From Rhizobium sp. BK376 (GTDB lineage Bacteria > Pseudomonadota > Alphaproteobacteria > Rhizobiales > Rhizobiaceae): 64,000 bases of DNA. Below are positions 1 through 64,000 of the stretch, piece after piece (the stretch's first letter is position 1; each line of letters starts with the position of its first letter). Made by a program: the position numbers and the translations under genes. The stretch spans positions 124,001 to 188,000 of the forward strand of contig NZ_SLZG01000006.1 of the NCBI RefSeq assembly GCF_004341625.1. The letters are read 5' to 3'. The notes under the pieces were generated by a model. The model ran no database searches, was not told the DNA's origin, and worked only from the letters and a program-made list of their open reading frames with translations.

Positions 1-245
1 AGCGTGTTCGGTACGGCGCCGACGGTGCCGACATCACGCGTGTTGCCGTCCATGACGGCCGCATCGAGCTCCATGTCGCCGATCATATTGGGCCAGCCGC
101 CGTAGCCGACGCTGCGTACCTTCACTTCGCTTTCCACCTTGCTGATGCCGGCGACCATGGCGTCGAGGCTGATGGCGCCATCTCGCAGCATCTGCACCGT
201 TGTCGGGAAACCGGGCCAGGCTTCTTTATTGGCCAAGAGCAGCAT
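1..245 (-). CDS. Glycosylasparaginase-like Ntn-hydrolase, partial (C-terminus outside window)
   Basis: The first 81 codons of a gene that runs off the left edge. The translation begins MLLLANKEAWPGFPTTVQML and contains VGYGGWPNMIGDMELDAAVM, which matches the N-terminal region of N4-(beta-N-acetylglucosaminyl)-L-asparaginases and isoaspartyl peptidases (alpha-subunit motif VGYGGxP...G..ELDA.VMDG). These enzymes are N-terminal-nucleophile amidohydrolases that self-cleave before a Thr; that site lies outside the window. The gene starts 8 bp after the amino acid ABC ATPase stop and is probably the fourth gene of that operon. This suggests that an imported amino acid conjugate is hydrolysed inside the cell. 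Family assignment is fairly sure; substrate unknown. Confidence 0.75.
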   Translation of the reverse strand, partial: MLLLANKEAWPGFPTTVQMLRDGAISLDAMVAGISKVESEVKVRSVGYGGWPNMIGDMELDAAVMDGNTRDVGTVGAVPNT

Positions 246-253
246 GAATACCT

Positions 254-988
254 CTAATCTTTGCGCATTTTGGAAAGGAACTGGGCGATGCGCGAATTCG
301 CCATGCCGCCTTCGGCGGAAAAGAAATCCTTGGTGGGCAGGTCGACGAGCAGCTTGCCCTTGTCGAGGAAGACGACGCGGTTGGAAATCTGCCTGGCAAA
401 TTCGACCTCATGGGTGACGAACAGCATCGTCGTCCCCTCAGCCGCCAGCTTGGCGAGGATCGTCAAGACCTCTGCCGTCATTTCCGGATCAAGCGCGCTC
501 GTCACTTCGTCGAGCAGCAGATAGCGCGGCTGCATGGCCAGCGCCCGGCATATGCCGACGCGCTGCCGCTGACCGCCGGACAATTGCGCCGGATAGGCCT
601 CGGCGCGGTCACCGAGGCCAACGGACTGTAAGAGCGCACGCGCCGCAGCTTCGGCCTCGGCCCGTGGCTTCTTGAGCACCTCGATCGGCGCCAGCGTGAT
701 GTTTCCAATCACTGTCATGTGCGGATAGAGATTGAAGAGCTGGAACACCGTGGCGGAGCGCTTGCGCGCTTCGGCCAGCTCATTCGGCTTGCTCACATCG
801 AAATTGTCGACGGTGATGGCACCGCCATTCAGCTTCTCCAGCCCGTTGATACAGCGGATCAGCGTCGACTTGCCGGAACCCGAGGATCCGAGGATAGAGA
901 CCACTTCGCCGGGATTGATCGTCAGGTTAACTCCGTCAAGAACGGTAGCGGAGCCGAAGGATTTCCGGACATTTTCGACTTTCAGCAT
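254..988 (-). CDS. Polar amino acid ABC transporter ATP-binding protein
   Basis: A 244-residue ATPase of the GlnQ/HisP type that energises uptake of a polar amino acid or conjugate. Walker A GSSGSGKS is at about residues 34-41, signature LSGGQ at 136-140, and Walker B LLLDE at about 158-162. The start at MLKVENV is chosen because GGAGAGG lies just upstream and the length then matches the family; the upstream in-frame extension has no conserved content. It follows the two permease genes closely on the same strand, so permease-permease-ATPase-hydrolase form an operon. The substrate cannot be told from sequence. Confidence 0.93.
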   Translation of the reverse strand: MLKVENVRKSFGSATVLDGVNLTINPGEVVSILGSSGSGKSTLIRCINGLEKLNGGAITVDNFDVSKPNELAEARKRSATVFQLFNLYPHMTVIGNITLAPIEVLKKPRAEAEAAARALLQSVGLGDRAEAYPAQLSGGQRQRVGICRALAMQPRYLLLDEVTSALDPEMTAEVLTILAKLAAEGTTMLFVTHEVEFARQISNRVVFLDKGKLLVDLPTKDFFSAEGGMANSRIAQFLSKMRKD

Positions 989-989
989 A

Positions 990-1661
990 TCAGAGCCCTC
1001 TCCAGGCGGCATGCGCCCTGAGCCGGTTTTCAAATCGGGTGCCGAGCTTGGCAAGAAGCTTCGCGCAGACATAGTAGAGCAAGCCAACGGCGGTCCACAC
1101 GATGAAGGGCTTCAGCGTGCGCATGTTGAGGATGTTGCCGATCTTCGTCAGATCGACAACGCCGATGACAGATATCAGCGAGGTGACCTGCAACTGGTTG
1201 ACCATGAGCGCCGTCAACGGCCCGATGGCAAAGGCCATAGCCTGCGGCGCTACGACATGGCGCAGCACCTGCCATCGGGTAAGGCCGAAGACACGTGCGG
1301 CCTCGATCTGGTCGCGGCCGATCGATTCGATAGCCGAGACCGCGATGACATAGACGAAGGCGGCAGTATTGGCCGAAAGCGTGATCGTAGCAGCCGTCGC
1401 CGGCGTGACGCGGATATGAAGAAGGCCGGGAAGCCCGAAAAAGACGAGAAAGAGCTGCACCAGCACCGGCGAATTCTTCAAAAGCTCGGTCAGGAAGCCG
1501 ATGACCGCAGTCAATATCGGAATGCGATAGAAGCGGCAGACAGCGAAGATGGTGCCGATGAGAAGCCCGATCGCCGACGTGACAAGGAACAGACCGACGC
1601 TGACGCCAAGCCCCTGCAACAGCAGCCAGATATCATAAGGCGTGAAATCCGAGAAGCGCAT
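990..1661 (-). CDS. Amino acid ABC transporter permease (HisM/GlnP type)
   Basis: A 223-residue inner-membrane permease with about five hydrophobic segments and the EAA-like cytoplasmic loop (IEAARVFGLTRWQVLRHVVAPQA) that docks on the ATPase. The length is typical of His/Glu/Gln/Arg/opine permeases. Its start overlaps the stop of the upstream permease by one base, so the two are translationally coupled. It probably forms a heterodimer with the adjacent 223-residue permease. No binding-protein gene is present upstream, so one must be encoded beyond the left edge or elsewhere. Confidence 0.93.
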   Translation of the reverse strand: MRFSDFTPYDIWLLLQGLGVSVGLFLVTSAIGLLIGTIFAVCRFYRIPILTAVIGFLTELLKNSPVLVQLFLVFFGLPGLLHIRVTPATAATITLSANTAAFVYVIAVSAIESIGRDQIEAARVFGLTRWQVLRHVVAPQAMAFAIGPLTALMVNQLQVTSLISVIGVVDLTKIGNILNMRTLKPFIVWTAVGLLYYVCAKLLAKLGTRFENRLRAHAAWRGL

Positions 1662-2332
1662 CAGTCCACCGCCTCCATCATGTCGCGGTTGAGACGGCGG
1701 TGAAGCAGCGCAATGCCGAGCGAGACGAGATAGGTCAGCGCGGCGTAGGCGACCAGAAGCACGACATAAACCTCAAAGGGCCGATAGGTTTGCGAGACCA
1801 CAATCTGCGCCGAGCCCGTCAACTCGTTCAGCGTAATGGTCGAGAGGATCGAGGAAGTCAGGATCATGTTGATCAGCACCGAGCCGAGCGGCCGGATCGA
1901 CGTACGCAGCGCGATCGGCAGCACGATCTTCGTGAAGATGATCCGCCGCGAAAGACCGCTCACCTCGGCAGCTTCGATAATGCCTTGGTCTATTGCGAGA
2001 ATACCGGCGCGAATGACATCCGAGGCATAGGCGCCACCCGCAATCGAAAGCGCGATCACCCCCGTTGTAAAGGCGTCGACGTAGATCCCGATTTCGGGCA
2101 GGCCGTAATAGAAGAAGAACAGCTGGACGATGAACGGGACATTGCGAAAAATATCGACATAGACGAAGGCGGCGTTACGGACGGACTTCGAGGCTGATGT
2201 GCGGGCAATGGCGACAAGAGCGCCCATCACGACGCTGCCTATCAAAGCCAGCGCGCAGGCTTCCGCTGTCAGAAGCGCACCCTTGGCAAGGAAGCCAAGA
2301 TGGGGCCAAAGAATCGAAAGGTCGAACCGCAC
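1661..2332 (-). CDS. Amino acid ABC transporter permease (HisQ type)
   Basis: The second permease of the amino acid transporter, with the EAA loop (IEAAEVSGLSRRIIFTKIVLP). I place the start at a GTG (base 2332) preceded by GAGGAGGA. That gives 223 residues, identical in length to its partner, and removes an unconserved N-terminal extension. A 14-bp perfect palindrome of LacI-family type lies 22 bp upstream. This is the first gene of the minus-strand operon. Confidence 0.9.
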   Translation of the reverse strand: MRFDLSILWPHLGFLAKGALLTAEACALALIGSVVMGALVAIARTSASKSVRNAAFVYVDIFRNVPFIVQLFFFYYGLPEIGIYVDAFTTGVIALSIAGGAYASDVIRAGILAIDQGIIEAAEVSGLSRRIIFTKIVLPIALRTSIRPLGSVLINMILTSSILSTITLNELTGSAQIVVSQTYRPFEVYVVLLVAYAALTYLVSLGIALLHRRLNRDMMEAVD

Positions 2333-2353
2333 GATCTCCTCCTCGATCCCGAT

Positions 2354-2367
2354 TGAAACCGGTTTCA
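2354..2367. promoter_or_regulatory. LacI-type operator palindrome upstream of the amino acid ABC operon
   Basis: TGAAACCGGTTTCA is a perfect 14-bp palindrome with the central CG and TGAAA/TTTCA arms typical of LacI/GalR-family operators. It lies 22 bp before the GTG start of the first permease, and a minus-strand TTGACA is at 2390-2395, so it would overlap the promoter or start site. No LacI-family gene is in the window. The rest of the 240-bp intergenic region (2333-2572) holds no gene I can support. Confidence 0.5.
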
Positions 2368-2572
2368 CCGTGGCTGGCGCCAATGCTTATGTCAAGACAT
2401 CGGGCGACAAATGCGGGCTGTTTTGAACGGGATTTCGACGATTCTGCGATCAGATGCAAAGCCTGAGGCGCAAGAGGCAGAGCCATCCAGAAAGACTTGC
2501 GACGAGGGACCAAAATCCCGCGCCGCTGCAATCGATAGATGGAATCGGAAGCTACAGCCTCCTCTCCCTCGG

Positions 2573-3370
2573 TCAGTTTTCCGAAAAGATCGGATCCTGC
2601 GTGAACTGGCCGCCCTGATATTTGGCGATCGGCGCATCCGGATCCGGCCTCGGAACGGTGGCCTCAAGCTCGGCGCGGAAACGTTCCGCATTGTCCTTCG
2701 GACGCCAGCCGAGGAAGCTTGCTGCGGAATTATCCCACCAGCGGCTATTGTTGTCCGACACACCCCAGATAACAGGGCAGCAGAGCATCGGCGCGCGGAA
2801 GACGCAGCCGATCAGGTCGGTGAAATCGTCGTAGGACATCCAGGTGGAGAGCATGCGGTAGTTGGTCGGCTTCTCCATGCAGCTGCCGATCCGGACGATC
2901 GCCGTCTCCTGCCCGAATTTTTCGAAATACATTCTCGCAAGTGCTTCGCCGAAGCATTTCGACACGCCGTAAAGCCCGTCCGGCTTCATCGGATCGGTCA
3001 CGTCGAGATGCTCGTCCTGTCGATAGAAACCGACTGTGTGGTTGGAGCTTGCAAAGAGAATGCGCGGCTTTCCATGGGCGCGTGCCGCCTCATAGAGATT
3101 GTAGAGCCCAAGAAGATTGGCGTTGAGAATCTTGGAAAACTTGTCCTCGACGGAGATGCCGCCGAGATGCAGGATCGCATCGCAGCCCTCGACGAGCCGA
3201 TGAACGGCCTCTGCATCGCCGAGATCGCAGGTGACGATCTCCTCGTTGGGACCAGCCTCCCCGAGATCGACGATGTCGGAAAGACGCAGCGTTTCGGCCA
3301 TGGATGCCAGCCTGTTGCGCATAGCACGGCCCAATCCCCCGCCTGCACCCGTGATCAGCAAACGTCGCAC
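2573..3370 (-). CDS. udh: Uronate dehydrogenase
   Basis: Oxidises D-galacturonate or D-glucuronate to the aldarolactone with NAD+, the first step of the oxidative uronate pathway. The protein is a short extended SDR of 265 residues, the same length as the Agrobacterium enzyme as I recall it. It has a TGAGGGLG nucleotide motif at residues 7-14, ASSNHT around 108, and the catalytic YGVSK with Tyr134 and Lys138. The start is a GTG at 3370 with AAGGAGG seven bases upstream; the longer upstream reading lacks a ribosome site. It is transcribed away from a GntR regulator and belongs functionally with the kdgD-gci-gli genes downstream of that regulator. Confidence 0.93.
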   Translation of the reverse strand: MRRLLITGAGGGLGRAMRNRLASMAETLRLSDIVDLGEAGPNEEIVTCDLGDAEAVHRLVEGCDAILHLGGISVEDKFSKILNANLLGLYNLYEAARAHGKPRILFASSNHTVGFYRQDEHLDVTDPMKPDGLYGVSKCFGEALARMYFEKFGQETAIVRIGSCMEKPTNYRMLSTWMSYDDFTDLIGCVFRAPMLCCPVIWGVSDNNSRWWDNSAASFLGWRPKDNAERFRAELEATVPRPDPDAPIAKYQGGQFTQDPIFSEN

Positions 3371-3432
3371 AATAATCCTCCTTCGAATATGCAATCTTGT
3401 TATCTGAACTCATCATACATGTTGATACGCCT

Positions 3433-3450
3433 CCGTCAACAAACTGACGG
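3433..3450. promoter_or_regulatory. Inverted repeat in the udh/GntR divergent promoter
   Basis: CCGTCA-N6-TGACGG is a perfect 6-bp inverted repeat in the 164-bp region between udh and the GntR gene. A second, weaker symmetric element (ATCA-N7-TGAT) lies around 3405-3420. Either could be the operator of the adjacent GntR regulator. No copy of the stronger repeat was seen before kdgD. Confidence 0.35.
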
Positions 3451-3534
3451 TGCAGAGGTTTATGAGATCAACTTGACATATGAGTTCCCCCAGTGTTTTC
3501 CTTCTCAGCCACACTGGGTTTGGGAGAAGCAAGC

Positions 3535-4266
3535 GTGGCCATCCAGGCAAAGCCGCAGACGGAATCACGATCGAAGACCCTGGTTGCGCGGCTAAGCGAC
3601 ACCCTACGCCATGCCATCGTCACCGGACAATTCCCGCCGGGCGGGAAACTGCCGAGCGAATCGCAGCTGACGGAGACGCATGGCGTCAGCCGGACAGTGG
3701 TGCGCGAGGCGATCGCGGCCCTACGCGCTGACGGCCTGGTGGAAGCCCAACAGGGTGCCGGCGTCTTCGTTCTGGAGCAGCCGGCCCAACCTGTCCTACA
3801 ACCCGACCTAGCCCGGGTCTCCTCCATCATCGAATTGCTGGAGTTGCGAACCGCTGTCGAAGTCGAGGCAGCAGGGCTTGCAGCGCTTCGACGCTCGCCG
3901 GCGCAAGAGGAGACGATCTTCGAGCACCATCACGCGCTGCGCCAATGTCTTGAGGCCGGAGCTCCGACCAGCGAGGCCGATTTCGCGCTCCATCTCGCCA
4001 TCGCCGAGGCGACGAACAACCCGCGCTTCCGGGAGTTTCTCGCCATGATCGGCCCGCGCGTCATTCCGCGCGCCGCTGTCCGCGACGGGGATACCGAAGC
4101 GGACCAGATCAACTATATCCGGCTCATCGACGCCGAGCACCACGAGATCGTCGTTGCCATCTCGGACGGCGACGAAGAGGCGGCCCGCAACGCGATGCGG
4201 CGCCACTTGCGCGGCAGCCAGGAGCGCTATCGCGCCCTGCTCCGCGAGCAGCGGAAACCTGTATGA
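3535..4266 (+). CDS. GntR/FadR-family regulator of the uronate genes
   Basis: A 243-residue transcription factor with an N-terminal winged helix (LRHAIVTGQFPPGGKLPSES, then VSRTVVREAIAALRADGLV) and an all-helical FCD ligand-binding domain from about residue 85. I chose the GTG at 3535 because GGGAGAAG precedes it; an in-frame ATG at 3493 would add 14 unconserved residues. It is divergent from udh and 71 bp upstream of kdgD, so it probably represses both sides and responds to a uronate or aldarate, as ExuR/UxuR-like and GarR/GudR-like FCD regulators do. The ligand is inferred from context only. Confidence 0.85.
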   Translation: MAIQAKPQTESRSKTLVARLSDTLRHAIVTGQFPPGGKLPSESQLTETHGVSRTVVREAIAALRADGLVEAQQGAGVFVLEQPAQPVLQPDLARVSSIIELLELRTAVEVEAAGLAALRRSPAQEETIFEHHHALRQCLEAGAPTSEADFALHLAIAEATNNPRFREFLAMIGPRVIPRAAVRDGDTEADQINYIRLIDAEHHEIVVAISDGDEEAARNAMRRHLRGSQERYRALLREQRKPV

Positions 4267-4273
4267 TAAATTA

Positions 4274-5243
<970 letters not shown>

Positions 5244-5247
5244 GACC

Positions 5248-6384
5248 ATGAAGATCTCAGCCGTCCGCACCCATCTCCTCGACTACAAGATGCCGACGCC
5301 GTTCGAAAGCGCCTCCATGCGCTTCGACCGTCGCTCGCACATCCTGGTGGAGATCGTCTGCGACGACGGCACGACGGGCTGGGGCGAATGCCTCGGTCCG
5401 GCGCGGCCCAATGCGGCCGTGGTCGAAGCCTATGCTTCCAGGCTGATCGGTGCCGACCCACTCGAAACCGAGAAGATCTGGGCCACTCTCTACAATGCGC
5501 TACGCGACCAAGGCCAGCGCGGCCTGACGATCACGGCGCTGTCGGGCATCGACATTGCGCTCTGGGACATCAAGGGCAAGCATTTCGGCGTGCCGGTCTC
5601 GACCCTCCTCGGCGGTCGTTTTCGCGAGAGTGTGCGCGCCTATGCGACGGGCAGCTTCAAACGCGACGGCGTCGACCGCGTCGAGGACAACGCTGCCGAA
5701 ACCAAGCGCCACGCGGAGGCAGGCTTCCACGCCGTTAAGATCAAGATCGGCTTCAATGTCGAAGAGGATCTGCGCGTCATCCGTGCTGTGCGCGACGCGA
5801 TCGGTTCCGATCTCAGGCTGATGATCGACGCCAACCATGGCTATGATGCGATGGAGGCGGTCGAGCTCGGCCGCCGCGCGGCGGAATACGGGATCGACTG
5901 GTACGAAGAGCCCGTCGTGCCTGAGCAGCTCGGCGCCTATCGCCAGGTTCGCGCCAACCAGCCGATCCCGGTTGCCGGCGGCGAGACCTGGCACACGCGC
6001 TGGGGCATGCGCGAGCCGATCGAAACTCGCGCCGTCGACATTGTCCAGCCGGATCTGGCCGGCGTTGGCGGCTTTACCGAGGCCAAGCGTGTCGCGGATC
6101 TTGCCGCACTTCATGGCATTCGCGTCGTGCCGCACGTCTGGGGCACGGCCGTTCATATTGCGGCCGCCCTTCAATTCATGGCGGCCATGATCCCGAGCCC
6201 GGTTCGGGTCAATCCGATCGAGCCCATTCTCGAATTTGACCGGACCGACAATCCCTTCCGTCAGGCGATCGTCAAGACGCCGATCGAGCATGTGGGCGGT
6301 GTGGTTGCCATCCCTGACGGCCCGGGCCTCGGCATCGAGATCAATCGCGATGCGCTCACCGAATTCCGTATGAAGGACGCCTGA
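5248..6384 (+). CDS. gci: D-galactarolactone cycloisomerase (enolase superfamily)
   Basis: Opens the galactaro-1,4-lactone ring by an eliminative route to 3-deoxy-2-keto-hexarate. The protein has 378 residues and is close along its whole length, as I recall it, to the Agrobacterium Gci, including LRDQGQRGL and FRMKDA at the C-terminus. The mandelate-racemase-type barrel shows the KIK base pair (Lys164, Lys166), metal ligands Asp194, Glu220 and Glu246, and His296 in VVPHVWGT. The position between kdgD and gli supports the assignment over other muconate-lactonising-family activities. Confidence 0.92.
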   Translation: MKISAVRTHLLDYKMPTPFESASMRFDRRSHILVEIVCDDGTTGWGECLGPARPNAAVVEAYASRLIGADPLETEKIWATLYNALRDQGQRGLTITALSGIDIALWDIKGKHFGVPVSTLLGGRFRESVRAYATGSFKRDGVDRVEDNAAETKRHAEAGFHAVKIKIGFNVEEDLRVIRAVRDAIGSDLRLMIDANHGYDAMEAVELGRRAAEYGIDWYEEPVVPEQLGAYRQVRANQPIPVAGGETWHTRWGMREPIETRAVDIVQPDLAGVGGFTEAKRVADLAALHGIRVVPHVWGTAVHIAAALQFMAAMIPSPVRVNPIEPILEFDRTDNPFRQAIVKTPIEHVGGVVAIPDGPGLGIEINRDALTEFRMKDA

Positions 6385-6385
6385 G

Positions 6386-7258
6386 ATGCTCGTTCGTCCC
6401 CTTACCGGCCGACTGCCTCGTCTTCCTCTACCCAGGGGTGCTGTAGATACGCAGATACACATATATCTGCCCGGTTATCCCGCCCAGCCGGGCGGTCCCG
6501 GCCTGCCAGTCGGATCGCTGCCCACCCCTGAGCAATACCGTCAGTTCATGACCTGGCTCGGCATCGATCGCGTGATCGTCACGCAGGGCAACGCGCACCA
6601 GCGTGACAACGGCAACCTCATTGCCTGCCTCGCCGAGATGGGATCGGTCGCCAAGGGCGTCGCCGTCATCGATGAGACAGTGCCGGACGCCGAACTCGAT
6701 GCATTGGCCGCAGCCGGCGTCGTCGGCGCGCGGATCATGGATCTGCCGGGCGGCGCCGTCGGCCTCAGCGCGCTGGAAGCCGTCGATGCTCGGGCCAGCG
6801 CCCGCAACTGGATGGTCGCCGTGCAATTCGACGGCAGCAACATTCTCGACCACGAAGCGCGGCTTTCGAACATGCAGTCGCGCTGGGTCTTCGATCATCA
6901 CGGCAAGTTCTTTTCAGGCGTGACACCCGACAGCCCGCAGATCGATGCGCTGAAGCGGCTGATCGACAGGGGCCGCTGCTGGTTCAAGTTCGCCGGCTGC
7001 TACGAGTCGTCCAAGTCAGGCGGGCCGGACTACGAGGATATCGCGGCCGTTGCGCGCGAACTTGCCGCCTATGCGCCCGAGCGGATCGTCTGGGGCACGA
7101 ACTGGCCGCACAATCTTGCCAAGCAACAGGCCGACTATCCTGACGATGCCGACCTGACCGACACCGTACTCGGCTGGCTGCCGGAAGAGCATGCAAGGAA
7201 GCTGGCGCTGGTCGACAATCCGGAAGCGCTTTTCGGGCTGACGGCTTACCAGGAATAA
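6386..7258 (+). CDS. gli: D-galactarolactone isomerase (amidohydrolase-2 family)
   Basis: A 290-residue TIM-barrel amidohydrolase that interconverts the 1,5- and 1,4-lactones of galactarate, feeding the cycloisomerase; Udh makes the 1,5-lactone. The N-terminus has the strand-1 motif DTQIHIYLPG, and WGTNWPHN near residue 235 is characteristic of this subgroup. It starts one base after the gci stop, so it is translationally coupled. The gene order kdgD-gci-gli supports the identification over a generic 2-pyrone-4,6-dicarboxylate lactonase. Confidence 0.9.
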   Translation: MLVRPLTGRLPRLPLPRGAVDTQIHIYLPGYPAQPGGPGLPVGSLPTPEQYRQFMTWLGIDRVIVTQGNAHQRDNGNLIACLAEMGSVAKGVAVIDETVPDAELDALAAAGVVGARIMDLPGGAVGLSALEAVDARASARNWMVAVQFDGSNILDHEARLSNMQSRWVFDHHGKFFSGVTPDSPQIDALKRLIDRGRCWFKFAGCYESSKSGGPDYEDIAAVARELAAYAPERIVWGTNWPHNLAKQQADYPDDADLTDTVLGWLPEEHARKLALVDNPEALFGLTAYQE

Positions 7259-7267
7259 CAACATCTT

Positions 7268-7289
7268 ACCGGAACGAGGGGGTTCCGGT
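7268..7289 (+). promoter_or_regulatory. Intercistronic hairpin 1 between gli and the TRAP genes
   Basis: ACCGGAAC and GTTCCGGT form a perfect 8-bp stem with a 6-base loop, starting 10 bases after the gli stop. There is no T-run, so a factor-independent terminator is unlikely. It may protect a processed upstream mRNA end or serve as an attenuator. Confidence 0.45.
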
Positions 7290-7309
7290 GCCCAAGGGAG
7301 GAAGACATC

Positions 7310-7381
7310 ATGACAATAGACCGCGTAGCGGGAGTTCCGCCGAACCCGATTTCAAGGGTTCGGGCGGCTGATCGCAACTAG
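7310..7381 (+). CDS. Possible 23-residue leader ORF before dctP
   Basis: An ATG at 7310 stands behind a very good ribosome site (GGGAGGAAGACATC) and opens 23 codons, MTIDRVAGVPPNPISRVRAA..., ending in TAG. The peptide resembles nothing I know. Its reading frame contains the second hairpin of this spacer. It may be a translated leader that controls the TRAP genes, or a remnant of a former gene start. The strong Shine-Dalgarno is the only positive evidence. Confidence 0.3.
   Translation: MTIDRVAGVPPNPISRVRAADRN
7340..7363 (+). promoter_or_regulatory. Intercistronic hairpin 2 inside the leader ORF
   Basis: CCGAACCC and GGGTTCGG pair perfectly over 8 bp around an 8-base loop. With hairpin 1 it brackets the short ORF in the 235-bp gli-dctP spacer. 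Such paired structures often set differential expression of a binding-protein gene or act as attenuators. Confidence 0.45.
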
Positions 7382-7493
7382 CCGCGCCGATCCTATCCTT
7401 TCGATCATCATTGCAGCATTCCAACCGGCCGCCTGCCTCGCTGGGCGCGGAGGGGTCGGGTCATGTCTTTTCATAGGGAAAGGGGAACCATCC

Positions 7494-8468
7494 ATGTTTC
7501 GCAATACACTCCTGAGCACTGCGTTTGCCGGCCTTCTGGCCCTCGGCGCATTTACCGCCGCAGAAGCACGTCCGCTGCGTTCGGCCGACGTTCAGCCGCC
7601 GGATTATCCGACCGTCAAGGCCGTGCAGTATCTGAGCGATGAGCTCGGCAAGGCAACCGATGGCAAGTACACGATCAAGGTGTTCCCGAACTCCGAGCTC
7701 GGCTCCGAGAAGGACACGATCGAACAGGTCAAGCTCGGCGCGCTCGATTTCATCCGCGTCAATGCCGGCACGCTGAACACCATCTGCCCGGCCATGATGG
7801 TCCCGGTCCTGCCTTTCATGTTCCATGACCAGGCACAGATGCGCACCGTTCTCGACGGCCCGATCGGCGACCAGATCCTCAGCGATTGCGATGCGCACGG
7901 CCTCGTCGGCCTCGCCTTCTACGATTCTGGTTCGCGTTCCTTCTACACGACCAAGCCGGTTCGCAAGCTCGAAGACCTGAAGGGTATGAAGATCCGCGTC
8001 CAGCAGTCGGATGTCTGGGTCGCCATGATGAAGGCACTCGGCGCCAACGCTACGCCGATGGCAACGGGCGAAGTCTTCACCGGCCTCAAGACCGGCCTGA
8101 TCGACGGCGCAGAAAACAACTGGTCCAGCTTCTACAACTTCCACCACTTCGAGATCGCCAAGTATTACGAGCTCAGCGAACACTCCATGTCTCCTGACGT
8201 GCTGCTGATGTCGAAGCATCTCTATGACAGCATGTCGCCGGACGAGCAGCAGCTGATCCGCAAGCTCGCCAAGCAGTCCGTCACCTACATGCGCCAGCAG
8301 TGGGACGCGATGGAAGCGACCTCGAAGGCGAAGGTCACGGCAGCCGGCGTCGAAGTGATCACGCTCGACAAGGCACCCTTCGAGCAGGCGATGAAGCCGA
8401 TCTACGATCAGTTCGTCACCGACCCCAAGCTGCAGGACATGATCAAGCAGATCAAGGCCACGAAGTAA
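7494..8468 (+). CDS. TRAP transporter substrate-binding protein (DctP family)
   Basis: A 324-residue periplasmic receptor with an N-terminal signal peptide (MFRNTLLSTAFAGLLALGAF, cleavage around AEA-RP). The conserved DctP pattern is present: FPNSELGSEKDTIEQVKLGA near the start, and a hinge-region arginine in GMKIRVQQSDVW. It is the first of three TRAP genes directly after the galactarate enzymes and probably binds a hexuronate or aldarate. A Shine-Dalgarno AGGGGAA precedes the ATG. Confidence 0.92.
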   Translation: MFRNTLLSTAFAGLLALGAFTAAEARPLRSADVQPPDYPTVKAVQYLSDELGKATDGKYTIKVFPNSELGSEKDTIEQVKLGALDFIRVNAGTLNTICPAMMVPVLPFMFHDQAQMRTVLDGPIGDQILSDCDAHGLVGLAFYDSGSRSFYTTKPVRKLEDLKGMKIRVQQSDVWVAMMKALGANATPMATGEVFTGLKTGLIDGAENNWSSFYNFHHFEIAKYYELSEHSMSPDVLLMSKHLYDSMSPDEQQLIRKLAKQSVTYMRQQWDAMEATSKAKVTAAGVEVITLDKAPFEQAMKPIYDQFVTDPKLQDMIKQIKATK

Positions 8469-8540
8469 TCCTGCCCGCCGGGGTCGCACACAAGCGGCCC
8501 CGGCTTTTCCTCTTCTCTCAGTCTATTCGAGGAGAAAGCT

Positions 8541-9119
8541 ATGGTCGCGCATGCGCATGTCACGCCCGATGGGGCCAGCATTGAATCCGGCGAGATCCGT
8601 ACGACCGTCAATACAACAGGCGCCCTCGGTGTCTATTTCGCCATTCACGCGTGGCTTTCCAAGATCTGCCTCATGGTCGCGGTGGCAGGCACGCTGCTGA
8701 TCGTCGCTGCGGTGCTCTACCAGATCTTCGGACGTTACATTCTCAATGACTCGCCGGCCTGGACCGAAATCTTCGCGCTGGTGCTGATGCTCTACGTGAC
8801 CTGCTTTGCCGCCGCCGTCGGCGTGCGCGATGGTCGCCACATCGGCATGGATTCGCTGCTGAAGCTGGCGCCGCCCTTCTTTCATCTCTGCGCCGAGATC
8901 ATCGTCTATCTCGGGATGATCGCCTTCGGCCTCGCCATGGCCTGGAGCGGCGGTGAGCTTGCCATGGAAATGGCCGCCTATATCAATCCCGGCCTGCCGA
9001 TCTCGCAAGCATGGAGCTACGTGCCGCTGGTCGTCGGCGGCCTGCTGATCGCCCTCTTCGCAGTCGAGCGGATCGTTGCTGCCGTCCTGCATATCAAGGT
9101 TATCCCGTCATGGCACTGA
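8541..9119 (+). CDS. TRAP transporter small permease (DctQ family)
   Basis: A 192-residue membrane protein with four predicted transmembrane segments and the DctQ pattern FGRYILNDSPAWTEIFALVLM. It forms the small membrane subunit with DctM. The start has GAGGAGA upstream. The C-terminal 10 bases overlap the dctM start, so the subunits are coupled. A short spacer of 72 bp separates it from dctP. Confidence 0.9.
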   Translation: MVAHAHVTPDGASIESGEIRTTVNTTGALGVYFAIHAWLSKICLMVAVAGTLLIVAAVLYQIFGRYILNDSPAWTEIFALVLMLYVTCFAAAVGVRDGRHIGMDSLLKLAPPFFHLCAEIIVYLGMIAFGLAMAWSGGELAMEMAAYINPGLPISQAWSYVPLVVGGLLIALFAVERIVAAVLHIKVIPSWH

Positions 9120-10390
9120 TCCTTCTTTGCGCCACCTTCATCGTCGGGCTGCTGCTCGGCATGCCGGTCATTTTCGCGATCGGGCTGTCGTCCATTGCGA
9201 CCGTGCTTTACGAAGGCCTGCCGCTCGCCGTCGTTTTCCAGCGCATGGCGTCCGGCATGAGCACCTTCTCGTTCCTGACCATTCCGTTCTTCATCTTCAC
9301 CGGCGAGTTGATGATGTATGGCGGCATTGCAGACCGCCTCATCCGCTGCTCGAAGGCGATGGTCGGCCATGTGCGGGGTGGTCTCGGCATGACCAACGTC
9401 GTCGCCTGCACCATGTTCGGCGGCGTCTCCGGCTCGCCGGTCGCCGACGTCTCGGCCATGGGCTCGGCGCTGATCCCGCTGATGAAGCGCGAAGGCATCG
9501 ATTCCGACTATGCCGTCAACGTCACCACCTATTCGTCGCTCGTCGGCGCGCTGATGCCGACCAGCCACAACATGATCATCTATTCGCTGGCCGCCGGCGG
9601 CGTCGTATCGATGAACGCGCTGATCATGGCCGGCGCCGTACCTGCGCTCATCCTCACCATCGCCAACGTGCTGACGGCCTATTTCGTCGCTCGTTCGCGC
9701 GGCTATGCCCGCGGCGAGTTTCCGGGCTGGGAAGAGGTCTTCCGTAGCCTTGCCTCGGCAGTGCCGGGCCTTTTCATCATTGTGATCATCGTCGGCGGCA
9801 TTCTCTCCGGCGTCTTCACGGCCGCCGAAGCCGGTGCAGTCGCGGTTCTCTACGCACTGCTGCTGACTATCTTTGTCTATCGCAGCCTGTCGCTCGACAA
9901 CTTCCTGAAGGCGGTCGCAAAGGCCACGAAGACGACGGGTGTTGTCCTGCTGCTGATCGGCATTTCGACGATGTTTGGCTACCTGATGAGCATCTACGGT
10001 GTCGCCGACATGGTGGGCGATGCGCTGAGCGATATTTCCAGCCAGCCCTGGGTGATCTTCATCCTGGTCAATATCGCGCTCTTCATCTTCGGCATCTTCC
10101 TGGACATGGCGGCCCACATCCTGGTCTGCACGCCGATCTTCCTGCCGATCGTCACGCATTACGGCATGGACCCGGTCCAGTTCGGCATCATCGTACTCTT
10201 GAACTCCACCATCGGCCTCAACACCCCACCTGTCGGCGCTGCCTTCTACCTCGGCTGCGCAATCGGCGAAGTGCCGGTCAGCAAGGTCGTCCGTTCGATC
10301 TGGCCATTCATGGTGGCACTCTGGACGACACTGATGATCGTGACCCTCATCCCTGGCGTGTCCATGTTCGTTCAGAACCTGTTCCACTGA
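9110..10390 (+). CDS. TRAP transporter large permease (DctM family)
   Basis: A 426-residue sodium-coupled carrier subunit with about twelve hydrophobic segments and conserved DctM stretches (FTGELMMYGGIADRL, GGVSGSPVADVSAMGSALIP, LNTPPVGAAFYLG). I start it at ATG 9110, giving MALILLCATF; the longer upstream reading is dctQ sequence in another frame. It ends the kdgD-gci-gli-dctPQM block, followed by a clear terminator. Confidence 0.93.
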   Translation: MALILLCATFIVGLLLGMPVIFAIGLSSIATVLYEGLPLAVVFQRMASGMSTFSFLTIPFFIFTGELMMYGGIADRLIRCSKAMVGHVRGGLGMTNVVACTMFGGVSGSPVADVSAMGSALIPLMKREGIDSDYAVNVTTYSSLVGALMPTSHNMIIYSLAAGGVVSMNALIMAGAVPALILTIANVLTAYFVARSRGYARGEFPGWEEVFRSLASAVPGLFIIVIIVGGILSGVFTAAEAGAVAVLYALLLTIFVYRSLSLDNFLKAVAKATKTTGVVLLLIGISTMFGYLMSIYGVADMVGDALSDISSQPWVIFILVNIALFIFGIFLDMAAHILVCTPIFLPIVTHYGMDPVQFGIIVLLNSTIGLNTPPVGAAFYLGCAIGEVPVSKVVRSIWPFMVALWTTLMIVTLIPGVSMFVQNLFH

Positions 10391-10414
10391 GATGCGAAGC
10401 CCAATGATACGAAG

Positions 10415-10442
10415 CCGCCCGACAAGGGCGGTTTCTTGTTTT
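10415..10442 (+). terminator. Rho-independent terminator of the uronate/TRAP operon
   Basis: CCGCCC-gacaa-GGGCGG forms a GC-rich 6-bp stem followed by TTTCTTGTTTT. It lies 24 bp after the dctM stop and before the convergent EamA gene. Confidence 0.8.
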
Positions 10443-10465
10443 GTGAGAGCCTGAACTCGCTACGG

Positions 10466-11362
10466 TTACCTGCGGCGCATCACATTGACGACGACGACTC
10501 CGAGAATCGCCATGGCGCCGCCGATCGCGCCAATCAGCGAAGGGGTTTCGCCCAGCCACAGGAAACCGACCAGCGTTGCTGTTGGCGGCACGCCGTAGAG
10601 GAAGTTGGTGGCACGCGCAGCGGACAGCCGCTTCAAGGCGATCGCCCAGGTCACATAGCCGATCGCTGTCGGAAAGATTACCAGATAGGCGACGCTCCAG
10701 TTCACGATCGCCGGCGCTGCAATGAGCGCCTTGACGGTCGTGGGAACCGCGGGGAAAAGCGGAACCGAACCGATCAGCAGAACCCAGGCGGTGACGGTCA
10801 GCGCCGGCATGCGGCCAAGAACCGGCTTCTGAAGCACGCTTGCGACCGCGGAACAAAGGGCAGCGCCGAGGATCAGGACGGCATTGGGATCAAGCCCGAA
10901 CCCGCCATCCGCACCAACTGCAATCAGGGCAACGCCGCCGAAGGACACGGCTGTGCCGAACCATCCCCAGTGGCCGAAGCGCTCTCCAAGGACAAAAGTC
11001 GCGATCAACGCGGTGAAAACAGGCATCGTATTGATAATGAAGCTCGCAGGCCCGGCCGGCACGGTTTGCTCGCCGGTATTGAGGAGAACGGCGTAAGCTG
11101 CGATGAACAGAACCGCGGCGACCGAAATGCGCAGAAAATCCTGCCTGCTTGGCGCAATCCATCGGAACGCCAGATAGCCAAAGGCAATGAGACCGGCCGT
11201 CACATAACGCGCGGTCGCAAGTTCAACCGGCGTCAAAGGCCCGAGGCAGACACGGATGACGACGAATGACGAGGCCCAGAAGACGATCGTCACGACGATT
11301 GCCAAAAAGGCCACGACGTCAAATCTGCTTTTTGCCCCGGTATCACCGGTTATTGCGGTCAT
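10466..11362 (-). CDS. EamA-family (DMT) membrane transporter
   Basis: A 298-residue inner-membrane protein with ten hydrophobic segments and the two tandem EamA repeats of drug/metabolite exporters (FWASSFVVIRVCLGPLTPVE in repeat 1, PTAIGYVTWAIALKRL in repeat 2). GGGAGGAG precedes the ATG. It is divergent from a LysR regulator that probably controls it. The substrate is unknown; relatives export amino acids or metabolites. Confidence 0.9.
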   Translation of the reverse strand: MTAITGDTGAKSRFDVVAFLAIVVTIVFWASSFVVIRVCLGPLTPVELATARYVTAGLIAFGYLAFRWIAPSRQDFLRISVAAVLFIAAYAVLLNTGEQTVPAGPASFIINTMPVFTALIATFVLGERFGHWGWFGTAVSFGGVALIAVGADGGFGLDPNAVLILGAALCSAVASVLQKPVLGRMPALTVTAWVLLIGSVPLFPAVPTTVKALIAAPAIVNWSVAYLVIFPTAIGYVTWAIALKRLSAARATNFLYGVPPTATLVGFLWLGETPSLIGAIGGAMAILGVVVVNVMRRR

Positions 11363-11425
11363 GCTCTCCTCCCACCCGTTTGGAAAGCTGAATAGGCGTT
11401 CGGCTACGGCTTGAAAAGCACCGCA

Positions 11426-11439
11426 ATCAGTGATCTGAT
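11426..11439. promoter_or_regulatory. Candidate LysR operator in the EamA/LysR divergent region
   Basis: ATCAG-tgat-CTGAT is a perfect 5-bp inverted repeat just before the LysR start codon and about 65 bp before the EamA start. Its symmetry and length fit the LysR-type T-N11-A class of site loosely (T-N10-A here). Confidence 0.35.
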
Positions 11440-11445
11440 GTGCCT

Positions 11446-12375
11446 ATGGTTCACAGCTCGCAAAGCCTGCCGCCACTCGATACGCTCGAGACCTTCGCCC
11501 GTGCCGCACGCCTCGGTTCCTTTTCGGCGGCGGCGGAGGAAGGCGGCATCACCCATGGCGCGGTCTCCCGGCAGATATCTCGGCTGGAGCGCTGGCTGGG
11601 TTTGCGGCTCTTTGCGCGACAGGCCCGTGGCGTCAGCCTTACCCCGGAGGGCATCCGCTTTTTCGCCCGTACGCAAGAGGCGCTTGCCCTGCTCGGCGAC
11701 ACGGATGAGCGCTGGATCCCCCGTCGGCACAAGACGACGGTTCGTCTTTCGCTGATACCGTCCGTGGCTTCCCTCTGGCTCTTCTCCCGACTGCCTGATC
11801 TCGAAGGCGATGACATTCATCTCGATCTCCTGCTCGAACACCGGCTGGCGGAGTTCAGCGAGGGAACGGACCTTGCGATCCGTTGCGGAAAGGGACCCTG
11901 GGCCGGCGTGCGCGCAGTGGCCCTGTGGCACGAGAAATCGTTTCCGGTTGCGGCTCCCTCGATAGCGAAGCGGCTCGGGCAGGGCTGCGATGCACGATCG
12001 CTGCTAACGATGCCGATCCTGCACGATTCAAATATCGAGGGCTGGCGCCGCTGGCTTGCGGCCGAGGATGTCGAGTATCTGCCTCGCGGCCAGGATCGCC
12101 GCTTCGAAGACTACAATCTCGTTATCGATGCCTGTATCCAGGGCGTCGGCATTGCCTTGGCGCGGCCTCCGCTTTCGGATGCAGCGCTTGCGTCCGGCCG
12201 CCTTGTCCCGGTTTCTGACCGGACCCTGGACTACCACGTGGCATTTCACCTTGTCCGGCCTGACGGCGCCCTGAGCGGGCCGGCGATGGAACTTGCTCGG
12301 CGGCTCCTCGTGGAAGCAGGGCATGACGAGACGGCAATCGCTGCCTTTACGGCGCCGGCCAGGGCAAGAGCATAG
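11446..12375 (+). CDS. LysR-family transcriptional regulator (GcvA-like)
   Basis: A 309-residue regulator with the N-terminal helix-turn-helix (LPPLDTLETFARAARLGSFS, then GITHGAVSRQISRLERWLG) and a periplasmic-binding-like effector domain of the GcvA/AmpR group. The start is either ATG 11446 or GTG 11440; neither has a strong ribosome site. It is divergent from the EamA exporter and most likely regulates it. The inducer is unknown. Confidence 0.88.
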   Translation: MVHSSQSLPPLDTLETFARAARLGSFSAAAEEGGITHGAVSRQISRLERWLGLRLFARQARGVSLTPEGIRFFARTQEALALLGDTDERWIPRRHKTTVRLSLIPSVASLWLFSRLPDLEGDDIHLDLLLEHRLAEFSEGTDLAIRCGKGPWAGVRAVALWHEKSFPVAAPSIAKRLGQGCDARSLLTMPILHDSNIEGWRRWLAAEDVEYLPRGQDRRFEDYNLVIDACIQGVGIALARPPLSDAALASGRLVPVSDRTLDYHVAFHLVRPDGALSGPAMELARRLLVEAGHDETAIAAFTAPARARA

Positions 12376-12439
12376 GTTTTCGAAGGCTCAGGATGCCAAG
12401 GAAGGTTGGAGTGTTCCGACCAGTCGCCGATGACTGCGC

Positions 12440-13141
12440 TTAGGCGGGATGACGTGCCCAGGCTGCCCGGCGCGTGCGAACCGTGCCGTTGGCGATATGC
12501 GCATAGCCCGCCGCAAAGGCGCGCTGTTCGTCATGCGCTTTGACGGCGTCGAGGATCTCTCGATGCTCGGCATTGGACGTGTTCAAGACATCGCCGCTGG
12601 CGAGCGCCCTGTAGCGCTGAATATGGAGCTCGCGCGCAAGCCCGAGATACATTTGTGCCAGGCGCCGGTTGCCGCAAAGCGTCGTCAGCTCCGAATGGAA
12701 GGCGAGATTGACTGGATAATACTCGCTGACCTCCCCCATCTCTGCGATCTGATCCATGCGGTCGACGAGGCCGGCAAGCGTTGCAATACCACTCTCGCCG
12801 GCATTCTTTGCCACGCCCATGACGATGCAGGCAAAGAGATAGGCCCGCGCTTCGGAGACTTCGCGGGCCTCCTCGTCGCTGAGTTCCCTGACGAAGAAGC
12901 CCCGGTTCGGGATGACCTGAATGAGGCCTAGCGCGGCCAACGCGCTGCAGGCCTCGCGGATGGGGCCGCGGCTGACCTTCAGGCGTTGCGCAAGGGCGTT
13001 CTCATTGATCCGCTCGTTCGGGGTGAACTCGCCTTCCACGATCATCCGCTCGATCTCCGTCTGGACTGCGTTCGCCAGGGAACGCGTCCTGAGGAAGTCG
13101 ATAGGCGAAAGCCCGGGTGTCTTTTCGGTGCCGTTCGTCAT
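12440..13141 (-). CDS. GntR/FadR-family regulator, paralogue 1 of three
   Basis: A 233-residue FCD-type GntR regulator. Winged-helix residues read FTPNERINENALAQRLKVSRGPIREACSAL, followed by VIPNRGFFVREL and an FCD domain with the metal or ligand residues in YYPVNLAFHSEL. It is clearly paralogous to the GntR genes at 18733 and 30648 (shared ERxNE.ALA.R..VSRGP.REAC.AL). I begin it at MTNGTEK rather than 30 codons upstream. It is the last gene after the ABC transporter on the same strand, 127 bp beyond the permease stop. Confidence 0.85.
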   Translation of the reverse strand: MTNGTEKTPGLSPIDFLRTRSLANAVQTEIERMIVEGEFTPNERINENALAQRLKVSRGPIREACSALAALGLIQVIPNRGFFVRELSDEEAREVSEARAYLFACIVMGVAKNAGESGIATLAGLVDRMDQIAEMGEVSEYYPVNLAFHSELTTLCGNRRLAQMYLGLARELHIQRYRALASGDVLNTSNAEHREILDAVKAHDEQRAFAAGYAHIANGTVRTRRAAWARHPA

Positions 13142-13268
13142 GAGCCGTAGATCCGTCGTGAAGTTTATCGCGCGGCTTAACCCAACTTCCCTATATCCGG
13201 CAAGCCGGCAACGCCTTGGGCCATTCCGCAATCAAAGGTTATATTCCTCCGTCCAACGCCTTGCTGCC

Positions 13269-14999
13269 TCAAACACCGCTGTTCTTCGGTCCGGAGCCGC
13301 CAAGGACCGGGATCTTGTTGGCGATGAAGACAACGCCGAAGGAAACGATCAGAAGCAGGATGCCGAGAACCGAGATCGCGCCGTAGTCACCACTTTCGTT
13401 CAGGTCGTAGATGATGACCGAGACGAGCTTGGTCGGAGCCGTGGTCAGAAGGATCGTCGCCGACAGTTCGCGAATGGTGCCGATGAAGACGAAGCACCAG
13501 GCCGCGATGATGCTGGTTCGCAGGAGCGGCGCCGTGATCTGCCACAGGCTGCGCAAGCGTGTCGCGCCGAGGATGCGGCTTGCCTCTTCCAATTCAGGAT
13601 GCACGCCGTGGAACGATGCGGAAAGCTGCTGATAGCCTGCCGGCAGTTCCAGCGTCAGGAAGGCGATCAGCAAAATCCACAAGGTTCCGTAGAGATGGAA
13701 AGTCGTATTGGCATAGGCAAGGAACAATCCGACACCGAGCACGATCCCCGGCACGGCGATCGGGGCCATGGCAAGCACTCCGAGCCACGAGGAATATCTC
13801 ACCGCCCGGCGTGCCACCAGATATGCCACGACAAGCGCGATACCAGTGCCGATCGTCGCCGTCAAAATCCCGACGATAAAGGTGTTCCAGATCGCAAGCC
13901 GTGTACTTGAAAGCTCGAACAGCACGAATTCGAAATTGTGGAAGGTCAGCGAGCTCCAGGAGAGCGGCTCGGAAATATTATGCGTCAGCGCGACCTTCAG
14001 CAGAGCGAGGTAGGGAAAAATGATGGTCACGCAGAGGATCACCAGCACGAACAGTCCGGCCAGCCACTTCCACCCGCCCAGCTCGACTCGCCGCGGCACG
14101 CCGCTCTTGCCGCCGACGACAGTGTAGCCACGGCGGCCGAGCAGCCACTTCTGCAGCCAGAGCAGGAACATTGTCACGATCAACAGCGGCACGGCGCTGG
14201 CCGCGGCGAGATCAAGCCTCGGGGGGAATTGGAAATAGCTCCAGATCTTCGTCGTCAGAACATGGAAGCCAGCCGGCAGCGCCAGGATAGCCGGAGAGCC
14301 GAACATGGTGAAGGCCTGGACGATTGCGATCAACGAGCCGGCGAGCATGGACGGCAGCACCATCGGCAGCGTCACGCGCCAGAGCGTCGTTCCCGGCTTT
14401 CCGCCAAGGATTGCGGACGCTTCCTCCAGATCCGACGGCACCTTGTCGAAGGCATTCGCGACAAGTGTGAACACGAAGGGAAAGGAATAGCAGGTGATCG
14501 TGAACACAAGACCGGTGAAGGTGTAGATGTTGAACAGCGCTTCCGACTGATCGAGGCCGAAGGCCCAGCGATAGATATTGTTGAGAATGCCGCTGTTGGG
14601 CGCAGCCAGCATCGCCCAGGCAATCGCCCCCAGGAAAGGCGGCGTCACGAAGGAAGCGGTGACGAGGCTGCGAATGAGCTTTTGCCCGGGCATATCGGTG
14701 CGCGCGACCAGCCAAGCGAGCGGCGTTGCGACCAGGCAGGAAAAGAAGCCGACGCAGGCGGCCATCGCCACCGAAATCGAAAAGGCTTTGCGGATCGTTG
14801 GATCGGAAAAGAGCCGGATGAAATTTGCGAGAGTCGGCGATCCGCTCTTGGTGGTAAAAGCGTAATAGCCGAGCCAGAAAAGCGGCAAGATGACAAGCAC
14901 GCACAGGACAAGCGCCAGAAAGATAAAGAGCGGCGTCGACAGATCGAACCTGACGAGGCGCTGCTTTTTAGAGGTCGCAGCAGAGAGTGCGAGGTTTGT
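13269..14999 (-). CDS. Iron(III)/spermidine-type ABC transporter double permease
   Basis: One polypeptide of about 576 residues carrying two permease domains in tandem, as in FbpB/AfuB-type transporters. About twelve transmembrane segments are visible, with an EAA loop in each half (DLEEASAILGGKPGTTLWRV and LEEASRILGATRLRSLW). The GTG at 14999 has AAGGTGA just upstream; ATGs at 15032 and 15041 are in-frame alternatives. It pairs with the binding protein and ATPase upstream. The name describes the family; the actual cargo may be an organophosphonate, polyamine or other small ligand rather than iron. Confidence 0.88.
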   Translation of the reverse strand, partial: TNLALSAATSKKQRLVRFDLSTPLFIFLALVLCVLVILPLFWLGYYAFTTKSGSPTLANFIRLFSDPTIRKAFSISVAMAACVGFFSCLVATPLAWLVARTDMPGQKLIRSLVTASFVTPPFLGAIAWAMLAAPNSGILNNIYRWAFGLDQSEALFNIYTFTGLVFTITCYSFPFVFTLVANAFDKVPSDLEEASAILGGKPGTTLWRVTLPMVLPSMLAGSLIAIVQAFTMFGSPAILALPAGFHVLTTKIWSYFQFPPRLDLAAASAVPLLIVTMFLLWLQKWLLGRRGYTVVGGKSGVPRRVELGGWKWLAGLFVLVILCVTIIFPYLALLKVALTHNISEPLSWSSLTFHNFEFVLFELSSTRLAIWNTFIVGILTATIGTGIALVVAYLVARRAVRYSSWLGVLAMAPIAVPGIVLGVGLFLAYANTTFHLYGTLWILLIAFLTLELPAGYQQLSASFHGVHPELEEASRILGATRLRSLWQITAPLLRTSIIAAWCFVFIGTIRELSATILLTTAPTKLVSVIIYDLNESGDYGAISVLGILLLIVSFGVVFIANKIPVLGGSGPKNSGV

Positions 15000-15193
15000 C
15001 ACCGTTTCACCTTTGGTGGTTTGCGCGTTCATCCGAGACATTGCTTGCCGATCCGAATTTTCGCGGAACATCATCGGCAGGGCCGATCGGTTCCGACACA
15101 GGGTCAGTGGCTGCTAGTGAGTACCAGGCACCGGGAAGTCGGGCGCAGTGTCGCAGGATGCGTTTCTTCCCGGGCCTGATCTCGATGGACCTT

Positions 15194-15226
15194 GGGGAAG
15201 GCGCCGCCTGAAGCAGACGCCTCCCC
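15194..15226 (-). promoter_or_regulatory. Intercistronic hairpin after the binding-protein gene
   Basis: GGGG(A)AGGCG pairs with CGCCTCCCC, a 9-bp stem with one bulge, just past the binding-protein stop and before the permease. No T-run is present. Such hairpins usually stabilise the binding-protein part of the mRNA so that it is made in excess. Confidence 0.4.
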
Positions 15227-15232
15227 TAGAGG

Positions 15233-16279
15233 TCACGTTCCGAAATACTGCTCGTATTTCTGCTTGATGTCCTCGACGGCATCGCGAACAGCCGAGGGGT
15301 CGGACTCGATGATCTTGATCTGCGACAGCGGCGTGCGGGTCGACTTTTCCTTCACGTCGGGACGCACGGAGCGTAATCCGCCGATATCGTCGTTAAGCTG
15401 CTGTGCCTGCTGCGAGAACATGAACGAATAGAAGAGTTTCGCAGCATTCGGGTGCGGAGCGTATTTGAGAATGGCCGCATTGCCGTAGGCGATGGATGTG
15501 CCTTCCGGCGGATAGATTGCCTTGATCGGCACGCCCTTGTCCTGAAGAATGAAGACATTGTACTCGTTGCCGTCAGCTTCGATCGGACGCTCGCCCTGGG
15601 CCAGCACCTTCGGCGGCTCGGTCGAGGACTGGACCTGCATCACGCTCTGCTGGCCAAGTTTCTGGAAATAGTCCCAGCCGAGCAGCTGGCTGAGCGCGTA
15701 GGTCGCCGTCATGACGTTGCCGCTATAGCCGGGATGCGACTTGACGAGCTTGCCCTTGTATTTGGGATCCAACAGGTCCTTCCAGGTCTTGGGCGCATCC
15801 TCTGCCTTTACCAGGTCCGTACGATAGGCCATGACCGTAAGCGTCGCGCGGAAGGCAGCGTACATCCCGTCGGGATCGCGATCCTTTTCCGGCCAGAGCT
15901 TGGCAACATCTTCCGGAACGGCCGGCATCAGCCAATCCTGATCCTTGAAGACCAAGAAGTTCGATGCGTCAGACGTCTCGATGACGTCGGCATTGTGAAT
16001 GCCGCTCGAATATTCCTGCCCGATACGCTGATAGACGCGCTCGGAACCGGCGCGCTCGACCTGCACCTTCATGCCCGGATATTTCTTCTCGAATGCCTCG
16101 CCAAGCTTTTCGGCGACCTGAACGTCGGTTGAGGTGTAGTAGACGACCAGCCCCTCCTTCGTGGCCGCACTCACCAGATCCGGCGTCGCCTGGTATGGTT
16201 CGGGCGCTGCCGCCCAGACGGCATGCCCCCATCCCAGTGACGCGATAACTGCAACAGCTGCAATCCTCATTCTCGTCAT
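15233..16279 (-). CDS. ABC transporter periplasmic binding protein (family 1, Fe3+-type)
   Basis: A 348-residue periplasmic protein with signal peptide (MTRMRIAAVAVIASLGWGHA, cleavage around VWA-AA). It has the ferric-binding/spermidine-binding fold pattern, including GLVVYYTSTD near the N-terminus, FEKKYPGMKVQVERAGSERV and NADVIETSDASNF. GGGAGGAG precedes the chosen ATG at 16279. The paired ferric-ligand tyrosines of FbpA are not obvious, so iron should not be assumed. It is second in the ATPase, binding protein, permease operon. Confidence 0.9.
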   Translation of the reverse strand: MTRMRIAAVAVIASLGWGHAVWAAAPEPYQATPDLVSAATKEGLVVYYTSTDVQVAEKLGEAFEKKYPGMKVQVERAGSERVYQRIGQEYSSGIHNADVIETSDASNFLVFKDQDWLMPAVPEDVAKLWPEKDRDPDGMYAAFRATLTVMAYRTDLVKAEDAPKTWKDLLDPKYKGKLVKSHPGYSGNVMTATYALSQLLGWDYFQKLGQQSVMQVQSSTEPPKVLAQGERPIEADGNEYNVFILQDKGVPIKAIYPPEGTSIAYGNAAILKYAPHPNAAKLFYSFMFSQQAQQLNDDIGGLRSVRPDVKEKSTRTPLSQIKIIESDPSAVRDAVEDIKQKYEQYFGT

Positions 16280-16293
16280 GTCATTCTCCTCCC

Positions 16294-17358
16294 TTAATGT
16301 ACGAGCGCCCGACAACGATCAGGCGGGCAGTGAAGCCAGACTTGCTGGTTTTCCGGGATCGCGACGCTGACGGGCGCAATCGCGCGCACGGTCTCGCCGC
16401 TTGGCAGACTGATCAGGTAATCGCGGTGCGAGCCGAGATAGACCTGGCGCGCGACTTTGCCGGTCGCCCAGTTGTTGGGATCGCCAGCGGGCTTCTCAGC
16501 TGTCAGATGCATGTCGTGATGGCGTACCGAGACCGCCACCTCGTCGTTGCCCTCAAACTCGCCGCTGCCGCAATCGAGGATCAGGCCACCGCAGTCGACG
16601 CTCCTGTCACCGACGCGCTTACCCCTGAAGATGTTCGATCCGCCGATGAACTGGGCCACGAATTCGGACCGCGGCCGCTCATAGATGTCTTCCGGCGAGC
16701 CAGCCTGCTCGATATTGCCCTGCTTCATCACGACGATGAGGTTGGCAGCGGTCATGGCCTCGGTCTGGTCATGCGTCACATAAACGGTCGTGTAGCGGAA
16801 TTCGTCGTGCAGACGACGGATTTCGAAACGCATCTCTTCGCGCAGGTTCGCATCCAGATTGGAGAGCGGCTCGTCGAGGAGGAGCGTTTCGGGCTCGACC
16901 ACCAGCGCACGCGCCAGCGACACGCGCTGCTGCTGGCCGCCCGACAATTCGGACGGATAGCGGGCTGCAAGATTGGCAAGCTTGGTTGCCTGCAGAATGC
17001 GATTGGTGCGCGTTTCGATCTCGGCCTTGCCGAGCTTACGCAGCTTCAAGCCGTAAGCGACGTTTTCGGCGACGGTCATGTGTGGCCAGAGCGCGTAGCT
17101 CTGGAAGATCATCGACATGTTGCGCGCTTCCGGCGGCTCGCTGCCAGACGCCGATGACATGACCCGGCCTCCGACCCTGATCTGTCCATCTGATGGTTTG
17201 ATGAAGCCGGCAACGAGGCGAAGCGTGGTTGTCTTGCCGCACCCCGAAGGGCCGAGCAAGCAAACGAGGGTTCCCTTTTCTATGGCAAGATCGACGCCGT
17301 TGACCGCCGTCATGGCACCATAGCGCTTGGTAAGCTTATTTAGCTCCACAAAGGTCAT
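16294..17358 (-). CDS. ABC transporter ATP-binding protein (FbpC/PotA type)
   Basis: A 354-residue ATPase: Walker A GPSGCGKT, Q-loop FQSYALWPHM, signature LSGGQQQR and Walker B LLLDEPLSNLD in the N-terminal 240 residues, then a TOBE-type regulatory domain. The start is MTFVELNKL with GGGAGGA upstream. It is the first gene of the ABC operon. A minus-strand copy of the cluster motif (TTGACA centred) sits about 70 bp upstream. Confidence 0.92.
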   Translation of the reverse strand: MTFVELNKLTKRYGAMTAVNGVDLAIEKGTLVCLLGPSGCGKTTTLRLVAGFIKPSDGQIRVGGRVMSSASGSEPPEARNMSMIFQSYALWPHMTVAENVAYGLKLRKLGKAEIETRTNRILQATKLANLAARYPSELSGGQQQRVSLARALVVEPETLLLDEPLSNLDANLREEMRFEIRRLHDEFRYTTVYVTHDQTEAMTAANLIVVMKQGNIEQAGSPEDIYERPRSEFVAQFIGGSNIFRGKRVGDRSVDCGGLILDCGSGEFEGNDEVAVSVRHHDMHLTAEKPAGDPNNWATGKVARQVYLGSHRDYLISLPSGETVRAIAPVSVAIPENQQVWLHCPPDRCRALVH

Positions 17359-17421
17359 CGTTCCTCCCGAACCTTTCTGCAGGCAGCGCGGCCTGACATA
17401 ACTCATGGTCGATTGTTTTCA

Positions 17422-17438
17422 GAAAATTGTCAACAGTT
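17422..17438 (-). promoter_or_regulatory. Cluster motif, site A (upstream of ABC operon)
   Basis: On the minus strand this reads AACTGTTGACAATTTTC, identical over 17 bp to site B at 21723-21739. The TGT-TG-ACA core has the symmetry of FadR-type GntR operators and also contains a -35-like TTGACA. It points toward the ABC operon that starts at 17358. Confidence 0.55.
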
Positions 17439-17494
17439 AACTAAACGGTCACGTAAGAATGATTTAATCTATTGGGCAAGCGGTCATCGATGGA

Positions 17495-18034
17495 TCACCC
17501 GGCAACTAGAGCAAGACCACAAAACAACAGGGATCCCGCCCCCATCAGCGCCAGGGCTCCGAGCCGCAGCCTCTGCGCGGCAACCGCAATGACCAGCGCG
17601 ACAATCCAGGCGATCCAGCCACCCCTTGCATTGCTCAGCAGGAAATAGGCACTGGAGAGCACGAGAGCGGCGGCAAGCGGCGACAGACCGTAAATCAGGG
17701 CGCGCTGCCAGATCGCGTTGGGCCTGCTATGCCAGAGATGCGCGACGATCAGAATGAGTAGAGACGAGGGCGCGAAGATGGCAATTGTCGCGACAATGGC
17801 GCCCGCCAGGCCATCAATCTTCCAGCCGATCAGCGTCACGATCAACGTGCCCGGGCCGGGCGCAACTCGTGAGATGGCAAAGATGTCCAGAAACCCCTGC
17901 TTGGTCAGCCAATGAGATTGGTCGACGACAACAGCCTGCAATTCGCCGAGGATCGAGGCGCCGCCGCCGATCGCCAGAAGCGAGAGCGGAGCAAATGTCA
18001 GACAGAGCGCGATCAGCAGATTATCGTCCTTCAC
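17495..18034 (-). CDS. Short CHR-family (chromate transporter) protein, second of pair 1
   Basis: A 179-residue half-size member of the chromate transporter family (CHR), with about six hydrophobic segments. It carries LLAIGGGASILGE and the PGPGTLIVTLIGW motif. Short CHR proteins normally work as unequal pairs; this one overlaps its partner by 14 bp. The neighbourhood is catabolic, with no chrB or other resistance gene, so an organic anion is as likely a substrate as chromate. Confidence 0.87.
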   Translation of the reverse strand: MKDDNLLIALCLTFAPLSLLAIGGGASILGELQAVVVDQSHWLTKQGFLDIFAISRVAPGPGTLIVTLIGWKIDGLAGAIVATIAIFAPSSLLILIVAHLWHSRPNAIWQRALIYGLSPLAAALVLSSAYFLLSNARGGWIAWIVALVIAVAAQRLRLGALALMGAGSLLFCGLALVAG

Positions 18035-18629
18035 GCCAGGCCCTCAGGAAACCGATACCGATGCCAACAGGCGCCAGAACGCCGACAAGCGCGATTGCGG
18101 AGAAATGGAAGACGCCGCCGGCCAGGGCTGCTATGAAAAGCACGCCGGAAAACCAGTCGCGATAGGCATGGCGGGCGGCGCGATACCCCACCGACAGCGA
18201 GAGACCCGCAGCAGCCGTCGCAAGACCGGCAAGCAACGCGCCGATGACAGGATTGGCGCTCAGCCGTAAAAGCGACCCGCCGATAAGTACGATGATAACG
18301 GCCGGCGGCACGACCACGGCGGCCAGCGCGACAAGCGCCCCGGCGATCCCGCGCTGCTGGTAGCCCAGCCAAAGCGCCAGGTTGGCGATATTGACGCCAG
18401 GCATCGCCTGGCTGACCGCAAGACCGGAAAGGAACTCGTCTTCGCTCAACCAGCGTCTGGCAACGACAAGCTCCGCATGCAGCATGCCATTGACGCCGTT
18501 GCCGATGCTTGTCACCCCGAGCTTGGTGAAGACGATGAGAAGGGTCCAAAGGCTGGGCGCTCCACCCTGCGGCGCATTATCTCTCGCCGTTCGCCCCGTC
18601 TCGTTCTCGATTTCAACCGAGATTTGCAC
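18021..18629 (-). CDS. Short CHR-family (chromate transporter) protein, first of pair 1
   Basis: A 202-residue CHR half-protein with LGVTSIGNG (family FGGG position altered to IGNG) and AMPGVNIANLALWLGY. I start it at a GTG (18629) preceded by GGAG; the long upstream open frame runs antisense to the GntR gene and cannot be part of it. It is divergent from GntR paralogue 2 with site C between them, an arrangement repeated for pair 2 at 31490. Confidence 0.83.
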   Translation of the reverse strand: MQISVEIENETGRTARDNAPQGGAPSLWTLLIVFTKLGVTSIGNGVNGMLHAELVVARRWLSEDEFLSGLAVSQAMPGVNIANLALWLGYQQRGIAGALVALAAVVVPPAVIIVLIGGSLLRLSANPVIGALLAGLATAAAGLSLSVGYRAARHAYRDWFSGVLFIAALAGGVFHFSAIALVGVLAPVGIGIGFLRAWREGR

Positions 18630-18691
18630 AGAATCCGACTCCGTGGGAAAATGCGTCTCGCGCTCACCCGGCCCAGACTGGAACCGCGAGG

Positions 18692-18708
18692 GTTTGTTGA
18701 CAGTTGCC
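18692..18708 (+). promoter_or_regulatory. Cluster motif, site C (GntR 2 / CHR pair 1)
   Basis: GTTTGTTGACAGTTGCC shares the TGTTGACA core with sites A, B and D (11 of 17 positions with A). TTGACA begins 36 bp before the GntR ATG, where a -35 hexamer would sit if the transcript began at the start codon. Confidence 0.4.
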
Positions 18709-18732
18709 AGTAAATGATGGATTGGCCTTTTC

Positions 18733-19404
18733 ATGAACACTGAGCTCGAATTTTTAAAGAAGCATTCGCTAAGCAGCCTGGTCCGCCGCGAGTTGGAAAA
18801 ACTGATCCTCTCGGGTGAATTCGCGCCGGGTGAAAGGCTGAACGAATATGCGCTCGCCGCGCGCTTTTCCGTGAGCCGGGGTCCGGTTCGCGAGGCCTGC
18901 CGCGCGCTTGCGGAAAAAGGCCTGCTCGACCTTATTCCCAATCGCGGCGTGTTCATGCGGACGATAGATGAAAGCAATGCGGCGGCTCTCTATGACGTCC
19001 GCGCGGGCATCTTTGCCTCCGCCGTCCGCCTGCTGGCGACCAAGATCACGCCCGAGCAACTGGCTGTGCTGGACGGGTTGCTGCAAGGCATGGACAAGGC
19101 GGCCGCCACGCAGTCGCTCGACGAATACTATCCGCTCAACCTGGAATTCCACGACTCCCTGATGCGTTTTGCCGGCAACAGCCGCCTGCACAGCCTTTAC
19201 GGCGAGCTGATCCGGGAGCTGCATCTCTTTCGCGAACGAGCGCTGCTTCACGATGGCGGTCTTGCCGTATCGAATGCCGAGCACCGCCGGATTGTTGCAG
19301 CCCTGCGGGCGCGGGACCCGGCCGCCGCTACGGAGGAAGCGTTCAATCACGTGCTGAGCGGCAAGGTGCGTATGGCTATACCGGATACGCACGCGCCGAA
19401 ATAA
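18733..19404 (+). CDS. GntR/FadR-family regulator, paralogue 2 of three
   Basis: A 223-residue FCD-type regulator (FAPGERLNEYALAARFSVSRGP in the wing-helix domain, IPNRGVFMRT, then FCD). It is a close paralogue of the GntR genes at 12440 and 30648. There is no ribosome site before the ATG (CCTTTTCATG) and the -35-like TTGACA lies at -36, so translation may be leaderless. It is divergent from CHR pair 1 and is likely to control that pair and itself. Confidence 0.88.
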   Translation: MNTELEFLKKHSLSSLVRRELEKLILSGEFAPGERLNEYALAARFSVSRGPVREACRALAEKGLLDLIPNRGVFMRTIDESNAAALYDVRAGIFASAVRLLATKITPEQLAVLDGLLQGMDKAAATQSLDEYYPLNLEFHDSLMRFAGNSRLHSLYGELIRELHLFRERALLHDGGLAVSNAEHRRIVAALRARDPAAATEEAFNHVLSGKVRMAIPDTHAPK

Positions 19405-19441
19405 CGGCGTCGTTGGCATTACAACCTCTCTCCTCCGCATA

Positions 19442-19489
19442 GGGACACGCAACTTTTGCCGGATTGGAACGGCTCAAATTGCGTGCCCC
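19442..19489. terminator. Possible hairpin between convergent GntR 2 and dehydrogenase
   Basis: CACGCAA (19446-19452) and TTGCGTG (19479-19485) form a 7-bp stem extended by GGG/CCC flanks with a bulge, around a 26-base loop. No T-run. It sits in the 92-bp convergent spacer, so a weak bidirectional terminator is plausible. Confidence 0.3.
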
Positions 19490-19496
19490 GTCGTCA

Positions 19497-20570
19497 TTAG
19501 AGCGCGCTTGCGATAGCCGCTCCACATTCCTTCGTATTCGCCGAACCGCCGAGATCGCGTGTTCGCAGCGATGGGTCTGCCAGAACCTTCTCGATTGCCG
19601 CGACGATGGCAGCCGCCGCCTCGGGATGACCGAGATGGTCGAGCATCATCGCAGCCGACCAGATCTGGCCGACCGGATTGGCGATGCCCTTGCCGGCGAT
19701 ATCAGGGGCCGAGCCATGCACCGGCTCGAAGAGCGACGGGAACTTGCGTTCCGGATTGATGTTGGCGCTCGGCGCAATGCCGATTGTCCCGGTGCAGGCA
19801 GGGCCGAGATCGGACAGGATATCGCCGAACAGATTGGACGCGACGACGACGTCGAACCAATCCGGATGCAGCACGAACTGCGCCGTCAGAATGTCGATGT
19901 GATATTTGTCCCAGGTGACATCGGGATAGGATTTGGCCATCTCCACGACACGTTCGTCCCAATAGGGCATGCTGATCGAGATGCCGTTCGACTTTGTCGC
20001 CGAGGTCAGATGCTTGCGGTTTCGCGTCGCCGCCAGCTCGAACGCAAACTTGAGCACGCGATCGACGCCGATACGCGTCATCACGGTTTCCTGAACGACG
20101 ACCTCCCGCTCCGTTCCCGGGAAGATGCGGCCGCCGATGGACGAATATTCGCCTTCGGTGTTTTCACGCACGACCCAGAAATCGATGTCGCCAGGCGCGC
20201 GACCCGCAAGCGGGCTCGGCACACCCGGCATCAGCCGGACTGGCCGGAGGTTCACGTACTGGTCGAACTCGCGCCGGAACTGCAGAAGAGAGCCCCATAG
20301 CGAAATATGGTCGGGAACAGTGTCCGGCCAGCCGACCGCGCCGAAAAAGATCGCGTCATGCGAGCCGATCTTTTCCTTCCAGTCGTCGGGCAGCATTTTG
20401 CCGTGGCTGAGATAGTAGTCTTGGGAGGCGAAATCGAACCAGTCGAACTGCATCGCAATGTCAAAGCGCGCCGCTACCTTTTCCAGAACGCGCACGCCCT
20501 CGGGAACGACTTCCTTGCCGATCCCATCACCGGGGATGACTGCGATGCGAAAGCTGTTGGATTGTGACAT
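19497..20570 (-). CDS. Tartrate/D-malate dehydrogenase family (isopropylmalate dehydrogenase superfamily)
   Basis: A 357-residue NAD- and metal-dependent beta-decarboxylating dehydrogenase. Seen are PGDGIGKEVVPEG near the N-terminus, the substrate-loop arginines in QFRREFDQYVNLRPVR, VVRENTEGEYSSIGG, the metal-site region SNLFGDILSDLG, and [14 protein letters not shown]. The ENTEGEY and LRPVR patterns fit TtuC/DmlA better than LeuB. It oxidises a 2-hydroxy dicarboxylate such as tartrate or D-malate. It is downstream of pdxA2-like on the same strand (36-bp gap), so one transcript is likely. Confidence 0.85.
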   Translation of the reverse strand: MSQSNSFRIAVIPGDGIGKEVVPEGVRVLEKVAARFDIAMQFDWFDFASQDYYLSHGKMLPDDWKEKIGSHDAIFFGAVGWPDTVPDHISLWGSLLQFRREFDQYVNLRPVRLMPGVPSPLAGRAPGDIDFWVVRENTEGEYSSIGGRIFPGTEREVVVQETVMTRIGVDRVLKFAFELAATRNRKHLTSATKSNGISISMPYWDERVVEMAKSYPDVTWDKYHIDILTAQFVLHPDWFDVVVASNLFGDILSDLGPACTGTIGIAPSANINPERKFPSLFEPVHGSAPDIAGKGIANPVGQIWSAAMMLDHLGHPEAAAAIVAAIEKVLADPSLRTRDLGGSANTKECGAAIASAL

Positions 20571-20606
20571 CGATGCTTGTCCAAGGATTTCAGTTGAATG
20601 GAAATG

Positions 20607-21644
20607 CTAGTTTGCCGCTGCGTTTCGCTTGCGTCCCGCAAGCTGCGCTGCAAGACGCACCGCGCTCTCAAGGGCGCCGGTAGAGGCGACACCCTTGCCG
20701 ACGATATCGAAGGCGGTTCCATGCGCGGGCGTCGTGAAAACGGTGTCGAGACCGGCGGTAACCGTCACGCCGCGATTAAAGCCGCGGAGCTTCGTCGCGA
20801 TCTGTCCCTGGTCGTGATACATCGCAACAACGCTGTCATACTCGCCGGCAAATGCCTTGATGTAGACGGTGTCCGATGGAAACGGACCCTTGCAATCGAT
20901 GCCGGTTTCGGCAGCAGCGCGAACGGCTGGACCGATCAGGTCGATCTCCTCCCGGCCGAAAAGCCCGTTTTCCCCGGCATGGGGATTGAGGGCTGCAACT
21001 GCAATGCGGGGATTTTCGATGCCTGCGAGCTGCATCGTGCGGTTTACCAGTTCGATCGCCTCGATGATGCTGTCGTGTGTGATCATGTCGAGCGCCGTGC
21101 GCAGCGAGACATGCGAGGTGACGCGCGACATCCACTGCCCGTCGAGCACATTCATCTCCGAGAAATAGCCTTTGTGCTCCAGGAGATGGGCAAACATCTT
21201 GTGCTCGTCGGGGAACTTCCAGCCCCCGGCATGCAGAGCCGCCTTATTCAGCGGCGCAAAAGTAATCGCTTCGAATTTCCCCTCGAGCGACTGCCGTATG
21301 GCTGCCGCCAACGTATCGCCCGTCAGCTTCCCGGATTCCGGTGAAACTTCCCCACGCGGGAGCGTTTGCGGATCAATATTGCCGAGATCGATGACAGGTG
21401 TCTCCGGCGCGGTCCAATCGATCTCGGCCGCATCCGCCACCTTTTTCACCGACAGATGCACGCCGGCGTCGCGCGCGCCCATTTCCAGCACGCGCAGATC
21501 ACCGAATACCGCAATGCGCGCAACATCCGTCAGGCGGCGATCGGACACCACGCGGGCGACCAGCTCCGGACCGATCCCGGTCATGTCACCCAAGAGAAGC
21601 GCAAGTCGAGGAAGTGTAGTTGGGGCGTAAGATGTGCTCGCCAT
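20607..21644 (-). CDS. PdxA2-like 4-phospho-hydroxyacid dehydrogenase
   Basis: A 345-residue member of the 4-hydroxythreonine-4-phosphate dehydrogenase family: LLGDMTGIGPELVARV at the N-terminus, NPHAGENGLFG in the middle, YHDQGQIATKLRGF and TTPAHGTAFDIVGKG near the end. The metal histidines of the family are in place. The context and divergence suggest the PdxA2 group, which oxidises D-threonate- or D-erythronate-4-phosphate, rather than vitamin B6 synthesis. The DUF1537 kinase that normally supplies its substrate is absent here. The start MASTSYAPT lies 32 codons inside a longer open frame. Confidence 0.85.
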   Translation of the reverse strand: MASTSYAPTTLPRLALLLGDMTGIGPELVARVVSDRRLTDVARIAVFGDLRVLEMGARDAGVHLSVKKVADAAEIDWTAPETPVIDLGNIDPQTLPRGEVSPESGKLTGDTLAAAIRQSLEGKFEAITFAPLNKAALHAGGWKFPDEHKMFAHLLEHKGYFSEMNVLDGQWMSRVTSHVSLRTALDMITHDSIIEAIELVNRTMQLAGIENPRIAVAALNPHAGENGLFGREEIDLIGPAVRAAAETGIDCKGPFPSDTVYIKAFAGEYDSVVAMYHDQGQIATKLRGFNRGVTVTAGLDTVFTTPAHGTAFDIVGKGVASTGALESAVRLAAQLAGRKRNAAAN

Positions 21645-21722
21645 GAAATGATCCCTACAGAAGGACGGCTTCGAACTCGTCTTCTGGAATGTTGAGGCGA
21701 ACGAATAAAAAGTCAACTGAAA

Positions 21723-21739
21723 ACTGTTGACAATTTTCA
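21723..21739 (+). promoter_or_regulatory. Cluster motif, site B (hydrolase / pdxA2 divergent region)
   Basis: AACTGTTGACAATTTTC, identical over 17 bp to site A on the other strand at 17422-17438. It lies 43 bp upstream of the dehalogenase-like gene (ATG 21782) and 79 bp upstream of pdxA2. A minus-strand promoter (TTGACT-N17-AACATT) adjoins it on the pdxA2 side, so one bound regulator could cover both promoters. Confidence 0.55.
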
Positions 21740-21781
21740 AGAGGACGACGACGATACCTCTGCCATCTCGTGGAGGAACGC

Positions 21782-22744
21782 ATGGTAGATCAGATTCAGA
21801 CCGCGATGCCGTCGGAAATGCCGGCTCTCGAAACCAACCATAAAAGCCTCATGGAAGGCTTCTCCTATCGCCGCATCAAGACCCGCGGCGCGGAGATCAA
21901 TGTCGCGATGGCCGGCAACGGTCCACCGCTGCTGCTCATTCACGGAAATCCTCTGACGCATGTCAGCTGGCACTGCATCGCGCCGTCGCTGGCAAAGAGC
22001 TTTACCGTCGTTGCCATGGATATCAGGGGTTACGGCGACAGCTCGAAGCCAGATGGCGGGCCTGACCATGCCGCCTATTCCTTCCGCGCGATGGGCGAAG
22101 ATGCCTTCGATGTCATGACCGAGCTGGGCTTCGAAAAATTTGCCCTCGCCGGTCATGATCGCGGCGCCCGCGTCGGCTTTCGAATGGCTCTCGATGAGCC
22201 AAACAGAGTGACCCGCTTCTGCGCTCTCGACATCATCCCGACCTACCACCTGCTGACGAACGTTACGCTCGGCTGGGGGCTGGAGAGCTATCACTGGTTC
22301 TTCATGGCACAGAAGGAGCCCTTCCCCGAGAAGCTCATCTGCGCCGATCTCGACTATTACATCAACTACAAGCTCAACAAGAAGGGCGTCGGCCTGCAGA
22401 TCTTCACGCCCGAGGCGTTCAAGGAATATGCGCGCTGCACGACGCCGGAACAGATCCACGCCGTCTGCGAGGATTATCGGGCAACCGTCACCCTCGATCT
22501 CGCGCTTGATACCGAGGATTTCGGCAAGAAGAAGATCCAGTGCCCTGTCCTGGTCCTTTGGGGCAGCAACAGCCATGTTGGCCGCCACCTGAAGCCGATC
22601 GAGGCCTGGTCTCCCTGGGCCCCCGATCTTAGAGGGTGGGCAATCCCGACCGGCCACTACCCGGCCGAACATCGACCGGATCTGGTCTATGACGCCTTCT
22701 GGTCGTTCTTCACCGGCAAGGAACCGAAACCCTATCAGGAGTAG
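21782..22744 (+). CDS. Haloacetate/fluoroacetate dehalogenase-like alpha/beta hydrolase
   Basis: A 320-residue alpha/beta hydrolase with oxyanion motif HGNPLTH. The nucleophile elbow GHDRGAR contains Asp126, the carboxylate-binding pair is Arg127/Arg130, Asp150 is in LDIIPTY, the halide-pocket pair is His171-Trp172, and the catalytic base is His292 in GHYPAEH. Residue spacing (126, 127, 130, 150, 171, 172) equals that of the structurally known fluoroacetate dehalogenase (110, 111, 114, 134, 155, 156). The start at ATG 21782 has GTGGAGGAACGC ahead. Reaction: hydrolytic release of halide from a short 2-haloacid. The true substrate in this cluster is unproven. Confidence 0.82.
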   Translation: MVDQIQTAMPSEMPALETNHKSLMEGFSYRRIKTRGAEINVAMAGNGPPLLLIHGNPLTHVSWHCIAPSLAKSFTVVAMDIRGYGDSSKPDGGPDHAAYSFRAMGEDAFDVMTELGFEKFALAGHDRGARVGFRMALDEPNRVTRFCALDIIPTYHLLTNVTLGWGLESYHWFFMAQKEPFPEKLICADLDYYINYKLNKKGVGLQIFTPEAFKEYARCTTPEQIHAVCEDYRATVTLDLALDTEDFGKKKIQCPVLVLWGSNSHVGRHLKPIEAWSPWAPDLRGWAIPTGHYPAEHRPDLVYDAFWSFFTGKEPKPYQE

Positions 22745-22786
22745 CAGCGGCATCCTGTCCCTTTGCGGGAGACCGTTGCAACATGC

Positions 22787-22805
22787 GGGTGTCCAAAAGA
22801 CACCC
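22787..22805 (+). terminator. Small hairpin after the hydrolase gene
   Basis: GGGTGTC-caaaa-GACACCC, a 7-bp perfect stem 43 bp after the hydrolase stop, directly upstream of the stronger terminator. No T-run of its own. Confidence 0.4.
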
Positions 22806-22815
22806 ATAAAGAAGA

Positions 22816-22856
22816 AGAGCGGCGCGGGACAATCAATCCCGCGCCGCTCTGTTTTT
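22816..22856. terminator. Strong bidirectional terminator between convergent operons
   Basis: A perfect 14-bp GC-rich stem (22816-22829 with 22837-22850) and a 7-base loop. It is followed by GTTTTT on the plus strand and by TCTTCTTCTTT on the minus strand. It serves both the plus-strand hydrolase and the minus-strand eight-gene operon ending at 22905. Confidence 0.85.
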
Positions 22857-22904
22857 CCTGCCGGGATCGCCGAGGGAACGAGCGATCCCGGCAAGGTCAA
22901 TATT

Positions 22905-23975
22905 TCAGGCCCCACCCGAAACTATCTGCGATCTGATCGCCGCACCCATCTGGCTCGTCGACGCCGTGCCGCCGAGATCGGGGGTGACCTGATCCCGGGT
23001 CTCGATCACGTGATCGGTTGCCCGCTTGATCAGTTCTGCAGCGGCCACCGCTTTGGGCTCCTGCTTCTTCCGGCCGAGCCAGTCGAGCAGCATCGCGCCG
23101 GAAATGATCATGGCGAAGGGATTGGCGATGCCCTTACCGGCGATATCAGGTGCCGAGCCATGAGTCGCCTGCGCCATTGCCAGGTTAGGCCCGGCGCAAA
23201 GTCCGGGCGCCATGCCGAGACCGCCGACGAGACCGGCCGCTTCGTCGGAGAGAATGTCGCCGAACATGTTTGTCGTGACCACGACGTCATACTGCTGCGG
23301 CTTCATTGCCAGCCGCATCGCAAACGTGTCGACCATGGTTTCCTGATATTCGACTTCAGGGAATTCCGCGGCGACCCTGCGGCACTCTTCTGCGAACATG
23401 CCGCAGCCGAGCTTGAAGACAGTGTCCTTGTGAACAGCCGTCAGCTTCTTCCGCCGGGCCTGGGCGAGTTCGAAGGCGGCGCGAGCCACCTTCGAAGAGC
23501 CCTGCCGGGTGATGACGCGAACCGAGATCGTCATGTCCTCGCTCGGACGGAACTCTCCCGACCCTGCAACGACGTTACGATCCGGCTGAAATCCCTCGTT
23601 GTTCTCCCGGACGATGACGAGATCGACGTCCTGGTGAACGCAAGGCAGGCTCCTGTAGGAGCGCGCCGGACGGATATTGGCGTAAAGATCGAAATGCTTG
23701 CGCAGGATGGGATGCGGGTTTATGGCCGCCGGATTTTTCGGATAGGCCTGATGGCCGATCGGTCCGAGCACCCAGCCATCCAGCTTGGACAGGCGATCCA
23801 GCGTATCGCCGGGCATGCTCGTGCCGAGTTCGTCATAGGCCTTGCGACCGATGGGCAGGTTTTCCCATTCTATGCCGAGCCCCACTCTCTCGGCCGCTGC
23901 CCGCATGACAGCCACCGTCTCCGGAACGATCTCGTGGCCGATATCGTCACCATTGAGAACACCAATCTTCAGCAT
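22905..23975 (-). CDS. Isocitrate/isopropylmalate-type dehydrogenase
   Basis: A 356-residue beta-decarboxylating dehydrogenase distinct from the one at 19497. It has [14 protein letters not shown] (glycine-rich first loop altered from PGDGIG), [28 protein letters not shown] (where TtuC has ENTEGEYSS) and [18 protein letters not shown]. The substrate-loop change suggests a different 2-hydroxy or 3-carboxy acid. The start MLKIGVLNG at 23975 is 14 bp after the MmgE stop. It is the last gene of the operon read from 31340. Confidence 0.85.
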
Positions 23976-23989
23976 CAGACTGCCCTCGC

Positions 23990-25342
23990 CTAATTCTTCT
24001 TCGAGAGGTTTGCGCCGGTGCGGGCAATCTCGCCAACATCCGAAAGACCTTCCAATGCCCAGCAAAGCTGAATGAGCTTGGCCGTAACATCTGCGCCAAC
24101 GACCGGCTCGGACAGATGGGTGAACTTGGCTTCAAGATCGGCGTCGCTCATCGGCCGCTCCAGGCTGCCGATCGCGTGTGCGACGTGCTTTTCGATGATG
24201 GTGCCGTCACGCTTCGTCAGACGGATCTTTACTTCGTCTTCGCGAATGCTGGAGCTTGCCGAGGCAGTGATGCGATCACGCAGCGCAATGACTTCAGGGT
24301 TGGCGACCACGGCGTCATCGTATTCCGTTTCGCCGGCAGCGCCATGGATGATGGCGACTGCGCAGGAGTGATAGACGCTGAACTTGCCTTCGAGGCCGGT
24401 GCGCGGCGTCTTCTTGCCTGTCAGTTCCAGAACCAGCGGGTGAACTTCGAGCTCGATCGAGGCGATATCCTCGGCGACCAAGCCGTTCTCGTTGCGCAGC
24501 TGGACGCAGCCGTCAATCGACGGATGGATGACGATGCCGCAGGCAAAGGGCTTGTAAGTGTTGAGGCTGATTTCGAAATGATCGCCAAGTCCTTCGGTAA
24601 TCTCGCCGAAATTCCGGGCCGTCGACATGACATGGGCAAAGCCGCGCGGAGCTTCGATCACGCGGTCGGAGCTGGTGAAATTGCGCTTTGCGAGAAGCGC
24701 TGCCGTCAGACCATTCTGAGCGGCACGGCCGGGGTGGAAGCTCTTGCACATGGTGCCGAACATCTCGCGGAAGCCGGAAGATTGTGTGCCGGCGATACCG
24801 AGCGCCCAGACCATCTGCTGTTCGTTCAGGCCCAGGAGCTTGCCGGCTGCGGCAGCTGCGCCGAAGACGCCGGCGGTGCCGGTGATGTGCCAGCCGATAT
24901 CGTAGTGGGCGGGATAGACGGCATTGCCGATCCGGCATTCCGTTTCGACGCCGAGAATGAAGGCATGCAGGAAATCAACGCCGGATACCGGCTGATGTTC
25001 GGCCAGCGCCAGGATCGCAGCCGCCACCGGACCGGCCGGGTGGATGATCGTCTTCAGATGCGTGTCGTCGAAATCGAAGACGTGTCCGGAAATGCCGTTC
25101 AGCAGCGCAGCATTCAGGATATCGACACGCTCGCTACGGCCAAGCACCGTCGCCTGCTCCTGACCGAAGAAGGCGCCGAGCGCGTCGACCGTCCGATCGA
25201 GAGTCGGATGGATCGAACCGCCGACGGCACATCCGAGCCAGTTCAGGAATGAACGCAAAGCCTCGCGCTTGACGGCGGCCGGGACATCTTCCGGCTTGGC
25301 TTCGACAATATAGCGCGCAAGAATTCGTGTCACTTCAGTCAT
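23990..25342 (-). CDS. MmgE/PrpD-family protein, copy 2
   Basis: A 450-residue member of the family that includes 2-methylcitrate dehydratase, cis-aconitate decarboxylase and the Agrobacterium iminodisuccinate epimerase. Typical stretches are present: FDDTHLKTIIHPAGPVAAAILA, GVETECRIGNAVYPAHY, GWHITGTAGVFGAAAAAGKLLGL, MFGTMCKSFHPGRAAQNGL and YKPFACGIVIHP. AGAGGAAAA precedes the ATG. The substrate is probably a di- or tricarboxylate imported by TctABC. It differs enough from the copy at 26190 that the two may catalyse successive steps. Confidence 0.87.
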   Translation of the reverse strand: MTEVTRILARYIVEAKPEDVPAAVKREALRSFLNWLGCAVGGSIHPTLDRTVDALGAFFGQEQATVLGRSERVDILNAALLNGISGHVFDFDDTHLKTIIHPAGPVAAAILALAEHQPVSGVDFLHAFILGVETECRIGNAVYPAHYDIGWHITGTAGVFGAAAAAGKLLGLNEQQMVWALGIAGTQSSGFREMFGTMCKSFHPGRAAQNGLTAALLAKRNFTSSDRVIEAPRGFAHVMSTARNFGEITEGLGDHFEISLNTYKPFACGIVIHPSIDGCVQLRNENGLVAEDIASIELEVHPLVLELTGKKTPRTGLEGKFSVYHSCAVAIIHGAAGETEYDDAVVANPEVIALRDRITASASSSIREDEVKIRLTKRDGTIIEKHVAHAIGSLERPMSDADLEAKFTHLSEPVVGADVTAKLIQLCWALEGLSDVGEIARTGANLSKKN

Positions 25343-25437
25343 GGATTTTCCTCTGCAGAGAATTTCAAACAAGGGTCAAGTGGCCGGCGTTTGCGCCAGC
25401 AACGATAAGGGTCGAATGGTGCAGCTGCGGACAGCCG

Positions 25438-26193
25438 TTACGGCATGAAGACGCCGCCGTTGGCGTGGATCGTCTGGCCGGTGATGTAGCGGGCGTCGGG
25501 GCTTGCCAGGAATTCGACAAGCGCTGCGATTTCACTGGGTTTTCCGCGACGCCCGACCAGCGGATTGTGCACGGCGTGATGGCTGGGCTCGGCGGCGGCC
25601 GAACGTCCGCGCACGGTGCCGATCATGCCCGGAACCACACAGTTTACAGTAATGCCGTCGGATGCCAGATCATGAGCAAGCGCGCGCGTCAGCCCGACAA
25701 GGCCAGTCTTGGCAGTCACCACATGGGCGCGGTTGGCGGCGCCCGTGTGCGCCGACATGCCGCCGATGTTGATGATCGCCGCATTGTCGGATTTCGAAAG
25801 CGCCGGCTGTGCTGCCTTTGACATCAGGAAGGCGCCGTCGAGAATAATGGAAAGCACCTCCCGCCATTCCTGAAAGCTGAGTTCAGCAAAGGGCGTCTCG
25901 CGGCGCACCGCCGCATTATTGACGAGGCAATCGATCCTTCCGAAGGCATCGAGTGCGCCCGATACAATCGCGGCAGCCCCCTCTTCGGACGAGACGTCAC
26001 CCTGAACGACCGTTGCCTTGCCGCCAGCCGAGCGTATTTCTTCTGCAACGCCCTCGGCCTCGCCGACCGAACTCAGCGTATTCACGACGATTGCCGCGCC
26101 CTCGGATGCAAGCCGCAATGCGATCTCGCGGCCGATGTTGCGGGCGGCACCGGTGACGACAGCAACACGGCCCTCAAGATTCCGCTCCGTCAC
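25438..26193 (-). CDS. SDR-fold protein lacking the catalytic Ser/Tyr
   Basis: A 251-residue classical-SDR-length protein. The cofactor motif TGAARNIG (14-21) and NNAAV (92-96) are intact. The active site is not: where NISS is expected the sequence reads NIGG (Gly145), and the YxxxK position reads V-V-T-A-K with Val158 for Tyr and Lys162 kept; His157 is adjacent. This SDR subgroup either uses another acid/base residue or has a non-redox or regulatory role. It overlaps the upstream MmgE gene by 4 bp, so it is made with it. Confidence 0.85.
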   Translation of the reverse strand: MTERNLEGRVAVVTGAARNIGREIALRLASEGAAIVVNTLSSVGEAEGVAEEIRSAGGKATVVQGDVSSEEGAAAIVSGALDAFGRIDCLVNNAAVRRETPFAELSFQEWREVLSIILDGAFLMSKAAQPALSKSDNAAIINIGGMSAHTGAANRAHVVTAKTGLVGLTRALAHDLASDGITVNCVVPGMIGTVRGRSAAAEPSHHAVHNPLVGRRGKPSEIAALVEFLASPDARYITGQTIHANGGVFMP

Positions 26194-27569
26194 AGCGCGT
26201 ACTCCTTGAAACCGTTGACATCCTTGCTCCCGAAAATCGTATGGGAGAGCGCCAGAAAGGCTTCTGCTGTTTCACGCTTCCAGCCGCCGTAAATCGCGTT
26301 GTCGGTGAATTTCTCTTCGATTTCCGCAATGGTCAGCGGCGCATGCTTTCCGCCCCTCATGTGGGGCTGACGGATCTCGATCTCGCTTCCGTCCTTGAGA
26401 TGCGCCTTGAGCTGGCCGGTGAAATTCGTCGGATATTCGTCGTTCGGATCGATGACGTAGCTGATCTTCGAAGCAAGCTCCCGTACCGCCGGGTCGAAAA
26501 TCCGCTCCTCGGTGAATTGCGCAAGGCCAGCCTTGCGATCGATGAAGCCCAGCGCCATGCAGATCGGAGTCGAGAACTTGGCTGCATAGGTCGTCTGGGG
26601 GGCGTGCTTGGAAGCGAGCGGCTCCCAGAGGCGATGCACAGTGCCCTCGCCCACCTGGCAAACGATCGTTTCAATGTCCGAGGCTGCGATGCCGCGCTCT
26701 GCGAGCTGGATTGCGCAGTCGATAAACGGCTGGGTCATGGTTCCGCAGGCATAGGGCTTGAAGGCGATCGTCTCCATTACCCACTCCTGGCCGAGAGTAT
26801 CCAGCACCGGCGAGAAATCCGGCGCCCTCGACGGAGCAAATGCCTGGAAGAACCCATGCGTGCCCTCGAACACCGATCGCGGTCCGAGGAAGCCGCCGCG
26901 AGCGAGCAGTGCTGCGCGGATGCCTGATTGCGCGGCGTTGCCGGCATGCATGCGCTTGGTCCACGTGCCTTCGGCCAGATATTCGATGATCCCTGCCGCC
27001 ATGCTGCCGGCGATGCCGATCGCAGAAACCGTGCGCTTTTCGTCGAGGCCCAGTGCAGCGGACACGGCAGCAGCAGCGGCAACCGTCCCGATCACTGCAG
27101 TCGGATGAAAGCCGGCCTTGTGGATCGCCTTTGGCGCCACCAGGCTTAGACGGCACAGCAGTTCGACACCGACCACGATTCCTTTGAGGAGAGCTTCGCC
27201 TCCCAGGCCTTCGCGTTGGCAGGCTGCCAGAACTGCAGGAACGATAACGGCGCCGGAGTGCACCGGGCCACCTTCGAAGGTATCGTCGTAATCCTCGCCA
27301 TGTGCTGCGGTGCCGTTAATAAGGGCAGCGCTGAAGCTGTCGAAGCCGCCCTCGTGGCCGATGGCTGTCGCCAGTCCCGGTTCGGCAGCGCCGACGCAGG
27401 AGGTCACATATTCCTCGCCGCGTGCGGCGACCGCCAGGCCGGCAACGTCGACAACAAGCATTCGGGCGATTTCGCGCGACTTGGGAGAGACGCGGGAAAC
27501 ATTGAGATTCACGATCCAATGGGCCAGTGCCTCGGCGACCGTGTCTTTGATGGGGCTATGCTGGTTCAC
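26190..27569 (-). CDS. MmgE/PrpD-family protein, copy 1
   Basis: A 459-residue MmgE/PrpD protein with GEDYDDTFEGGPVHSGAVIVPAVL, FHPTAVIGTVAAAAAVSAALGL, EGTWTKRMHAGNAAQSG and FKPYACGTMTQPFID. It has the family fold but different active-site-loop residues from the copy at 23990 (HGEDYDDT instead of FDFDDTH). It overlaps tctA (4 bp) and the SDR gene (4 bp). Expected chemistry is dehydration, epimerisation or decarboxylation of a carboxylic acid; the exact reaction cannot be called. Confidence 0.87.
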   Translation of the reverse strand: MNQHSPIKDTVAEALAHWIVNLNVSRVSPKSREIARMLVVDVAGLAVAARGEEYVTSCVGAAEPGLATAIGHEGGFDSFSAALINGTAAHGEDYDDTFEGGPVHSGAVIVPAVLAACQREGLGGEALLKGIVVGVELLCRLSLVAPKAIHKAGFHPTAVIGTVAAAAAVSAALGLDEKRTVSAIGIAGSMAAGIIEYLAEGTWTKRMHAGNAAQSGIRAALLARGGFLGPRSVFEGTHGFFQAFAPSRAPDFSPVLDTLGQEWVMETIAFKPYACGTMTQPFIDCAIQLAERGIAASDIETIVCQVGEGTVHRLWEPLASKHAPQTTYAAKFSTPICMALGFIDRKAGLAQFTEERIFDPAVRELASKISYVIDPNDEYPTNFTGQLKAHLKDGSEIEIRQPHMRGGKHAPLTIAEIEEKFTDNAIYGGWKRETAEAFLALSHTIFGSKDVNGFKEYAL

Positions 27570-29086
27570 GAGTGGCCTTTCACGATATGAGAATTTGATG
27601 CGCCCTGGGCTGCCTTTCCGCGTGCGCGGAAGTGACCAACGATAGAGCCTATGACGAAGATTGCCGCGACCCCGAGAAGACCCGCTGAAATCGGGTCGGT
27701 CAGGAAGGTCGAGTAGTCACCGGCGGACAGAACAAGGGCGCGGCGGAAATTGGATTCGATCAGGAAGCCTAGGACGACACCAAGCACCATCGGCAGGAAA
27801 GGTAGGCGGAAGTAGCGCATGGCATAGCCCAGCGCACCGAAGCAGAGCGCCACGCCGACCTGAAACAGGCTGTATTCGATGGCGTAAACACCAGAGACGA
27901 GCAGCGCGAAGATGAAGGCCATGAGATAGGATTTGGGCCTGTTCACCAGCCAGATGCAGGGCGGCATGAAGGCATAGCCGACGACCCAGAGCGCAACGAC
28001 ACTGATGCCGAGACCGACATAGAGGTCGAACACGATATCCGCGTGCTGCACGAAGAGCATCGGGCCGGGGATGAGATCCTGGATCAGGAAGCCGCCAAGC
28101 AGAACGGCCGTCGAATTCGTTCCGGGAATTCCAAGCCCGAGCAGCGGTATCAACGCGGTTTTTGAAACCGTGGTATTGGCGGTCTCCGGAGCGGCGATGC
28201 CTTCCGGCGCGCCATGGCCGAACTCATCCTTATAGCGGGACCAGCGGCGAGCCTCGTTATAGGAAAGGAAGGCAGCTACCGTGCCGCCTGCACCTGGAGT
28301 GACGCCTTCGATGGTGCCGACGATCATGCCGATCAGCTGCGCCGGCCAGATTCGCTTCCATATGGCGGCGCTCGGAAACTTGATCTTGGCAGCACCCGCG
28401 TCGGCCTTGTCCCAGGCCGGCTCACTGGCACTGGTCATCAGCTCGCTCAGCGCATAGAGGCCGACGAGAACGAGGATCGGCGGAATGCCGGAAAGCAGTT
28501 CCGGGCTGCCGAAGGTGAAGCGGTTGAGGCCCGTCACCGGATCGGTTCCGACCGCAGCGATCATCAATCCCAACACCGCGGCCATCAGGCCCTTGATCAG
28601 GTTTTCTCCTGCAAGCGAGCCGATGACACTGATGCCGAGGATGCCGAGCGCGAAATAGGACGCGGGATGAAACGAGAGCGCCAGCCGCGAGAGCGGCTCG
28701 GTCAGGAGGACGAGAACAGCCAGGCCGAAGATACCGCCGAGAATACCGGAATAAAGCGATATCCCGAGGGCTTCGCCCGCACGCCCCTGCTGCTTCATCG
28801 CAAAGCCGTCAAGAACCGTGGCTGCGGCTGCGTTGGTTCCCGGCGTACGGATCAGGATGGCGGGAATGGAACCACCATACTCGGCGCCAAAATAGGCCGA
28901 AGCGAGCAGCACGATCGCCATGGACGGCTGCATGCCATAGGTGAAAGGCAAAAGAAGTGCCATTGTGATCGAGGCGGCGATGCCGGGCATGGAGCTTCCG
29001 ACAACGCCCCAGGCAACGCCGGCAAATGCGGCGATGATGATGCCCGGTGTTGTGAGAACGTCAAACAAATGGGAAAGAGTAGACAT
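27566..29086 (-). CDS. tctA: Tripartite tricarboxylate transporter, large permease
   Basis: A 506-residue membrane protein with about twelve transmembrane segments and the TctA signatures PGIAASITMALLLPFTYGM, YFGAEYGGSIPAILIRTPGTNAAAATVLDGF and LGLGIPGTNSTAVLLGGF. It is the main carrier subunit for uptake of a di- or tricarboxylate. It is 10 bp downstream of tctB and overlaps the MmgE gene by 4 bp, linking transport to metabolism in one message. Confidence 0.93.
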   Translation of the reverse strand: MSTLSHLFDVLTTPGIIIAAFAGVAWGVVGSSMPGIAASITMALLLPFTYGMQPSMAIVLLASAYFGAEYGGSIPAILIRTPGTNAAAATVLDGFAMKQQGRAGEALGISLYSGILGGIFGLAVLVLLTEPLSRLALSFHPASYFALGILGISVIGSLAGENLIKGLMAAVLGLMIAAVGTDPVTGLNRFTFGSPELLSGIPPILVLVGLYALSELMTSASEPAWDKADAGAAKIKFPSAAIWKRIWPAQLIGMIVGTIEGVTPGAGGTVAAFLSYNEARRWSRYKDEFGHGAPEGIAAPETANTTVSKTALIPLLGLGIPGTNSTAVLLGGFLIQDLIPGPMLFVQHADIVFDLYVGLGISVVALWVVGYAFMPPCIWLVNRPKSYLMAFIFALLVSGVYAIEYSLFQVGVALCFGALGYAMRYFRLPFLPMVLGVVLGFLIESNFRRALVLSAGDYSTFLTDPISAGLLGVAAIFVIGSIVGHFRARGKAAQGASNSHIVKGHS

Positions 29087-29096
29087 GATACGCCCC

Positions 29097-29582
29097 TCAG
29101 ATCAGTGAGGGCCACAGCCCGGCGGGCTGGGGAACCTGAAGAATTTCGACAAAAATGATCCAGAAGGCCACGCCGCCGCAGGCCGCGATCGGGATCGCCC
29201 AGCGGTTCAGGCGGCCTTCCATGTAGCAGATGATAGCCAGCAGCAGCAGGGCGATGGAGACGATGTAGCCGAGCCACGGCAGCACCGCCACATAGACGAC
29301 ACCGATCGCCAGCATGCCGATGGCGCGCAGCGCGGCATAGAGATCGCTCTTTTCAGCGCTCTTTGCCGCGCCGACAACCGCCTGGATGCCGCCGCCGCGG
29401 CCAAGCATCGTGTTGATGATCAGAAGAATGGACAGTATCCCAAGGGCGATCGCGTAGTTGAGCGGAAGGCCCTGCGGACCAACCGCATCAGCAAGCGTGC
29501 TTTGCGGTATCGCCGCTGCAACACTGTAATAGGCAATGGCAAGTGCGAGCATAAGCACGCCGCACGCAAGGTCACGTTTCAT
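29097..29582 (-). CDS. tctB: Tripartite tricarboxylate transporter, small permease
   Basis: A 161-residue protein with four predicted transmembrane segments, the usual size and topology of TctB subunits, which are poorly conserved in sequence. The assignment rests on its place between TctC and TctA. The central cytoplasmic loop is about 35 residues and charged (GGGIQAVVGAAKSAEKSDLY). Confidence 0.85.
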   Translation of the reverse strand: MKRDLACGVLMLALAIAYYSVAAAIPQSTLADAVGPQGLPLNYAIALGILSILLIINTMLGRGGGIQAVVGAAKSAEKSDLYAALRAIGMLAIGVVYVAVLPWLGYIVSIALLLLAIICYMEGRLNRWAIPIAACGGVAFWIIFVEILQVPQPAGLWPSLI

Positions 29583-29640
29583 CCTACGGGAGCCCTTTGA
29601 TCAATTGGAAGTGCGTGGGAGGGCCGTTAGGCCCTCCGGC

Positions 29641-30603
29641 TTACTTGATGACGCCGGATGCCTTCAGGAAGGCCTGGGTGTCGTCGCCGAATTTATTGAT
29701 GAAGGAAACGTACTCGTCGTGCTTCATGAAGCCCGGCTCGAGGTCGTTTTCCGTATAGATCTTCTTGTATTTCGGGTCTTCGAGAAGCTTCGGGATGGCA
29801 TCTTCCCATGCTGCAATCACAGCCGGAGACATGTTTTTCGGACCAGCCAGACCGCGGAACTTCACGGCTGCAACGTCGATGCCCTGCTCCTTGGCAGTCT
29901 TGACGTCAGGGAACAGCGACAGGCGGTGATCGCCGAGGACCGCCAGCATTCTGATCTTGCCTGCATCGAGCTGCGCGCGAATTTCTCCGATCTCGCCAAC
30001 GCCGATGTCGAGCGTGCCGTTCAGGACGCTGATCTGCATGTCGCCGCCGCCTTCAAAGGTGACAATCGAGGCGTTGACGCCAGTCTTCTGCTTCATCTGC
30101 TCCAGGAGCTGACGCTCGAGAGAGGCCGGGTTGGCGGCGCCCCACTTGCCACGGCCTTCCTTTGCGGCGGCGATGACATCGGGAAGCGTCTGGAACTTCG
30201 AATCGACCGAGGTGTAGACGACTTCAGGATCGTAGAAGACGTTTACCAGCGGCTCCATATCCTTGTAGCTCGCATCCGGCTTGCTGAGCAGCGAGGTGTA
30301 GATATAGGTCGGCGTCGTCGCATAGAGCCAGCTGCCGTCGGTCGGAGACGATGCGACCGTCGACATCGCCTTTGCGCCGCTGCCGCCCGTCACGTTCTCG
30401 ACGATCAGCTTCGGCGAAAGATAGTGCTGCAGATACGGCAGCATCTCGCGAAGGAAAACGTCGCTACCGCCGCCGGGGCTGGAGTGCGTGACCATCTTGA
30501 TCAGCGGTGCCGGATATTTCTCCTGCGCCAAAACAGCGCCTGCCGGCAATATGGCCAATGCGGCAGCAATACAGATTGCCTTGATACCAAATGTCTTGTT
30601 CAT
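29641..30603 (-). CDS. tctC: Tripartite tricarboxylate transporter substrate-binding protein
   Basis: A 320-residue periplasmic receptor of the Bug/TctC family with signal peptide (KAICIAAALAILPAGAVLA-QE). SPGGGSDVFLREMLPYLQ and VENVTGGSGAKAMSTVASSPTDG match the Bug ligand loops that hold carboxylates through water bridges. It lies 44 bp after the GntR gene. The ligand is probably the di- or tricarboxylate handled by the MmgE and dehydrogenase genes downstream. Confidence 0.92.
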   Translation of the reverse strand: MNKTFGIKAICIAAALAILPAGAVLAQEKYPAPLIKMVTHSSPGGGSDVFLREMLPYLQHYLSPKLIVENVTGGSGAKAMSTVASSPTDGSWLYATTPTYIYTSLLSKPDASYKDMEPLVNVFYDPEVVYTSVDSKFQTLPDVIAAAKEGRGKWGAANPASLERQLLEQMKQKTGVNASIVTFEGGGDMQISVLNGTLDIGVGEIGEIRAQLDAGKIRMLAVLGDHRLSLFPDVKTAKEQGIDVAAVKFRGLAGPKNMSPAVIAAWEDAIPKLLEDPKYKKIYTENDLEPGFMKHDEYVSFINKFGDDTQAFLKASGVIK

Positions 30604-30647
30604 GCGATTTTTCCTCCCATCGCATTCGAACCAATGATTGATGTTGA

Positions 30648-31340
30648 CTAGCCTTCGGTTCCCGATCGACGGGGGTCTTTGCCTTCGGCATGCAACATGC
30701 GTTCTTTTCCGTTCTGGACGTGCTCGAAGGCAGTCCTGAACGCCATCTCAGCGTCGCGGGCACGGAATGCCGCGATAATATTCCGATGTTCCAGATTTGA
30801 TTTGTGAAGACCGCCGCCGTGCAGCAGTCCACGGGCTCGAAACAGATGCAGTTCCTTGATGAGTGCGGCGTAGTCGGTCACCAGCCGCTTGTTCATCGAG
30901 GCTTTCAGGATCAATTGGTGGAAGTTAAGGTTTACGTGATAATAATCTTCAAGCAGTTCCTTCTCGGCGAGGCTGTCCATCTCGTCCAGCATCTCCTCGA
31001 GGGTATTCAAGTCGTCTGTCGATATGCGCTGCGCCGCAAGCCTGGCAGCAAGCCCGAACAATGCGGCGCGAACCTCGTAAGCATCGGCCGCCTCTTCTTC
31101 GCTGACGCTTCTAACGAAGACGCCGCGATTGGGAATTAGCTCCAGCAGTCCAGTCTCCGCGAGTGCGCGGCACGCCTCGCGTATCGGCCCCCGGCTCACC
31201 TGAAATCGGGTCGCCAGGGTATTTTCGTTCAGCCGCTCCCCGCTTGCGAAATGTCCCGACAAAACCAGCTGCTCGATCTCATGCTTGAGAACGCTGGTCA
31301 TTGACTGAAATCGCAAAACGTCGAGGTCCGGTGTCTTCAT
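30648..31340 (-). CDS. GntR/FadR-family regulator, paralogue 3 of three
   Basis: A 230-residue FCD-type GntR protein (FASGERLNENTLATRFQVSRGP, IPNRGVFVRSVSEEE). It is highly similar to the regulator at 18733, and the two share the same divergent partner type (a CHR pair). There is no Shine-Dalgarno before the ATG, and the motif D TTGACA begins 37 bp upstream, suggesting a leaderless message. It heads the minus-strand operon GntR-tctCBA-mmgE-SDR-mmgE-dehydrogenase. Confidence 0.88.
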   Translation of the reverse strand: MKTPDLDVLRFQSMTSVLKHEIEQLVLSGHFASGERLNENTLATRFQVSRGPIREACRALAETGLLELIPNRGVFVRSVSEEEAADAYEVRAALFGLAARLAAQRISTDDLNTLEEMLDEMDSLAEKELLEDYYHVNLNFHQLILKASMNKRLVTDYAALIKELHLFRARGLLHGGGLHKSNLEHRNIIAAFRARDAEMAFRTAFEHVQNGKERMLHAEGKDPRRSGTEG

Positions 31341-31365
31341 GACGAGAAGGATTAGATCGTAGTCT

Positions 31366-31382
31366 GTAAATTGTCAACGATT
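31366..31382 (-). promoter_or_regulatory. Cluster motif, site D (GntR 3 / CHR pair 2)
   Basis: On the minus strand AATCGTTGACAATTTAC, 14 of 17 identical to sites A and B. It lies in the 149-bp divergent region between GntR 3 and CHR pair 2. A TAATCC sequence 17 bp beyond TTGACA could be the -10, placing the transcript start at or next to the ATG. Confidence 0.5.
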
Positions 31383-31489
31383 TTCGATTTACATATTTTC
31401 ACTTCGAATGCATAAATTCTTGGACGTGCCAGCGACATCAGAAGCTGCTATCGAAGCCTTCCAACACATCCCGAAAATCGGATCCGCTG

Positions 31490-32041
31490 ATGGAGAATCA
31501 ACAAGACCGGCCCACCGCCTGGGGCCTCTTTTTCATCTTCGCCCGCATTGGGCTTACCAGTTTCGGCGGAGGTCTTAGCGGCTGGTTCATGCGGGAATTC
31601 GTCGACCGCCGGCAGCTGATATCCCGCGATGAATTTCTGAACGGCCTCGCGCTGTCGCAGGCGCTGCCCGGGGTCAACGTCAAGAACCTGGCGATCTGGA
31701 TCGGTTATCGCGTGTGCGGACGATGGGGAGCGGTTGCCGGCTTCTTCGGGACGATCGCGCCTTCGGCGATCTTCATCATTCTGCTTGCCACCGTCTTCGC
31801 ATCGCTGACGAAGTTCACTCTGACCGAAATGCTGCTTGAGGGTGCTGGCGCGGCGGCAATCGGCCTGTCCCTGTCGATGGGATTCATTGCCTGCCGGCAT
31901 CTGCCGCGAAAACTCTTTCCCCTGGGGCTCGCCGCTGCGACCTTCGTGTCGATCGGCATTCTTCACTGGTCGCTCGTCTACACAGTCATTGTCGGCGGCG
32001 CAGTTGGGTTTGCCCATTCCTACTTCTCCGAAGGAGCCTGA
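31490..32041 (+). CDS. Short CHR-family (chromate transporter) protein, first of pair 2
   Basis: A 183-residue CHR half-protein: ARIGLTSFGGGLSGWFMREF near the start and ALPGVNVKNLAIWIGY. It keeps the canonical FGGG motif that pair 1 has lost. It is transcribed divergently from GntR 3 and followed at 5 bp by its partner. As for pair 1, organic anion transport fits the catabolic context better than chromate resistance. Confidence 0.87.
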   Translation: MENQQDRPTAWGLFFIFARIGLTSFGGGLSGWFMREFVDRRQLISRDEFLNGLALSQALPGVNVKNLAIWIGYRVCGRWGAVAGFFGTIAPSAIFIILLATVFASLTKFTLTEMLLEGAGAAAIGLSLSMGFIACRHLPRKLFPLGLAAATFVSIGILHWSLVYTVIVGGAVGFAHSYFSEGA

Positions 32042-32046
32042 CGGTC

Positions 32047-32577
32047 ATGCAAAATCCGCTCTGGAACCTCGCCGTCGTCTTCCTGCCGCTGTCGATCGTC
32101 ACCATAGGCGGCGGACAGAGCGCCGTTGCGGAGATCCACCGGCAGGTGGTCGATCTCCATCACTGGCTCACGCCGAACCAGTTCGTCGACGCCTTCGCCA
32201 TCTCCCGCATGACACCCGGGCCGGGCTCGCTGCTGGTCACATTGATCGGATGGCAAGTCGCCGGTTTTTGGGGCGCGGTCGTTGCAACGCTTGCAATTTT
32301 CGGTCCGACGGCCTTCCTGATCTATGGCGTCGCGCATGTCTGGTCGCGCTATCGGGGCGCCCGCTGGCAGGTCGCGCTGGAAACGGGCCTGCGTCCTGTC
32401 GCGGCCGGCATGATCGTGGCCTCGACCTATGTCCTGATGCGATCGATGGACGGCGGATGGCAGGCGTTACTGGTATGCCTCACCGCAGCGGTCGGACTGA
32501 CGATGACACGGATCAATGCCGTCATGGTTCTTCTGCTCGGAGCGCTCGGCTTTATCGGCCTGACGATGCTCGCCTGA
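32047..32577 (+). CDS. Short CHR-family (chromate transporter) protein, second of pair 2
   Basis: A 176-residue CHR half-protein with IVTIGGGQSAVAEIHRQVV and the TPGPGSLLVTLIGWQVAGF motif. It is parallel to the gene at 17495 (SRVAPGPGTLIVTLIGW). GAAGGAG in the end of the first gene serves as ribosome site. It converges with the sugar permease gene, leaving only 11 bp between stops. Confidence 0.87.
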   Translation: MQNPLWNLAVVFLPLSIVTIGGGQSAVAEIHRQVVDLHHWLTPNQFVDAFAISRMTPGPGSLLVTLIGWQVAGFWGAVVATLAIFGPTAFLIYGVAHVWSRYRGARWQVALETGLRPVAAGMIVASTYVLMRSMDGGWQALLVCLTAAVGLTMTRINAVMVLLLGALGFIGLTMLA

Positions 32578-32588
32578 ACCTCAGGCCT

Positions 32589-33536
32589 TCACGTCTGCGA
32601 TTTCTGGCCGCCAGCCGCGGTGATAACGCCGACGATGATAAGACCGGTCAGAAGAAGACGGACGCCTGCGCTGACACCGAAGGTGTTGAGCATGGTCAGA
32701 AGCAGCACCAGAAAGAGCGCCGCCCCCCATACGCCGGGCACATTTGCCTTGCCTCCCGCAACCGAGGTCCCGCCGATAACGACGACGGCGATGGAAGCGA
32801 GCAGATATTCGTTGCCGATATCGACATTGGCGCCGCGGAAATAGCCGGCAAGAAGGGCTCCGTTCAACCCGGCCAACGTGCCTGACAGTGTGTAGGTGAG
32901 GAAGCGCACCCAGCCGACATGGACGCCGGCGAGCCACGCGGCGCGCATATTCTGCCCAATCGCAAGGACTGAGCGGCCGTAGATCATCCGGCGGAGTGCA
33001 ACGGCTGCCCCGACCGTGAACAATGCGATGAGAATCGCAAGCAACGGAATGCCGAGGACCTGCACATTGGTGAAAGCAGCAAAGCCGGGCGGCGGCTTGA
33101 TCTGCAATCCGCGTCCATAGCTGATATCGATCGACTGGATGATAAAGCTTGCCGACAGCGTGGCGATGATCGGCGGGATACGCAGCGCCCAGATCAACAG
33201 GTAGTTGACGGCGCCGATCACAGCGCCGCTGGCAAGGGCCGCCAGAAGTCCAACTGCGATCATGCTGTCCTGTCCGTCCATGACCTTCATGGCGACGGCG
33301 CTGGCAAGACCGATATTGGCCGGCAGGGAAAGGTCGACATTTCCGGGACCAAGCGTAATGACGAACATCTGGCCGACGCCGGCAATGACCATGAAGACCG
33401 CGAGGGAAAGCGCTGCCGTGATCATTCCCCCGGCACCATAGCCGCCGGTAAAGATGATCGTGGCGAGCCAGACCACCAGCGCGCCGATGAAGGACCATAT
33501 CCAGGGCAGTGCTGCGAGTGCCTTGATCTGCCGCAT
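32589..33536 (-). CDS. Sugar ABC transporter permease (RbsC family), second
   Basis: A 315-residue inner-membrane permease of the ribose/xylose/galactose class with the BPD_transp_2 pattern (ITLGPGNVDLSLPANIGLASAVAM and ASIAVVVIGGTSVAGGKANVPGVWGA). I start it at ATG 33536, with GGAGG ten bases upstream. It is paired with a different permease (33542), so the channel is a heterodimer. It is the last gene of a six-gene minus-strand operon. Confidence 0.9.
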   Translation of the reverse strand: MRQIKALAALPWIWSFIGALVVWLATIIFTGGYGAGGMITAALSLAVFMVIAGVGQMFVITLGPGNVDLSLPANIGLASAVAMKVMDGQDSMIAVGLLAALASGAVIGAVNYLLIWALRIPPIIATLSASFIIQSIDISYGRGLQIKPPPGFAAFTNVQVLGIPLLAILIALFTVGAAVALRRMIYGRSVLAIGQNMRAAWLAGVHVGWVRFLTYTLSGTLAGLNGALLAGYFRGANVDIGNEYLLASIAVVVIGGTSVAGGKANVPGVWGAALFLVLLLTMLNTFGVSAGVRLLLTGLIIVGVITAAGGQKSQT

Positions 33537-33541
33537 GCTCT

Positions 33542-34516
33542 TCAAGCCTCCCTTCGGCTGATCAGAACGCGCGCCGCAAGCACGATGATCAGGATCGCGC
33601 CGTTGGCTGCCACCTGCCAGTCCGGCGGAATATGCATGAAAGTGAGAAGCGAGGAGGCGGCAAGCGCAAGCGTCAAAGCGCCGAGAACCGCGCCGATCGG
33701 CGAGACCCGCCCGCCCATGAATTCCCCCCCGCCTAGGATGACACCGGCAATTGCCAGCAACGTGTAGCCGTTGCCGATATTGGCGTCGCCCGATGAGGTG
33801 ATGCCGATCAGGGTCATGCCGGAAAGAACGCCGAAGACGCCGGCGAGTGCAAACAGGGTCACCTTGGTTCGCAGCAACGACCAGCCGGCGCGGCTGAGCG
33901 CTGCGGGATTACCGCCGGATCCGCGCAGGATGACCCCGTAAGAGGTCTGCATCAGCCCGAAATGCACGACAGCCGCGATCACCACGGCCGCGACAATCGG
34001 AAAGGGTACGAAAGGTGGCTTGAAGGAGGTGATTGCCTGGAGCCATTCCGGCGCCTTGCCGCCGGGCTTGGGCAGCACCAGGATCGCCAGACCCTGCCAG
34101 ACGAAACTCATGCCAAGGGTAACGACGATGGAGGGAAGATTGCGCAGGTGGATGAGCGCGCCCAGAAGCGCATAGACCCCGATCGAGCCAAGCAGGACGA
34201 CCACGCCAAGCAGCGGCGCGTCGCGCAGCCACGTCGCCGTGACGCAGCCGACGAAACCGACGAATGTTCCGATCGACAGATCAAGTTCGTTACCGGCAAT
34301 GACGAACATCTGCGCAATCGTTGCCAACGCGATCGGAATGGCGAGGTTGAGCATCAGGCTGAAGCCGAAATAGGAGATCGCCCGCGGATTGAGCCAGGCG
34401 ATGGCGATCAGCACCAGCGCCAGCGACAGTGCCGGCAACAGCGCGCGCAGGGCCCGGGCGCGCCCGGCAGACCCGCGGGCCGTCTTGAAAGTATTGTACG
34501 GAGAGACAACCGTCAT
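33542..34516 (-). CDS. Sugar ABC transporter permease (RbsC family), first
   Basis: A 324-residue permease with FVIAGNELDLSIGTFVGFVGCV and the ILGGGEFMGGRVSPIGAVLGA motif. In this family ENDLSxG-type loops contact the ATPase. It directly follows the ATPase gene (1-bp gap). About nine hydrophobic segments are visible. Confidence 0.9.
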   Translation of the reverse strand: MTVVSPYNTFKTARGSAGRARALRALLPALSLALVLIAIAWLNPRAISYFGFSLMLNLAIPIALATIAQMFVIAGNELDLSIGTFVGFVGCVTATWLRDAPLLGVVVLLGSIGVYALLGALIHLRNLPSIVVTLGMSFVWQGLAILVLPKPGGKAPEWLQAITSFKPPFVPFPIVAAVVIAAVVHFGLMQTSYGVILRGSGGNPAALSRAGWSLLRTKVTLFALAGVFGVLSGMTLIGITSSGDANIGNGYTLLAIAGVILGGGEFMGGRVSPIGAVLGALTLALAASSLLTFMHIPPDWQVAANGAILIIVLAARVLISRREA

Positions 34517-34517
34517 A

Positions 34518-35996
34518 TCAGCCCGCCTCCACGAAAGAGGATTGAATGATCTTCTCCTCGGTCAGTTCGTCCCTGCGCAAATCGGCGACGATGCGGCCGT
34601 TCTTGAAAACATAGACGTGATGGCAATTGTCTAGTTCCTCGGTCTCGGTCGTGTACCAGACGAAAGTCCTGCCCTTCTGCGCTTCCTGACGGATAAGGTC
34701 GTAGACTTCGAGCTTGGTGCCGATATCGACGCCGCGCATCGGATCGTCCATGAGAATAATGTCCGCATCCGAACCCAGTGCGCGCGCAAAAAGCGCCTTC
34801 TGCTGATTGCCGCCGGAAAGCGACAGGATATTGTTGTTCAGGTCGGGCGTGCGGATGCCGATCTTCTTTTGCCAGAGTTGCGCAAGCTCTGCCTCCCGTT
34901 TTGGCGAGATCAACAAACCATTGCGCAGCCGCGATAGCGAACGGATGCCGATGTTCTCGGCGATCGACCACTGCGGGAAAATGCCGTCAGACTGCCGGTC
35001 GCCCGCAACAAGCGCAACCGGCGCGTTGACCTCGACGCCGGCCTTGCGGCGGCTGGCAGCCTTGTAGATCGAGAGAAGAAGATCGGTCTGCCCATGTCCG
35101 GCAAGGCCGGCAAGTCCGATGATCTCGCCCGCATGGGCAAGAAGTTCGACCCCATCGCTTTGACGCGCTGGCCGGGCTTTGACACGAAGCGCACCGACGG
35201 GTCTGTCGTCGAGCCTGGTCTCGGCGCCCGCCCTCTCGCGATGCTCCGCCCCGCCCATGGCCGCAACCAGCCGATCGCGGTCGAACCTGTCGGCTGAATC
35301 TGCGGCAACGACCTTTCCGTCACGCATCACGACGATACGGTCGGCATTCTGCAGCACCTCGCCCAGAACATGCGAAATCAGAATGCAGCTGCCGCCGCTT
35401 TCCACGAAGCGTCGGACGAAGGAAAGAAGCTGGCCGGCCGTATGCGCATCCAGCGAAGAGGTCGGCTCATCCAGGATCACGAGGTTGAGCGGGCTGTCTG
35501 TCACCGTGAAGGCGCGGGCGACCTCCACCATCTGGCGCCGGCCGATGGATAGATCGGAAACGATGTCCGACGCATCGATGGTGTGGTCGGGGAAAATCTC
35601 ATCCAGTTTGGCAGCAACGAGAGCTGACGCCCTTCGGCGCCAACCGAAGCCACGCAGCGACGGATGATTGATCCGTGTATTCTCGGCAACCGAAAGGTTC
35701 GGGCATAAAGAAAGCTCCTGGAATACGCAGCGGATGCCAAGCTTCTTGGCGCGGCTGACGGAATAGCTGTCCTCTATGGCATCCCCGACTGTCATCTGGC
35801 CCCGGTCGAGCGGCAGAGTTCCGACAAGCATATGCATCAAGGTCGACTTGCCGGCCCCGTTGTGGCCGACAAGCCCGACGCACTCGCCACGTTCAACTTT
35901 GAAATCGACCCTGTCCAATGCGCGAACGGCGCCGAAATGCTTTTCGGCGTCGTTCAGCCTGATGAAGCTTTTGGGAGCGTCAGCCAGCACCTGCAT
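34518..35996 (-). CDS. Sugar ABC transporter ATP-binding protein (RbsA/XylG type)
   Basis: About 492 residues with two fused ABC domains. Domain 1 has Walker A GHNGAGKST, signature LSIGRRQMVEVARA and Walker B LVILDEPTSSLD. Domain 2 has the degenerate P-loop GLAGHGQTDLL and signature LSGGNQQKALFARAL, as usual for RbsA-type proteins. Start candidates are ATG 35996 (used) and 36011; neither has a convincing ribosome site. Confidence 0.9.
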   Translation of the reverse strand: MQVLADAPKSFIRLNDAEKHFGAVRALDRVDFKVERGECVGLVGHNGAGKSTLMHMLVGTLPLDRGQMTVGDAIEDSYSVSRAKKLGIRCVFQELSLCPNLSVAENTRINHPSLRGFGWRRRASALVAAKLDEIFPDHTIDASDIVSDLSIGRRQMVEVARAFTVTDSPLNLVILDEPTSSLDAHTAGQLLSFVRRFVESGGSCILISHVLGEVLQNADRIVVMRDGKVVAADSADRFDRDRLVAAMGGAEHRERAGAETRLDDRPVGALRVKARPARQSDGVELLAHAGEIIGLAGLAGHGQTDLLLSIYKAASRRKAGVEVNAPVALVAGDRQSDGIFPQWSIAENIGIRSLSRLRNGLLISPKREAELAQLWQKKIGIRTPDLNNNILSLSGGNQQKALFARALGSDADIILMDDPMRGVDIGTKLEVYDLIRQEAQKGRTFVWYTTETEELDNCHHVYVFKNGRIVADLRRDELTEEKIIQSSFVEAG

Positions 35997-36041
35997 ACCC
36001 CAAACTGTCATCACGAAGGGCAAAGATCAAAGCAGCAGCCA

Positions 36042-37055
36042 TCACTTGATGTTCGCCTTGATCGCTGCGATGGCATCCTCCTGCGAGTATTCCTTGCTAG
36101 CGACGCCGCCGACCGGAATATCAGGCAGATGCTGCTCGAAATCGTCCTGCGTATAGGCAAGATAGGGAACGAGCAGGTCGTGCGGAATGTCCTTGCGGCC
36201 GTCAAGAACCTGCTGGGCGACCCAGAAGGCGAGCGTCGAGACACCAGGGGCGATCGAAGCGGACCAGGTCTTGTATCCGTCCTTCGCCTTCTGCTCCTTC
36301 CAGTATTCAAGCTCATCCTGGCGATTGCCCATGATGATAGTCGGGCGCGGCTTGCCGCCGGCAGCAAAGGCCTGCGCAGCGCCATAACCGTCACCGCCCT
36401 GGGTGACGACGCCGACAACGTCAGGCAATGACGGCAGCACGGTTGCGACCGCCTTCTGCGCGGTGGTCTGGTCCCAATTGCCCGTTACGGAGTTGACGAT
36501 CTTGAACTGCGGATTGGCCTTGACGCCTTCCAGTAGGCCCTTGTGGATGGAATCGTCGATCGAGGTGCCGGCGAGGCCGCGGATCTCGAGCAGATTGCCA
36601 CCGTCCGGATGGATCATCTTCATCTGTTCGATTTCCTGCTTGCCCATGTCCTCGAAGTCGACGACGACGCGGTAGGCGCAGGGTTCGTTGACGATACCGT
36701 CGAAGGAGACGACGACGATGCCGGCATCGCAAGCCTGCTTGATCGCGCCGTTCAAAGCATCGGGCGAAGCAGCGTTGATGACGATGGCGTCATAGCCCTG
36801 CAGAATGAGATTCTGGATCTGGGCTGCCTGTGTCGGCACTTCCTGGTCCGCCGTGGTAAAGACATCGGCAGCACCGACGGCCTTGTCGGCCACGGCCTTC
36901 TTGGTGACGATGTCGTAGCTCTTCAGCATCGCCTGTCGCCAGGAATTGCCGGCATAGTTATTGGAAAAGGCGATCTTCTTGCCGCTGGTATCAGCAAGAG
37001 CCGTACCGGAAGCGAGCGTCGCAGCAAGGACGCCAAGAACGAATAGTTTACGCAT
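36042..37055 (-). CDS. Sugar ABC transporter periplasmic binding protein
   Basis: A 337-residue type I periplasmic binding protein with signal peptide (MRKLFVLGVLAATLASGTALA-D). SNNYAGNSWRQAMLKSY, QGYDAIVINAASPDALN and VVVSFDGIVNEP follow the ribose/rhizopine-type binding-protein pattern. A GGAGGATCG precedes the ATG. It is followed by ATPase and permease genes and preceded by a lactonase, so the cargo is probably an aldose or sugar acid that passes through a lactone. Confidence 0.9.
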   Translation of the reverse strand: MRKLFVLGVLAATLASGTALADTSGKKIAFSNNYAGNSWRQAMLKSYDIVTKKAVADKAVGAADVFTTADQEVPTQAAQIQNLILQGYDAIVINAASPDALNGAIKQACDAGIVVVSFDGIVNEPCAYRVVVDFEDMGKQEIEQMKMIHPDGGNLLEIRGLAGTSIDDSIHKGLLEGVKANPQFKIVNSVTGNWDQTTAQKAVATVLPSLPDVVGVVTQGGDGYGAAQAFAAGGKPRPTIIMGNRQDELEYWKEQKAKDGYKTWSASIAPGVSTLAFWVAQQVLDGRKDIPHDLLVPYLAYTQDDFEQHLPDIPVGGVASKEYSQEDAIAAIKANIK

Positions 37056-37152
37056 TTCGATCCTCCCTAGAGTAATTGACCTCTCTCTGTCTCCCTTCGG
37101 CCATCGGCTCCTCTTCCGATGTTTTCGCGATCCGCGATTCCAAAGGCACCCC

Positions 37153-37178
37153 CGTTACCGATCCTTGGATCGGTAACG
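37153..37178. promoter_or_regulatory. Near-perfect 26-bp palindrome between lactonase and binding-protein genes
   Basis: Arms CGTTACCGATCC and GGATCGGTAACG are perfectly complementary over 12 bp with a 2-bp centre. It lies 97 bp before the binding-protein ATG and 22 bp after the lactonase stop. It may be the operator of an unlinked LacI- or GntR-type regulator, or an mRNA hairpin. No T-run on either strand argues against a terminator. Confidence 0.55.
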
Positions 37179-37200
37179 CCTTGCAACCGGCTTGCCGGCC

Positions 37201-38085
37201 TCAGAACAGTCTCAGCCCTGGCACGCGCACCCTCAGTCGGTGCAGCGAGCTCGATGCGGTAATATACAGACTCATCAAGTCGTCGTCACCGAAGGCAAAA
37301 TTCGCGCAGGGTTCCGGCGTCCGGATGACGCCGAGCGCGTTGCCCGACGGGTCGAAGACATGAATGCCGCCTGGACCACAGCAATAGAGATTCCCGCGGC
37401 TGTCGATCTTCATGCCATCGGGCGCACCCGGCTCCTCGCCCTTGGTTTCCGCCCAGACCGCCCCGCCGATCAGCTCGCCCTGCGGCGTGACGTTGAAAAC
37501 GCGGATGTGCTGGCGTTCGGTATCATTGACGAACAGCCTGGATTCATCGAGCGAAAAGCAAAGGCCGTTCGGCTGATCGAAATCCGAAGCCAGGAGCGTG
37601 AGGCCCGACCCATCCGGATCAACCCGGTAGACACCTCGAAAGGAAAGCTCGGGATCGCGTGGGATGCCATAATATTCCATCCGGCCAAAGGTCGGATCGG
37701 TGAAATAGATCGCCCCACCCGTTGCGACCACAATATCGTTCGGGCTGTTCAATTCCTTGCCCTGATAGTGCGTCGCAAGCACTGTCGTCGAGCCATCGGG
37801 CTCAAGCCGGGTGACGCTGCTGGTCGCATGCTCGCAGGTGAGCAACCTGCCCTCGCGATCGAGCGTATTGCCATTCGCCTTGTTGCTCGGCCGCCGAAAA
37901 TCCTCGATGACACCGGAAAGCTGGCGCACATACATGCGGTTTTCCGGCATGTCGCTGAAAACAAGCCATTTTTCATAAGGGTGCCACACCGGCCCCTCGG
38001 TAAAGCCAAGGCCGCTTGCAAGCGTTTCCAGCGCGGAATCGCCCACAACGTCGGCAAAGCCCGGATTGCGCGAACCGTTCGACAT
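37201..38085 (-). CDS. SMP-30/gluconolactonase-family lactonase
   Basis: A 294-residue six-bladed beta-propeller. The family metal-site residues are in place: Glu in GLGFTEGPVWHP, Asn in NSPNDIVVATGGAIYFTDPTFG, and DQPNGLCFSLDESRLFVNDT carrying the catalytic Asn/Asp. GMKIDSRGNLYCCGPGG follows. It hydrolyses a sugar lactone. The start is ATG 38085, 2 bp after the tautomerase stop; a longer open frame upstream is the tautomerase region in another frame. Confidence 0.9.
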   Translation of the reverse strand: MSNGSRNPGFADVVGDSALETLASGLGFTEGPVWHPYEKWLVFSDMPENRMYVRQLSGVIEDFRRPSNKANGNTLDREGRLLTCEHATSSVTRLEPDGSTTVLATHYQGKELNSPNDIVVATGGAIYFTDPTFGRMEYYGIPRDPELSFRGVYRVDPDGSGLTLLASDFDQPNGLCFSLDESRLFVNDTERQHIRVFNVTPQGELIGGAVWAETKGEEPGAPDGMKIDSRGNLYCCGPGGIHVFDPSGNALGVIRTPEPCANFAFGDDDLMSLYITASSSLHRLRVRVPGLRLF

Positions 38086-38087
38086 GT

Positions 38088-38279
38088 TCAGTTCGCCGGC
38101 TTTTCGGTCGTCTTGCCGCCCACATACCAGTCGGACGCCGCCACATCCTCGAATACGACCCATATCGCTTCCTTTGGCAGCTCGGCGACTTCGCTGACAG
38201 CCTCGGTAACGCGCCGCGCAATCTCGTTCTTGCGCTGCTGGGAATGACCTTTGAGAATCTGAATATTGACGAACGGCAT
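38088..38279 (-). CDS. 4-oxalocrotonate tautomerase-family small protein
   Basis: A 63-residue tautomerase-superfamily subunit. Met1 is followed by Pro (MPFVNIQILKGHSQQRKNEI), which becomes the catalytic N-terminal proline. TEAVSEVAELPKEAIWVVFEDV fits the family core and 62 residues is the canonical length. Arg residues that hold carboxylates (Arg11/Arg39 in 4-OT) are not clearly conserved. Being first in the sugar operon, it may act on a keto-acid or sugar derivative; the substrate is unknown. Confidence 0.85.
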   Translation of the reverse strand: MPFVNIQILKGHSQQRKNEIARRVTEAVSEVAELPKEAIWVVFEDVAASDWYVGGKTTEKPAN

Positions 38280-38344
38280 GCAACACTCCTCCCCTCATGC
38301 TTTATTTTTTGTTGCTGCCAGATTAACCACGATCCCCAGGCCCA

Positions 38345-38366
38345 CGATACGTTTCAAAACGCATCG
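38345..38366. promoter_or_regulatory. Candidate operator upstream of the sugar operon
   Basis: CGATACGTTT-CA-AAACGCATCG is a 22-bp inverted repeat with a single mismatch, 66 bp before the tautomerase start and inside the 120-bp gap after the response-regulator stop. The shape fits a LacI-family operator. A small hairpin (GTGTG-tttg-CACAC) at 38373-38386 lies beside it. Confidence 0.45.
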
Positions 38367-38399
38367 CCGACTGTGTGTTTGCACACTCGTAAAGGTGGC

Positions 38400-39146
38400 T
38401 CACCGTTCCCTCGGCAGCACATCGACCCGATCGAGCCAGTCCTCGAGATTTTGCTGCTCGCGCCGGAGGGCGTCGACATTGATCAGGCCGCGTGCCAGTG
38501 CGAGATAGATTGCCCGCGTCCGCGAATTGAATATGGGCAGGTTGTTGTCAGCCGGTTCTTCCAGCGTAGCCACGCCAAGCTTCTCATAGAGATGACGGAT
38601 GCGGGCCTGAGCGCCTCTCGTCGAAAGCCCCCTGCGCGCCGCAATCGCCTTGTCCGTCAGTCCGAGCGCCAAGTCTATGAGGCTCTCATACTCGCTGTCG
38701 GTGATGCCTTCCAATCGGTCCTGAACACGGTGCTGGATGCCGCGCACTTCACGATCAATGATGCAATGCCCCTCAGCAAAGACGCCGCGCAACGCCGACC
38801 GCATCCCCTCCTCCGATGCCGACTTCAGCACATATCCATAGACAGTGCCCGGCGGCACGATGCGCGCTACGCCTCGCACATAGGACTCATCGGCGAAATT
38901 CGACCAGAACAGGATGTTCGTGTCTGCTCGACTTGCCCAGATCGAGCGTGCGACCTCGATACCGGTCGCCTTCGGCAGCTGAAGATCGAGCACCACATAG
39001 GGCGGCTTGCGCTGCCGCGCCATGTCGATGGCGACATCGCCGCTGCTTGCCTCTATGACCTCGACATTGCCAGGCCACAGATGTTCGATCGTGGTCCGCG
39101 CAAAGGTGCGATGCAGACTGTCGTCCTCGGCAACCATCACTAACAT
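38400..39146 (-). CDS. LuxR/NarL-type response regulator
   Basis: A 248-residue response regulator. The receiver domain (1-130) has the acidic pair in AEDDS, phospho-acceptor Asp in YVVLDLQLP and Lys in YVLKSASEE. A helix-turn-helix of NarL type follows (GITDSEYESLIDLALGLTDKAIAARRGLSTRGAQARIRHLYEKLGV). A C-terminal extension of about 45 residues is unusual for NarL proteins. The ATG directly follows the kinase TAG with no gap. Confidence 0.88.
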   Translation of the reverse strand: MLVMVAEDDSLHRTFARTTIEHLWPGNVEVIEASSGDVAIDMARQRKPPYVVLDLQLPKATGIEVARSIWASRADTNILFWSNFADESYVRGVARIVPPGTVYGYVLKSASEEGMRSALRGVFAEGHCIIDREVRGIQHRVQDRLEGITDSEYESLIDLALGLTDKAIAARRGLSTRGAQARIRHLYEKLGVATLEEPADNNLPIFNSRTRAIYLALARGLINVDALRREQQNLEDWLDRVDVLPRER

Positions 39147-40418
39147 CTAAAGGCTCTCCATCGCTGCGAACGGGGCTTCCGATGCTGGCGATACTGCTGC
39201 CCCCCAGCTCCGCGTGATCTCGATTGCCACCCGCGTGCCACCTTTGCGGCCGACGCGACCGATCCTCAGCCGTGCGCCGATCAGCGCGGCACGGGTATGC
39301 ATGTGGCTGATGCCACCGGCGGCTCCGGGGTCGATATTGTCGCATCCGATACCATCATCCGTGACGACCACTCGCAGGATTGTCGGTGTTGCGTCGATCC
39401 GCACCTCTATGCATCGCGGGGCACCGTGCCGGACCGCATTGTTGATCGCCTCCTGGGCAATTCGGTAGATCGCAGTCAATATGCGCTCGGGAAGCGCGTC
39501 GGCAGCGCCATCGCTGGAATCATGCATCCGTACGGCGATCGAGGGCGTCGCGCGACTGACGCTTCGGTTCAGATGCGCCTCGATGGCATCGCGCAGACCG
39601 AACAGTTCGAGCACGCTCGGGCGCATGTCGTCGACGATGTGACGCAACTCCGTCAGGCAATTGACCACCTCGCGTTCCAGTTCCGCAAGCTGCGCCGAAC
39701 CGGCGACGCCTTGCCGATGGAGAGCCGAGACCTGGCGTACAACACGGGCGAGATCCGCCAATGTCTGGTCATGGAGATCCATGGCAATGCGCCGTCGCTC
39801 GCGTTCCATACCTTCGGTGAGACGGGCAGCACCCACCCGCAGAAGCTCTTCGCGATTGCGTGCATCGCTCTCCGCGAGCATCGCCCGCCGAGCCTCCTCG
39901 CTTTGGATCAGGGCGAAGATATAGGGCGCGATGAACTCGGCACAGTGCTGCGCAATTTCAAGATGGGAATGATCGTAGTAAGCCGGCTCGTGCAGGCTGA
40001 TGTTCAGGGCACCGATGATATTGGCGCGCGCCCTGAGCGGCACGACGATGCGACTGCGCAGGTTGGCGGCAAAAATTGGACCATCGAGCGCGCCCGGAAA
40101 ATGAAAGCGTGGATCGGCCAAGGCATCCTGCGTCATCAGGTAGGGCACCTCGCCGCGCAACACGGCGCGCACGGGACTGAGATCGACCGGCAGAGGACGC
40201 TGGGCAAGCTCGCTCCAACTTGTACGGCAACCTGTTTCGTAGCAGATGTGCGTGCGTCCTTCGTCCAGGATCACCGCAATATCCATGTGTTCATGCGGCA
40301 GAAGCGTTCTGATCTCCACGGCGACCTCACCCAGCGCGGCACCGGGATCGGTATGGCCGGCAAAGGCACGCGATATCGAGAGCAGCCTGTCCATCAGCTG
40401 CGCTGCCGTATATGTCAT
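39147..40418 (-). CDS. Soluble GAF-domain histidine kinase (NarX/HisKA_3 type)
   Basis: A 423-residue sensor kinase with no transmembrane segment. It has an N-terminal GAF domain (about 20-170), a HisKA_3 dimerisation/phospho-acceptor motif RRRIAMDLHDQTLADLARV with His216, and an HATPase with AQEAINNAVRHG and DDGIGCD. GGGAGGAC precedes the ATG. A cytoplasmic GAF sensor may bind a small ligand or sense gas or redox state. A FixK/FNR-like box lies 72 bp upstream. Confidence 0.88.
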   Translation of the reverse strand: MTYTAAQLMDRLLSISRAFAGHTDPGAALGEVAVEIRTLLPHEHMDIAVILDEGRTHICYETGCRTSWSELAQRPLPVDLSPVRAVLRGEVPYLMTQDALADPRFHFPGALDGPIFAANLRSRIVVPLRARANIIGALNISLHEPAYYDHSHLEIAQHCAEFIAPYIFALIQSEEARRAMLAESDARNREELLRVGAARLTEGMERERRRIAMDLHDQTLADLARVVRQVSALHRQGVAGSAQLAELEREVVNCLTELRHIVDDMRPSVLELFGLRDAIEAHLNRSVSRATPSIAVRMHDSSDGAADALPERILTAIYRIAQEAINNAVRHGAPRCIEVRIDATPTILRVVVTDDGIGCDNIDPGAAGGISHMHTRAALIGARLRIGRVGRKGGTRVAIEITRSWGAAVSPASEAPFAAMESL

Positions 40419-40724
40419 GGCTCGAAGTCCTCCCTCTTCTCCCATTCGACCATGATGCAGCAACTGATGCCGGTCGCGCTACCTTTCCTTTGATCTAGAT
40501 CGATGGATGGGCCCGTTGTTATCGTCCGACCGGGAATGCAACGATCTCCAACGTGGTCGCTATCGGACGATCAGTCGAATACCCGTTCAGCTTCCGCCCA
40601 TCGGGATGATTTCGACCAGTGCCATTTCATGAGGCTGCCATCGGAGAACGCGGCATTAATAACTTTTGAAGTTTAGCTTATACTGATATTATCGCGCTGC
40701 AATCACGACAATATGGGGCTCAAT
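40419..40724. other. 306-bp divergent intergenic region with a FixK/FNR-like box
   Basis: No gene is supported here. It holds the promoters of the GAF kinase (minus) and the DUF3365 operon (plus). TTGAT-CTAG-ATCGA at 40490-40503 matches the FixK/FNR anaerobox TTGAT-N4-ATCAA with one mismatch. A TATACT at 40679-40684 could be the -10 of the plus-strand operon, with a poor -35. Confidence 0.5.
40490..40503. promoter_or_regulatory. FixK/FNR-like box
   Basis: TTGATCTAGATCGA differs by one base from the symmetric anaerobox common in rhizobia. It lies 72 bp before the GAF-kinase start, compatible with activation at a class II-like position if the transcript begins about 30 bp before the ATG. Confidence 0.5.
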
Positions 40725-41471
40725 ATGCGGCGCGGCCTGATATGTGGTGTCCTTTTTGCTGGGGTCGCGGTCTGCGCTCTGGCAGGTTTTGTTGCTGCCA
40801 ACGAAGACGATATCGTTACAGGCGGCCGGCTCGCTGCAATGTTGAGCGCCGGAAGAGCCGTCATTTCGAGCCATCAAACACTGATCAACGACGAAACCCT
40901 CGGGAACAAGAACCTGACCGGGCAGCGTGTCGTCGACGAGGCGCTGGCGATATTTGCGCAACGCAAGGGCGATTCCGTAACCGATCAGAATTTCGACCCG
41001 CTGGACAAACAATTGTTCGATGCCCAGGTCGCCTCGATCAAGGAGGTCGTCGACGAGCACCAGGGGTTGATCAATACAATGGGCCTCGGCTTCAAGGGGT
41101 TCATTCCTTCAACCTTCGCCCGCCTGGTCAACGAGCGGTTCGAGGAAAAGGTCGGCGATATTGCAAAGGTAAAGCTGACGGCCCCGGAGGAACTGATCCG
41201 CAACCGCAAGGCCCGTCCCGACAATTGGGAACAGCATGTCATCGAGAGCAAGTTTCTCTCTCCCGATTGGCCAAAGGGCAAATCCTTCACGGAGCAGGTG
41301 GAGGTGAATGGCCGCCCATCGTTTCGCATGCTCATTCCCGAATATTATTCGCCGTCCTGTCTGACATGCCACGGCAAGCCCAAGGGCGAGGTCGATGTGA
41401 CGGGCTATCCCAAAGAGGGAAAAGCCGAAGGTGATCTGGGCGGTGCGGTCAGCATCACGCTGTTCAAATGA
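40725..41471 (+). CDS. Tll0287-like (DUF3365) exported protein with CxxCH motif
   Basis: A 248-residue protein with an N-terminal signal or anchor ([21 protein letters not shown]) followed by a Tll0287-like/DUF3365 domain. [13 protein letters not shown] near the C-terminus is a c-type haem attachment motif. Such domains have a PAS-like fold and are found in redox or haem sensors. Start ATG 40725 is preferred over 40713. The stop overlaps the hybrid-kinase ATG by 4 bp (ATGA), so it may be the kinase's sensory partner. Confidence 0.85.
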
Positions 41472-44182
41472 GTGCGCTCGCGACCATTCCGACACGGATC
41501 GGACATCTCACAAATCGCAAGATACCGCTCCGGCTGATCTGTCTTTCCGCCGGTCTTCTCGGCGCTCTGCTGCTGACCATCGCCTTTATGGCGCACGACC
41601 TGCGTGAAAATCAACGGCGTGTGGAGGAAGCCAACGCACGCTTTCACATGTTCGACGATGCGGCAAAGGCACACCGGCATTTCGGCGAGTTGCGCTATTG
41701 GCTGACGGACCTCTCGGTCAGTCTTCTGACACTCTCCGAGCGGAGAGCGGAAGCGGCTCGCAAAGCACTGGAAGGGGATCTGACCCATGTCAGGCTGTTC
41801 GCACCGGCCGAAGCGGACACCATCCTCGAGGGCGCGAACGCCTATTACGACAAGGCGATGGAAGCGGTCGATGCCTATACCAACGACAATAGAGTTGTCG
41901 GCAACACGCGCCTGGCCGCCGCCAGAACCCACAGCGATGAAGTCGATGCCGTCCTCATGTCCCTCGAACAACGGCTTGAGAACGAGGCCGATCTGGCACG
42001 GGACGCAGCCGATGCGACAGCGCGCAACACCTACATCCGCGCCCTGATTGCCGTTGGTGTGACGACGATCGCCTGCATTGTCATGACCTGGCTGGTGCTT
42101 CGCTCGATCCTCGTCCCGCTCGGCCGCGTCGACAGGGCAATGACGCAATTGACGAAGGGCCAGGAAGACGTCGAGCTGCCGCCTGAGGGCGCCGACGAAT
42201 TCGGGAAACTTTCCACGACGCTGCGGCTGCTACGCGACAGCCAGACAAGGCGGCGCGAACTTGAGGCCATAGCAGAGCGTCAGCGCAATACTGTCATGAC
42301 AGCAATGGAAACCATCCCCGATGGTTTCGCCTTGTTCGATCCAGATGATCGGCTGGTCATGGTCAACCAGCGTTATCTGGAATTGTTTCCGGAAACGGCA
42401 GAGTTCATGACGCCCGGAAGACCCTTTGAAGACATCGTTCGTGCACAGGTCGAACGCGGTACGGCCAAAGTGGGAAGTGCGGGGGTCGAGAGCTGGGTGG
42501 CTGACGCCATACACCGCCACCATGAGCCTCAGGGCATGATCGAACGGCAATTCTCCAATGGGAGCTGGGTGCGCATAGCCAAACGCAAAACGCCGGAGGG
42601 CGGTACCGTGGCCGTCTATACCGATATAACGGATCTGAAACGCCGTCAGACCGAACTCGAGACAGCCCGTCGAGGAGCAGAAGTCGCCAGCCAGGAAAAG
42701 AGCCGTTTCCTCGCCTCGATGAGCCACGAACTGCGCACGCCGTTGAACGCGATCATCGGATACAGCGAAATCCTCATGGAGGATGCAAACGAGCTTGGAC
42801 AGACCGATTTCGTTGCTGACCTCAACAAGATCATGGGATCGGGCCGCCATCTTCTCTCGCTGATCAATGACGTGCTTGATCTTTCCAAGATCGAGGCCGG
42901 CAAGATGGAGCTCTATGTCGAACGTCTCAGCCTGCGGCAACTGCTGATCGAGGTCCAAAGCACCATTGCTCCCCTGATCGCCAAGAGACGCAATCGACTG
43001 GTGGTGACTGCCTCGGTCGAACCGGACGAGATTGAAACCGACAAGACCAAGCTGCGGCAGAACCTCTTCAACCTGCTGTCGAACGCCGCAAAGTTCACGG
43101 AAGACGGCGAGATCAGGCTTGCGGTGAGACGCTACGGTGACGAAGGCGGAGACTGGTTGGAGTTCGCCGTCAGCGACAGCGGTATCGGCATGACCAAAGA
43201 GCAGCAGCAGAAGCTATTCCAGGCCTTCGTCCAGGTCGATTCATCCACCACCCGCAACTACGGCGGAACCGGGCTCGGCCTGACGATCACACAGCATTTC
43301 ATCACGATGATGGGAGGTACGATTACGGTCGAAAGCGAGTTCGGCAAGGGTTCGACTTTCCGGTTCGTAATTCCGGCCGTCAGCAAGACCGAGGTCGTTC
43401 CCGAAGCGCCGCCACGGAACGATGGGGCGGAAATTCCATGCTCTCGTGCCGTTGTCATGGTGATCGATGACGAGGCGCAGGCTCGCAAACTGGTCTCCGA
43501 GGCGGTTCGCAGCGCCGGATTTGACGTCGTTGAGGCTGCCAGCGGAGAAGAAGGCTTGGCGAAGGCCCGAAAGTTGCGTCCGGACGCGATCGTCCTCGAT
43601 GTGATCATGCCGGGGCAAGACGGCTGGTCCGTGCTGCGCGAGATCAAGTCCGACAACACGATCTGTGATATTCCCGTCATCCTGGCGACCGTCGTGGCGG
43701 ATCGCGAAATGGGACTGGCCTTCGGCGCCGTCGATCACCTGATCAAACCGATCGACCCGAAGCAGTTGATCGACACGTTGAACGCGGTTGCCGGTGAAGA
43801 CCGGCATGACGTGCTCGTCGTCGATGACGATCCGCCGACCCGCGAACTTTTCCGCAGGCTGCTGATAAGGGAAGGCTGGCGAGTGCGGGAGGCCGTCGAT
43901 GGCTGCCGCGGTCTCGAACAGCTGGAAGCCGGCCGGCCGACGATCATCGTTCTTGATCTGATGATGCCGAATGTCGACGGCTTCGCCTTTCTCAAAGCGG
44001 TCAAGAGCAGACCGGACCTGATCGATATCCCCATCGTGGTCGTGACCTCGAAGGATCTGACGCGAGACGAGCTGGATTGGCTTCACACTCATTCAAATGA
44101 AATCGTCAGGAAGGGCACGAAGGGCCGCGCCGATCTGATCGCCGCCGTGAAGCGGCATGTTCCATTGCGCGAAGAGGCATAG
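41468..44182 (+). CDS. Hybrid histidine kinase (HAMP-PAS-HisKA-HATPase-REC-REC)
   Basis: A 904-residue membrane kinase. TM1 is at about 22-42, a periplasmic region 43-188, TM2 at 190-213, HAMP to about 265 and a PAS domain at 275-390. HisKA has [21 protein letters not shown] with His420; the HATPase has [17 protein letters not shown] and GGTGLGL. Two receivers follow, VIDDEA...[11 protein letters not shown] and VVDDDP...[11 protein letters not shown]. It is coupled to the DUF3365 gene and precedes a single-domain receiver and a cyclase, forming a phosphorelay-type operon. Confidence 0.92.
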
Positions 44183-44193
44183 GGAGGGACAGA

Positions 44194-44559
44194 ATGGTCA
44201 AGATTCTTCTCGTCGAGGACAATGAGATGAACCGCGACATGCTCTCCCGCCGGCTGGAAAAACGGGGATATGAGGTGGTAAGCGCGACGGATGGGCTGGC
44301 GGGCGTCGAGGCCGCAGTCACTGCCAAGCCGGATCTCGTCCTGATGGATATGAGCCTTCCCGTGATCGACGGATGGGAAGCAACGAAGCGGATCAAGGAG
44401 AACCCTGCCACGTCAGCCATACCCGTGATAGCCCTCACCGCGCACGCCATGTCCGGCGACCGCGAAAAGGCGATGGAAGCAGGCTGCGACGACTATGACA
44501 CCAAGCCGATCGAATTGCCGGGGCTGCTCGACAAGATCGCTCGACTGACCGGGGGATGA
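44194..44559 (+). CDS. Single-domain response regulator (DivK/CheY-like)
   Basis: A 121-residue receiver with no output domain: VEDNEMNRDM acidic pocket, LVLMDMSLPVIDGWEA with phospho-acceptor Asp, TAHAMSGD, and YDTKPIE with the Lys. It resembles the DivK/PleD-type stand-alone receivers that often follow hybrid kinases in alphaproteobacteria. AGGGAGGGACAG precedes the ATG. It overlaps the cyclase start by 4 bp. Confidence 0.9.
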   Translation: MVKILLVEDNEMNRDMLSRRLEKRGYEVVSATDGLAGVEAAVTAKPDLVLMDMSLPVIDGWEATKRIKENPATSAIPVIALTAHAMSGDREKAMEAGCDDYDTKPIELPGLLDKIARLTGG

Positions 44560-46115
44560 CGAACTTGGCTCAATCTCCGGATGTCGATCGCCGCATCTAT
44601 ATCGCCAGGCTCGCTCAGAACATCGTCGATCCGGCACAGGTGATCCTTGGCTATCAAGAGCTGATTACCGAGGAGGTGAGGGAACTTGGCCCCAGCGATG
44701 CCTTGCCGGATCTTGAGAGAATATTGAGCGCCGCGCGGCAATTGAACCTGTTGATTGGCAAGCTTTTTGACGTCGAGGCACCGCAGGCTGGGAACGTCCC
44801 TGCATTTGATGCCGTGTTGCGGCATGATCTCAAGACCCCCGTGACCGCCATCCTCGGCTATTCCGAAATGGTGATCGAGGATTTCGCGGATGCACTGCCC
44901 GTCCATGTGCTCAGCGATCTGTCCAAGGTGGTCTATGAGACACGCAAGCTTCTTGCCCAGATCGACGAGACGCCCGATAGCTCGATCCTCAAAGAGGGGC
45001 AGGCGCCTTCCGTCGAGTTCGATGGCATGATTGCCGCAAATCTCGTAAGAACGATGGCGGATCGTTCCCCGATCGCGGCAGAGCGGGCGGGCCGCATCCT
45101 CATCGTCGATGACACGCTTTCCAATCGCGACCTTCTGTGCCGCCGCCTTGGTCGCGAGGGACATGTCGTCGTCGCGGCGGCTTCCGGCGAAGAAGCGCTG
45201 AGGATCATCTGCGAGCAGGATTTCGACCTCGTGCTGGCCGATATACTTATGCCCGATCTCAACGGCATCGAGCTTCTGGCGCGGCTTAAATCCGACAGGC
45301 GTTTTCGGGATATCTCCGTCGTCATGGTCTCCGGGCTTAAGGACGATGCCGCCGTTACCCGCTGCATCGAGGCCGGAGCGGATGACTATCTGCGAAAGCC
45401 GATCGATCCCGTCCTGCTGCGCGCCCGCATCGCCGCCTGCCTCGAACGCCGGCGCTGGCGTGAACGCGAAAAGCAATATCTTGCGCAGATAGAATTCGAG
45501 AAACAGCGTGCCGACGCGCTGCTGCAAGCTGTGCTTCCCAAACAGGTGGTCAGCCGGCTTGCGGGAGGAGAGGACGTCATCGCCGATCGGATCGACGTTG
45601 TAACCATCATCTTCGCCGACATCGTCAACTTCACGGAATTCGCAGCGCGAACGTCGCCCGCTGATCTTGTTCAGAGATTGGGAGATCTTTTCAACCGCTT
45701 CGACGAGCTTGCCGACCAATTCGGCGTCGAGAAAATCAAGACCATTGGAGATGCCTACATGGCGGCTGCGGGATTGCCGAACCCACGGCCGGATCATGCC
45801 GCCGTCGGCGTCGCATTCGCCCGGGCATTGATCGCTGAAACGTCTGTCTGCACCGATCACAAACCGCCGCTCATGCTGCGCATCGGCATCCATAGCGGAC
45901 CGGTCGTTGCGGGCCTGATCGGCAGAAAGCGATTCATCTATGACGTGTGGGGCCATACGGTCAACGTCGCCAGTCGCATGGAGTCCTACGGCATGCCGGG
46001 GCGAATTCAGATATCCGAAACAACCTTTGACGCCCTTGGCGACAGGCAGTTGGCGGCCCATCGCGAGGTAATGGATATTCGTGGTATCGGCAAATACACG
46101 ACCTACCTGCTGTAA
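44556..46115 (+). CDS. Class III adenylate cyclase with HisKA-like and receiver domains
   Basis: A 519-residue cytoplasmic protein. Residues 15-75 and 82-140 are two HisKA-like helical units. The second keeps the phospho-acceptor pattern FDAVLRHDLKTPVTAILGYSE (His90); the first has Gln21 at that position. A receiver follows (about 178-295, LVLADILMPDLNG), then a cyclase catalytic domain (about 340-515). The cyclase has IIFADIVNFTEF metal Asp, EKIKTIGDAYMAA with the adenine-selecting Lys, and YDVWGHTVNVASRME with the Asp and transition-state Asn/Arg. No HATPase is present. It probably makes cAMP under control of the upstream kinase. Confidence 0.9.
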   Translation: MTNLAQSPDVDRRIYIARLAQNIVDPAQVILGYQELITEEVRELGPSDALPDLERILSAARQLNLLIGKLFDVEAPQAGNVPAFDAVLRHDLKTPVTAILGYSEMVIEDFADALPVHVLSDLSKVVYETRKLLAQIDETPDSSILKEGQAPSVEFDGMIAANLVRTMADRSPIAAERAGRILIVDDTLSNRDLLCRRLGREGHVVVAAASGEEALRIICEQDFDLVLADILMPDLNGIELLARLKSDRRFRDISVVMVSGLKDDAAVTRCIEAGADDYLRKPIDPVLLRARIAACLERRRWREREKQYLAQIEFEKQRADALLQAVLPKQVVSRLAGGEDVIADRIDVVTIIFADIVNFTEFAARTSPADLVQRLGDLFNRFDELADQFGVEKIKTIGDAYMAAAGLPNPRPDHAAVGVAFARALIAETSVCTDHKPPLMLRIGIHSGPVVAGLIGRKRFIYDVWGHTVNVASRMESYGMPGRIQISETTFDALGDRQLAAHREVMDIRGIGKYTTYLL

Positions 46116-46143
46116 TGGGCGGCCGTCTCGGGCAGGACCTCAA

Positions 46144-46950
46144 TTATAAATCACGATGCTCGGCGTCCGAGGACATCTCGGGTTCATAATGCGCCGTCAT
46201 GTAGACAACGGTGATGATGATCGCCCCGAGAAACAGCAGGCTGGTATAGACCGTGCCGAAGCCGAGGCCTCCATATTCCGACGGCTGCGAGAGATAGTCT
46301 CCGAGCGATGCGCCAAGCGGCCTTGTGAAAATGTAGGCAAGCCAGAATGCCAGGATGCCGTTCATGCTGAAACTGAAATAGGCAATCGCGATCAGAGCGA
46401 TAACGCTGGCAAAGATCAGCCCTGTCGTTATGTAGCCGAAATCGAATTTCTCCGAGATCAGATCGCCGACCGCCGTCCCCAGAGCGAAGGTGAAGAGGAT
46501 CGCTAGCCAGTAGAAGGCCTCGCGCCGCGTCGTGAAGATCGAGTGGATCGACAGCGTTCTCTCATAGCTCCACCATATGAAGAAAGTGAGTGCGAGCAGT
46601 ATGCTGAAGCCGATCGTCGAGGCCTCGAGCGGTACGCCCAGATTGTCCGACAGATTGTCGGTCAGGAGCGTTCCGACAACGCTGATCAGAACCACGGCGA
46701 TCCAGTAGGACCAGGGAACATATTGCTGCCGGATGAACTGATTGATGAGCGCGGCGATGAGAACGACCGTCATGATCGCCGATGTCGTGGTCAGTCCGAG
46801 CCCCAAATTGACCGCCAGGTAGTCGGCGGCGGTCTCTCCCATCGTCACGGCAAGGAGCTTGATCAGCCAGAAGTCAACGGTCACGCGTGGGACGCGATTG
46901 ATCAAGCCGGCAGTGCTGAAGGATGGATCCGATTTCATTTCGATCACCAT
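46144..46950 (-). CDS. COG4705-type multipass membrane protein
   Basis: About 268 residues with eight hydrophobic segments. Four loosely repeated units end in MGETAADYLAVN, LTDNLSDNLGVP, GTAVGDLISEKFD and LGASLGDYLSQPSEYGG, each an LG..xGD/N-type motif at a helix start. It belongs to the uncharacterised COG4705 membrane-anchored family. Start is ATG 46950 or, overlapping the upstream gene, GTG 46968. It is co-transcribed with an 88-residue exported protein and divergent from a two-component system, suggesting envelope or metal stress. Confidence 0.8.
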   Translation of the reverse strand: MVIEMKSDPSFSTAGLINRVPRVTVDFWLIKLLAVTMGETAADYLAVNLGLGLTTTSAIMTVVLIAALINQFIRQQYVPWSYWIAVVLISVVGTLLTDNLSDNLGVPLEASTIGFSILLALTFFIWWSYERTLSIHSIFTTRREAFYWLAILFTFALGTAVGDLISEKFDFGYITTGLIFASVIALIAIAYFSFSMNGILAFWLAYIFTRPLGASLGDYLSQPSEYGGLGFGTVYTSLLFLGAIIITVVYMTAHYEPEMSSDAEHRDL

Positions 46951-46964
46951 GGCAGGACCGAGCC

Positions 46965-47231
46965 TCACTTGGCCATGAGCTTCATGGCATCCTGCAGGAA
47001 GCCATCGGCGCGTTTGTCGTCATCGGCGTTGCAACGTTCGACAGCCTTCGTTTCCAGTGCGTCCACCTTCGATTTGACGTCGGGCGCGAGCGTGGCTGAC
47101 GCCTTGGTCGCACGCATTTCCTTCAACACGTCTTCGCAGGGCCGTACGGATGCGGCATTCGCCGCCAGAGGGAGCACCGTCATAACGAGGATCGCGGCGC
47201 GGACATAGTGGGAGGGCTTGAATGAATACAT
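46965..47231 (-). CDS. Small exported protein of unknown function (88 residues)
   Basis: An 88-residue protein starting MYSFKPSHYVRAAILVMTVL with a signal peptide cut near ANA-AS. The mature part is helical and charged, with two cysteines (RPCEDVLKEM and VERCNADDD) that could form a disulfide or bind a metal. GGAG lies eight bases before the ATG at 47231; the longer open frame upstream crosses the regulator's promoter. I do not recognise the family. Confidence 0.7.
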   Translation of the reverse strand: MYSFKPSHYVRAAILVMTVLPLAANAASVRPCEDVLKEMRATKASATLAPDVKSKVDALETKAVERCNADDDKRADGFLQDAMKLMAK

Positions 47232-47349
47232 CGGGTGATCTCCGATTTGCGGCCGTTGCGCGGCCTGGTTGATCATGGTCCGCACCGGATGTGCGCTCTG
47301 ACGAGGCCGGTTGTAGCCGGCTGGCCATACCGACCCTTTGCCCGGAAAA

Positions 47350-47361
47350 TACGATTTCGTA
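47350..47361. promoter_or_regulatory. Second operator-like inverted repeat in the two-component promoter region
   Basis: TACGA-TT-TCGTA, a 5-bp inverted repeat followed by AG, resembles the CTTACGGATTTGTAAG element 26 bp downstream. Both lie in the 251-bp divergent region (47232-47482). Confidence 0.35.
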
Positions 47362-47387
47362 AGAAACGAGGTTCTCTGCGCGCCGGG

Positions 47388-47403
47388 CTTACGGATTTGT
47401 AAG
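47388..47403. promoter_or_regulatory. Candidate operator of the OmpR-type regulator
   Basis: CTTACGGATTTGTAAG: 5-bp arms CTTAC/GTAAG in the region between the small exported-protein gene and the response regulator. Its complement CTTACAAATCCG recurs exactly at 49975-49986 upstream of the DUF1344 gene. CopR/CusR-type boxes have similar structure. Confidence 0.5.
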
Positions 47404-47482
47404 GCGCCGTTCAGGTTGCAGACACCTTTGTGGAGCATGTGTAGGCCTGATTTTGCCACGCACCCGGAGCCGCGACAGGGGC

Positions 47483-48160
47483 ATGAAAATTCTCGTCGTC
47501 GAAGACGATAAAAAAACAGCCGAATATATTTCCCGCGGACTGAACGAAGCCGGCCACATCTGTGACGCCATATCAGATGGCACGGATGCGCTGTTCCAGG
47601 TGACTCGGGAGCAATATGACGTGCTCGTCGTCGATCGCATGATCCCGGGGCTCGACGGCCTGTCATTGATCAAGGCGGCCAGAGCAGCGAAAATAAAGAC
47701 CCCGGCAATGTTCCTGACGTCGGTGAGCGGCGTCGACGATCGGGTCGAAGGCCTGGAGGCCGGCGGCGACGACTATCTTACGAAGCCGTTTGCGTTTTCC
47801 GAATTGCTCGCGCGCCTGAATGCTTTGGCGCGCCGTCCGCCGGTCCTCGATCAGAAGACTGTCTTGAAGGTCGCAGATCTCGAGCTCGATCTCGTCAAGC
47901 GACAGGTCTGTCGACAGGGCGTTGCCATCGAACTACAGCCACGCGAATTCACGCTGCTGGAAGTGCTCATGCGTGGCGAAGGTCGGGTCCTGACCCGCAC
48001 GATGCTGCTGGAACGGGTCTGGGACTTCCACTTCGATCCGAAGACAAGCGTGGTCGAGACCCATATCAGCCGCCTGCGGGCGAAAATCGACAGGCCGTTC
48101 GAGGTGCCGCTGCTCCATACGGTCAGAAATACCGGATACTGCATCCATGCACCGCGCTAG
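47483..48160 (+). CDS. OmpR-family response regulator (CusR/QseB-like)
   Basis: A 225-residue regulator. The receiver (1-120) has VVEDDKKTAEYI, VVDRMIPGLDG and YLTKPFAFSEL, and the winged-helix domain has LQPREFTLLEVLMRGEGRVLTRTMLLERVW and VVETHISRLRAKID. Start ATG 47483 begins MKILVVEDD; the ten upstream codons are not conserved. It overlaps the kinase gene by 14 bp. It resembles heavy-metal and envelope-stress regulators. Confidence 0.92.
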   Translation: MKILVVEDDKKTAEYISRGLNEAGHICDAISDGTDALFQVTREQYDVLVVDRMIPGLDGLSLIKAARAAKIKTPAMFLTSVSGVDDRVEGLEAGGDDYLTKPFAFSELLARLNALARRPPVLDQKTVLKVADLELDLVKRQVCRQGVAIELQPREFTLLEVLMRGEGRVLTRTMLLERVWDFHFDPKTSVVETHISRLRAKIDRPFEVPLLHTVRNTGYCIHAPR

Positions 48161-49505
48161 GCTGCTGCGAAGCACGCCACTCAGGCTCGCAGTCTCCTTC
48201 GGCCTGTTTTTCATCGTTGCCTTTTTCATCACGGGTCTCGTCGCCTACGGGCTGATGAGGCGAGAGCTCGCGCGGTCGCTCGACGTCTCGATCATGGACA
48301 CCTACTCGATCGTCCAGTCCACCTATTCGTCGAACGATCTTGAGGATCTCGTCGCAGCCGTCGATACCTACTCGGCGCTGAAGCGCTCCGAGGATCAGGT
48401 GTTCCTGCTTCTGGATGGGAATGGAAAGAAGCTTGCCGGCAATGTCCCTGCCATCAGTGTCACGCCGGGAATATCCACCCTCCCCTCTACCGCTTTCGGG
48501 CTAGAAGGAAACGATCCGATCCGGATCATGGCAGGGGGCGTCGGCGACAACAGGCTGATTGTCGGCCAGAGCTATAAGGAAACCGACCGTATCGAGCGCA
48601 TAGCCTTGATGAGCTTCGCCTGGGCGTCGGTCATCATCGTCGCGACCGTCATCGTCGGAGGCGCCGTGCTCGCGCGCCGCACCCAGCATCGGCTCCGGTC
48701 GATCGAGCAGACGATGATCGAAGTATCGGCCGGCAATCTTTCGCGTCGCATTCCGACCCGCGGCAATGGAGACGACATCGACGTCGTCTCAAGTCATATG
48801 AACGACGCGCTCGTCCGCCTCTCGGGTCTCGTGGAAGGAATGAGGCAGGTCAGCACCGACATCGCTCACGATCTGAAGACGCCGCTGAATCGGCTGCGCC
48901 TGACGATCGAACAGGCGATTTCGCGACAGGAGCGGGCCGAGGATGTCGAAGACCTTCTGCTCGACGCGAGGGACGAAAGCGACCGCATCAACGGCACGTT
49001 CGAAGCACTGCTGCGGATTTCACAAATCGAGGCCGGTGCGAGGAAGACGCGGTTCAAGGCGGTCGACCTCTGGGACGTCATGGTGTCGGTCTGCGAGATC
49101 TATGCGGATGTGGCAGAAGACAGCCTGCAGAGCCTAAAACTGGAGCCGCAACCCTCGGATCCCTGTATGATCAACGGAGATCACGAACTTCTCATCCAGC
49201 TCTTCGTCAACTTGGTGGAGAACGCCATCACGCATTGTCCGCCACAGACTGTCATTACGATGTCGTTGCGTCCCACGGAGATCGGCTTTCGCGCTGCGGT
49301 CGACGATAACGGCCCGGGAATTCCCGCCGGAGAGCGCAACCTTGTCTTCAGGCGGCTCTACCGACTGGACAAAAGCAGGACTACCCCCGGAAGCGGTCTG
49401 GGCCTCAGCCTCGTCAAGGCGATAGCGGACCTCCATTCGGCAACCATCACCTTGGAGGACAACAAGCCGGGTCTGAAGGCGTGCCTGGATTTTCGAAAGC
49501 TCTAG
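48147..49505 (+). CDS. Membrane histidine kinase (CusS/QseC-like)
   Basis: A 452-residue sensor: TM1 at about 15-40, a periplasmic loop of about 100 residues, TM2 at about 150-175, HAMP, HisKA with MRQVSTDIAHDLKTPLNRLRL, and an HATPase with NLVENAITHCP, DDNGPGIP and SGLGLSLVKAIADLH. It is the partner of the overlapping regulator. The periplasmic loop has no metal-binding His/Met cluster, so a metal signal is not evident. Confidence 0.92.
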   Translation: MHRARLLRSTPLRLAVSFGLFFIVAFFITGLVAYGLMRRELARSLDVSIMDTYSIVQSTYSSNDLEDLVAAVDTYSALKRSEDQVFLLLDGNGKKLAGNVPAISVTPGISTLPSTAFGLEGNDPIRIMAGGVGDNRLIVGQSYKETDRIERIALMSFAWASVIIVATVIVGGAVLARRTQHRLRSIEQTMIEVSAGNLSRRIPTRGNGDDIDVVSSHMNDALVRLSGLVEGMRQVSTDIAHDLKTPLNRLRLTIEQAISRQERAEDVEDLLLDARDESDRINGTFEALLRISQIEAGARKTRFKAVDLWDVMVSVCEIYADVAEDSLQSLKLEPQPSDPCMINGDHELLIQLFVNLVENAITHCPPQTVITMSLRPTEIGFRAAVDDNGPGIPAGERNLVFRRLYRLDKSRTTPGSGLGLSLVKAIADLHSATITLEDNKPGLKACLDFRKL

Positions 49506-49592
49506 CGGAGCGCAGGATGGCTTCCTCAACGAGGCTGGGAGCCGGACGTCATCTCGGCCGGCCTCCCCTGGACGCGTCAGGCTTCCGCCTTC

Positions 49593-49868
49593 TCAGGGAG
49601 CCGAGGACTTCTTGATCGGATGGACTTTCGACGCGAGCGCAATTCCGGACTTCTGAACGGTGTACTTGACGGCGACACGTTCACCGACCTTGAATGACTG
49701 GACCTCGATATGCTCGGGCAGATTGATTGTCGTTCCGGTCGACAACGTGATCTGGTCCGCCTTGGCGTCGATGTTAGTGATCGTACCGGTTTCGTCACGA
49801 GCAAGCGCCGCTCCCGCACTCAGTACGGCGACGGAGGCGACGGCGATCATAAGCGACTTCCTGGACAT
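49593..49868 (-). CDS. DUF1344 periplasmic protein
   Basis: A 91-residue exported protein: signal peptide MSRKSLMIAVASVAVLSAGA (cleavage near ALA-RD) and a small beta-rich domain (GTITNIDAKADQITLSTG, VGERVAVKYTV), the DUF1344 pattern common in rhizobia. The function is unknown. It converges with the kinase gene, and the candidate operator of that two-component system recurs 107 bp upstream of its start. Confidence 0.82.
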   Translation of the reverse strand: MSRKSLMIAVASVAVLSAGAALARDETGTITNIDAKADQITLSTGTTINLPEHIEVQSFKVGERVAVKYTVQKSGIALASKVHPIKKSSAP

Positions 49869-49974
49869 TGCTCACTCCTATTGCTGATTGAGTCTGCTTG
49901 CCCTTGTGGGCAGCCGGCGATGCCGCCAGCCCCCTCAATCTAGTCGCCGATCTTGCACGCAACTTTGCCGGAAC

Positions 49975-49986
49975 CTTACAAATCCG
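49975..49986. promoter_or_regulatory. Second copy of the two-component operator, upstream of DUF1344
   Basis: CTTACAAATCCG is exactly the reverse complement of the first 12 bases (CGGATTTGTAAG) of the right part of the element at 47388-47403. It sits between the DUF1344 gene and the GT39 gene end. Confidence 0.45.
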
Positions 49987-50032
49987 AAATGAGGGCAGAG
50001 CGACGGGAACAGGCGTGCGCCTCGCCTTCGCT

Positions 50033-51538
50033 TCAACCGGACAGTTGACATCCACGCGACAACAGGTCCGCGGGTGCATGCGAGACCGCCACGACAAAAT
50101 AGAGTTCGATCTGGCGTCCGCCTGCCTGGCGATGGACAGTCTCGACGGGCGACAGTGTCTGGAAGCATTTCCTGTACTTCAGAAAACGCTCCTCCTCATT
50201 TGCGGACACGACGAGCAAGCCGATCTTTTCCAGCATCGCCGGATCCGTATGTTCGAAGAAATAGCGTTGTCGGTCGACAATCTGCCGGACAGGAACCTCG
50301 TCCTTCGCTTGAAAGGCAAGTTCTCCTGTCAGCCCATAGTCGGTCGTCGCGATCCATTCGGCCCCGGTCCGCTGGCGAATTTCGTCAAGGCTCGAATACA
50401 GGCCTCGCCAGCCAAGAACATTGTCGGCGGGCGATCGCAGGGGCATCTCGCGGCCTAGCGGCGTAGCGAAGATCGCAAGGATCAGAGAGGACAGACCGAT
50501 GCCAACAGGCGTTGCCCAACGACCAAGACGCAACATGCGGGCCGAGCCAAACTCGGACGAGGTCGCCACGGCCGCGAAGATGGCAAGCGCCGGATAAAGA
50601 GGCGCCATCCAGTTTGGGTGAACGCGGTCGTGGCTGGACTGCACCAGCATGTAGAGGAAAAGCGGCGCGTTGAGCAGGATCAGAAACGTCAGCGGGCTTT
50701 GCGCAGCATATTGCCGCCGCCGGAAGTAGGTCCAAACAGCAACCGAGGCAAGGACGGCGAGAACCGGGTTGATCAAACCAAACTGTCCGCCAAGAAACTC
50801 TGCCAAATGCGAGTTTCCCGCTCCCGCTTCTCCAATTCGACCGAACTGCTTTTGAAACGATATCCAGTTATGCGCCTGGTTCCACAAAAGTACCGGAAGG
50901 AAAGTGACAAATGCCACAATCCCCCCGACGATGACCCACGGGTCCAATCTCCATCGACGAGCAGCCGGATCAAGGGCCAACCAGGCCACGATCCCCAGAC
51001 CGAGAAAGAGATTGGTATATTTGGAAACGCAGCCTGCGCCGGCAAGAAGGCCGACGATCACCCATATCCACGGGCGGTCTCGCTGTCGCAGATGTGCCAG
51101 AGCGAGGACCGTAAGCGCCCAGAACATTGTCGACGGCGCGTCCGGCGTTGCAAAGATATGTTCCAACCCAATCAGGAACATCGCGTTGACCCACATCGCC
51201 GCTCTCGCGGCGATGTGTCTGTCGTCGAAAAGCTCGCGCGCAGTCAGATAGGTCGCTGCCGAGGTAACCGCGATGGAAAGGACCGGCAGGAGCCGTATCG
51301 CAAAGACGCTGTTGCCGGCGATAGTTGTCGACAGCCAGATCCACCACGCGATCATCGGCGGGTGATCGTAATAGCCGGCCGAAGGAACCTTGGACCAGAG
51401 CCAGTAATAGGCCTCGTCGGGCACCAGGCTGATATGTGAGATTGCCAGCAATCGAAACAAGGTCAGCGCGGTAACCGCAACTGCAACCGAGACGCCTCCG
51501 TAGGTCCTTAACACGGAACGCGCCGCGTTACCGAGCAT
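50033..51538 (-). CDS. ArnT-like GT39 glycosyltransferase
   Basis: A 501-residue polytopic glycosyltransferase that moves a sugar from a polyprenyl-phosphate donor to a lipid or polysaccharide acceptor in the periplasm. VPDEAYYWLWSKVPSAGYYD holds the conserved Asp/Glu of the first periplasmic loop, followed by HPPMIAWW; about eleven hydrophobic segments follow and a soluble C-terminal part from about residue 380. In rhizobia the closest characterised relatives are the RgtA-D galacturonosyltransferases of lipid A and core. It overlaps the GT2 gene by 11 bp, which probably makes its donor. Confidence 0.87.
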   Translation of the reverse strand: MLGNAARSVLRTYGGVSVAVAVTALTLFRLLAISHISLVPDEAYYWLWSKVPSAGYYDHPPMIAWWIWLSTTIAGNSVFAIRLLPVLSIAVTSAATYLTARELFDDRHIAARAAMWVNAMFLIGLEHIFATPDAPSTMFWALTVLALAHLRQRDRPWIWVIVGLLAGAGCVSKYTNLFLGLGIVAWLALDPAARRWRLDPWVIVGGIVAFVTFLPVLLWNQAHNWISFQKQFGRIGEAGAGNSHLAEFLGGQFGLINPVLAVLASVAVWTYFRRRQYAAQSPLTFLILLNAPLFLYMLVQSSHDRVHPNWMAPLYPALAIFAAVATSSEFGSARMLRLGRWATPVGIGLSSLILAIFATPLGREMPLRSPADNVLGWRGLYSSLDEIRQRTGAEWIATTDYGLTGELAFQAKDEVPVRQIVDRQRYFFEHTDPAMLEKIGLLVVSANEEERFLKYRKCFQTLSPVETVHRQAGGRQIELYFVVAVSHAPADLLSRGCQLSG

Positions 51539-52685
51539 GGCGCCACGTGATCATCGAATTGGTGATGTAGTTCCACGCCGAGCCGATGATCGCGCCGGCA
51601 AGCCCCGCGACCCACCAGCGGGACCGATTGCCGTAGAATAACGAGGAAACGCCGACGCCCGCGAAGATGCCGACGCTGCAAAGCAGCGAAAAGAGCACGA
51701 GTCCGCTGACGAACCGCCAGCCCCGGCGGCGCCGATCCCTGTAGGTCAGTGCGTTGTTGAGCGTATAGTTCGATACCATCGCAACCAACATCGCGCCAAG
51801 CTGGGCGACCGAGAAAGTTGCACCCTGCAAAAGCAGCAGGCGCAGAACCGCAAGGTGCAGGACAACCCCGCTCGATCCGACCAGGCCGAAGAGCACCATG
51901 CGCGCAGAAATCAGGTCCCCGGACCATTTCGAGATCAGCAGGCCGAGATAATCCATCACGACCGAAGCATCCATCTTGCTCTCGCCGTGCATTCTTGGAC
52001 GGAAGATGTAGGGAATTTCCGCGATCCTCAATGGAGAAGGCGAGGATGCAATGAGATCCAGAAGGATCTTGAAACCCTGATTTGAGAGTTTGGGCGCAGC
52101 TTGTTCGACGACAGAGCGCCGGGCCATGAAGAAACCGCTCATCGGATCGGTGGTCTTGACATTGAGCAGCCGCTGGGCCGCTCGGATCGCAACGCGACTC
52201 CCAGCCTGGCGAATGGCCGTCAGCGCGCCGTCGGACGACTGTTCTTCTCCATATCTGGTCGCAACGACGAGATCGCTCTCGCCCTGGCGAATGATTTCGA
52301 GCATGCCCGCAAGCTGCGTTTCGTCATGCTGAAGGTCGGCGTCCATGACAGCGACGATTGGCGCAGAACTCGACAAGATCCCTTCGACGCAAGCGCCGGC
52401 GAGACCACGCCGGTTGACGCGCCGAATGCTGCGGATACGCCGGTCTTGCGTCGAAAGATCACGGACGACATCGAGGGTTCTGTCTGCAGAATCGTCGTCG
52501 ACGAATATCACCTCCCAGGCGATCCCCCGCAGGGCGGTTCGCAGCCGTTCGATCATCGGGACGACGTTGTCGCGCTCGTTGAACGTCGGAATGATGATCG
52601 AAAGCTCAGGACCGGGTGAGAGCCCCTCGATGACTGTCAGTTTCTCCGCTCTCTGGGCGAGCGAAGCGGAATTTCGTGAACTCAT
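51528..52685 (-). CDS. Polyprenyl-phosphate glycosyltransferase (GT2) with GtrA domain
   Basis: A 385-residue protein. An N-terminal DPM1-like GT2 domain (IIIPTFNERDNVVPMIERL, VDDDSADRT, VMDADLQHDE and RYGEEQSS) makes a polyprenyl-P-sugar on the cytoplasmic face. From about residue 250 a four-helix GtrA domain follows, with VSNYTLNNALTYRDRRR. This is the DPM-GtrA arrangement of lipid-linked sugar systems. The sugar could be glucose, mannose or galacturonate; sequence alone does not tell. Confidence 0.87.
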   Translation of the reverse strand: MSSRNSASLAQRAEKLTVIEGLSPGPELSIIIPTFNERDNVVPMIERLRTALRGIAWEVIFVDDDSADRTLDVVRDLSTQDRRIRSIRRVNRRGLAGACVEGILSSSAPIVAVMDADLQHDETQLAGMLEIIRQGESDLVVATRYGEEQSSDGALTAIRQAGSRVAIRAAQRLLNVKTTDPMSGFFMARRSVVEQAAPKLSNQGFKILLDLIASSPSPLRIAEIPYIFRPRMHGESKMDASVVMDYLGLLISKWSGDLISARMVLFGLVGSSGVVLHLAVLRLLLLQGATFSVAQLGAMLVAMVSNYTLNNALTYRDRRRRGWRFVSGLVLFSLLCSVGIFAGVGVSSLFYGNRSRWWVAGLAGAIIGSAWNYITNSMITWRHAR

Positions 52686-52937
52686 TTGCGTCCCAAGTTT
52701 ACTTAATAAGGAAGGGCGAGTTTGCTCGACGAGTTCGTGAAAGATTTACGCCAATGGAATTGGCTCAGCGCCCGATAGACGGATAAACGTCCGCCGATTG
52801 CTTCCGATCTTTCAACGAATCCTGTCGCGTTCTGGCTCGCCATGACGCCTGGGCGACTATCGATTCTTTTACCGTTTCATGAAACCCTGACAGGATGCTG
52901 AACGCGCGACGAAGCTCACATTTGCTGTGGATGGCCA

Positions 52938-54968
52938 TTATTCACTGTCGGGAGTGCCACAATCGCCGTCACTGGGGGAGCATGTCCGGAGATCGTAACC
53001 GACGCGGTAATAAAAGCTCCCAATTTCCCGGCCTCTTTTTTCCACGATCTGTTTACGGATGTCGGTCAACCGTGAAAACCGGCTAGCCAGATCGGGCCGC
53101 TCCAACTCTCCCTTGCCCAAAGATACCATGAGTGCTGTCTTTCCGCTTGAAAAACTCGGAGGGAACCAGATGTCATACATCAGACTGCCGGTTCCGATTG
53201 CGCCTCGACCGATAGAATTGGTAGATGGGATTCCATCGGGCCGGACGTAAAAGGCCATCTCGCTCGCCACAAAATATTGATCCATACCGATCAGCACGAC
53301 CGGCTTGTCGCTTTGGCTTTCGACTGCCTGCTCAAGGCCCGCGACGGTGCCGCCAAACTCGCTCCAGGCGACTGGCAAGGTGCGGATGTTGTGCCGGTAG
53401 CCGACGCCGGGAAAGCCCAGCGCAATATAATGGAAAATAATCGCCAATACGGCGACCGTGATCCCGACTGTCGGAGGTCCCGCCGCTCTCAGCAGACCGA
53501 CGATCCGTCTCTCCTTCTCCCTCTGGTACACGAACGCTGCGGCCACGCCCGGCAGGATGGAAAGCCACAGAGGACCCGTCCAGTTCGGCTTGGTTTCATG
53601 AAACAGGCTGAAACCGACGAACACGCAAAGCGGTACGAGCGTGAAGACGAGGGAAAACAGCCGCTTGCCATCGCGCGGATAGGCCCGGGAGAAAGCGGCG
53701 ATGCCGTCGGAAGTTAGCACAACGAACGCAGCCAAGAGCCCCGTGGGCGTCAATAGGACCGCAGCGTAGCCTAAAAGCTCAGGCAGCGAGAAATGGCGCA
53801 CCTCCTCCAAACGATGCGAGCTTTGGAACGCAAAGGACATCCAGTCGTGGGTGGCATTCCAATAAATCACCGGAGAAAACAGCACGAGTGCGATGACCGC
53901 GGCAGCATAGGGATCAGGACGAAGCAGCCATCGCCTTGATCTGGCGTCCAGCAGAATGAAGAGCAAGGCCGCCGGTCCAAGGAGCGCGATCGTGTATTTC
54001 GACAGCAGTCCAAGTCCGAAGCAGACGCCTGCCGCAGGCCATGCCCAACGCCTGTTTCCGATCAGCGCACGCTCCAGAAAATAGAGCGTTCCGGCCCATG
54101 CCGCCGTCAGCGGAGCGTCCGGCATCATCAGGAAGCCGGAAAGAAAATAGACCGGCATCGCGGCGATCAGCACGCCGCAAACGAACGCAGCCTGCCTTCC
54201 GAAGAGGTTGCGTGTGAGAAGGGAGGCGAAACCCGCAGTGACAAGCCAGCCGAGGAAGGCGCCGATCCGGACACCGAATTCGTTGACGCCGAAGAGCCAC
54301 GTTCCCGCCCAGATCAGCCAGGCCACCATTGGCGGATGGTCGAGATACCCGATGTCGAGGTGCTGCGAATAATTCCAGTAATAAGCCTCTTCCGGCAGCA
54401 GGTCGATCAGGCCGAGGTAAAGGAGCCTGAGCACGAACAGGGCCAAGATCGTCGCAACGGCGATCGGAGCCAATCGCCCCGTGCCAAAGGACCGCCTCAG
54501 GAGCAGATGAGCTTGACCGAAATAGCTGATAGTTGCCCCGGCGAGGACCGCAGGGCCGATCGCAACCCGCGGCGAAAGCCCGAGCGCGGATAGCTCCACT
54601 CCGAGCATGCCTCCTCGGATTGCGAGCGCAACCACTTGCACAAGAACGAAACCGGACCACATCATATGACGCGGCATCGTGGAAACGGTAGCGTTAGCGA
54701 CCGACAGCAGGGTTCCGCCAAAGCACGCAGCACTAAAAACCGCCGAGGCCGCAAAGCCGAAGAATTGGGCGGTCAACGGATCGACATTCTGGCCCCGCAA
54801 CGCCGCAAAGACCAGAAGGTCAAGCGAGGCGGCAATCAGACTGACCGCCAACAGCCTCGGCAATGAATGCGTCGAATGCAGGCCGGCATCCTCGTCAATA
54901 TGGGCATCACTTAGCAAATACTGATCCAATTTTCTCGTTATCGCGAGGCGCACTATCGGGTGACGCAA
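52938..54968 (-). CDS. GtrA-like/GT39 fusion glycosyltransferase
   Basis: A protein of up to 676 residues. The first 160 residues form four hydrophobic helices with GtrA-like features (RLLAVSLIAASLDLLVFAAL), then an ArnT-like GT39 domain begins with LPEEAYYWNYSQHLDIGYLD and HPPMVAWLIW and runs to the end. The upstream limit is a TTG (54968) or a GTG (54953); no ribosome site is visible, so the start is uncertain. It is on the same strand as GT2-GtrA and the other GT39 gene, 252 bp apart. Confidence 0.82.
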   Translation of the reverse strand: MRHPIVRLAITRKLDQYLLSDAHIDEDAGLHSTHSLPRLLAVSLIAASLDLLVFAALRGQNVDPLTAQFFGFAASAVFSAACFGGTLLSVANATVSTMPRHMMWSGFVLVQVVALAIRGGMLGVELSALGLSPRVAIGPAVLAGATISYFGQAHLLLRRSFGTGRLAPIAVATILALFVLRLLYLGLIDLLPEEAYYWNYSQHLDIGYLDHPPMVAWLIWAGTWLFGVNEFGVRIGAFLGWLVTAGFASLLTRNLFGRQAAFVCGVLIAAMPVYFLSGFLMMPDAPLTAAWAGTLYFLERALIGNRRWAWPAAGVCFGLGLLSKYTIALLGPAALLFILLDARSRRWLLRPDPYAAAVIALVLFSPVIYWNATHDWMSFAFQSSHRLEEVRHFSLPELLGYAAVLLTPTGLLAAFVVLTSDGIAAFSRAYPRDGKRLFSLVFTLVPLCVFVGFSLFHETKPNWTGPLWLSILPGVAAAFVYQREKERRIVGLLRAAGPPTVGITVAVLAIIFHYIALGFPGVGYRHNIRTLPVAWSEFGGTVAGLEQAVESQSDKPVVLIGMDQYFVASEMAFYVRPDGIPSTNSIGRGAIGTGSLMYDIWFPPSFSSGKTALMVSLGKGELERPDLASRFSRLTDIRKQIVEKRGREIGSFYYRVGYDLRTCSPSDGDCGTPDSE

Positions 54969-55089
54969 TACTAGGGGTACGGCAGCGTCACGTCACCCGA
55001 CCATCAGGGCGAGATCGAGCGTTTTGCCCCCACCCAATCGCCTACCCGATGAGAACCTCGACTGTCTATTCCTTCGGCTTTGGCCGAAA

Positions 55090-55701
55090 TCAGCGAACAA
55101 CGGCATAGGCCGGGAGGTCCGCTTGTGCTTGCGTCTTATCGCGGGATTCCATGTCTTCCCACGTCTGATCCATTGCATATGCCGCAGAAACGACCGGTAT
55201 GCCAATATGACCATAGTAGAACGACAGCTGGCCCTCGGCCTGCCGCTCGTCCATTCCGGCAATCTTGCGCATGTACAGCGCAGAAACGAGCCCGCTTCGG
55301 TCAGCGCCTGCTTGGCAATGAATAAGGATCGGCTTGGGGGCAGCTTCCATCATCGCGACAAGTTGGTCGATTTTCTGTGCCGAGACGACCTTGGAGGCAA
55401 ACAACCCGAAGTCCATATGCTTGACGCCCAGGCCGCCAGCCATCGCCACTTCGTCATCGTACCACGGGGTGCCCGGATGGGCTCCCCTAAGATTGATCAC
55501 GGTCTTGATCCCATGAGCGCGCACATATGCAGCAAGCTCATCAGCCGTCGGCTGCGCGGAGCGATAGAGTTGACCATCGATGACCGGATGAAAATTGCCG
55601 CTGAGCTGCAGATATCCGGCATATGCGCCGCAGCCAGCGCCGACGGACCCGATGACGGCCGCAACAGCAATCGAAAACCGACGAAAACGAAACCGTGTCA
55701 T
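55090..55701 (-). CDS. Periplasmic or membrane-anchored dual-specificity/tyrosine phosphatase
   Basis: A 203-residue phosphatase with an N-terminal membrane anchor or signal (RFSIAVAAVIGSVGAGCGAYAGYL) and the catalytic loop LIHCQAGADRSGLVSAL (HCX5R, Cys and Arg present). The general acid region and YRSAQPTADELAAYVRAHG resemble the DSP/PTEN-like bacterial phosphatases that act on lipid phosphates or phosphotyrosine. Start MTRFRFRRF is chosen, with GGAAAAGG ahead. Its location among lipid-linked sugar genes suggests an envelope substrate. Confidence 0.85.
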   Translation of the reverse strand: MTRFRFRRFSIAVAAVIGSVGAGCGAYAGYLQLSGNFHPVIDGQLYRSAQPTADELAAYVRAHGIKTVINLRGAHPGTPWYDDEVAMAGGLGVKHMDFGLFASKVVSAQKIDQLVAMMEAAPKPILIHCQAGADRSGLVSALYMRKIAGMDERQAEGQLSFYYGHIGIPVVSAAYAMDQTWEDMESRDKTQAQADLPAYAVVR

Positions 55702-55819
55702 GCCTTTTCCGAGATTCCCTGATGATGTCAGCATCACTTGCCCGATAAGGCTGACAGGCACCTGAAAGCTGGCGGCACACTGGGTCGTCCGAGGAGATTT
55801 TTGCGCGAAAATGGTGCGT

Positions 55820-56188
55820 TTATGCACGCCGCGCTTGCGGTGGCCGCGCCAGCAGCGCCTCCAGCCGGCGGACCACCGAGTCGAGATTGAAAGGCTTTAC
55901 CAGATAGTCCGATGCACCCAGCCGCTCGCCCTCAAGGCGGTCGGACAACTGATCGAAAGCCGAAAGGACAAGCGTAGGGCACCTCGGCAACCCTTGACGC
56001 AGAATGTCGAAGCCGTCGCCATCCGGGAGCCGCCGATCAAGGCAAACGAGATCGAACGTCGACCGCTTCAAGATATCAACGGCCGCCTTGAACCCGGTTG
56101 CCCATGTGACGTCCCAGCCTGAAGAGACCAGATGCTCCCTCAAGGCGTCGCCAAACAGAACGTTGTCTTCCACGAGCAGTATTCGCAA
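55820..56188 (-). CDS. Receiver-only response regulator (OmpR-like receiver without output domain)
   Basis: A 122-residue protein with VEDNVLFGD acidic residues, VCLDRRLPDGDGFD phospho-acceptor and YLVKPFNLDSVVRRLEAL. It ends at the usual inter-domain linker (LLARPPQARRA) where an OmpR winged helix would follow; nothing downstream encodes one. It therefore cannot bind DNA by itself and may act as a phosphate sink or phosphorelay partner. It lies 85 bp after the kinase gene on the same strand. Confidence 0.87.
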   Translation of the reverse strand: MRILLVEDNVLFGDALREHLVSSGWDVTWATGFKAAVDILKRSTFDLVCLDRRLPDGDGFDILRQGLPRCPTLVLSAFDQLSDRLEGERLGASDYLVKPFNLDSVVRRLEALLARPPQARRA

Positions 56189-56273
56189 CTCAATTCTCCG
56201 TTGATGCGAACACCAATACTCCTATTTGCTGACAACCATCTGAAGCACGCCGATCGCCCCCGGCGGCAGGATG

Positions 56274-57578
56274 CTAGTCCTTGGGGCGGGGAAAGCCGAC
56301 CTGGACCAGAAAGCCGCCTTCGGCGCGATTTTGCAGCCGCAGGGACAATCCTTGCCTGACGCATATGGCGTGGACGATCGCAAGCCCGAGACCCGTCCCC
56401 TCGCCGCCCGACGAGCCACGAAAGAAGCGCTCGGTCAATCGGGGCAATTCCCCGGCCGCGACGCCAGGACCGTTGTCGGCAACGATGAGCAACGGAGATG
56501 GGCCTCCTGTGACCGTCACGTCCACGGCGCCACCATTCGGCGTGTAGCGAACAGCATTGTCGACAAGGGTCTCGCACAATGTTTGCAAGTCGTCGAGATC
56601 GACACGCACTCGGGCGTTCTCGGCGAGGCCCGAAAAGCCCAGGTCGACTTGCTTCTCTTCGGCAGATACCAGAAGTCCGGACACCACGTCCTTCACGACT
56701 TCGGAAAGGTCCAGCCACGCCGGTGTCGAGACGGGATTCTGCCCTTCGTATCGGCTGATCTTCAAGAGCTTGTCGGTCAGTGCCGATACCCGTCGCGCGC
56801 CTGCGCGAAGATCTGTCAAGCGCTCTTCGAGATCGGCGCCGCGGTGCTGGGAGAGATTGCCGATCTGCAGGGTTAGCGCCGACAACGGCGTCCGCAGCTC
56901 GTGTGCCGCATCCGACAGAAACATTTGCTGGCGGCGCAAGGCGACCCCCAGGCGTGAGATGAGCTCGTTCATGGACCGCACGAACGGCCAGACCTCTCGT
57001 GGCATTGTGCTGAGATCGAGCGGCTCGACATCGGTCGTCGCCTTGCGCGAAATCTCGTCGCCGAGGCGTTCGAGGCTCCGGAAGATCCGACCCGCCACCA
57101 AGGCCACCAGCAGCCAAGAAAGAGGAATCGCGACAAGAAACGGAACGATCGCTCTTGCGGCAGCGTCTGCCGCAAGTTCCCGACGGACAACGACCTGCTG
57201 GGCGACCTGTACCGTCCGACCGGGTGTCACCAGGGAGAACACCCGCCATTGCCCGTTTCGGTCGGAGAATTCGGAAAACCCCGTAGTTGGCTGATCGGGA
57301 ATGACGACCGATGGGTCTGAGGTCTTTGCCGGGCGTCCATCGGCGTAGGTCACCTCGATGACGTAGTCGTCCTCGCTGTCATGCGGCGGCAGCGCCGCCT
57401 CGCCTGGCGCAATGAAGGTGAGATCGCCGACATAACGGCCGATCTGGCGTTGCTGCAGGTCGAGGAAATCTCCGCTCTCTCGCATCGTCGACAGATAGGA
57501 CGTCGCACCGACCACGACCGCAATCGCGGTAAAGAGGATCGCCAGCGAACTGGCGGTAGCGGTTCTGAGCGAGATCAT
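56274..57578 (-). CDS. Membrane histidine kinase (QseC/PmrB-like)
   Basis: A 434-residue sensor: TM1 at about 8-28, a periplasmic domain to about 145, TM2 at about 146-168, HAMP, HisKA MFLSDAAHELRTPLSALTLQIG, and an HATPase with LVDNAVRYTPNGG, DNGPGV, GEGTGLGLAIVHAI. The periplasmic loop is acidic (HDSEDDYVIEV), as in sensors of cationic peptides or metals. It overlaps the regulator by 4 bp. Confidence 0.9.
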   Translation of the reverse strand: MISLRTATASSLAILFTAIAVVVGATSYLSTMRESGDFLDLQQRQIGRYVGDLTFIAPGEAALPPHDSEDDYVIEVTYADGRPAKTSDPSVVIPDQPTTGFSEFSDRNGQWRVFSLVTPGRTVQVAQQVVVRRELAADAAARAIVPFLVAIPLSWLLVALVAGRIFRSLERLGDEISRKATTDVEPLDLSTMPREVWPFVRSMNELISRLGVALRRQQMFLSDAAHELRTPLSALTLQIGNLSQHRGADLEERLTDLRAGARRVSALTDKLLKISRYEGQNPVSTPAWLDLSEVVKDVVSGLLVSAEEKQVDLGFSGLAENARVRVDLDDLQTLCETLVDNAVRYTPNGGAVDVTVTGGPSPLLIVADNGPGVAAGELPRLTERFFRGSSGGEGTGLGLAIVHAICVRQGLSLRLQNRAEGGFLVQVGFPRPKD

Positions 57579-58234
57579 GTCTTTGGAATCATCCAGCCGG
57601 CCCCGCGCACATTGCGGATGACCTGCTTGTCGAAGCGACGCCGGATATAAAAGATCAGGACCTCCACAGCGTTGCTTTCGACTTCCTCTCCCCAGCCATA
57701 GATCTTCCCTTCGAGCTGGGACCGGGACAGGATGATGCCAGGACGCTCAAGAAGAGCCCGCATCAACGCGAACTCCCGATGCGGAAGAACCTCGGTAACC
57801 CCGCCGTACGAAAGCTCATGGGACGCCAGATCGAGAGCGATGTTCGACGTTCCGATCTTGGAGGTCGCGTGACCGGAATGGCGCCGGATCACCGCCCGCA
57901 GTCGTGCGATAATCTCGGAGGGTTCGAAAGGCTTCAGCACGAAATCGTCGGCGCCGAGATCCAGGCCATTCAGGCGCGTATCGAGATCGTCCCGAGCCGT
58001 GATGATCACCACAGGCACGCTGGCTCCTCGGGAACGGGCCTCCCGAAGCAATGTCAATCCGTCGGGAGCAGGCAGAGACAGATCCAGCAGGACCGCGGCA
58101 TAGCAGTCGCTCTTCATCGCCTCTTCGGCAAGTTTGCCATCGGCAATCCAGTCCACCGACATGCCGACGTCGGAGAGCGCCCGCTGCAGCCCGATCGCCA
58201 GCATCCTGTCATCTTCCACGACGAGAATTCTCAT
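57575..58234 (-). CDS. OmpR-family response regulator (QseB/PmrA/TctD-like)
   Basis: A 219-residue regulator: VVEDDRMLAIGL, AVLLDLSLPAPDG and FVLKPFEPSEI in the receiver, then a winged helix with LPHREFALMRALLERPGIILSRSQLEGKIYGW and VEVLIFYIRRRFDKQVIRNVRGAGW. Start ATG 58234 has GGAG ten bases ahead. A direct repeat CTTAG-N6-CTTAG lies 81 bp upstream, consistent with autoregulation. The same repeat type occurs upstream of the ligase and PAP2 genes. Confidence 0.92.
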   Translation of the reverse strand: MRILVVEDDRMLAIGLQRALSDVGMSVDWIADGKLAEEAMKSDCYAAVLLDLSLPAPDGLTLLREARSRGASVPVVIITARDDLDTRLNGLDLGADDFVLKPFEPSEIIARLRAVIRRHSGHATSKIGTSNIALDLASHELSYGGVTEVLPHREFALMRALLERPGIILSRSQLEGKIYGWGEEVESNAVEVLIFYIRRRFDKQVIRNVRGAGWMIPKT

Positions 58235-58603
58235 CTGCACCAAGCTCCAGCCCGTCCGTTATCAAGCATTTTGCATCGAAAATTTAGCGCGGAATTAGAA
58301 GGACGGTAAAAACTCTAAGTCTCACCTAAGAATACCGCGCCATTGTGCGACCTGTAAGCTGTTGTCCAAAACCGCTTTCGACCGCAACGGATGAGCCCTT
58401 TGGCCTTGCTGCCCGCCAGCGCATGACGCGCTGTCGGAGACAAGGTTTTTGGGGATCGCCACCAGGGACCAGCGAGGAGTTCGCGCGTCGCGCTGTCCCC
58501 ATGAAACTCGACAGAGCGTTGGCCAACGCCATGTGGCTGCGCCCTGTCGGGCATGGCTTCAGATGAAGGCCGAACTTCACGGTAGGGACGAGCGCTATCG
58601 CGC
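58235..58603. other. 369-bp region without a supported gene
   Basis: This lies upstream of the two-component system and downstream of the ligase stop. Open frames on both strands are short, arginine-rich and unlike known proteins. The only element I can support is the direct repeat at 58315-58330. Confidence 0.5.
58315..58330 (-). promoter_or_regulatory. PmrA/QseB-like direct repeat, site 1 (two-component operon)
   Basis: On the minus strand CTTAGGTGAGACTTAG: two CTTAG half-sites with an 11-bp period, the architecture of PmrA and QseB boxes (CTTAA-type hexamers, 11-bp repeat). It lies 81 bp before the regulator start and is read in its direction. Confidence 0.5.
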
Positions 58604-59974
58604 CTAGGCAATCGACTGCGCGATATCACGAGACTCCGTGGCGTCCCCATTTGCAACGGCTCGCCGGCGTTGTTCGATGAAGAGGTGACAGGCGCAGGCG
58701 AAGGCTGAGCTGACCAGCGCGAGACTCTCTCCGATCGCAAGCCGATTGTTCGAGTTGCTCAACAGGGTAAGGGCGAAAAACACAAGAACCGTAAGGTAGG
58801 CGTAGAAGGCGCAAGGCGGGATGATGCCATCGCGACACGCCATCTGCACGCTTCTTATGAAGACCGCCAGCATAAACAGGAACACGAGCGCGCCCACGCC
58901 CCCGTAGCGCACCAGGATTTCGAGATAGCCATTGTGCATCAGATCATACTTGATCGATCCATATTTGGCGTGGTGCCATTGGTTCAGCCATTCGTTTCCC
59001 CAGCCTAGGATCGGCGATGACGCAATGAGTTCCGAGGCGTTCCACCACAGTTGAAGCCGTTCATCCATCGAGATTGGAGTTGAACTCGAGGCAATAGTCG
59101 CTGCGACGTCAGCCGCCGCGCCGCCGTCATGCCCGGCGCTCCACAGCATCGTTTCGGCTGCCTGCACCGTCGGGCCCGCAAATTGGTCCAGGTTGGCGCG
59201 AACGGCATAGGTGCCCAAAAGCAGTCCCGCCAGCGCGACAGCGAAAACCAGGGTGCCCTTGCCCATCTTCAATCGGCGAAGAACAAGGATCGCAAGCAGG
59301 GGCAGCGTTAGCCCGAGCGCCAGCCAGACGCCCTTAGACTTCGCGCCGTAGATGCAGAACAGAGAGAGGGCCATCACCGGGGGAGCCACCAGGAAAGAGA
59401 TGGTCGCCATTGTCCGATCCGATCGCTTCTCGGTCACATAATGAAGCAGCCAGAAGCAGGATGTCACAAAGAGGATGCCACAGCAGACCGCGCCGTGGAT
59501 CTGGTTGTTCTGGATCAGAGGACGAACGGTTTCCCCTGAGGCGACCTCGCGAAACCTCGTCGTCAGAAGAAGCATGAGAAGCGCGCCGATGTGAAATGCA
59601 GCGATGATGCGCTCCATCGACTTCCAATAGATCGAAAGAGCAAAACCGAGGACGGGAAAGAATAGCGGGAAGCAGTAAAGGAACTCGGATTCGCCGATCG
59701 GATGCCCCGGCCAGAAGGCGAACATCACCAGGAATATGGCGAACGCATAGGCCGCCCATCCCATGCACAACCACCCTACCCAGCTGATCGAGGGCCTATC
59801 GGTCATGCGCAAATAGAAATAGAGCCCGGTCAGAGCAAGAATTCCGCAGGCATAGCGATAGGTGTCGCTTTCAACGACCACCGCCGAACAGGCCGCAAGC
59901 CAAAGGACAGCGCCCACGATTGGAAGCCGCAAAATCTCATCCGCCGTCCCGGCGCCCAGCAATCGACGGCTCAT
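58604..59974 (-). CDS. O-antigen ligase/polymerase-family (Wzy_C) membrane protein
   Basis: A 456-residue protein with about eleven hydrophobic segments and a long periplasmic loop ahead of ASSPILGWGNEWLNQWHH and YDLMHNGYLEILVRYGGVGA, which carries the H-N-x-Y/L and GxG pattern of the Wzy_C domain. Such proteins join lipid-linked glycans to lipid A-core or polymerise repeat units. The start at 59974 overlaps the upstream 57-residue ORF by 4 bp (ATGA); the longer open frame upstream is that small gene read out of frame. Confidence 0.85.
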   Translation of the reverse strand: MSRRLLGAGTADEILRLPIVGAVLWLAACSAVVVESDTYRYACGILALTGLYFYLRMTDRPSISWVGWLCMGWAAYAFAIFLVMFAFWPGHPIGESEFLYCFPLFFPVLGFALSIYWKSMERIIAAFHIGALLMLLLTTRFREVASGETVRPLIQNNQIHGAVCCGILFVTSCFWLLHYVTEKRSDRTMATISFLVAPPVMALSLFCIYGAKSKGVWLALGLTLPLLAILVLRRLKMGKGTLVFAVALAGLLLGTYAVRANLDQFAGPTVQAAETMLWSAGHDGGAAADVAATIASSSTPISMDERLQLWWNASELIASSPILGWGNEWLNQWHHAKYGSIKYDLMHNGYLEILVRYGGVGALVFLFMLAVFIRSVQMACRDGIIPPCAFYAYLTVLVFFALTLLSNSNNRLAIGESLALVSSAFACACHLFIEQRRRAVANGDATESRDIAQSIA

Positions 59975-60144
59975 CCAGAGACCGACACGATGACAAGAAA
60001 CCAGGTGATGGCAAGGCCGATCGCCACGGCGATCAGGACCTCCAAAAGCGGCGCTATCCGGCTGGACCATTCGACCGCCCGCGGCGCGGACCTTCGCCCG
60101 CTTCGCTTGACGACATCATGTCCATGCGACCATTCAACCGCCAT
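59971..60144 (-). CDS. 57-residue single-span membrane protein upstream of the ligase
   Basis: A small ORF, MAVEWSHGHDVVKRSGRRSA..., with a basic cytoplasmic N-terminal third and one hydrophobic segment (APLLEVLIAVAIGLAITWFL) near the C-terminus. GAGGAG sits seven bases before the ATG. The stop overlaps the ligase ATG in an ATGA junction, a strong sign of a real, coupled gene. It could be an accessory subunit of the ligase. I know no named family. Confidence 0.65.
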   Translation of the reverse strand: MAVEWSHGHDVVKRSGRRSAPRAVEWSSRIAPLLEVLIAVAIGLAITWFLVIVSVSG

Positions 60145-60189
60145 ACCAAACTCCTCATGAGATTTTTGGACGGAGTATGGACCGCGAAA

Positions 60190-60205
60190 CTTAGCTGCAA
60201 CTTAT
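60190..60205 (+). promoter_or_regulatory. PmrA/QseB-like direct repeat, site 2 (PAP2 operon side)
   Basis: CTTAGCTGCAACTTAT on the plus strand: half-sites CTTAG and CTTAT with 11-bp period, about 170 bp before the first ORF of the PAP2 unit and read in its direction. It is in the 229-bp divergent region 60145-60373. Confidence 0.45.
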
Positions 60206-60243
60206 GAAGTGGCGGGAACATGACATTGCGGAGACTGCCGCAT

Positions 60244-60259
60244 CTAAGTCTGTTCTAAT
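60244..60259 (-). promoter_or_regulatory. PmrA/QseB-like direct repeat, site 3 (ligase operon side)
   Basis: On the minus strand ATTAGAACAGACTTAG, 11-bp period, 100 bp before the 57-residue ORF that starts the ligase operon. It shares CTAAGTCT (plus strand) with site 1. Confidence 0.45.
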
Positions 60260-60373
60260 TCTCATGGTTCATCCTGCGTCTTTCGACTGCGACCTTGTAG
60301 ACGCGACGAGGTCAATGCCGCAGTCGGGCGGCCCGGTGTCAGTCCGATGGGGCGCCGGGATGCCCGCGTCGGA

Positions 60374-60670
60374 ATGAAAGCGATGCATCGATCGATTGAG
60401 AATGAACTCCCCTTCAGCAATTCAAACCCGCCAGACGACGAAGCTCTGGGACGACAGATTGTTCTCCAGCTCATGTCAGCCCCGTCACAATGTCTCTTCC
60501 TGCGCGGAAACACTCTCACAGGATCAGGTACGTTTGCGCTGATGCGCAAGCTGGTCGACGCACGCTGCGACGAACTCAGTCTGCCCGACACGGTTCGCTC
60601 CTCGGCACGGTCCTATTCGGCATCGCTTCTCAATGAGGCCTTGGACTCCCTCTTCAAGCAAAGGCAATAA
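60374..60670 (+). CDS. Hypothetical 98-residue protein before the PAP2 gene
   Basis: A predicted soluble protein without signal or membrane segment: MKAMHRSIENELPFSNSNPP, a mid part QLMSAPSQCLFLRGNTLTGSG, and a helical C-terminus rich in Ser/Arg/Leu ending SLFKQRQ. An alternative start is ATG 60383. The stop is one base before the PAP2 ATG, so the two genes are translationally coupled. I do not recognise a family. Confidence 0.6.
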   Translation: MKAMHRSIENELPFSNSNPPDDEALGRQIVLQLMSAPSQCLFLRGNTLTGSGTFALMRKLVDARCDELSLPDTVRSSARSYSASLLNEALDSLFKQRQ

Positions 60671-60671
60671 A

Positions 60672-61214
60672 ATGGATGTGATCATCACCGGTTGGATCAA
60701 CAGCTGGGCAGGATCGAGCGGCATGCTCGACAAGGTGATAATCGCCATAACCCAGTTCGGCGTTCCGCTCCTAGTGCTGTTCGTGGGGTTGCAATGGTGG
60801 TCTGTGCGTGATCGCGCGCATGTCCGACATGCATGCATCGCTGCCGGTCTGTCCTTTCTTTTGGGTCTCGGCATGAACCAGATCGTCATCTTGTTCTTCC
60901 AACGCATCAGGCCCTGCGACGCGGGCGTCACGCATCTCATCATCGACCGCAGCGTCGACGCATCCTTTCCTTCCGACCACGCAACCGCCTGTTTCGCGAT
61001 AGCAACGACCCTTCTGATTCAAGGCTTGAAAAGGCGAGGTGCAATCGCTGCCGCAGCAGCGCTGGTGATCAGCCTGTCTCGGGTCTATGTCGGAACGCAC
61101 TATGTCACCGATATCATCGGAGGCGCTGCCATGGCCATGACAGCGACGACCCTGGTCAATGTCCTCTACCGCGAGGGAACCCGCGTCGACCGGCTCGTCA
61201 CCGCAATCCTGTAG
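60672..61214 (+). CDS. PAP2-superfamily membrane phosphatase (BcrC/LpxE-like)
   Basis: A 180-residue protein with five to six hydrophobic segments and phosphatase motifs: FFQRIRPCD (motif 1, RP kept, upstream Lys not evident), SVDASFPSDHATACF (motif 2 with catalytic His) and SRVYVGTHYVTDIIGG (motif 3 with Arg and His). It removes phosphate from undecaprenyl pyrophosphate or from lipid A. The position behind a PmrA-like box and beside the ligase makes an envelope lipid the likely substrate. Confidence 0.88.
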   Translation: MDVIITGWINSWAGSSGMLDKVIIAITQFGVPLLVLFVGLQWWSVRDRAHVRHACIAAGLSFLLGLGMNQIVILFFQRIRPCDAGVTHLIIDRSVDASFPSDHATACFAIATTLLIQGLKRRGAIAAAAALVISLSRVYVGTHYVTDIIGGAAMAMTATTLVNVLYREGTRVDRLVTAIL

Positions 61215-61686
61215 CCGCGCCATCGCGTACTAGATACGAGCTTAAAATGGGCTCGCTGCCTCGCGTTCGGCTTTATTGATCGGCATCGGCTTCAGCCGCC
61301 ACACGCCCTTCTTAACGGCCGCATGCATCGGGAAGAGGGGTGAAACTGGAACGGCCCAATCGGCTCCGTTCCTGTAAGCTTCAATTGTTCGATCTGCCCC
61401 TGAGGCCAAAGCATCCGCAAAACTCCATCCCGCTCGGTCTACAGTTCCCGCACCTGTTGACGCATCTCCTGTCGTTGGGGCGGAAATGACCATCGAATTT
61501 TCGACGCCTTCTTGATGAAACGATACGGATCGTTTATATAAGATCCAACCTTAAGATCGACCCGATCGCGGAACTTGTTATGCGAGGGAGTCATCCGGGC
61601 CTGTCGACAATGCACAGAGCATCGCCGGCGTGGTCTCGGGCATGTCTCCCAGAGCGACGCGACGACAGTTTTGAACTGGAAGCAAA
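61215..61686. other. 472-bp region between PAP2 and efflux genes
   Basis: Two minus-strand frames overlap here: 61242-61493 (83 residues, WSFADALASGADRTIEAYRN...) and 61439-61594 (51 residues from MTPSHNKF, ...VGSYINDPYRFIKKASKIRW). Both have protein-like stretches but no known family and only one can be real, so I leave them as uncertain. The region also contains the inverted repeat at 61518-61535 in front of the efflux genes. Confidence 0.4.
61518..61535. promoter_or_regulatory. Inverted repeat upstream of the EmrAB-like genes
   Basis: AAACGAT-acgg-ATCGTTT, a perfect 7-bp inverted repeat followed by ATATAAGAT, 152 bp before the membrane-fusion gene. The form suits a TetR- or MarR-family operator overlapping a promoter. 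No such regulator gene is in the window. Confidence 0.45.
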
Positions 61687-62874
61687 ATGCCTCAGATGCA
61701 ATCCAAAGAAGATCAAGCCAGCGAGCCGTCCACCTCTCCACGGCCTGCCCTTGTGTCCGCCCCTTCGCCAGAGAGGGAGCCTTCGGCCGCAGCCTCGCCC
61801 TCTCTCCCCAAAAGAACGAACTCGCTGCTGTCGCTTGCTGTGCCCGTTACTGCAATCGGCGTCGCGCTTGCCGCAGTGGCCGGCGCCAGCGCGAACTGGG
61901 ACTCATGGGTCGCCAGTCGGACGGTTCAGTCAACGGACGATGCCGCGGTCTACGCAGACGTTTCCTCGGTCAGCACAAGGGTCGGTGGCACCGTCGAACT
62001 GGTCACCGTCCATGATTATCAGCACGTCAAAGCCGGCGACCTGTTGTTTTCGATAGATCGCGCTCCTTATGAAGTGGCTCTCCGGGCCTCCAGGGCGAAA
62101 CTCGAGGCCGCAGAGGCTCAGCTTGCAAACAACGATAGCCAACGCGTTTTTCAGCTCGCTCAGATCGATGTCGCCGTCGCCCAGAAGCAGGCTTCAGAAG
62201 CTGACGAAGTCGAAACCGACAAGGAGCTGAAACGGCAGACGCGGCTTGGTCTCGAGAGCGGAGCTAGTTCTCTTCAAAACCTGGAGAAAGCTACCGCGGC
62301 TCACGAGCGAGCTCTTGCCAACGCAAAGATGACTGAAGCAACCGTATCGGCGCAGAGATCACAATTGGATGTTCTTGCCAAGCAGCGCGACGCCCTCAAG
62401 GCCAACGTCGACAGCGCTTCCGCCGAAGTTGCCGCAAACGAACTTGAGCTGAGCTACACGGACGTTCACGCACCGATCGACGGCGTCGTCGCGCGACGCA
62501 ATGTCCAGCTCGGCAACTATGTCGGCGCGGGCACCAACCTGATCTCCATCGTCCCGCTTCCTCATATCTACATCCTTGCGAACTATAAGGAAAATCAGTT
62601 GGCATGGGTGCGGGAAGGACAGCCGGTCGAGATCTCGGTCGACATGCTTCCTGGCGCGACCCTGCAGGGGACGGTGTCTAAAGTTTCTCCCGCCAGCGGC
62701 TCGACCTTCGCGCTGCTTCCCCCGGACAATGCGACCGGCAACTTCACCAAGGTGGCGCAGCGGCTGACAGTCCGCATAGAACTGGATCCCAACCAGGCAA
62801 ACTTCGACCGCCTACGGCCTGGCATGTCGGTCATTACGCGCATCACGACGCGCGAGGTCAAAGATCATGTCTAG
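61687..62874 (+). CDS. HlyD/EmrA-family membrane fusion protein
   Basis: A 395-residue periplasmic adaptor: cytoplasmic N-terminus rich in Ser/Pro, one membrane span at about 42-62 (LLSLAVPVTAIGVALAAVAG), a biotinyl-lipoyl half-motif (VSTRVGGTVELVTVHDYQHV and DGVVARRNVQLGNYVGAG), an alpha-hairpin coiled coil (about 130-250), and the beta-barrel domain. It links an inner-membrane MFS pump to an outer-membrane channel. It overlaps the MFS gene by 8 bp. Confidence 0.9.
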   Translation: MPQMQSKEDQASEPSTSPRPALVSAPSPEREPSAAASPSLPKRTNSLLSLAVPVTAIGVALAAVAGASANWDSWVASRTVQSTDDAAVYADVSSVSTRVGGTVELVTVHDYQHVKAGDLLFSIDRAPYEVALRASRAKLEAAEAQLANNDSQRVFQLAQIDVAVAQKQASEADEVETDKELKRQTRLGLESGASSLQNLEKATAAHERALANAKMTEATVSAQRSQLDVLAKQRDALKANVDSASAEVAANELELSYTDVHAPIDGVVARRNVQLGNYVGAGTNLISIVPLPHIYILANYKENQLAWVREGQPVEISVDMLPGATLQGTVSKVSPASGSTFALLPPDNATGNFTKVAQRLTVRIELDPNQANFDRLRPGMSVITRITTREVKDHV

Positions 62875-64000
62875 CAGAGTTTCATCCAGTGATTTGCCTC
62901 GTCAGGGATTCGTTGCCATCGCTGTGGTGATGGCGTCGATACTGACCGCCTTCGACATCCGCGCAGCCAGCATCGGTCTGCCGGACCTGCGCGGAGCGTT
63001 CGGTCTGACGGTGGATGAAGGTTCCTGGCTTGCGACCTTCGCGACCGCGCCTCAAATTCTGGTGGCCCCCTCCGTCGGCTGGCTAATTGCGGCCTTCGGC
63101 GTGAAGCGAGTGATGATCGGGCCGGCGCTCCTTTATTCTGCCATCTCCTTCACCATCCCGCTTTGTGGCGGTTTTGAACTGCTGGTCGCCCTGCACGCGC
63201 TCAGGGCTGCGTTGCTCGGCCTGTTTGTTGGCGCGACGCTGATGACCGCGTTTCGAAATCTGGATCGCAGGTTCTGGATCTTTGCGCTTGCGTTCTATGT
63301 TCTGAGAATCCCGTTCGCACAGAATCTCGGCCTATATACCGCGGGCAGCTATTCTCAGACCATCGGCTGGCAATGGCTGTATTGGCAGGGCGCCATAGTT
63401 GCCCCGGTGATCGGTGTGCTCTTTTGGTTTGGCGGCAAACCGGTCGATGTCGATCGAAAGCTCCTTGGGAGTGCGGACTGGGGTGGGATGGCGATCTTCG
63501 GCAGCGCCTTGACGACGCTTTACTTGGCGCTCGACCAGGGTAATCGGCTCGATTGGTTCAGGTCCGGGCTGATCCTGTCGCTCCTTGCCGCGGCCGCCTT
63601 TCAGGCAATCGTCTTTGTCTGGCACGAATCCCGTGTCGAAGAGCCCTGGGCGCACGTCTCCATACTGTTTTCAAGAAACATCGCCCTCGGCTTTGCCGCT
63701 ATCGGCTGCTTCATGACCGCCAGCCTTGGCAGTTCGCTGTTGGAGCCAAACTTTCTGGTCGCCGTGGCGCATCTGCGTCCCGAACAGATTGGAGATTTTT
63801 CGGCACCTTATGCGATGCTTCTCCTCGCGGCTGCGACCGGCACTGCCGTCGTGCTCGTTCAGACAGTCAAGCAGCGAACAACGCTGATGATAGGATTCAT
63901 TTGTTTCGCCTTGTCTGCATGGCTGGGGACGGGATTGACCAACCTATGGTCACTTCCCGAGTTCAAGCTGATCGTCGTCCTCCAGACGTTCGGAGAAGAG
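62867..64000 (+). CDS. DHA2/EmrB-family MFS efflux permease, partial (runs off right edge)
   Basis: 378 codons of an open frame with no stop before the window end. It starts MSSRVSSSDLPRQGFVAIAV and shows IGLPDLRGAFGLTVDEGSWL, the loop typical of 14-span DHA2 drug exporters, and about ten hydrophobic segments so far. It is the partner of the EmrA-like adaptor. The substrate is unknown; multidrug or fatty-acid-type export is typical for the family. Confidence 0.88.
   Translation, partial: MSSRVSSSDLPRQGFVAIAVVMASILTAFDIRAASIGLPDLRGAFGLTVDEGSWLATFATAPQILVAPSVGWLIAAFGVKRVMIGPALLYSAISFTIPLCGGFELLVALHALRAALLGLFVGATLMTAFRNLDRRFWIFALAFYVLRIPFAQNLGLYTAGSYSQTIGWQWLYWQGAIVAPVIGVLFWFGGKPVDVDRKLLGSADWGGMAIFGSALTTLYLALDQGNRLDWFRSGLILSLLAAAAFQAIVFVWHESRVEEPWAHVSILFSRNIALGFAAIGCFMTASLGSSLLEPNFLVAVAHLRPEQIGDFSAPYAMLLLAAATGTAVVLVQTVKQRTTLMIGFICFALSAWLGTGLTNLWSLPEFKLIVVLQTFGEE

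Follow-up and report, generated by a model that had tools for sequence, protein, structure and literature searches.

In the TorT-TorS and LuxP-LuxQ pairs, a separate periplasmic protein informs a hybrid histidine kinase, while ChpT and Spo0B are phosphotransferases of the DHp type and CyaC of Spirulina is an adenylate cyclase controlled by a phosphorelay. As described in the accessible text of PMC5898713, phosphate passes from the single-domain receiver SdrG to PhyT and on to PhyR, and this transfer depends on a His (His341 of PhyT). In S. meliloti, redox state is known to control cAMP through a separate route, that of CyaC (PMC10463352). Tll0287 and other DUF3365 proteins constitute the sCache_heme family, which was characterized in a 2026 preprint (PMC12889525). 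The stand-alone member tested there (from P. putida) carries a Cys/His haem and behaves as a redox protein, Tll0287 also has a Cys/His-ligated haem, and the preprint assigns stand-alone members a redox role. A member that has transmembrane helices and a HAMP domain and lacks the Cys (P. azotoformans type) binds NO tightly (PMC12889525).

We analyzed a 64,000-nucleotide stretch of DNA from Rhizobium sp. BK376 (below, the window) which contains four closely spaced genes, A to D. We propose that they encode a phosphorelay in which the signal would pass from A to B, C, His90 of D, Asp229 of D and finally the cyclase domain, a proposal that we consider about evenly balanced between right and wrong. 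The features of the locus are as follows:

40725-41471, + strand: gene A, exported stand-alone Tll0287-like (DUF3365, sCache_heme) protein of 248 aa (PF11845, E 6.4e-17; signal peptide assigned by eye)
41358-41372, + strand: CxxCH haem c attachment motif of A, residues 212-216 (present in 25/25 rows from 24 genomes and in 17/17 rows of a second alignment)
41468-44182, + strand: gene B, membrane hybrid histidine kinase with two receivers, 904 aa (Pfam domains, catalytic residues)
41600-42037, + strand: periplasmic helical domain of B with a conserved 12-residue stretch, presumed partner of A (alignment; boundaries approximate, by eye)
42698-42901, + strand: HisKA domain of B, phospho-acceptor His420, codon 42725-42727 (Pfam, residue alignment)
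43454-44152, + strand: receivers 1 and 2 of B, Asp711 and Asp830 (Pfam, residue alignment; end of the second approximate)
44194-44559, + strand: gene C, single-domain receiver, Asp52, codon 44347-44349 (one Response_reg match in Pfam, residue alignment)
44556-46115, + strand: gene D, DHp1-DHp2-receiver-adenylate cyclase, 519 aa (Pfam, AlphaFold2 model)
44577-44768, + strand: DHp1 helical hairpin of D, model helices 8-44 and 47-71 (phospho-His position taken by Gln or Glu in almost every row)
44811-44969, + strand: DHp2 helical hairpin of D, H-box RHDLKTP with His90, codon 44823-44825, no ATPase domain (His in 25/25 rows)
45096-45431, + strand: receiver of D, Asp229, codon 45240-45242 (Pfam, residue alignment)
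45582-46112, + strand: class III cyclase domain of D, adenine-type Lys395/Asp463 and metal Asp355/Asp399 (Pfam, residue alignment, structural matches)

The initial annotation had read this region as a four-gene operon for a haem-type exported protein, a two-receiver kinase, a lone receiver and a receiver-cyclase. This anatomy agrees with the Pfam domains, but the tandem DHp hairpins of the cyclase and the exchangeable nature of the parts had been missed. The ATGA overlaps and short gaps it mentioned are present: A and B overlap by 4 nt (ATGA), B and C are separated by 11 nt, and C and D again overlap by 4 nt (ATGA). The operon is real and conserved, with the A-B-C-D order found on one strand in 16 of the 18 loci picked by their match to D, and it follows that the arrangement is not due to chance. 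The two exceptions are L038, which is ended by a contig edge, and L042, which lacks A; L018 has a shorter C frame than the window (the match covers residues 1-92). All four genes are also present in two class-level loci, L161 and L166. The 4-nt A/B overlap was seen, as read by eye, in 15 of the 20 loci whose ORF starts are clear (the window included), a count that leaves out eight entries, two of them from one genome, whose longest-ORF starts run into A. The genes flanking the cassette vary among the five near relatives read. A-B-C-D is a conserved cassette and no single oddity.

The product of gene A, for which there is an alternative in-frame ATG at position 40713, matches PF11845 with 62.8 bits (curated cut-off 24.1), and no second match to this family was found in the genome at E<=0.001. 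Outside the CxxCH motif and after the signal peptide, the alignment contains no Cys in any of its 25 rows (positions of extra Cys residues were assigned by counting back from CxxCH), and no His or Met is conserved to 80%, with Met202 present in 16/25 and His50 in 13/25 rows. Two invariant lysines, Lys62 and Lys124, might in principle act as haem ligands. The 25 rows come from 24 genomes (L031 and L175 belong to one genome); A of L032 and L035 is present only in the 17-row alignment, and A of L172 only as a profile match. Structure prediction of A without an alignment yielded a pLDDT of 40.6 and the model was set aside; a sequence search of the PDB revealed no credible relatives.

By Pfam, the B protein contains HAMP, PAS_7, HisKA, HATPase_c and two Response_reg domains. 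His420 and the tested N-box and G-box residues are kept in 31/31 non-gap rows; the phospho-acceptor Asp of receiver 2 is present in 31 rows and that of receiver 1 in 30, with Glu in the remaining one. Among 397 genomes in the order sample, 20 were matched by a profile of A (E<=1e-20), and a B ectodomain profile (E<=1e-8) matched the identical 20, with the two matches adjoining on one strand in every case. The ectodomain profile was built from kinases adjoining A and could miss remote relatives without A, but within its reach there was no exception. Out of 14 order genomes with D, 13 have the A-B pair (split over two contigs in G247), and the pair is retained where the rest differs: in L174, A-B-C is followed by a receiver-cyclase gene of the same direction that lacks DHp. 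Neither the kinase cores of the haem type (26 rows versus 6, p-AU 2.3e-52; this group was labelled before the tree was drawn) nor those of DHp-cyclase cassettes (p-AU 0.0035) form one clade. It thus follows that the sensor module changed kinase cores or was replaced more than once. Since A and the B ectodomain occur side by side in the same genomes, and A is absent where the ectodomain differs, A is very probably a co-sensor of B, and the link of the haem protein to the kinase is stronger than could be known from the window.

One can alternatively suppose that A, as a periplasmic haem protein, merely shares a regulon with B and makes no contact with it, the two genes being neighbours by co-inheritance only. 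The cassette does lie amid differing flanking genes in the five near relatives, as if inherited as a unit, and the A-B interaction is itself inferred. However, the pairing of A with the B ectodomain persists where the kinase core and the next gene differ, and A is missing from two Methylocystis-type loci with another ectodomain. We regard such mere co-inheritance as very improbable. As to what a co-sensor A would detect, the protein appears to fall between two classes, the stand-alone redox proteins and the fused NO sensors. The Cys that serves as the sixth haem ligand in the redox subclass is absent, and this absence resembles the NO-binding type; A is not fused to a signaling module as NO sensors are, yet a kinase gene adjoins it in all 20 genomes. 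The C59A mutant of the P. putida protein still released NO fast (PMC12889525), and since removal of the Cys did not confer tight NO binding there, the absent Cys in A is only an indication. NO as the signal stands somewhat short of an even chance, and redox state is level with it or slightly lower. Should A be a redox or electron-transfer protein that reports the periplasmic redox state and no gas sensor, the rest of the chain would be unchanged, so that this possibility overlaps with our main proposal. It is favored by the behavior of the tested stand-alone member (PMC12889525) and by CyaC of S. meliloti, which, in the accessible text of PMC10463352, ties cAMP to redox state. Yet both that member and Tll0287 use Cys/His ligation, for which A offers no Cys beyond CxxCH, and we consider a purely redox role rather unlikely. 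Denitrification as the source of NO was considered and, judged by nirK alone, rejected: nirK exceeded the profile cut-off in 6 of 20 genomes with A and in 16 of 60 others (order-sample genomes picked by handle number) and is not enriched with A, which also speaks for the redox role. The window's own genome has no nirK at this cut-off.

The lone receiver, C, is the most conserved piece among near relatives. It is 66-95% identical to C of the 18 D-matched loci, and in Methylocystis it is 75% identical, compared to 43-45% for the kinase core and the cyclase there; identity drops to 54-64% in the loci with SpoIIE or DHp-less cyclases described below. Such conservation fits a hub that touches several partners. 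Asp52 is present in 30/30 aligned rows and Lys104 in 29, with one gap; for this protein, which the initial annotation had called DivK-like, family searches gave general receiver matches only.

Pfam detects in D a Response_reg domain, a Guanylate_cyc domain (E 6e-56) and HisKA in two stretches (E 5e-10), and the same scan gave no HATPase match. In the AlphaFold2 model, two hairpins at residues 8-71 and 86-138 are followed by the receiver, a long coil and the cyclase. The model has a mean pLDDT of 78.8 and a pTM of 0.57 and was built on seven alignment rows, just two of which span the hairpins; the hairpins themselves are mostly at pLDDT 80-91, with about 65 at the start of each. The structural comparison of D covers the receiver and the cyclase, the DHp part being barely sampled; the cyclase domain of Spirulina CyaC is among the matches. 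In DHp1, the phospho-His position is occupied by Gln in 21, Glu in 3 and Ser in 1 of 25 rows, with His in a further row, L038, whose D is complete. In DHp2, His90 is invariant (25/25) within an H-box that reads HDLRTP or close to it (HDLRNP in L167). The receiver residues and six cyclase residues are intact in 28/28 rows, Asp229 among them, apart from Ser259, which is present in 27 with Thr in the other one, so that D combines a receiver with its Asp and Lys and an intact adenylate-type cyclase site. We take Lys395 and Asp463 to determine adenylate specificity and Asp355 and Asp399 to bind metal. The residue alignment leaves out L031, L038 and L176 (second entries of G104/G247 or partial contigs); the rows for D additionally exclude L168 and L175, whose sequences were available in part only.

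The best match of DHp2 in the genome outside D is the HisKA domain of B (37.5 bits, E 2e-8; next match, 21.4 bits), and the cyclase therefore seems to carry a copied kinase acceptor domain that lacks the ATPase. DHp2 is 38% identical to the B DHp of its own locus versus 35% to those of other loci, which gives no pointer to recent copying. With a conserved phospho-His in a DHp-like hairpin and the ATPase domain absent, D appears to have the anatomy of a DHp-type phosphotransferase.

The proposed relay would operate as follows. A, a putative periplasmic haem c Cache protein, would be exported, sense a small haem ligand (NO being the likeliest) or redox state, and dock on the helical periplasmic domain of B, a pairing shown by co-occurrence of the genes. 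B would autophosphorylate at His420 and pass the phosphoryl group via its own receivers and/or directly to Asp52 of C, from which it would be transferred to His90 in DHp2 of D; both residues are conserved. Having no ATPase domain of its own, DHp2 would act as a phosphotransferase, His90 would donate to Asp229, and the receiver would control the adenylate cyclase through the coil. The B core and C would make up the constant middle, which in some relatives, judging by gene content, is served by a different sensor pair and seems to feed different outputs. The flow from a periplasmic haem protein through kinase and receiver to cAMP, put forward in the initial annotation, is supported as far as gene content goes, and the order B to C to His90 to Asp229 to cyclase is favored because of the PhyT precedent and the intact key residues.

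Three D-like cyclases that adjoin C without any DHp (L174, L177 and L178) speak against this order as a general rule: DHp2 is not needed in every version and another wiring must also exist. The main rival to the His90 relay is direct phosphorylation of both C and the D receiver by B, with the hairpins of D serving only to dimerize or to dock C, and with C acting as a phosphate sink or an allosteric regulator of B. In its favor, L174 and L177 have the kinase, C and a receiver-cyclase without any DHp, and DHp1 is degenerate. DHp2 might then be only a docking site for C, by analogy with DivL, which is a docking site for DivK; a DivL structure is among the weak hits (E 0.28). Yet docking alone would not demand an invariant His90 within an H-box, and DivL itself has lost its His. 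We place direct phosphorylation on the unlikely side and prefer the relay through His90 for the cassette of the window.

The sensor part of the cassette is exchanged among relatives. L042, the only one of the 14 order genomes with D that lacks A, encodes a kinase with a different ectodomain that has a dCache match below the cut-off; the same holds for Methylocystis locus L044, and both loci carry, in place of A, an upstream gene for a Peripla_BP_5 binding protein. Beyond the order, matches to D that begin near its N-terminus were found in six genomes, just two of which (L161 and L166) have A-B. In L163, a DctP protein gene is located between B and D and the kinase input is GAF, while in L165, a TctC-type protein gene is located between B and C and the kinase input is PAS. 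L162 has another kinase, with no periplasmic partner among the ORF starts read (the Pfam scan covered some of its ORFs), and no kinase or C was seen in the stretches read around D of L164 and L167. The class-level D matches of G516, G477, G624, G757, G541, G610 and G702 lie outside the set of stretches read. The kinase of L177 has a tandem PAS input, by eye. The kinases of L162, L163, L165 and L177 have other inputs and occur in other families of the class, and the cassette type is wider than its haem version, which is one of several sensor versions.

D is absent at E<=1e-100 from four genomes that have A-B-C (G122, G153, G178 and G248), each of which has a close receiver-SpoIIE homologue. The gene adjoins C on the opposite strand in G122 and G178 (L169 and L172), whereas in G153 and G248 it shares the contig at a distance of 67-70 kb; the same search found no homologue in G000 and G240 and matched only the receiver of D in G359. 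At L169 and L172, the receiver-SpoIIE phosphatase gene is convergent with A-B-C. A gene for a small STAS-like protein (by eye) adjoins it in L172, hinting at a partner-switch output. SpoIIE as an alternative output, judged by neighbourhood, is suggestive only.

Taken at its widest, the cassette would be an alphaproteobacterial phosphorelay of interchangeable parts, with a constant chassis of kinase core and lone receiver, exchangeable co-sensors (haem-Cache, Peripla_BP_5, DctP, TctC) that come with their own ectodomains, and either cAMP or a SpoIIE phosphatase as the output. The DHp of the kinase would have been copied twice into the cyclase to form an integral and perhaps intramolecular phosphotransferase bundle in which one His is active, and the haem version would be a periplasmic NO sensor made from a stand-alone protein. 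We consider it quite unlikely that this picture holds in full.

D was matched in 14/397 order genomes at E<=1e-100 and in 3/25 genomes of the genus, the window's own counted, at E<=1e-60. A scan of contigs for D (at least 80 loci) matched residues 1-519 in L044 and residues 19-511, at 31%, in L052. D is present on 80 plasmid records (Sinorhizobium, 67; Rhizobium, 11; Phyllobacterium, 1; Pararhizobium, 1), and pSymB of S. meliloti carries the cassette, its four genes being annotated separately as a DUF3365 protein, two response regulators and a cyclase. The D ortholog there spans 367812-369371 of NC_003078.1. The kinase tree does not unite Rhizobium and Sinorhizobium-type cassettes in one clade (p-AU 1.9e-70, for a group named after the tree was seen). 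Together with the differing flanking genes, this tree suggests that the cassette probably moves between lineages.

A divergent pair of genes upstream of A (38400-40463, - strand) codes for a sensor kinase with GAF and HisKA_3 domains and for a receiver protein that weakly matches the LuxR type (GerE); neither gene was the best match of any ORF in the loci of the five near relatives. An FNR/FixK-like box with one mismatch is located at 40490-40503, between the divergent kinase gene and A. As a part of the system it was rejected: in the 400 nt that precede the longest-ORF start of A, the best site has three or four mismatches in 19/19 other loci. The box may serve the divergent kinase or be due to chance. 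Downstream, a DUF347 membrane protein gene (46144-46968, - strand) and a pair of genes for an OmpR-type regulator and a HAMP kinase (47453-49505, + strand) were seen in a region dense in signaling genes.

The initial annotation knew of no described system with this combination. Among the matches listed in a search of titles and abstract starts in the PMC open library, we likewise found no description of the operon, and among the matches listed from the same library none of the A-B-C-D combination, of a DHp pair in a cyclase or of the exchanged sensors. The locus ties stand-alone haem-sensor members, for which redox roles have been proposed (PMC12889525), to a dedicated kinase gene, which makes their function testable. 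D offers a cyclase with a possible built-in histidine phosphotransfer step, and the cassette provides a naturally occurring case of sensor exchange around a single phosphorelay core. One copy is located on pSymB of S. meliloti, a species for which, according to the accessible text of PMC13001267, a strain without all 28 annotated class III cyclase genes exists.

Precedents exist for all parts and for the logic, namely, haem Cache sensors, periplasmic partners of hybrid kinases, His phosphotransferases and receiver-cyclases. Unlike TorT-TorS and LuxP-LuxQ, the putative periplasmic partner here would be a haem-Cache protein and no binding protein; B as a TorS equivalog was rejected (NCBIfam TIGR02956, 308.6 bits against a cut-off of 676.5). 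A receiver and a class III cyclase driven by a histidine kinase are shared with Spirulina CyaC, but in the window, separate genes encode the kinase, the lone receiver and the cyclase, the receiver of the cyclase comes after a DHp pair, and there is a putative periplasmic haem partner. A is like Tll0287 and sCache_heme proteins (PMC12889525) in its PF11845 match, its CxxCH and its stand-alone exported form and differs in having no axial Cys available and a partner kinase gene. With CyaC of S. meliloti, the system would share haem-linked control of cAMP in rhizobia; CyaC, however, is one membrane protein with haem b in the membrane, and the accessible text of PMC10463352 does not mention a phosphorelay. 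The closest likeness in the order of transfers is to Pak-SdrG-PhyT-PhyR, in which, as described in the available part of PMC5898713, a kinase is followed by a single-domain receiver, a His and an output receiver, whereas here, the putative His donor is fused to the output receiver, there is no ATPase domain, and the output would be cAMP.
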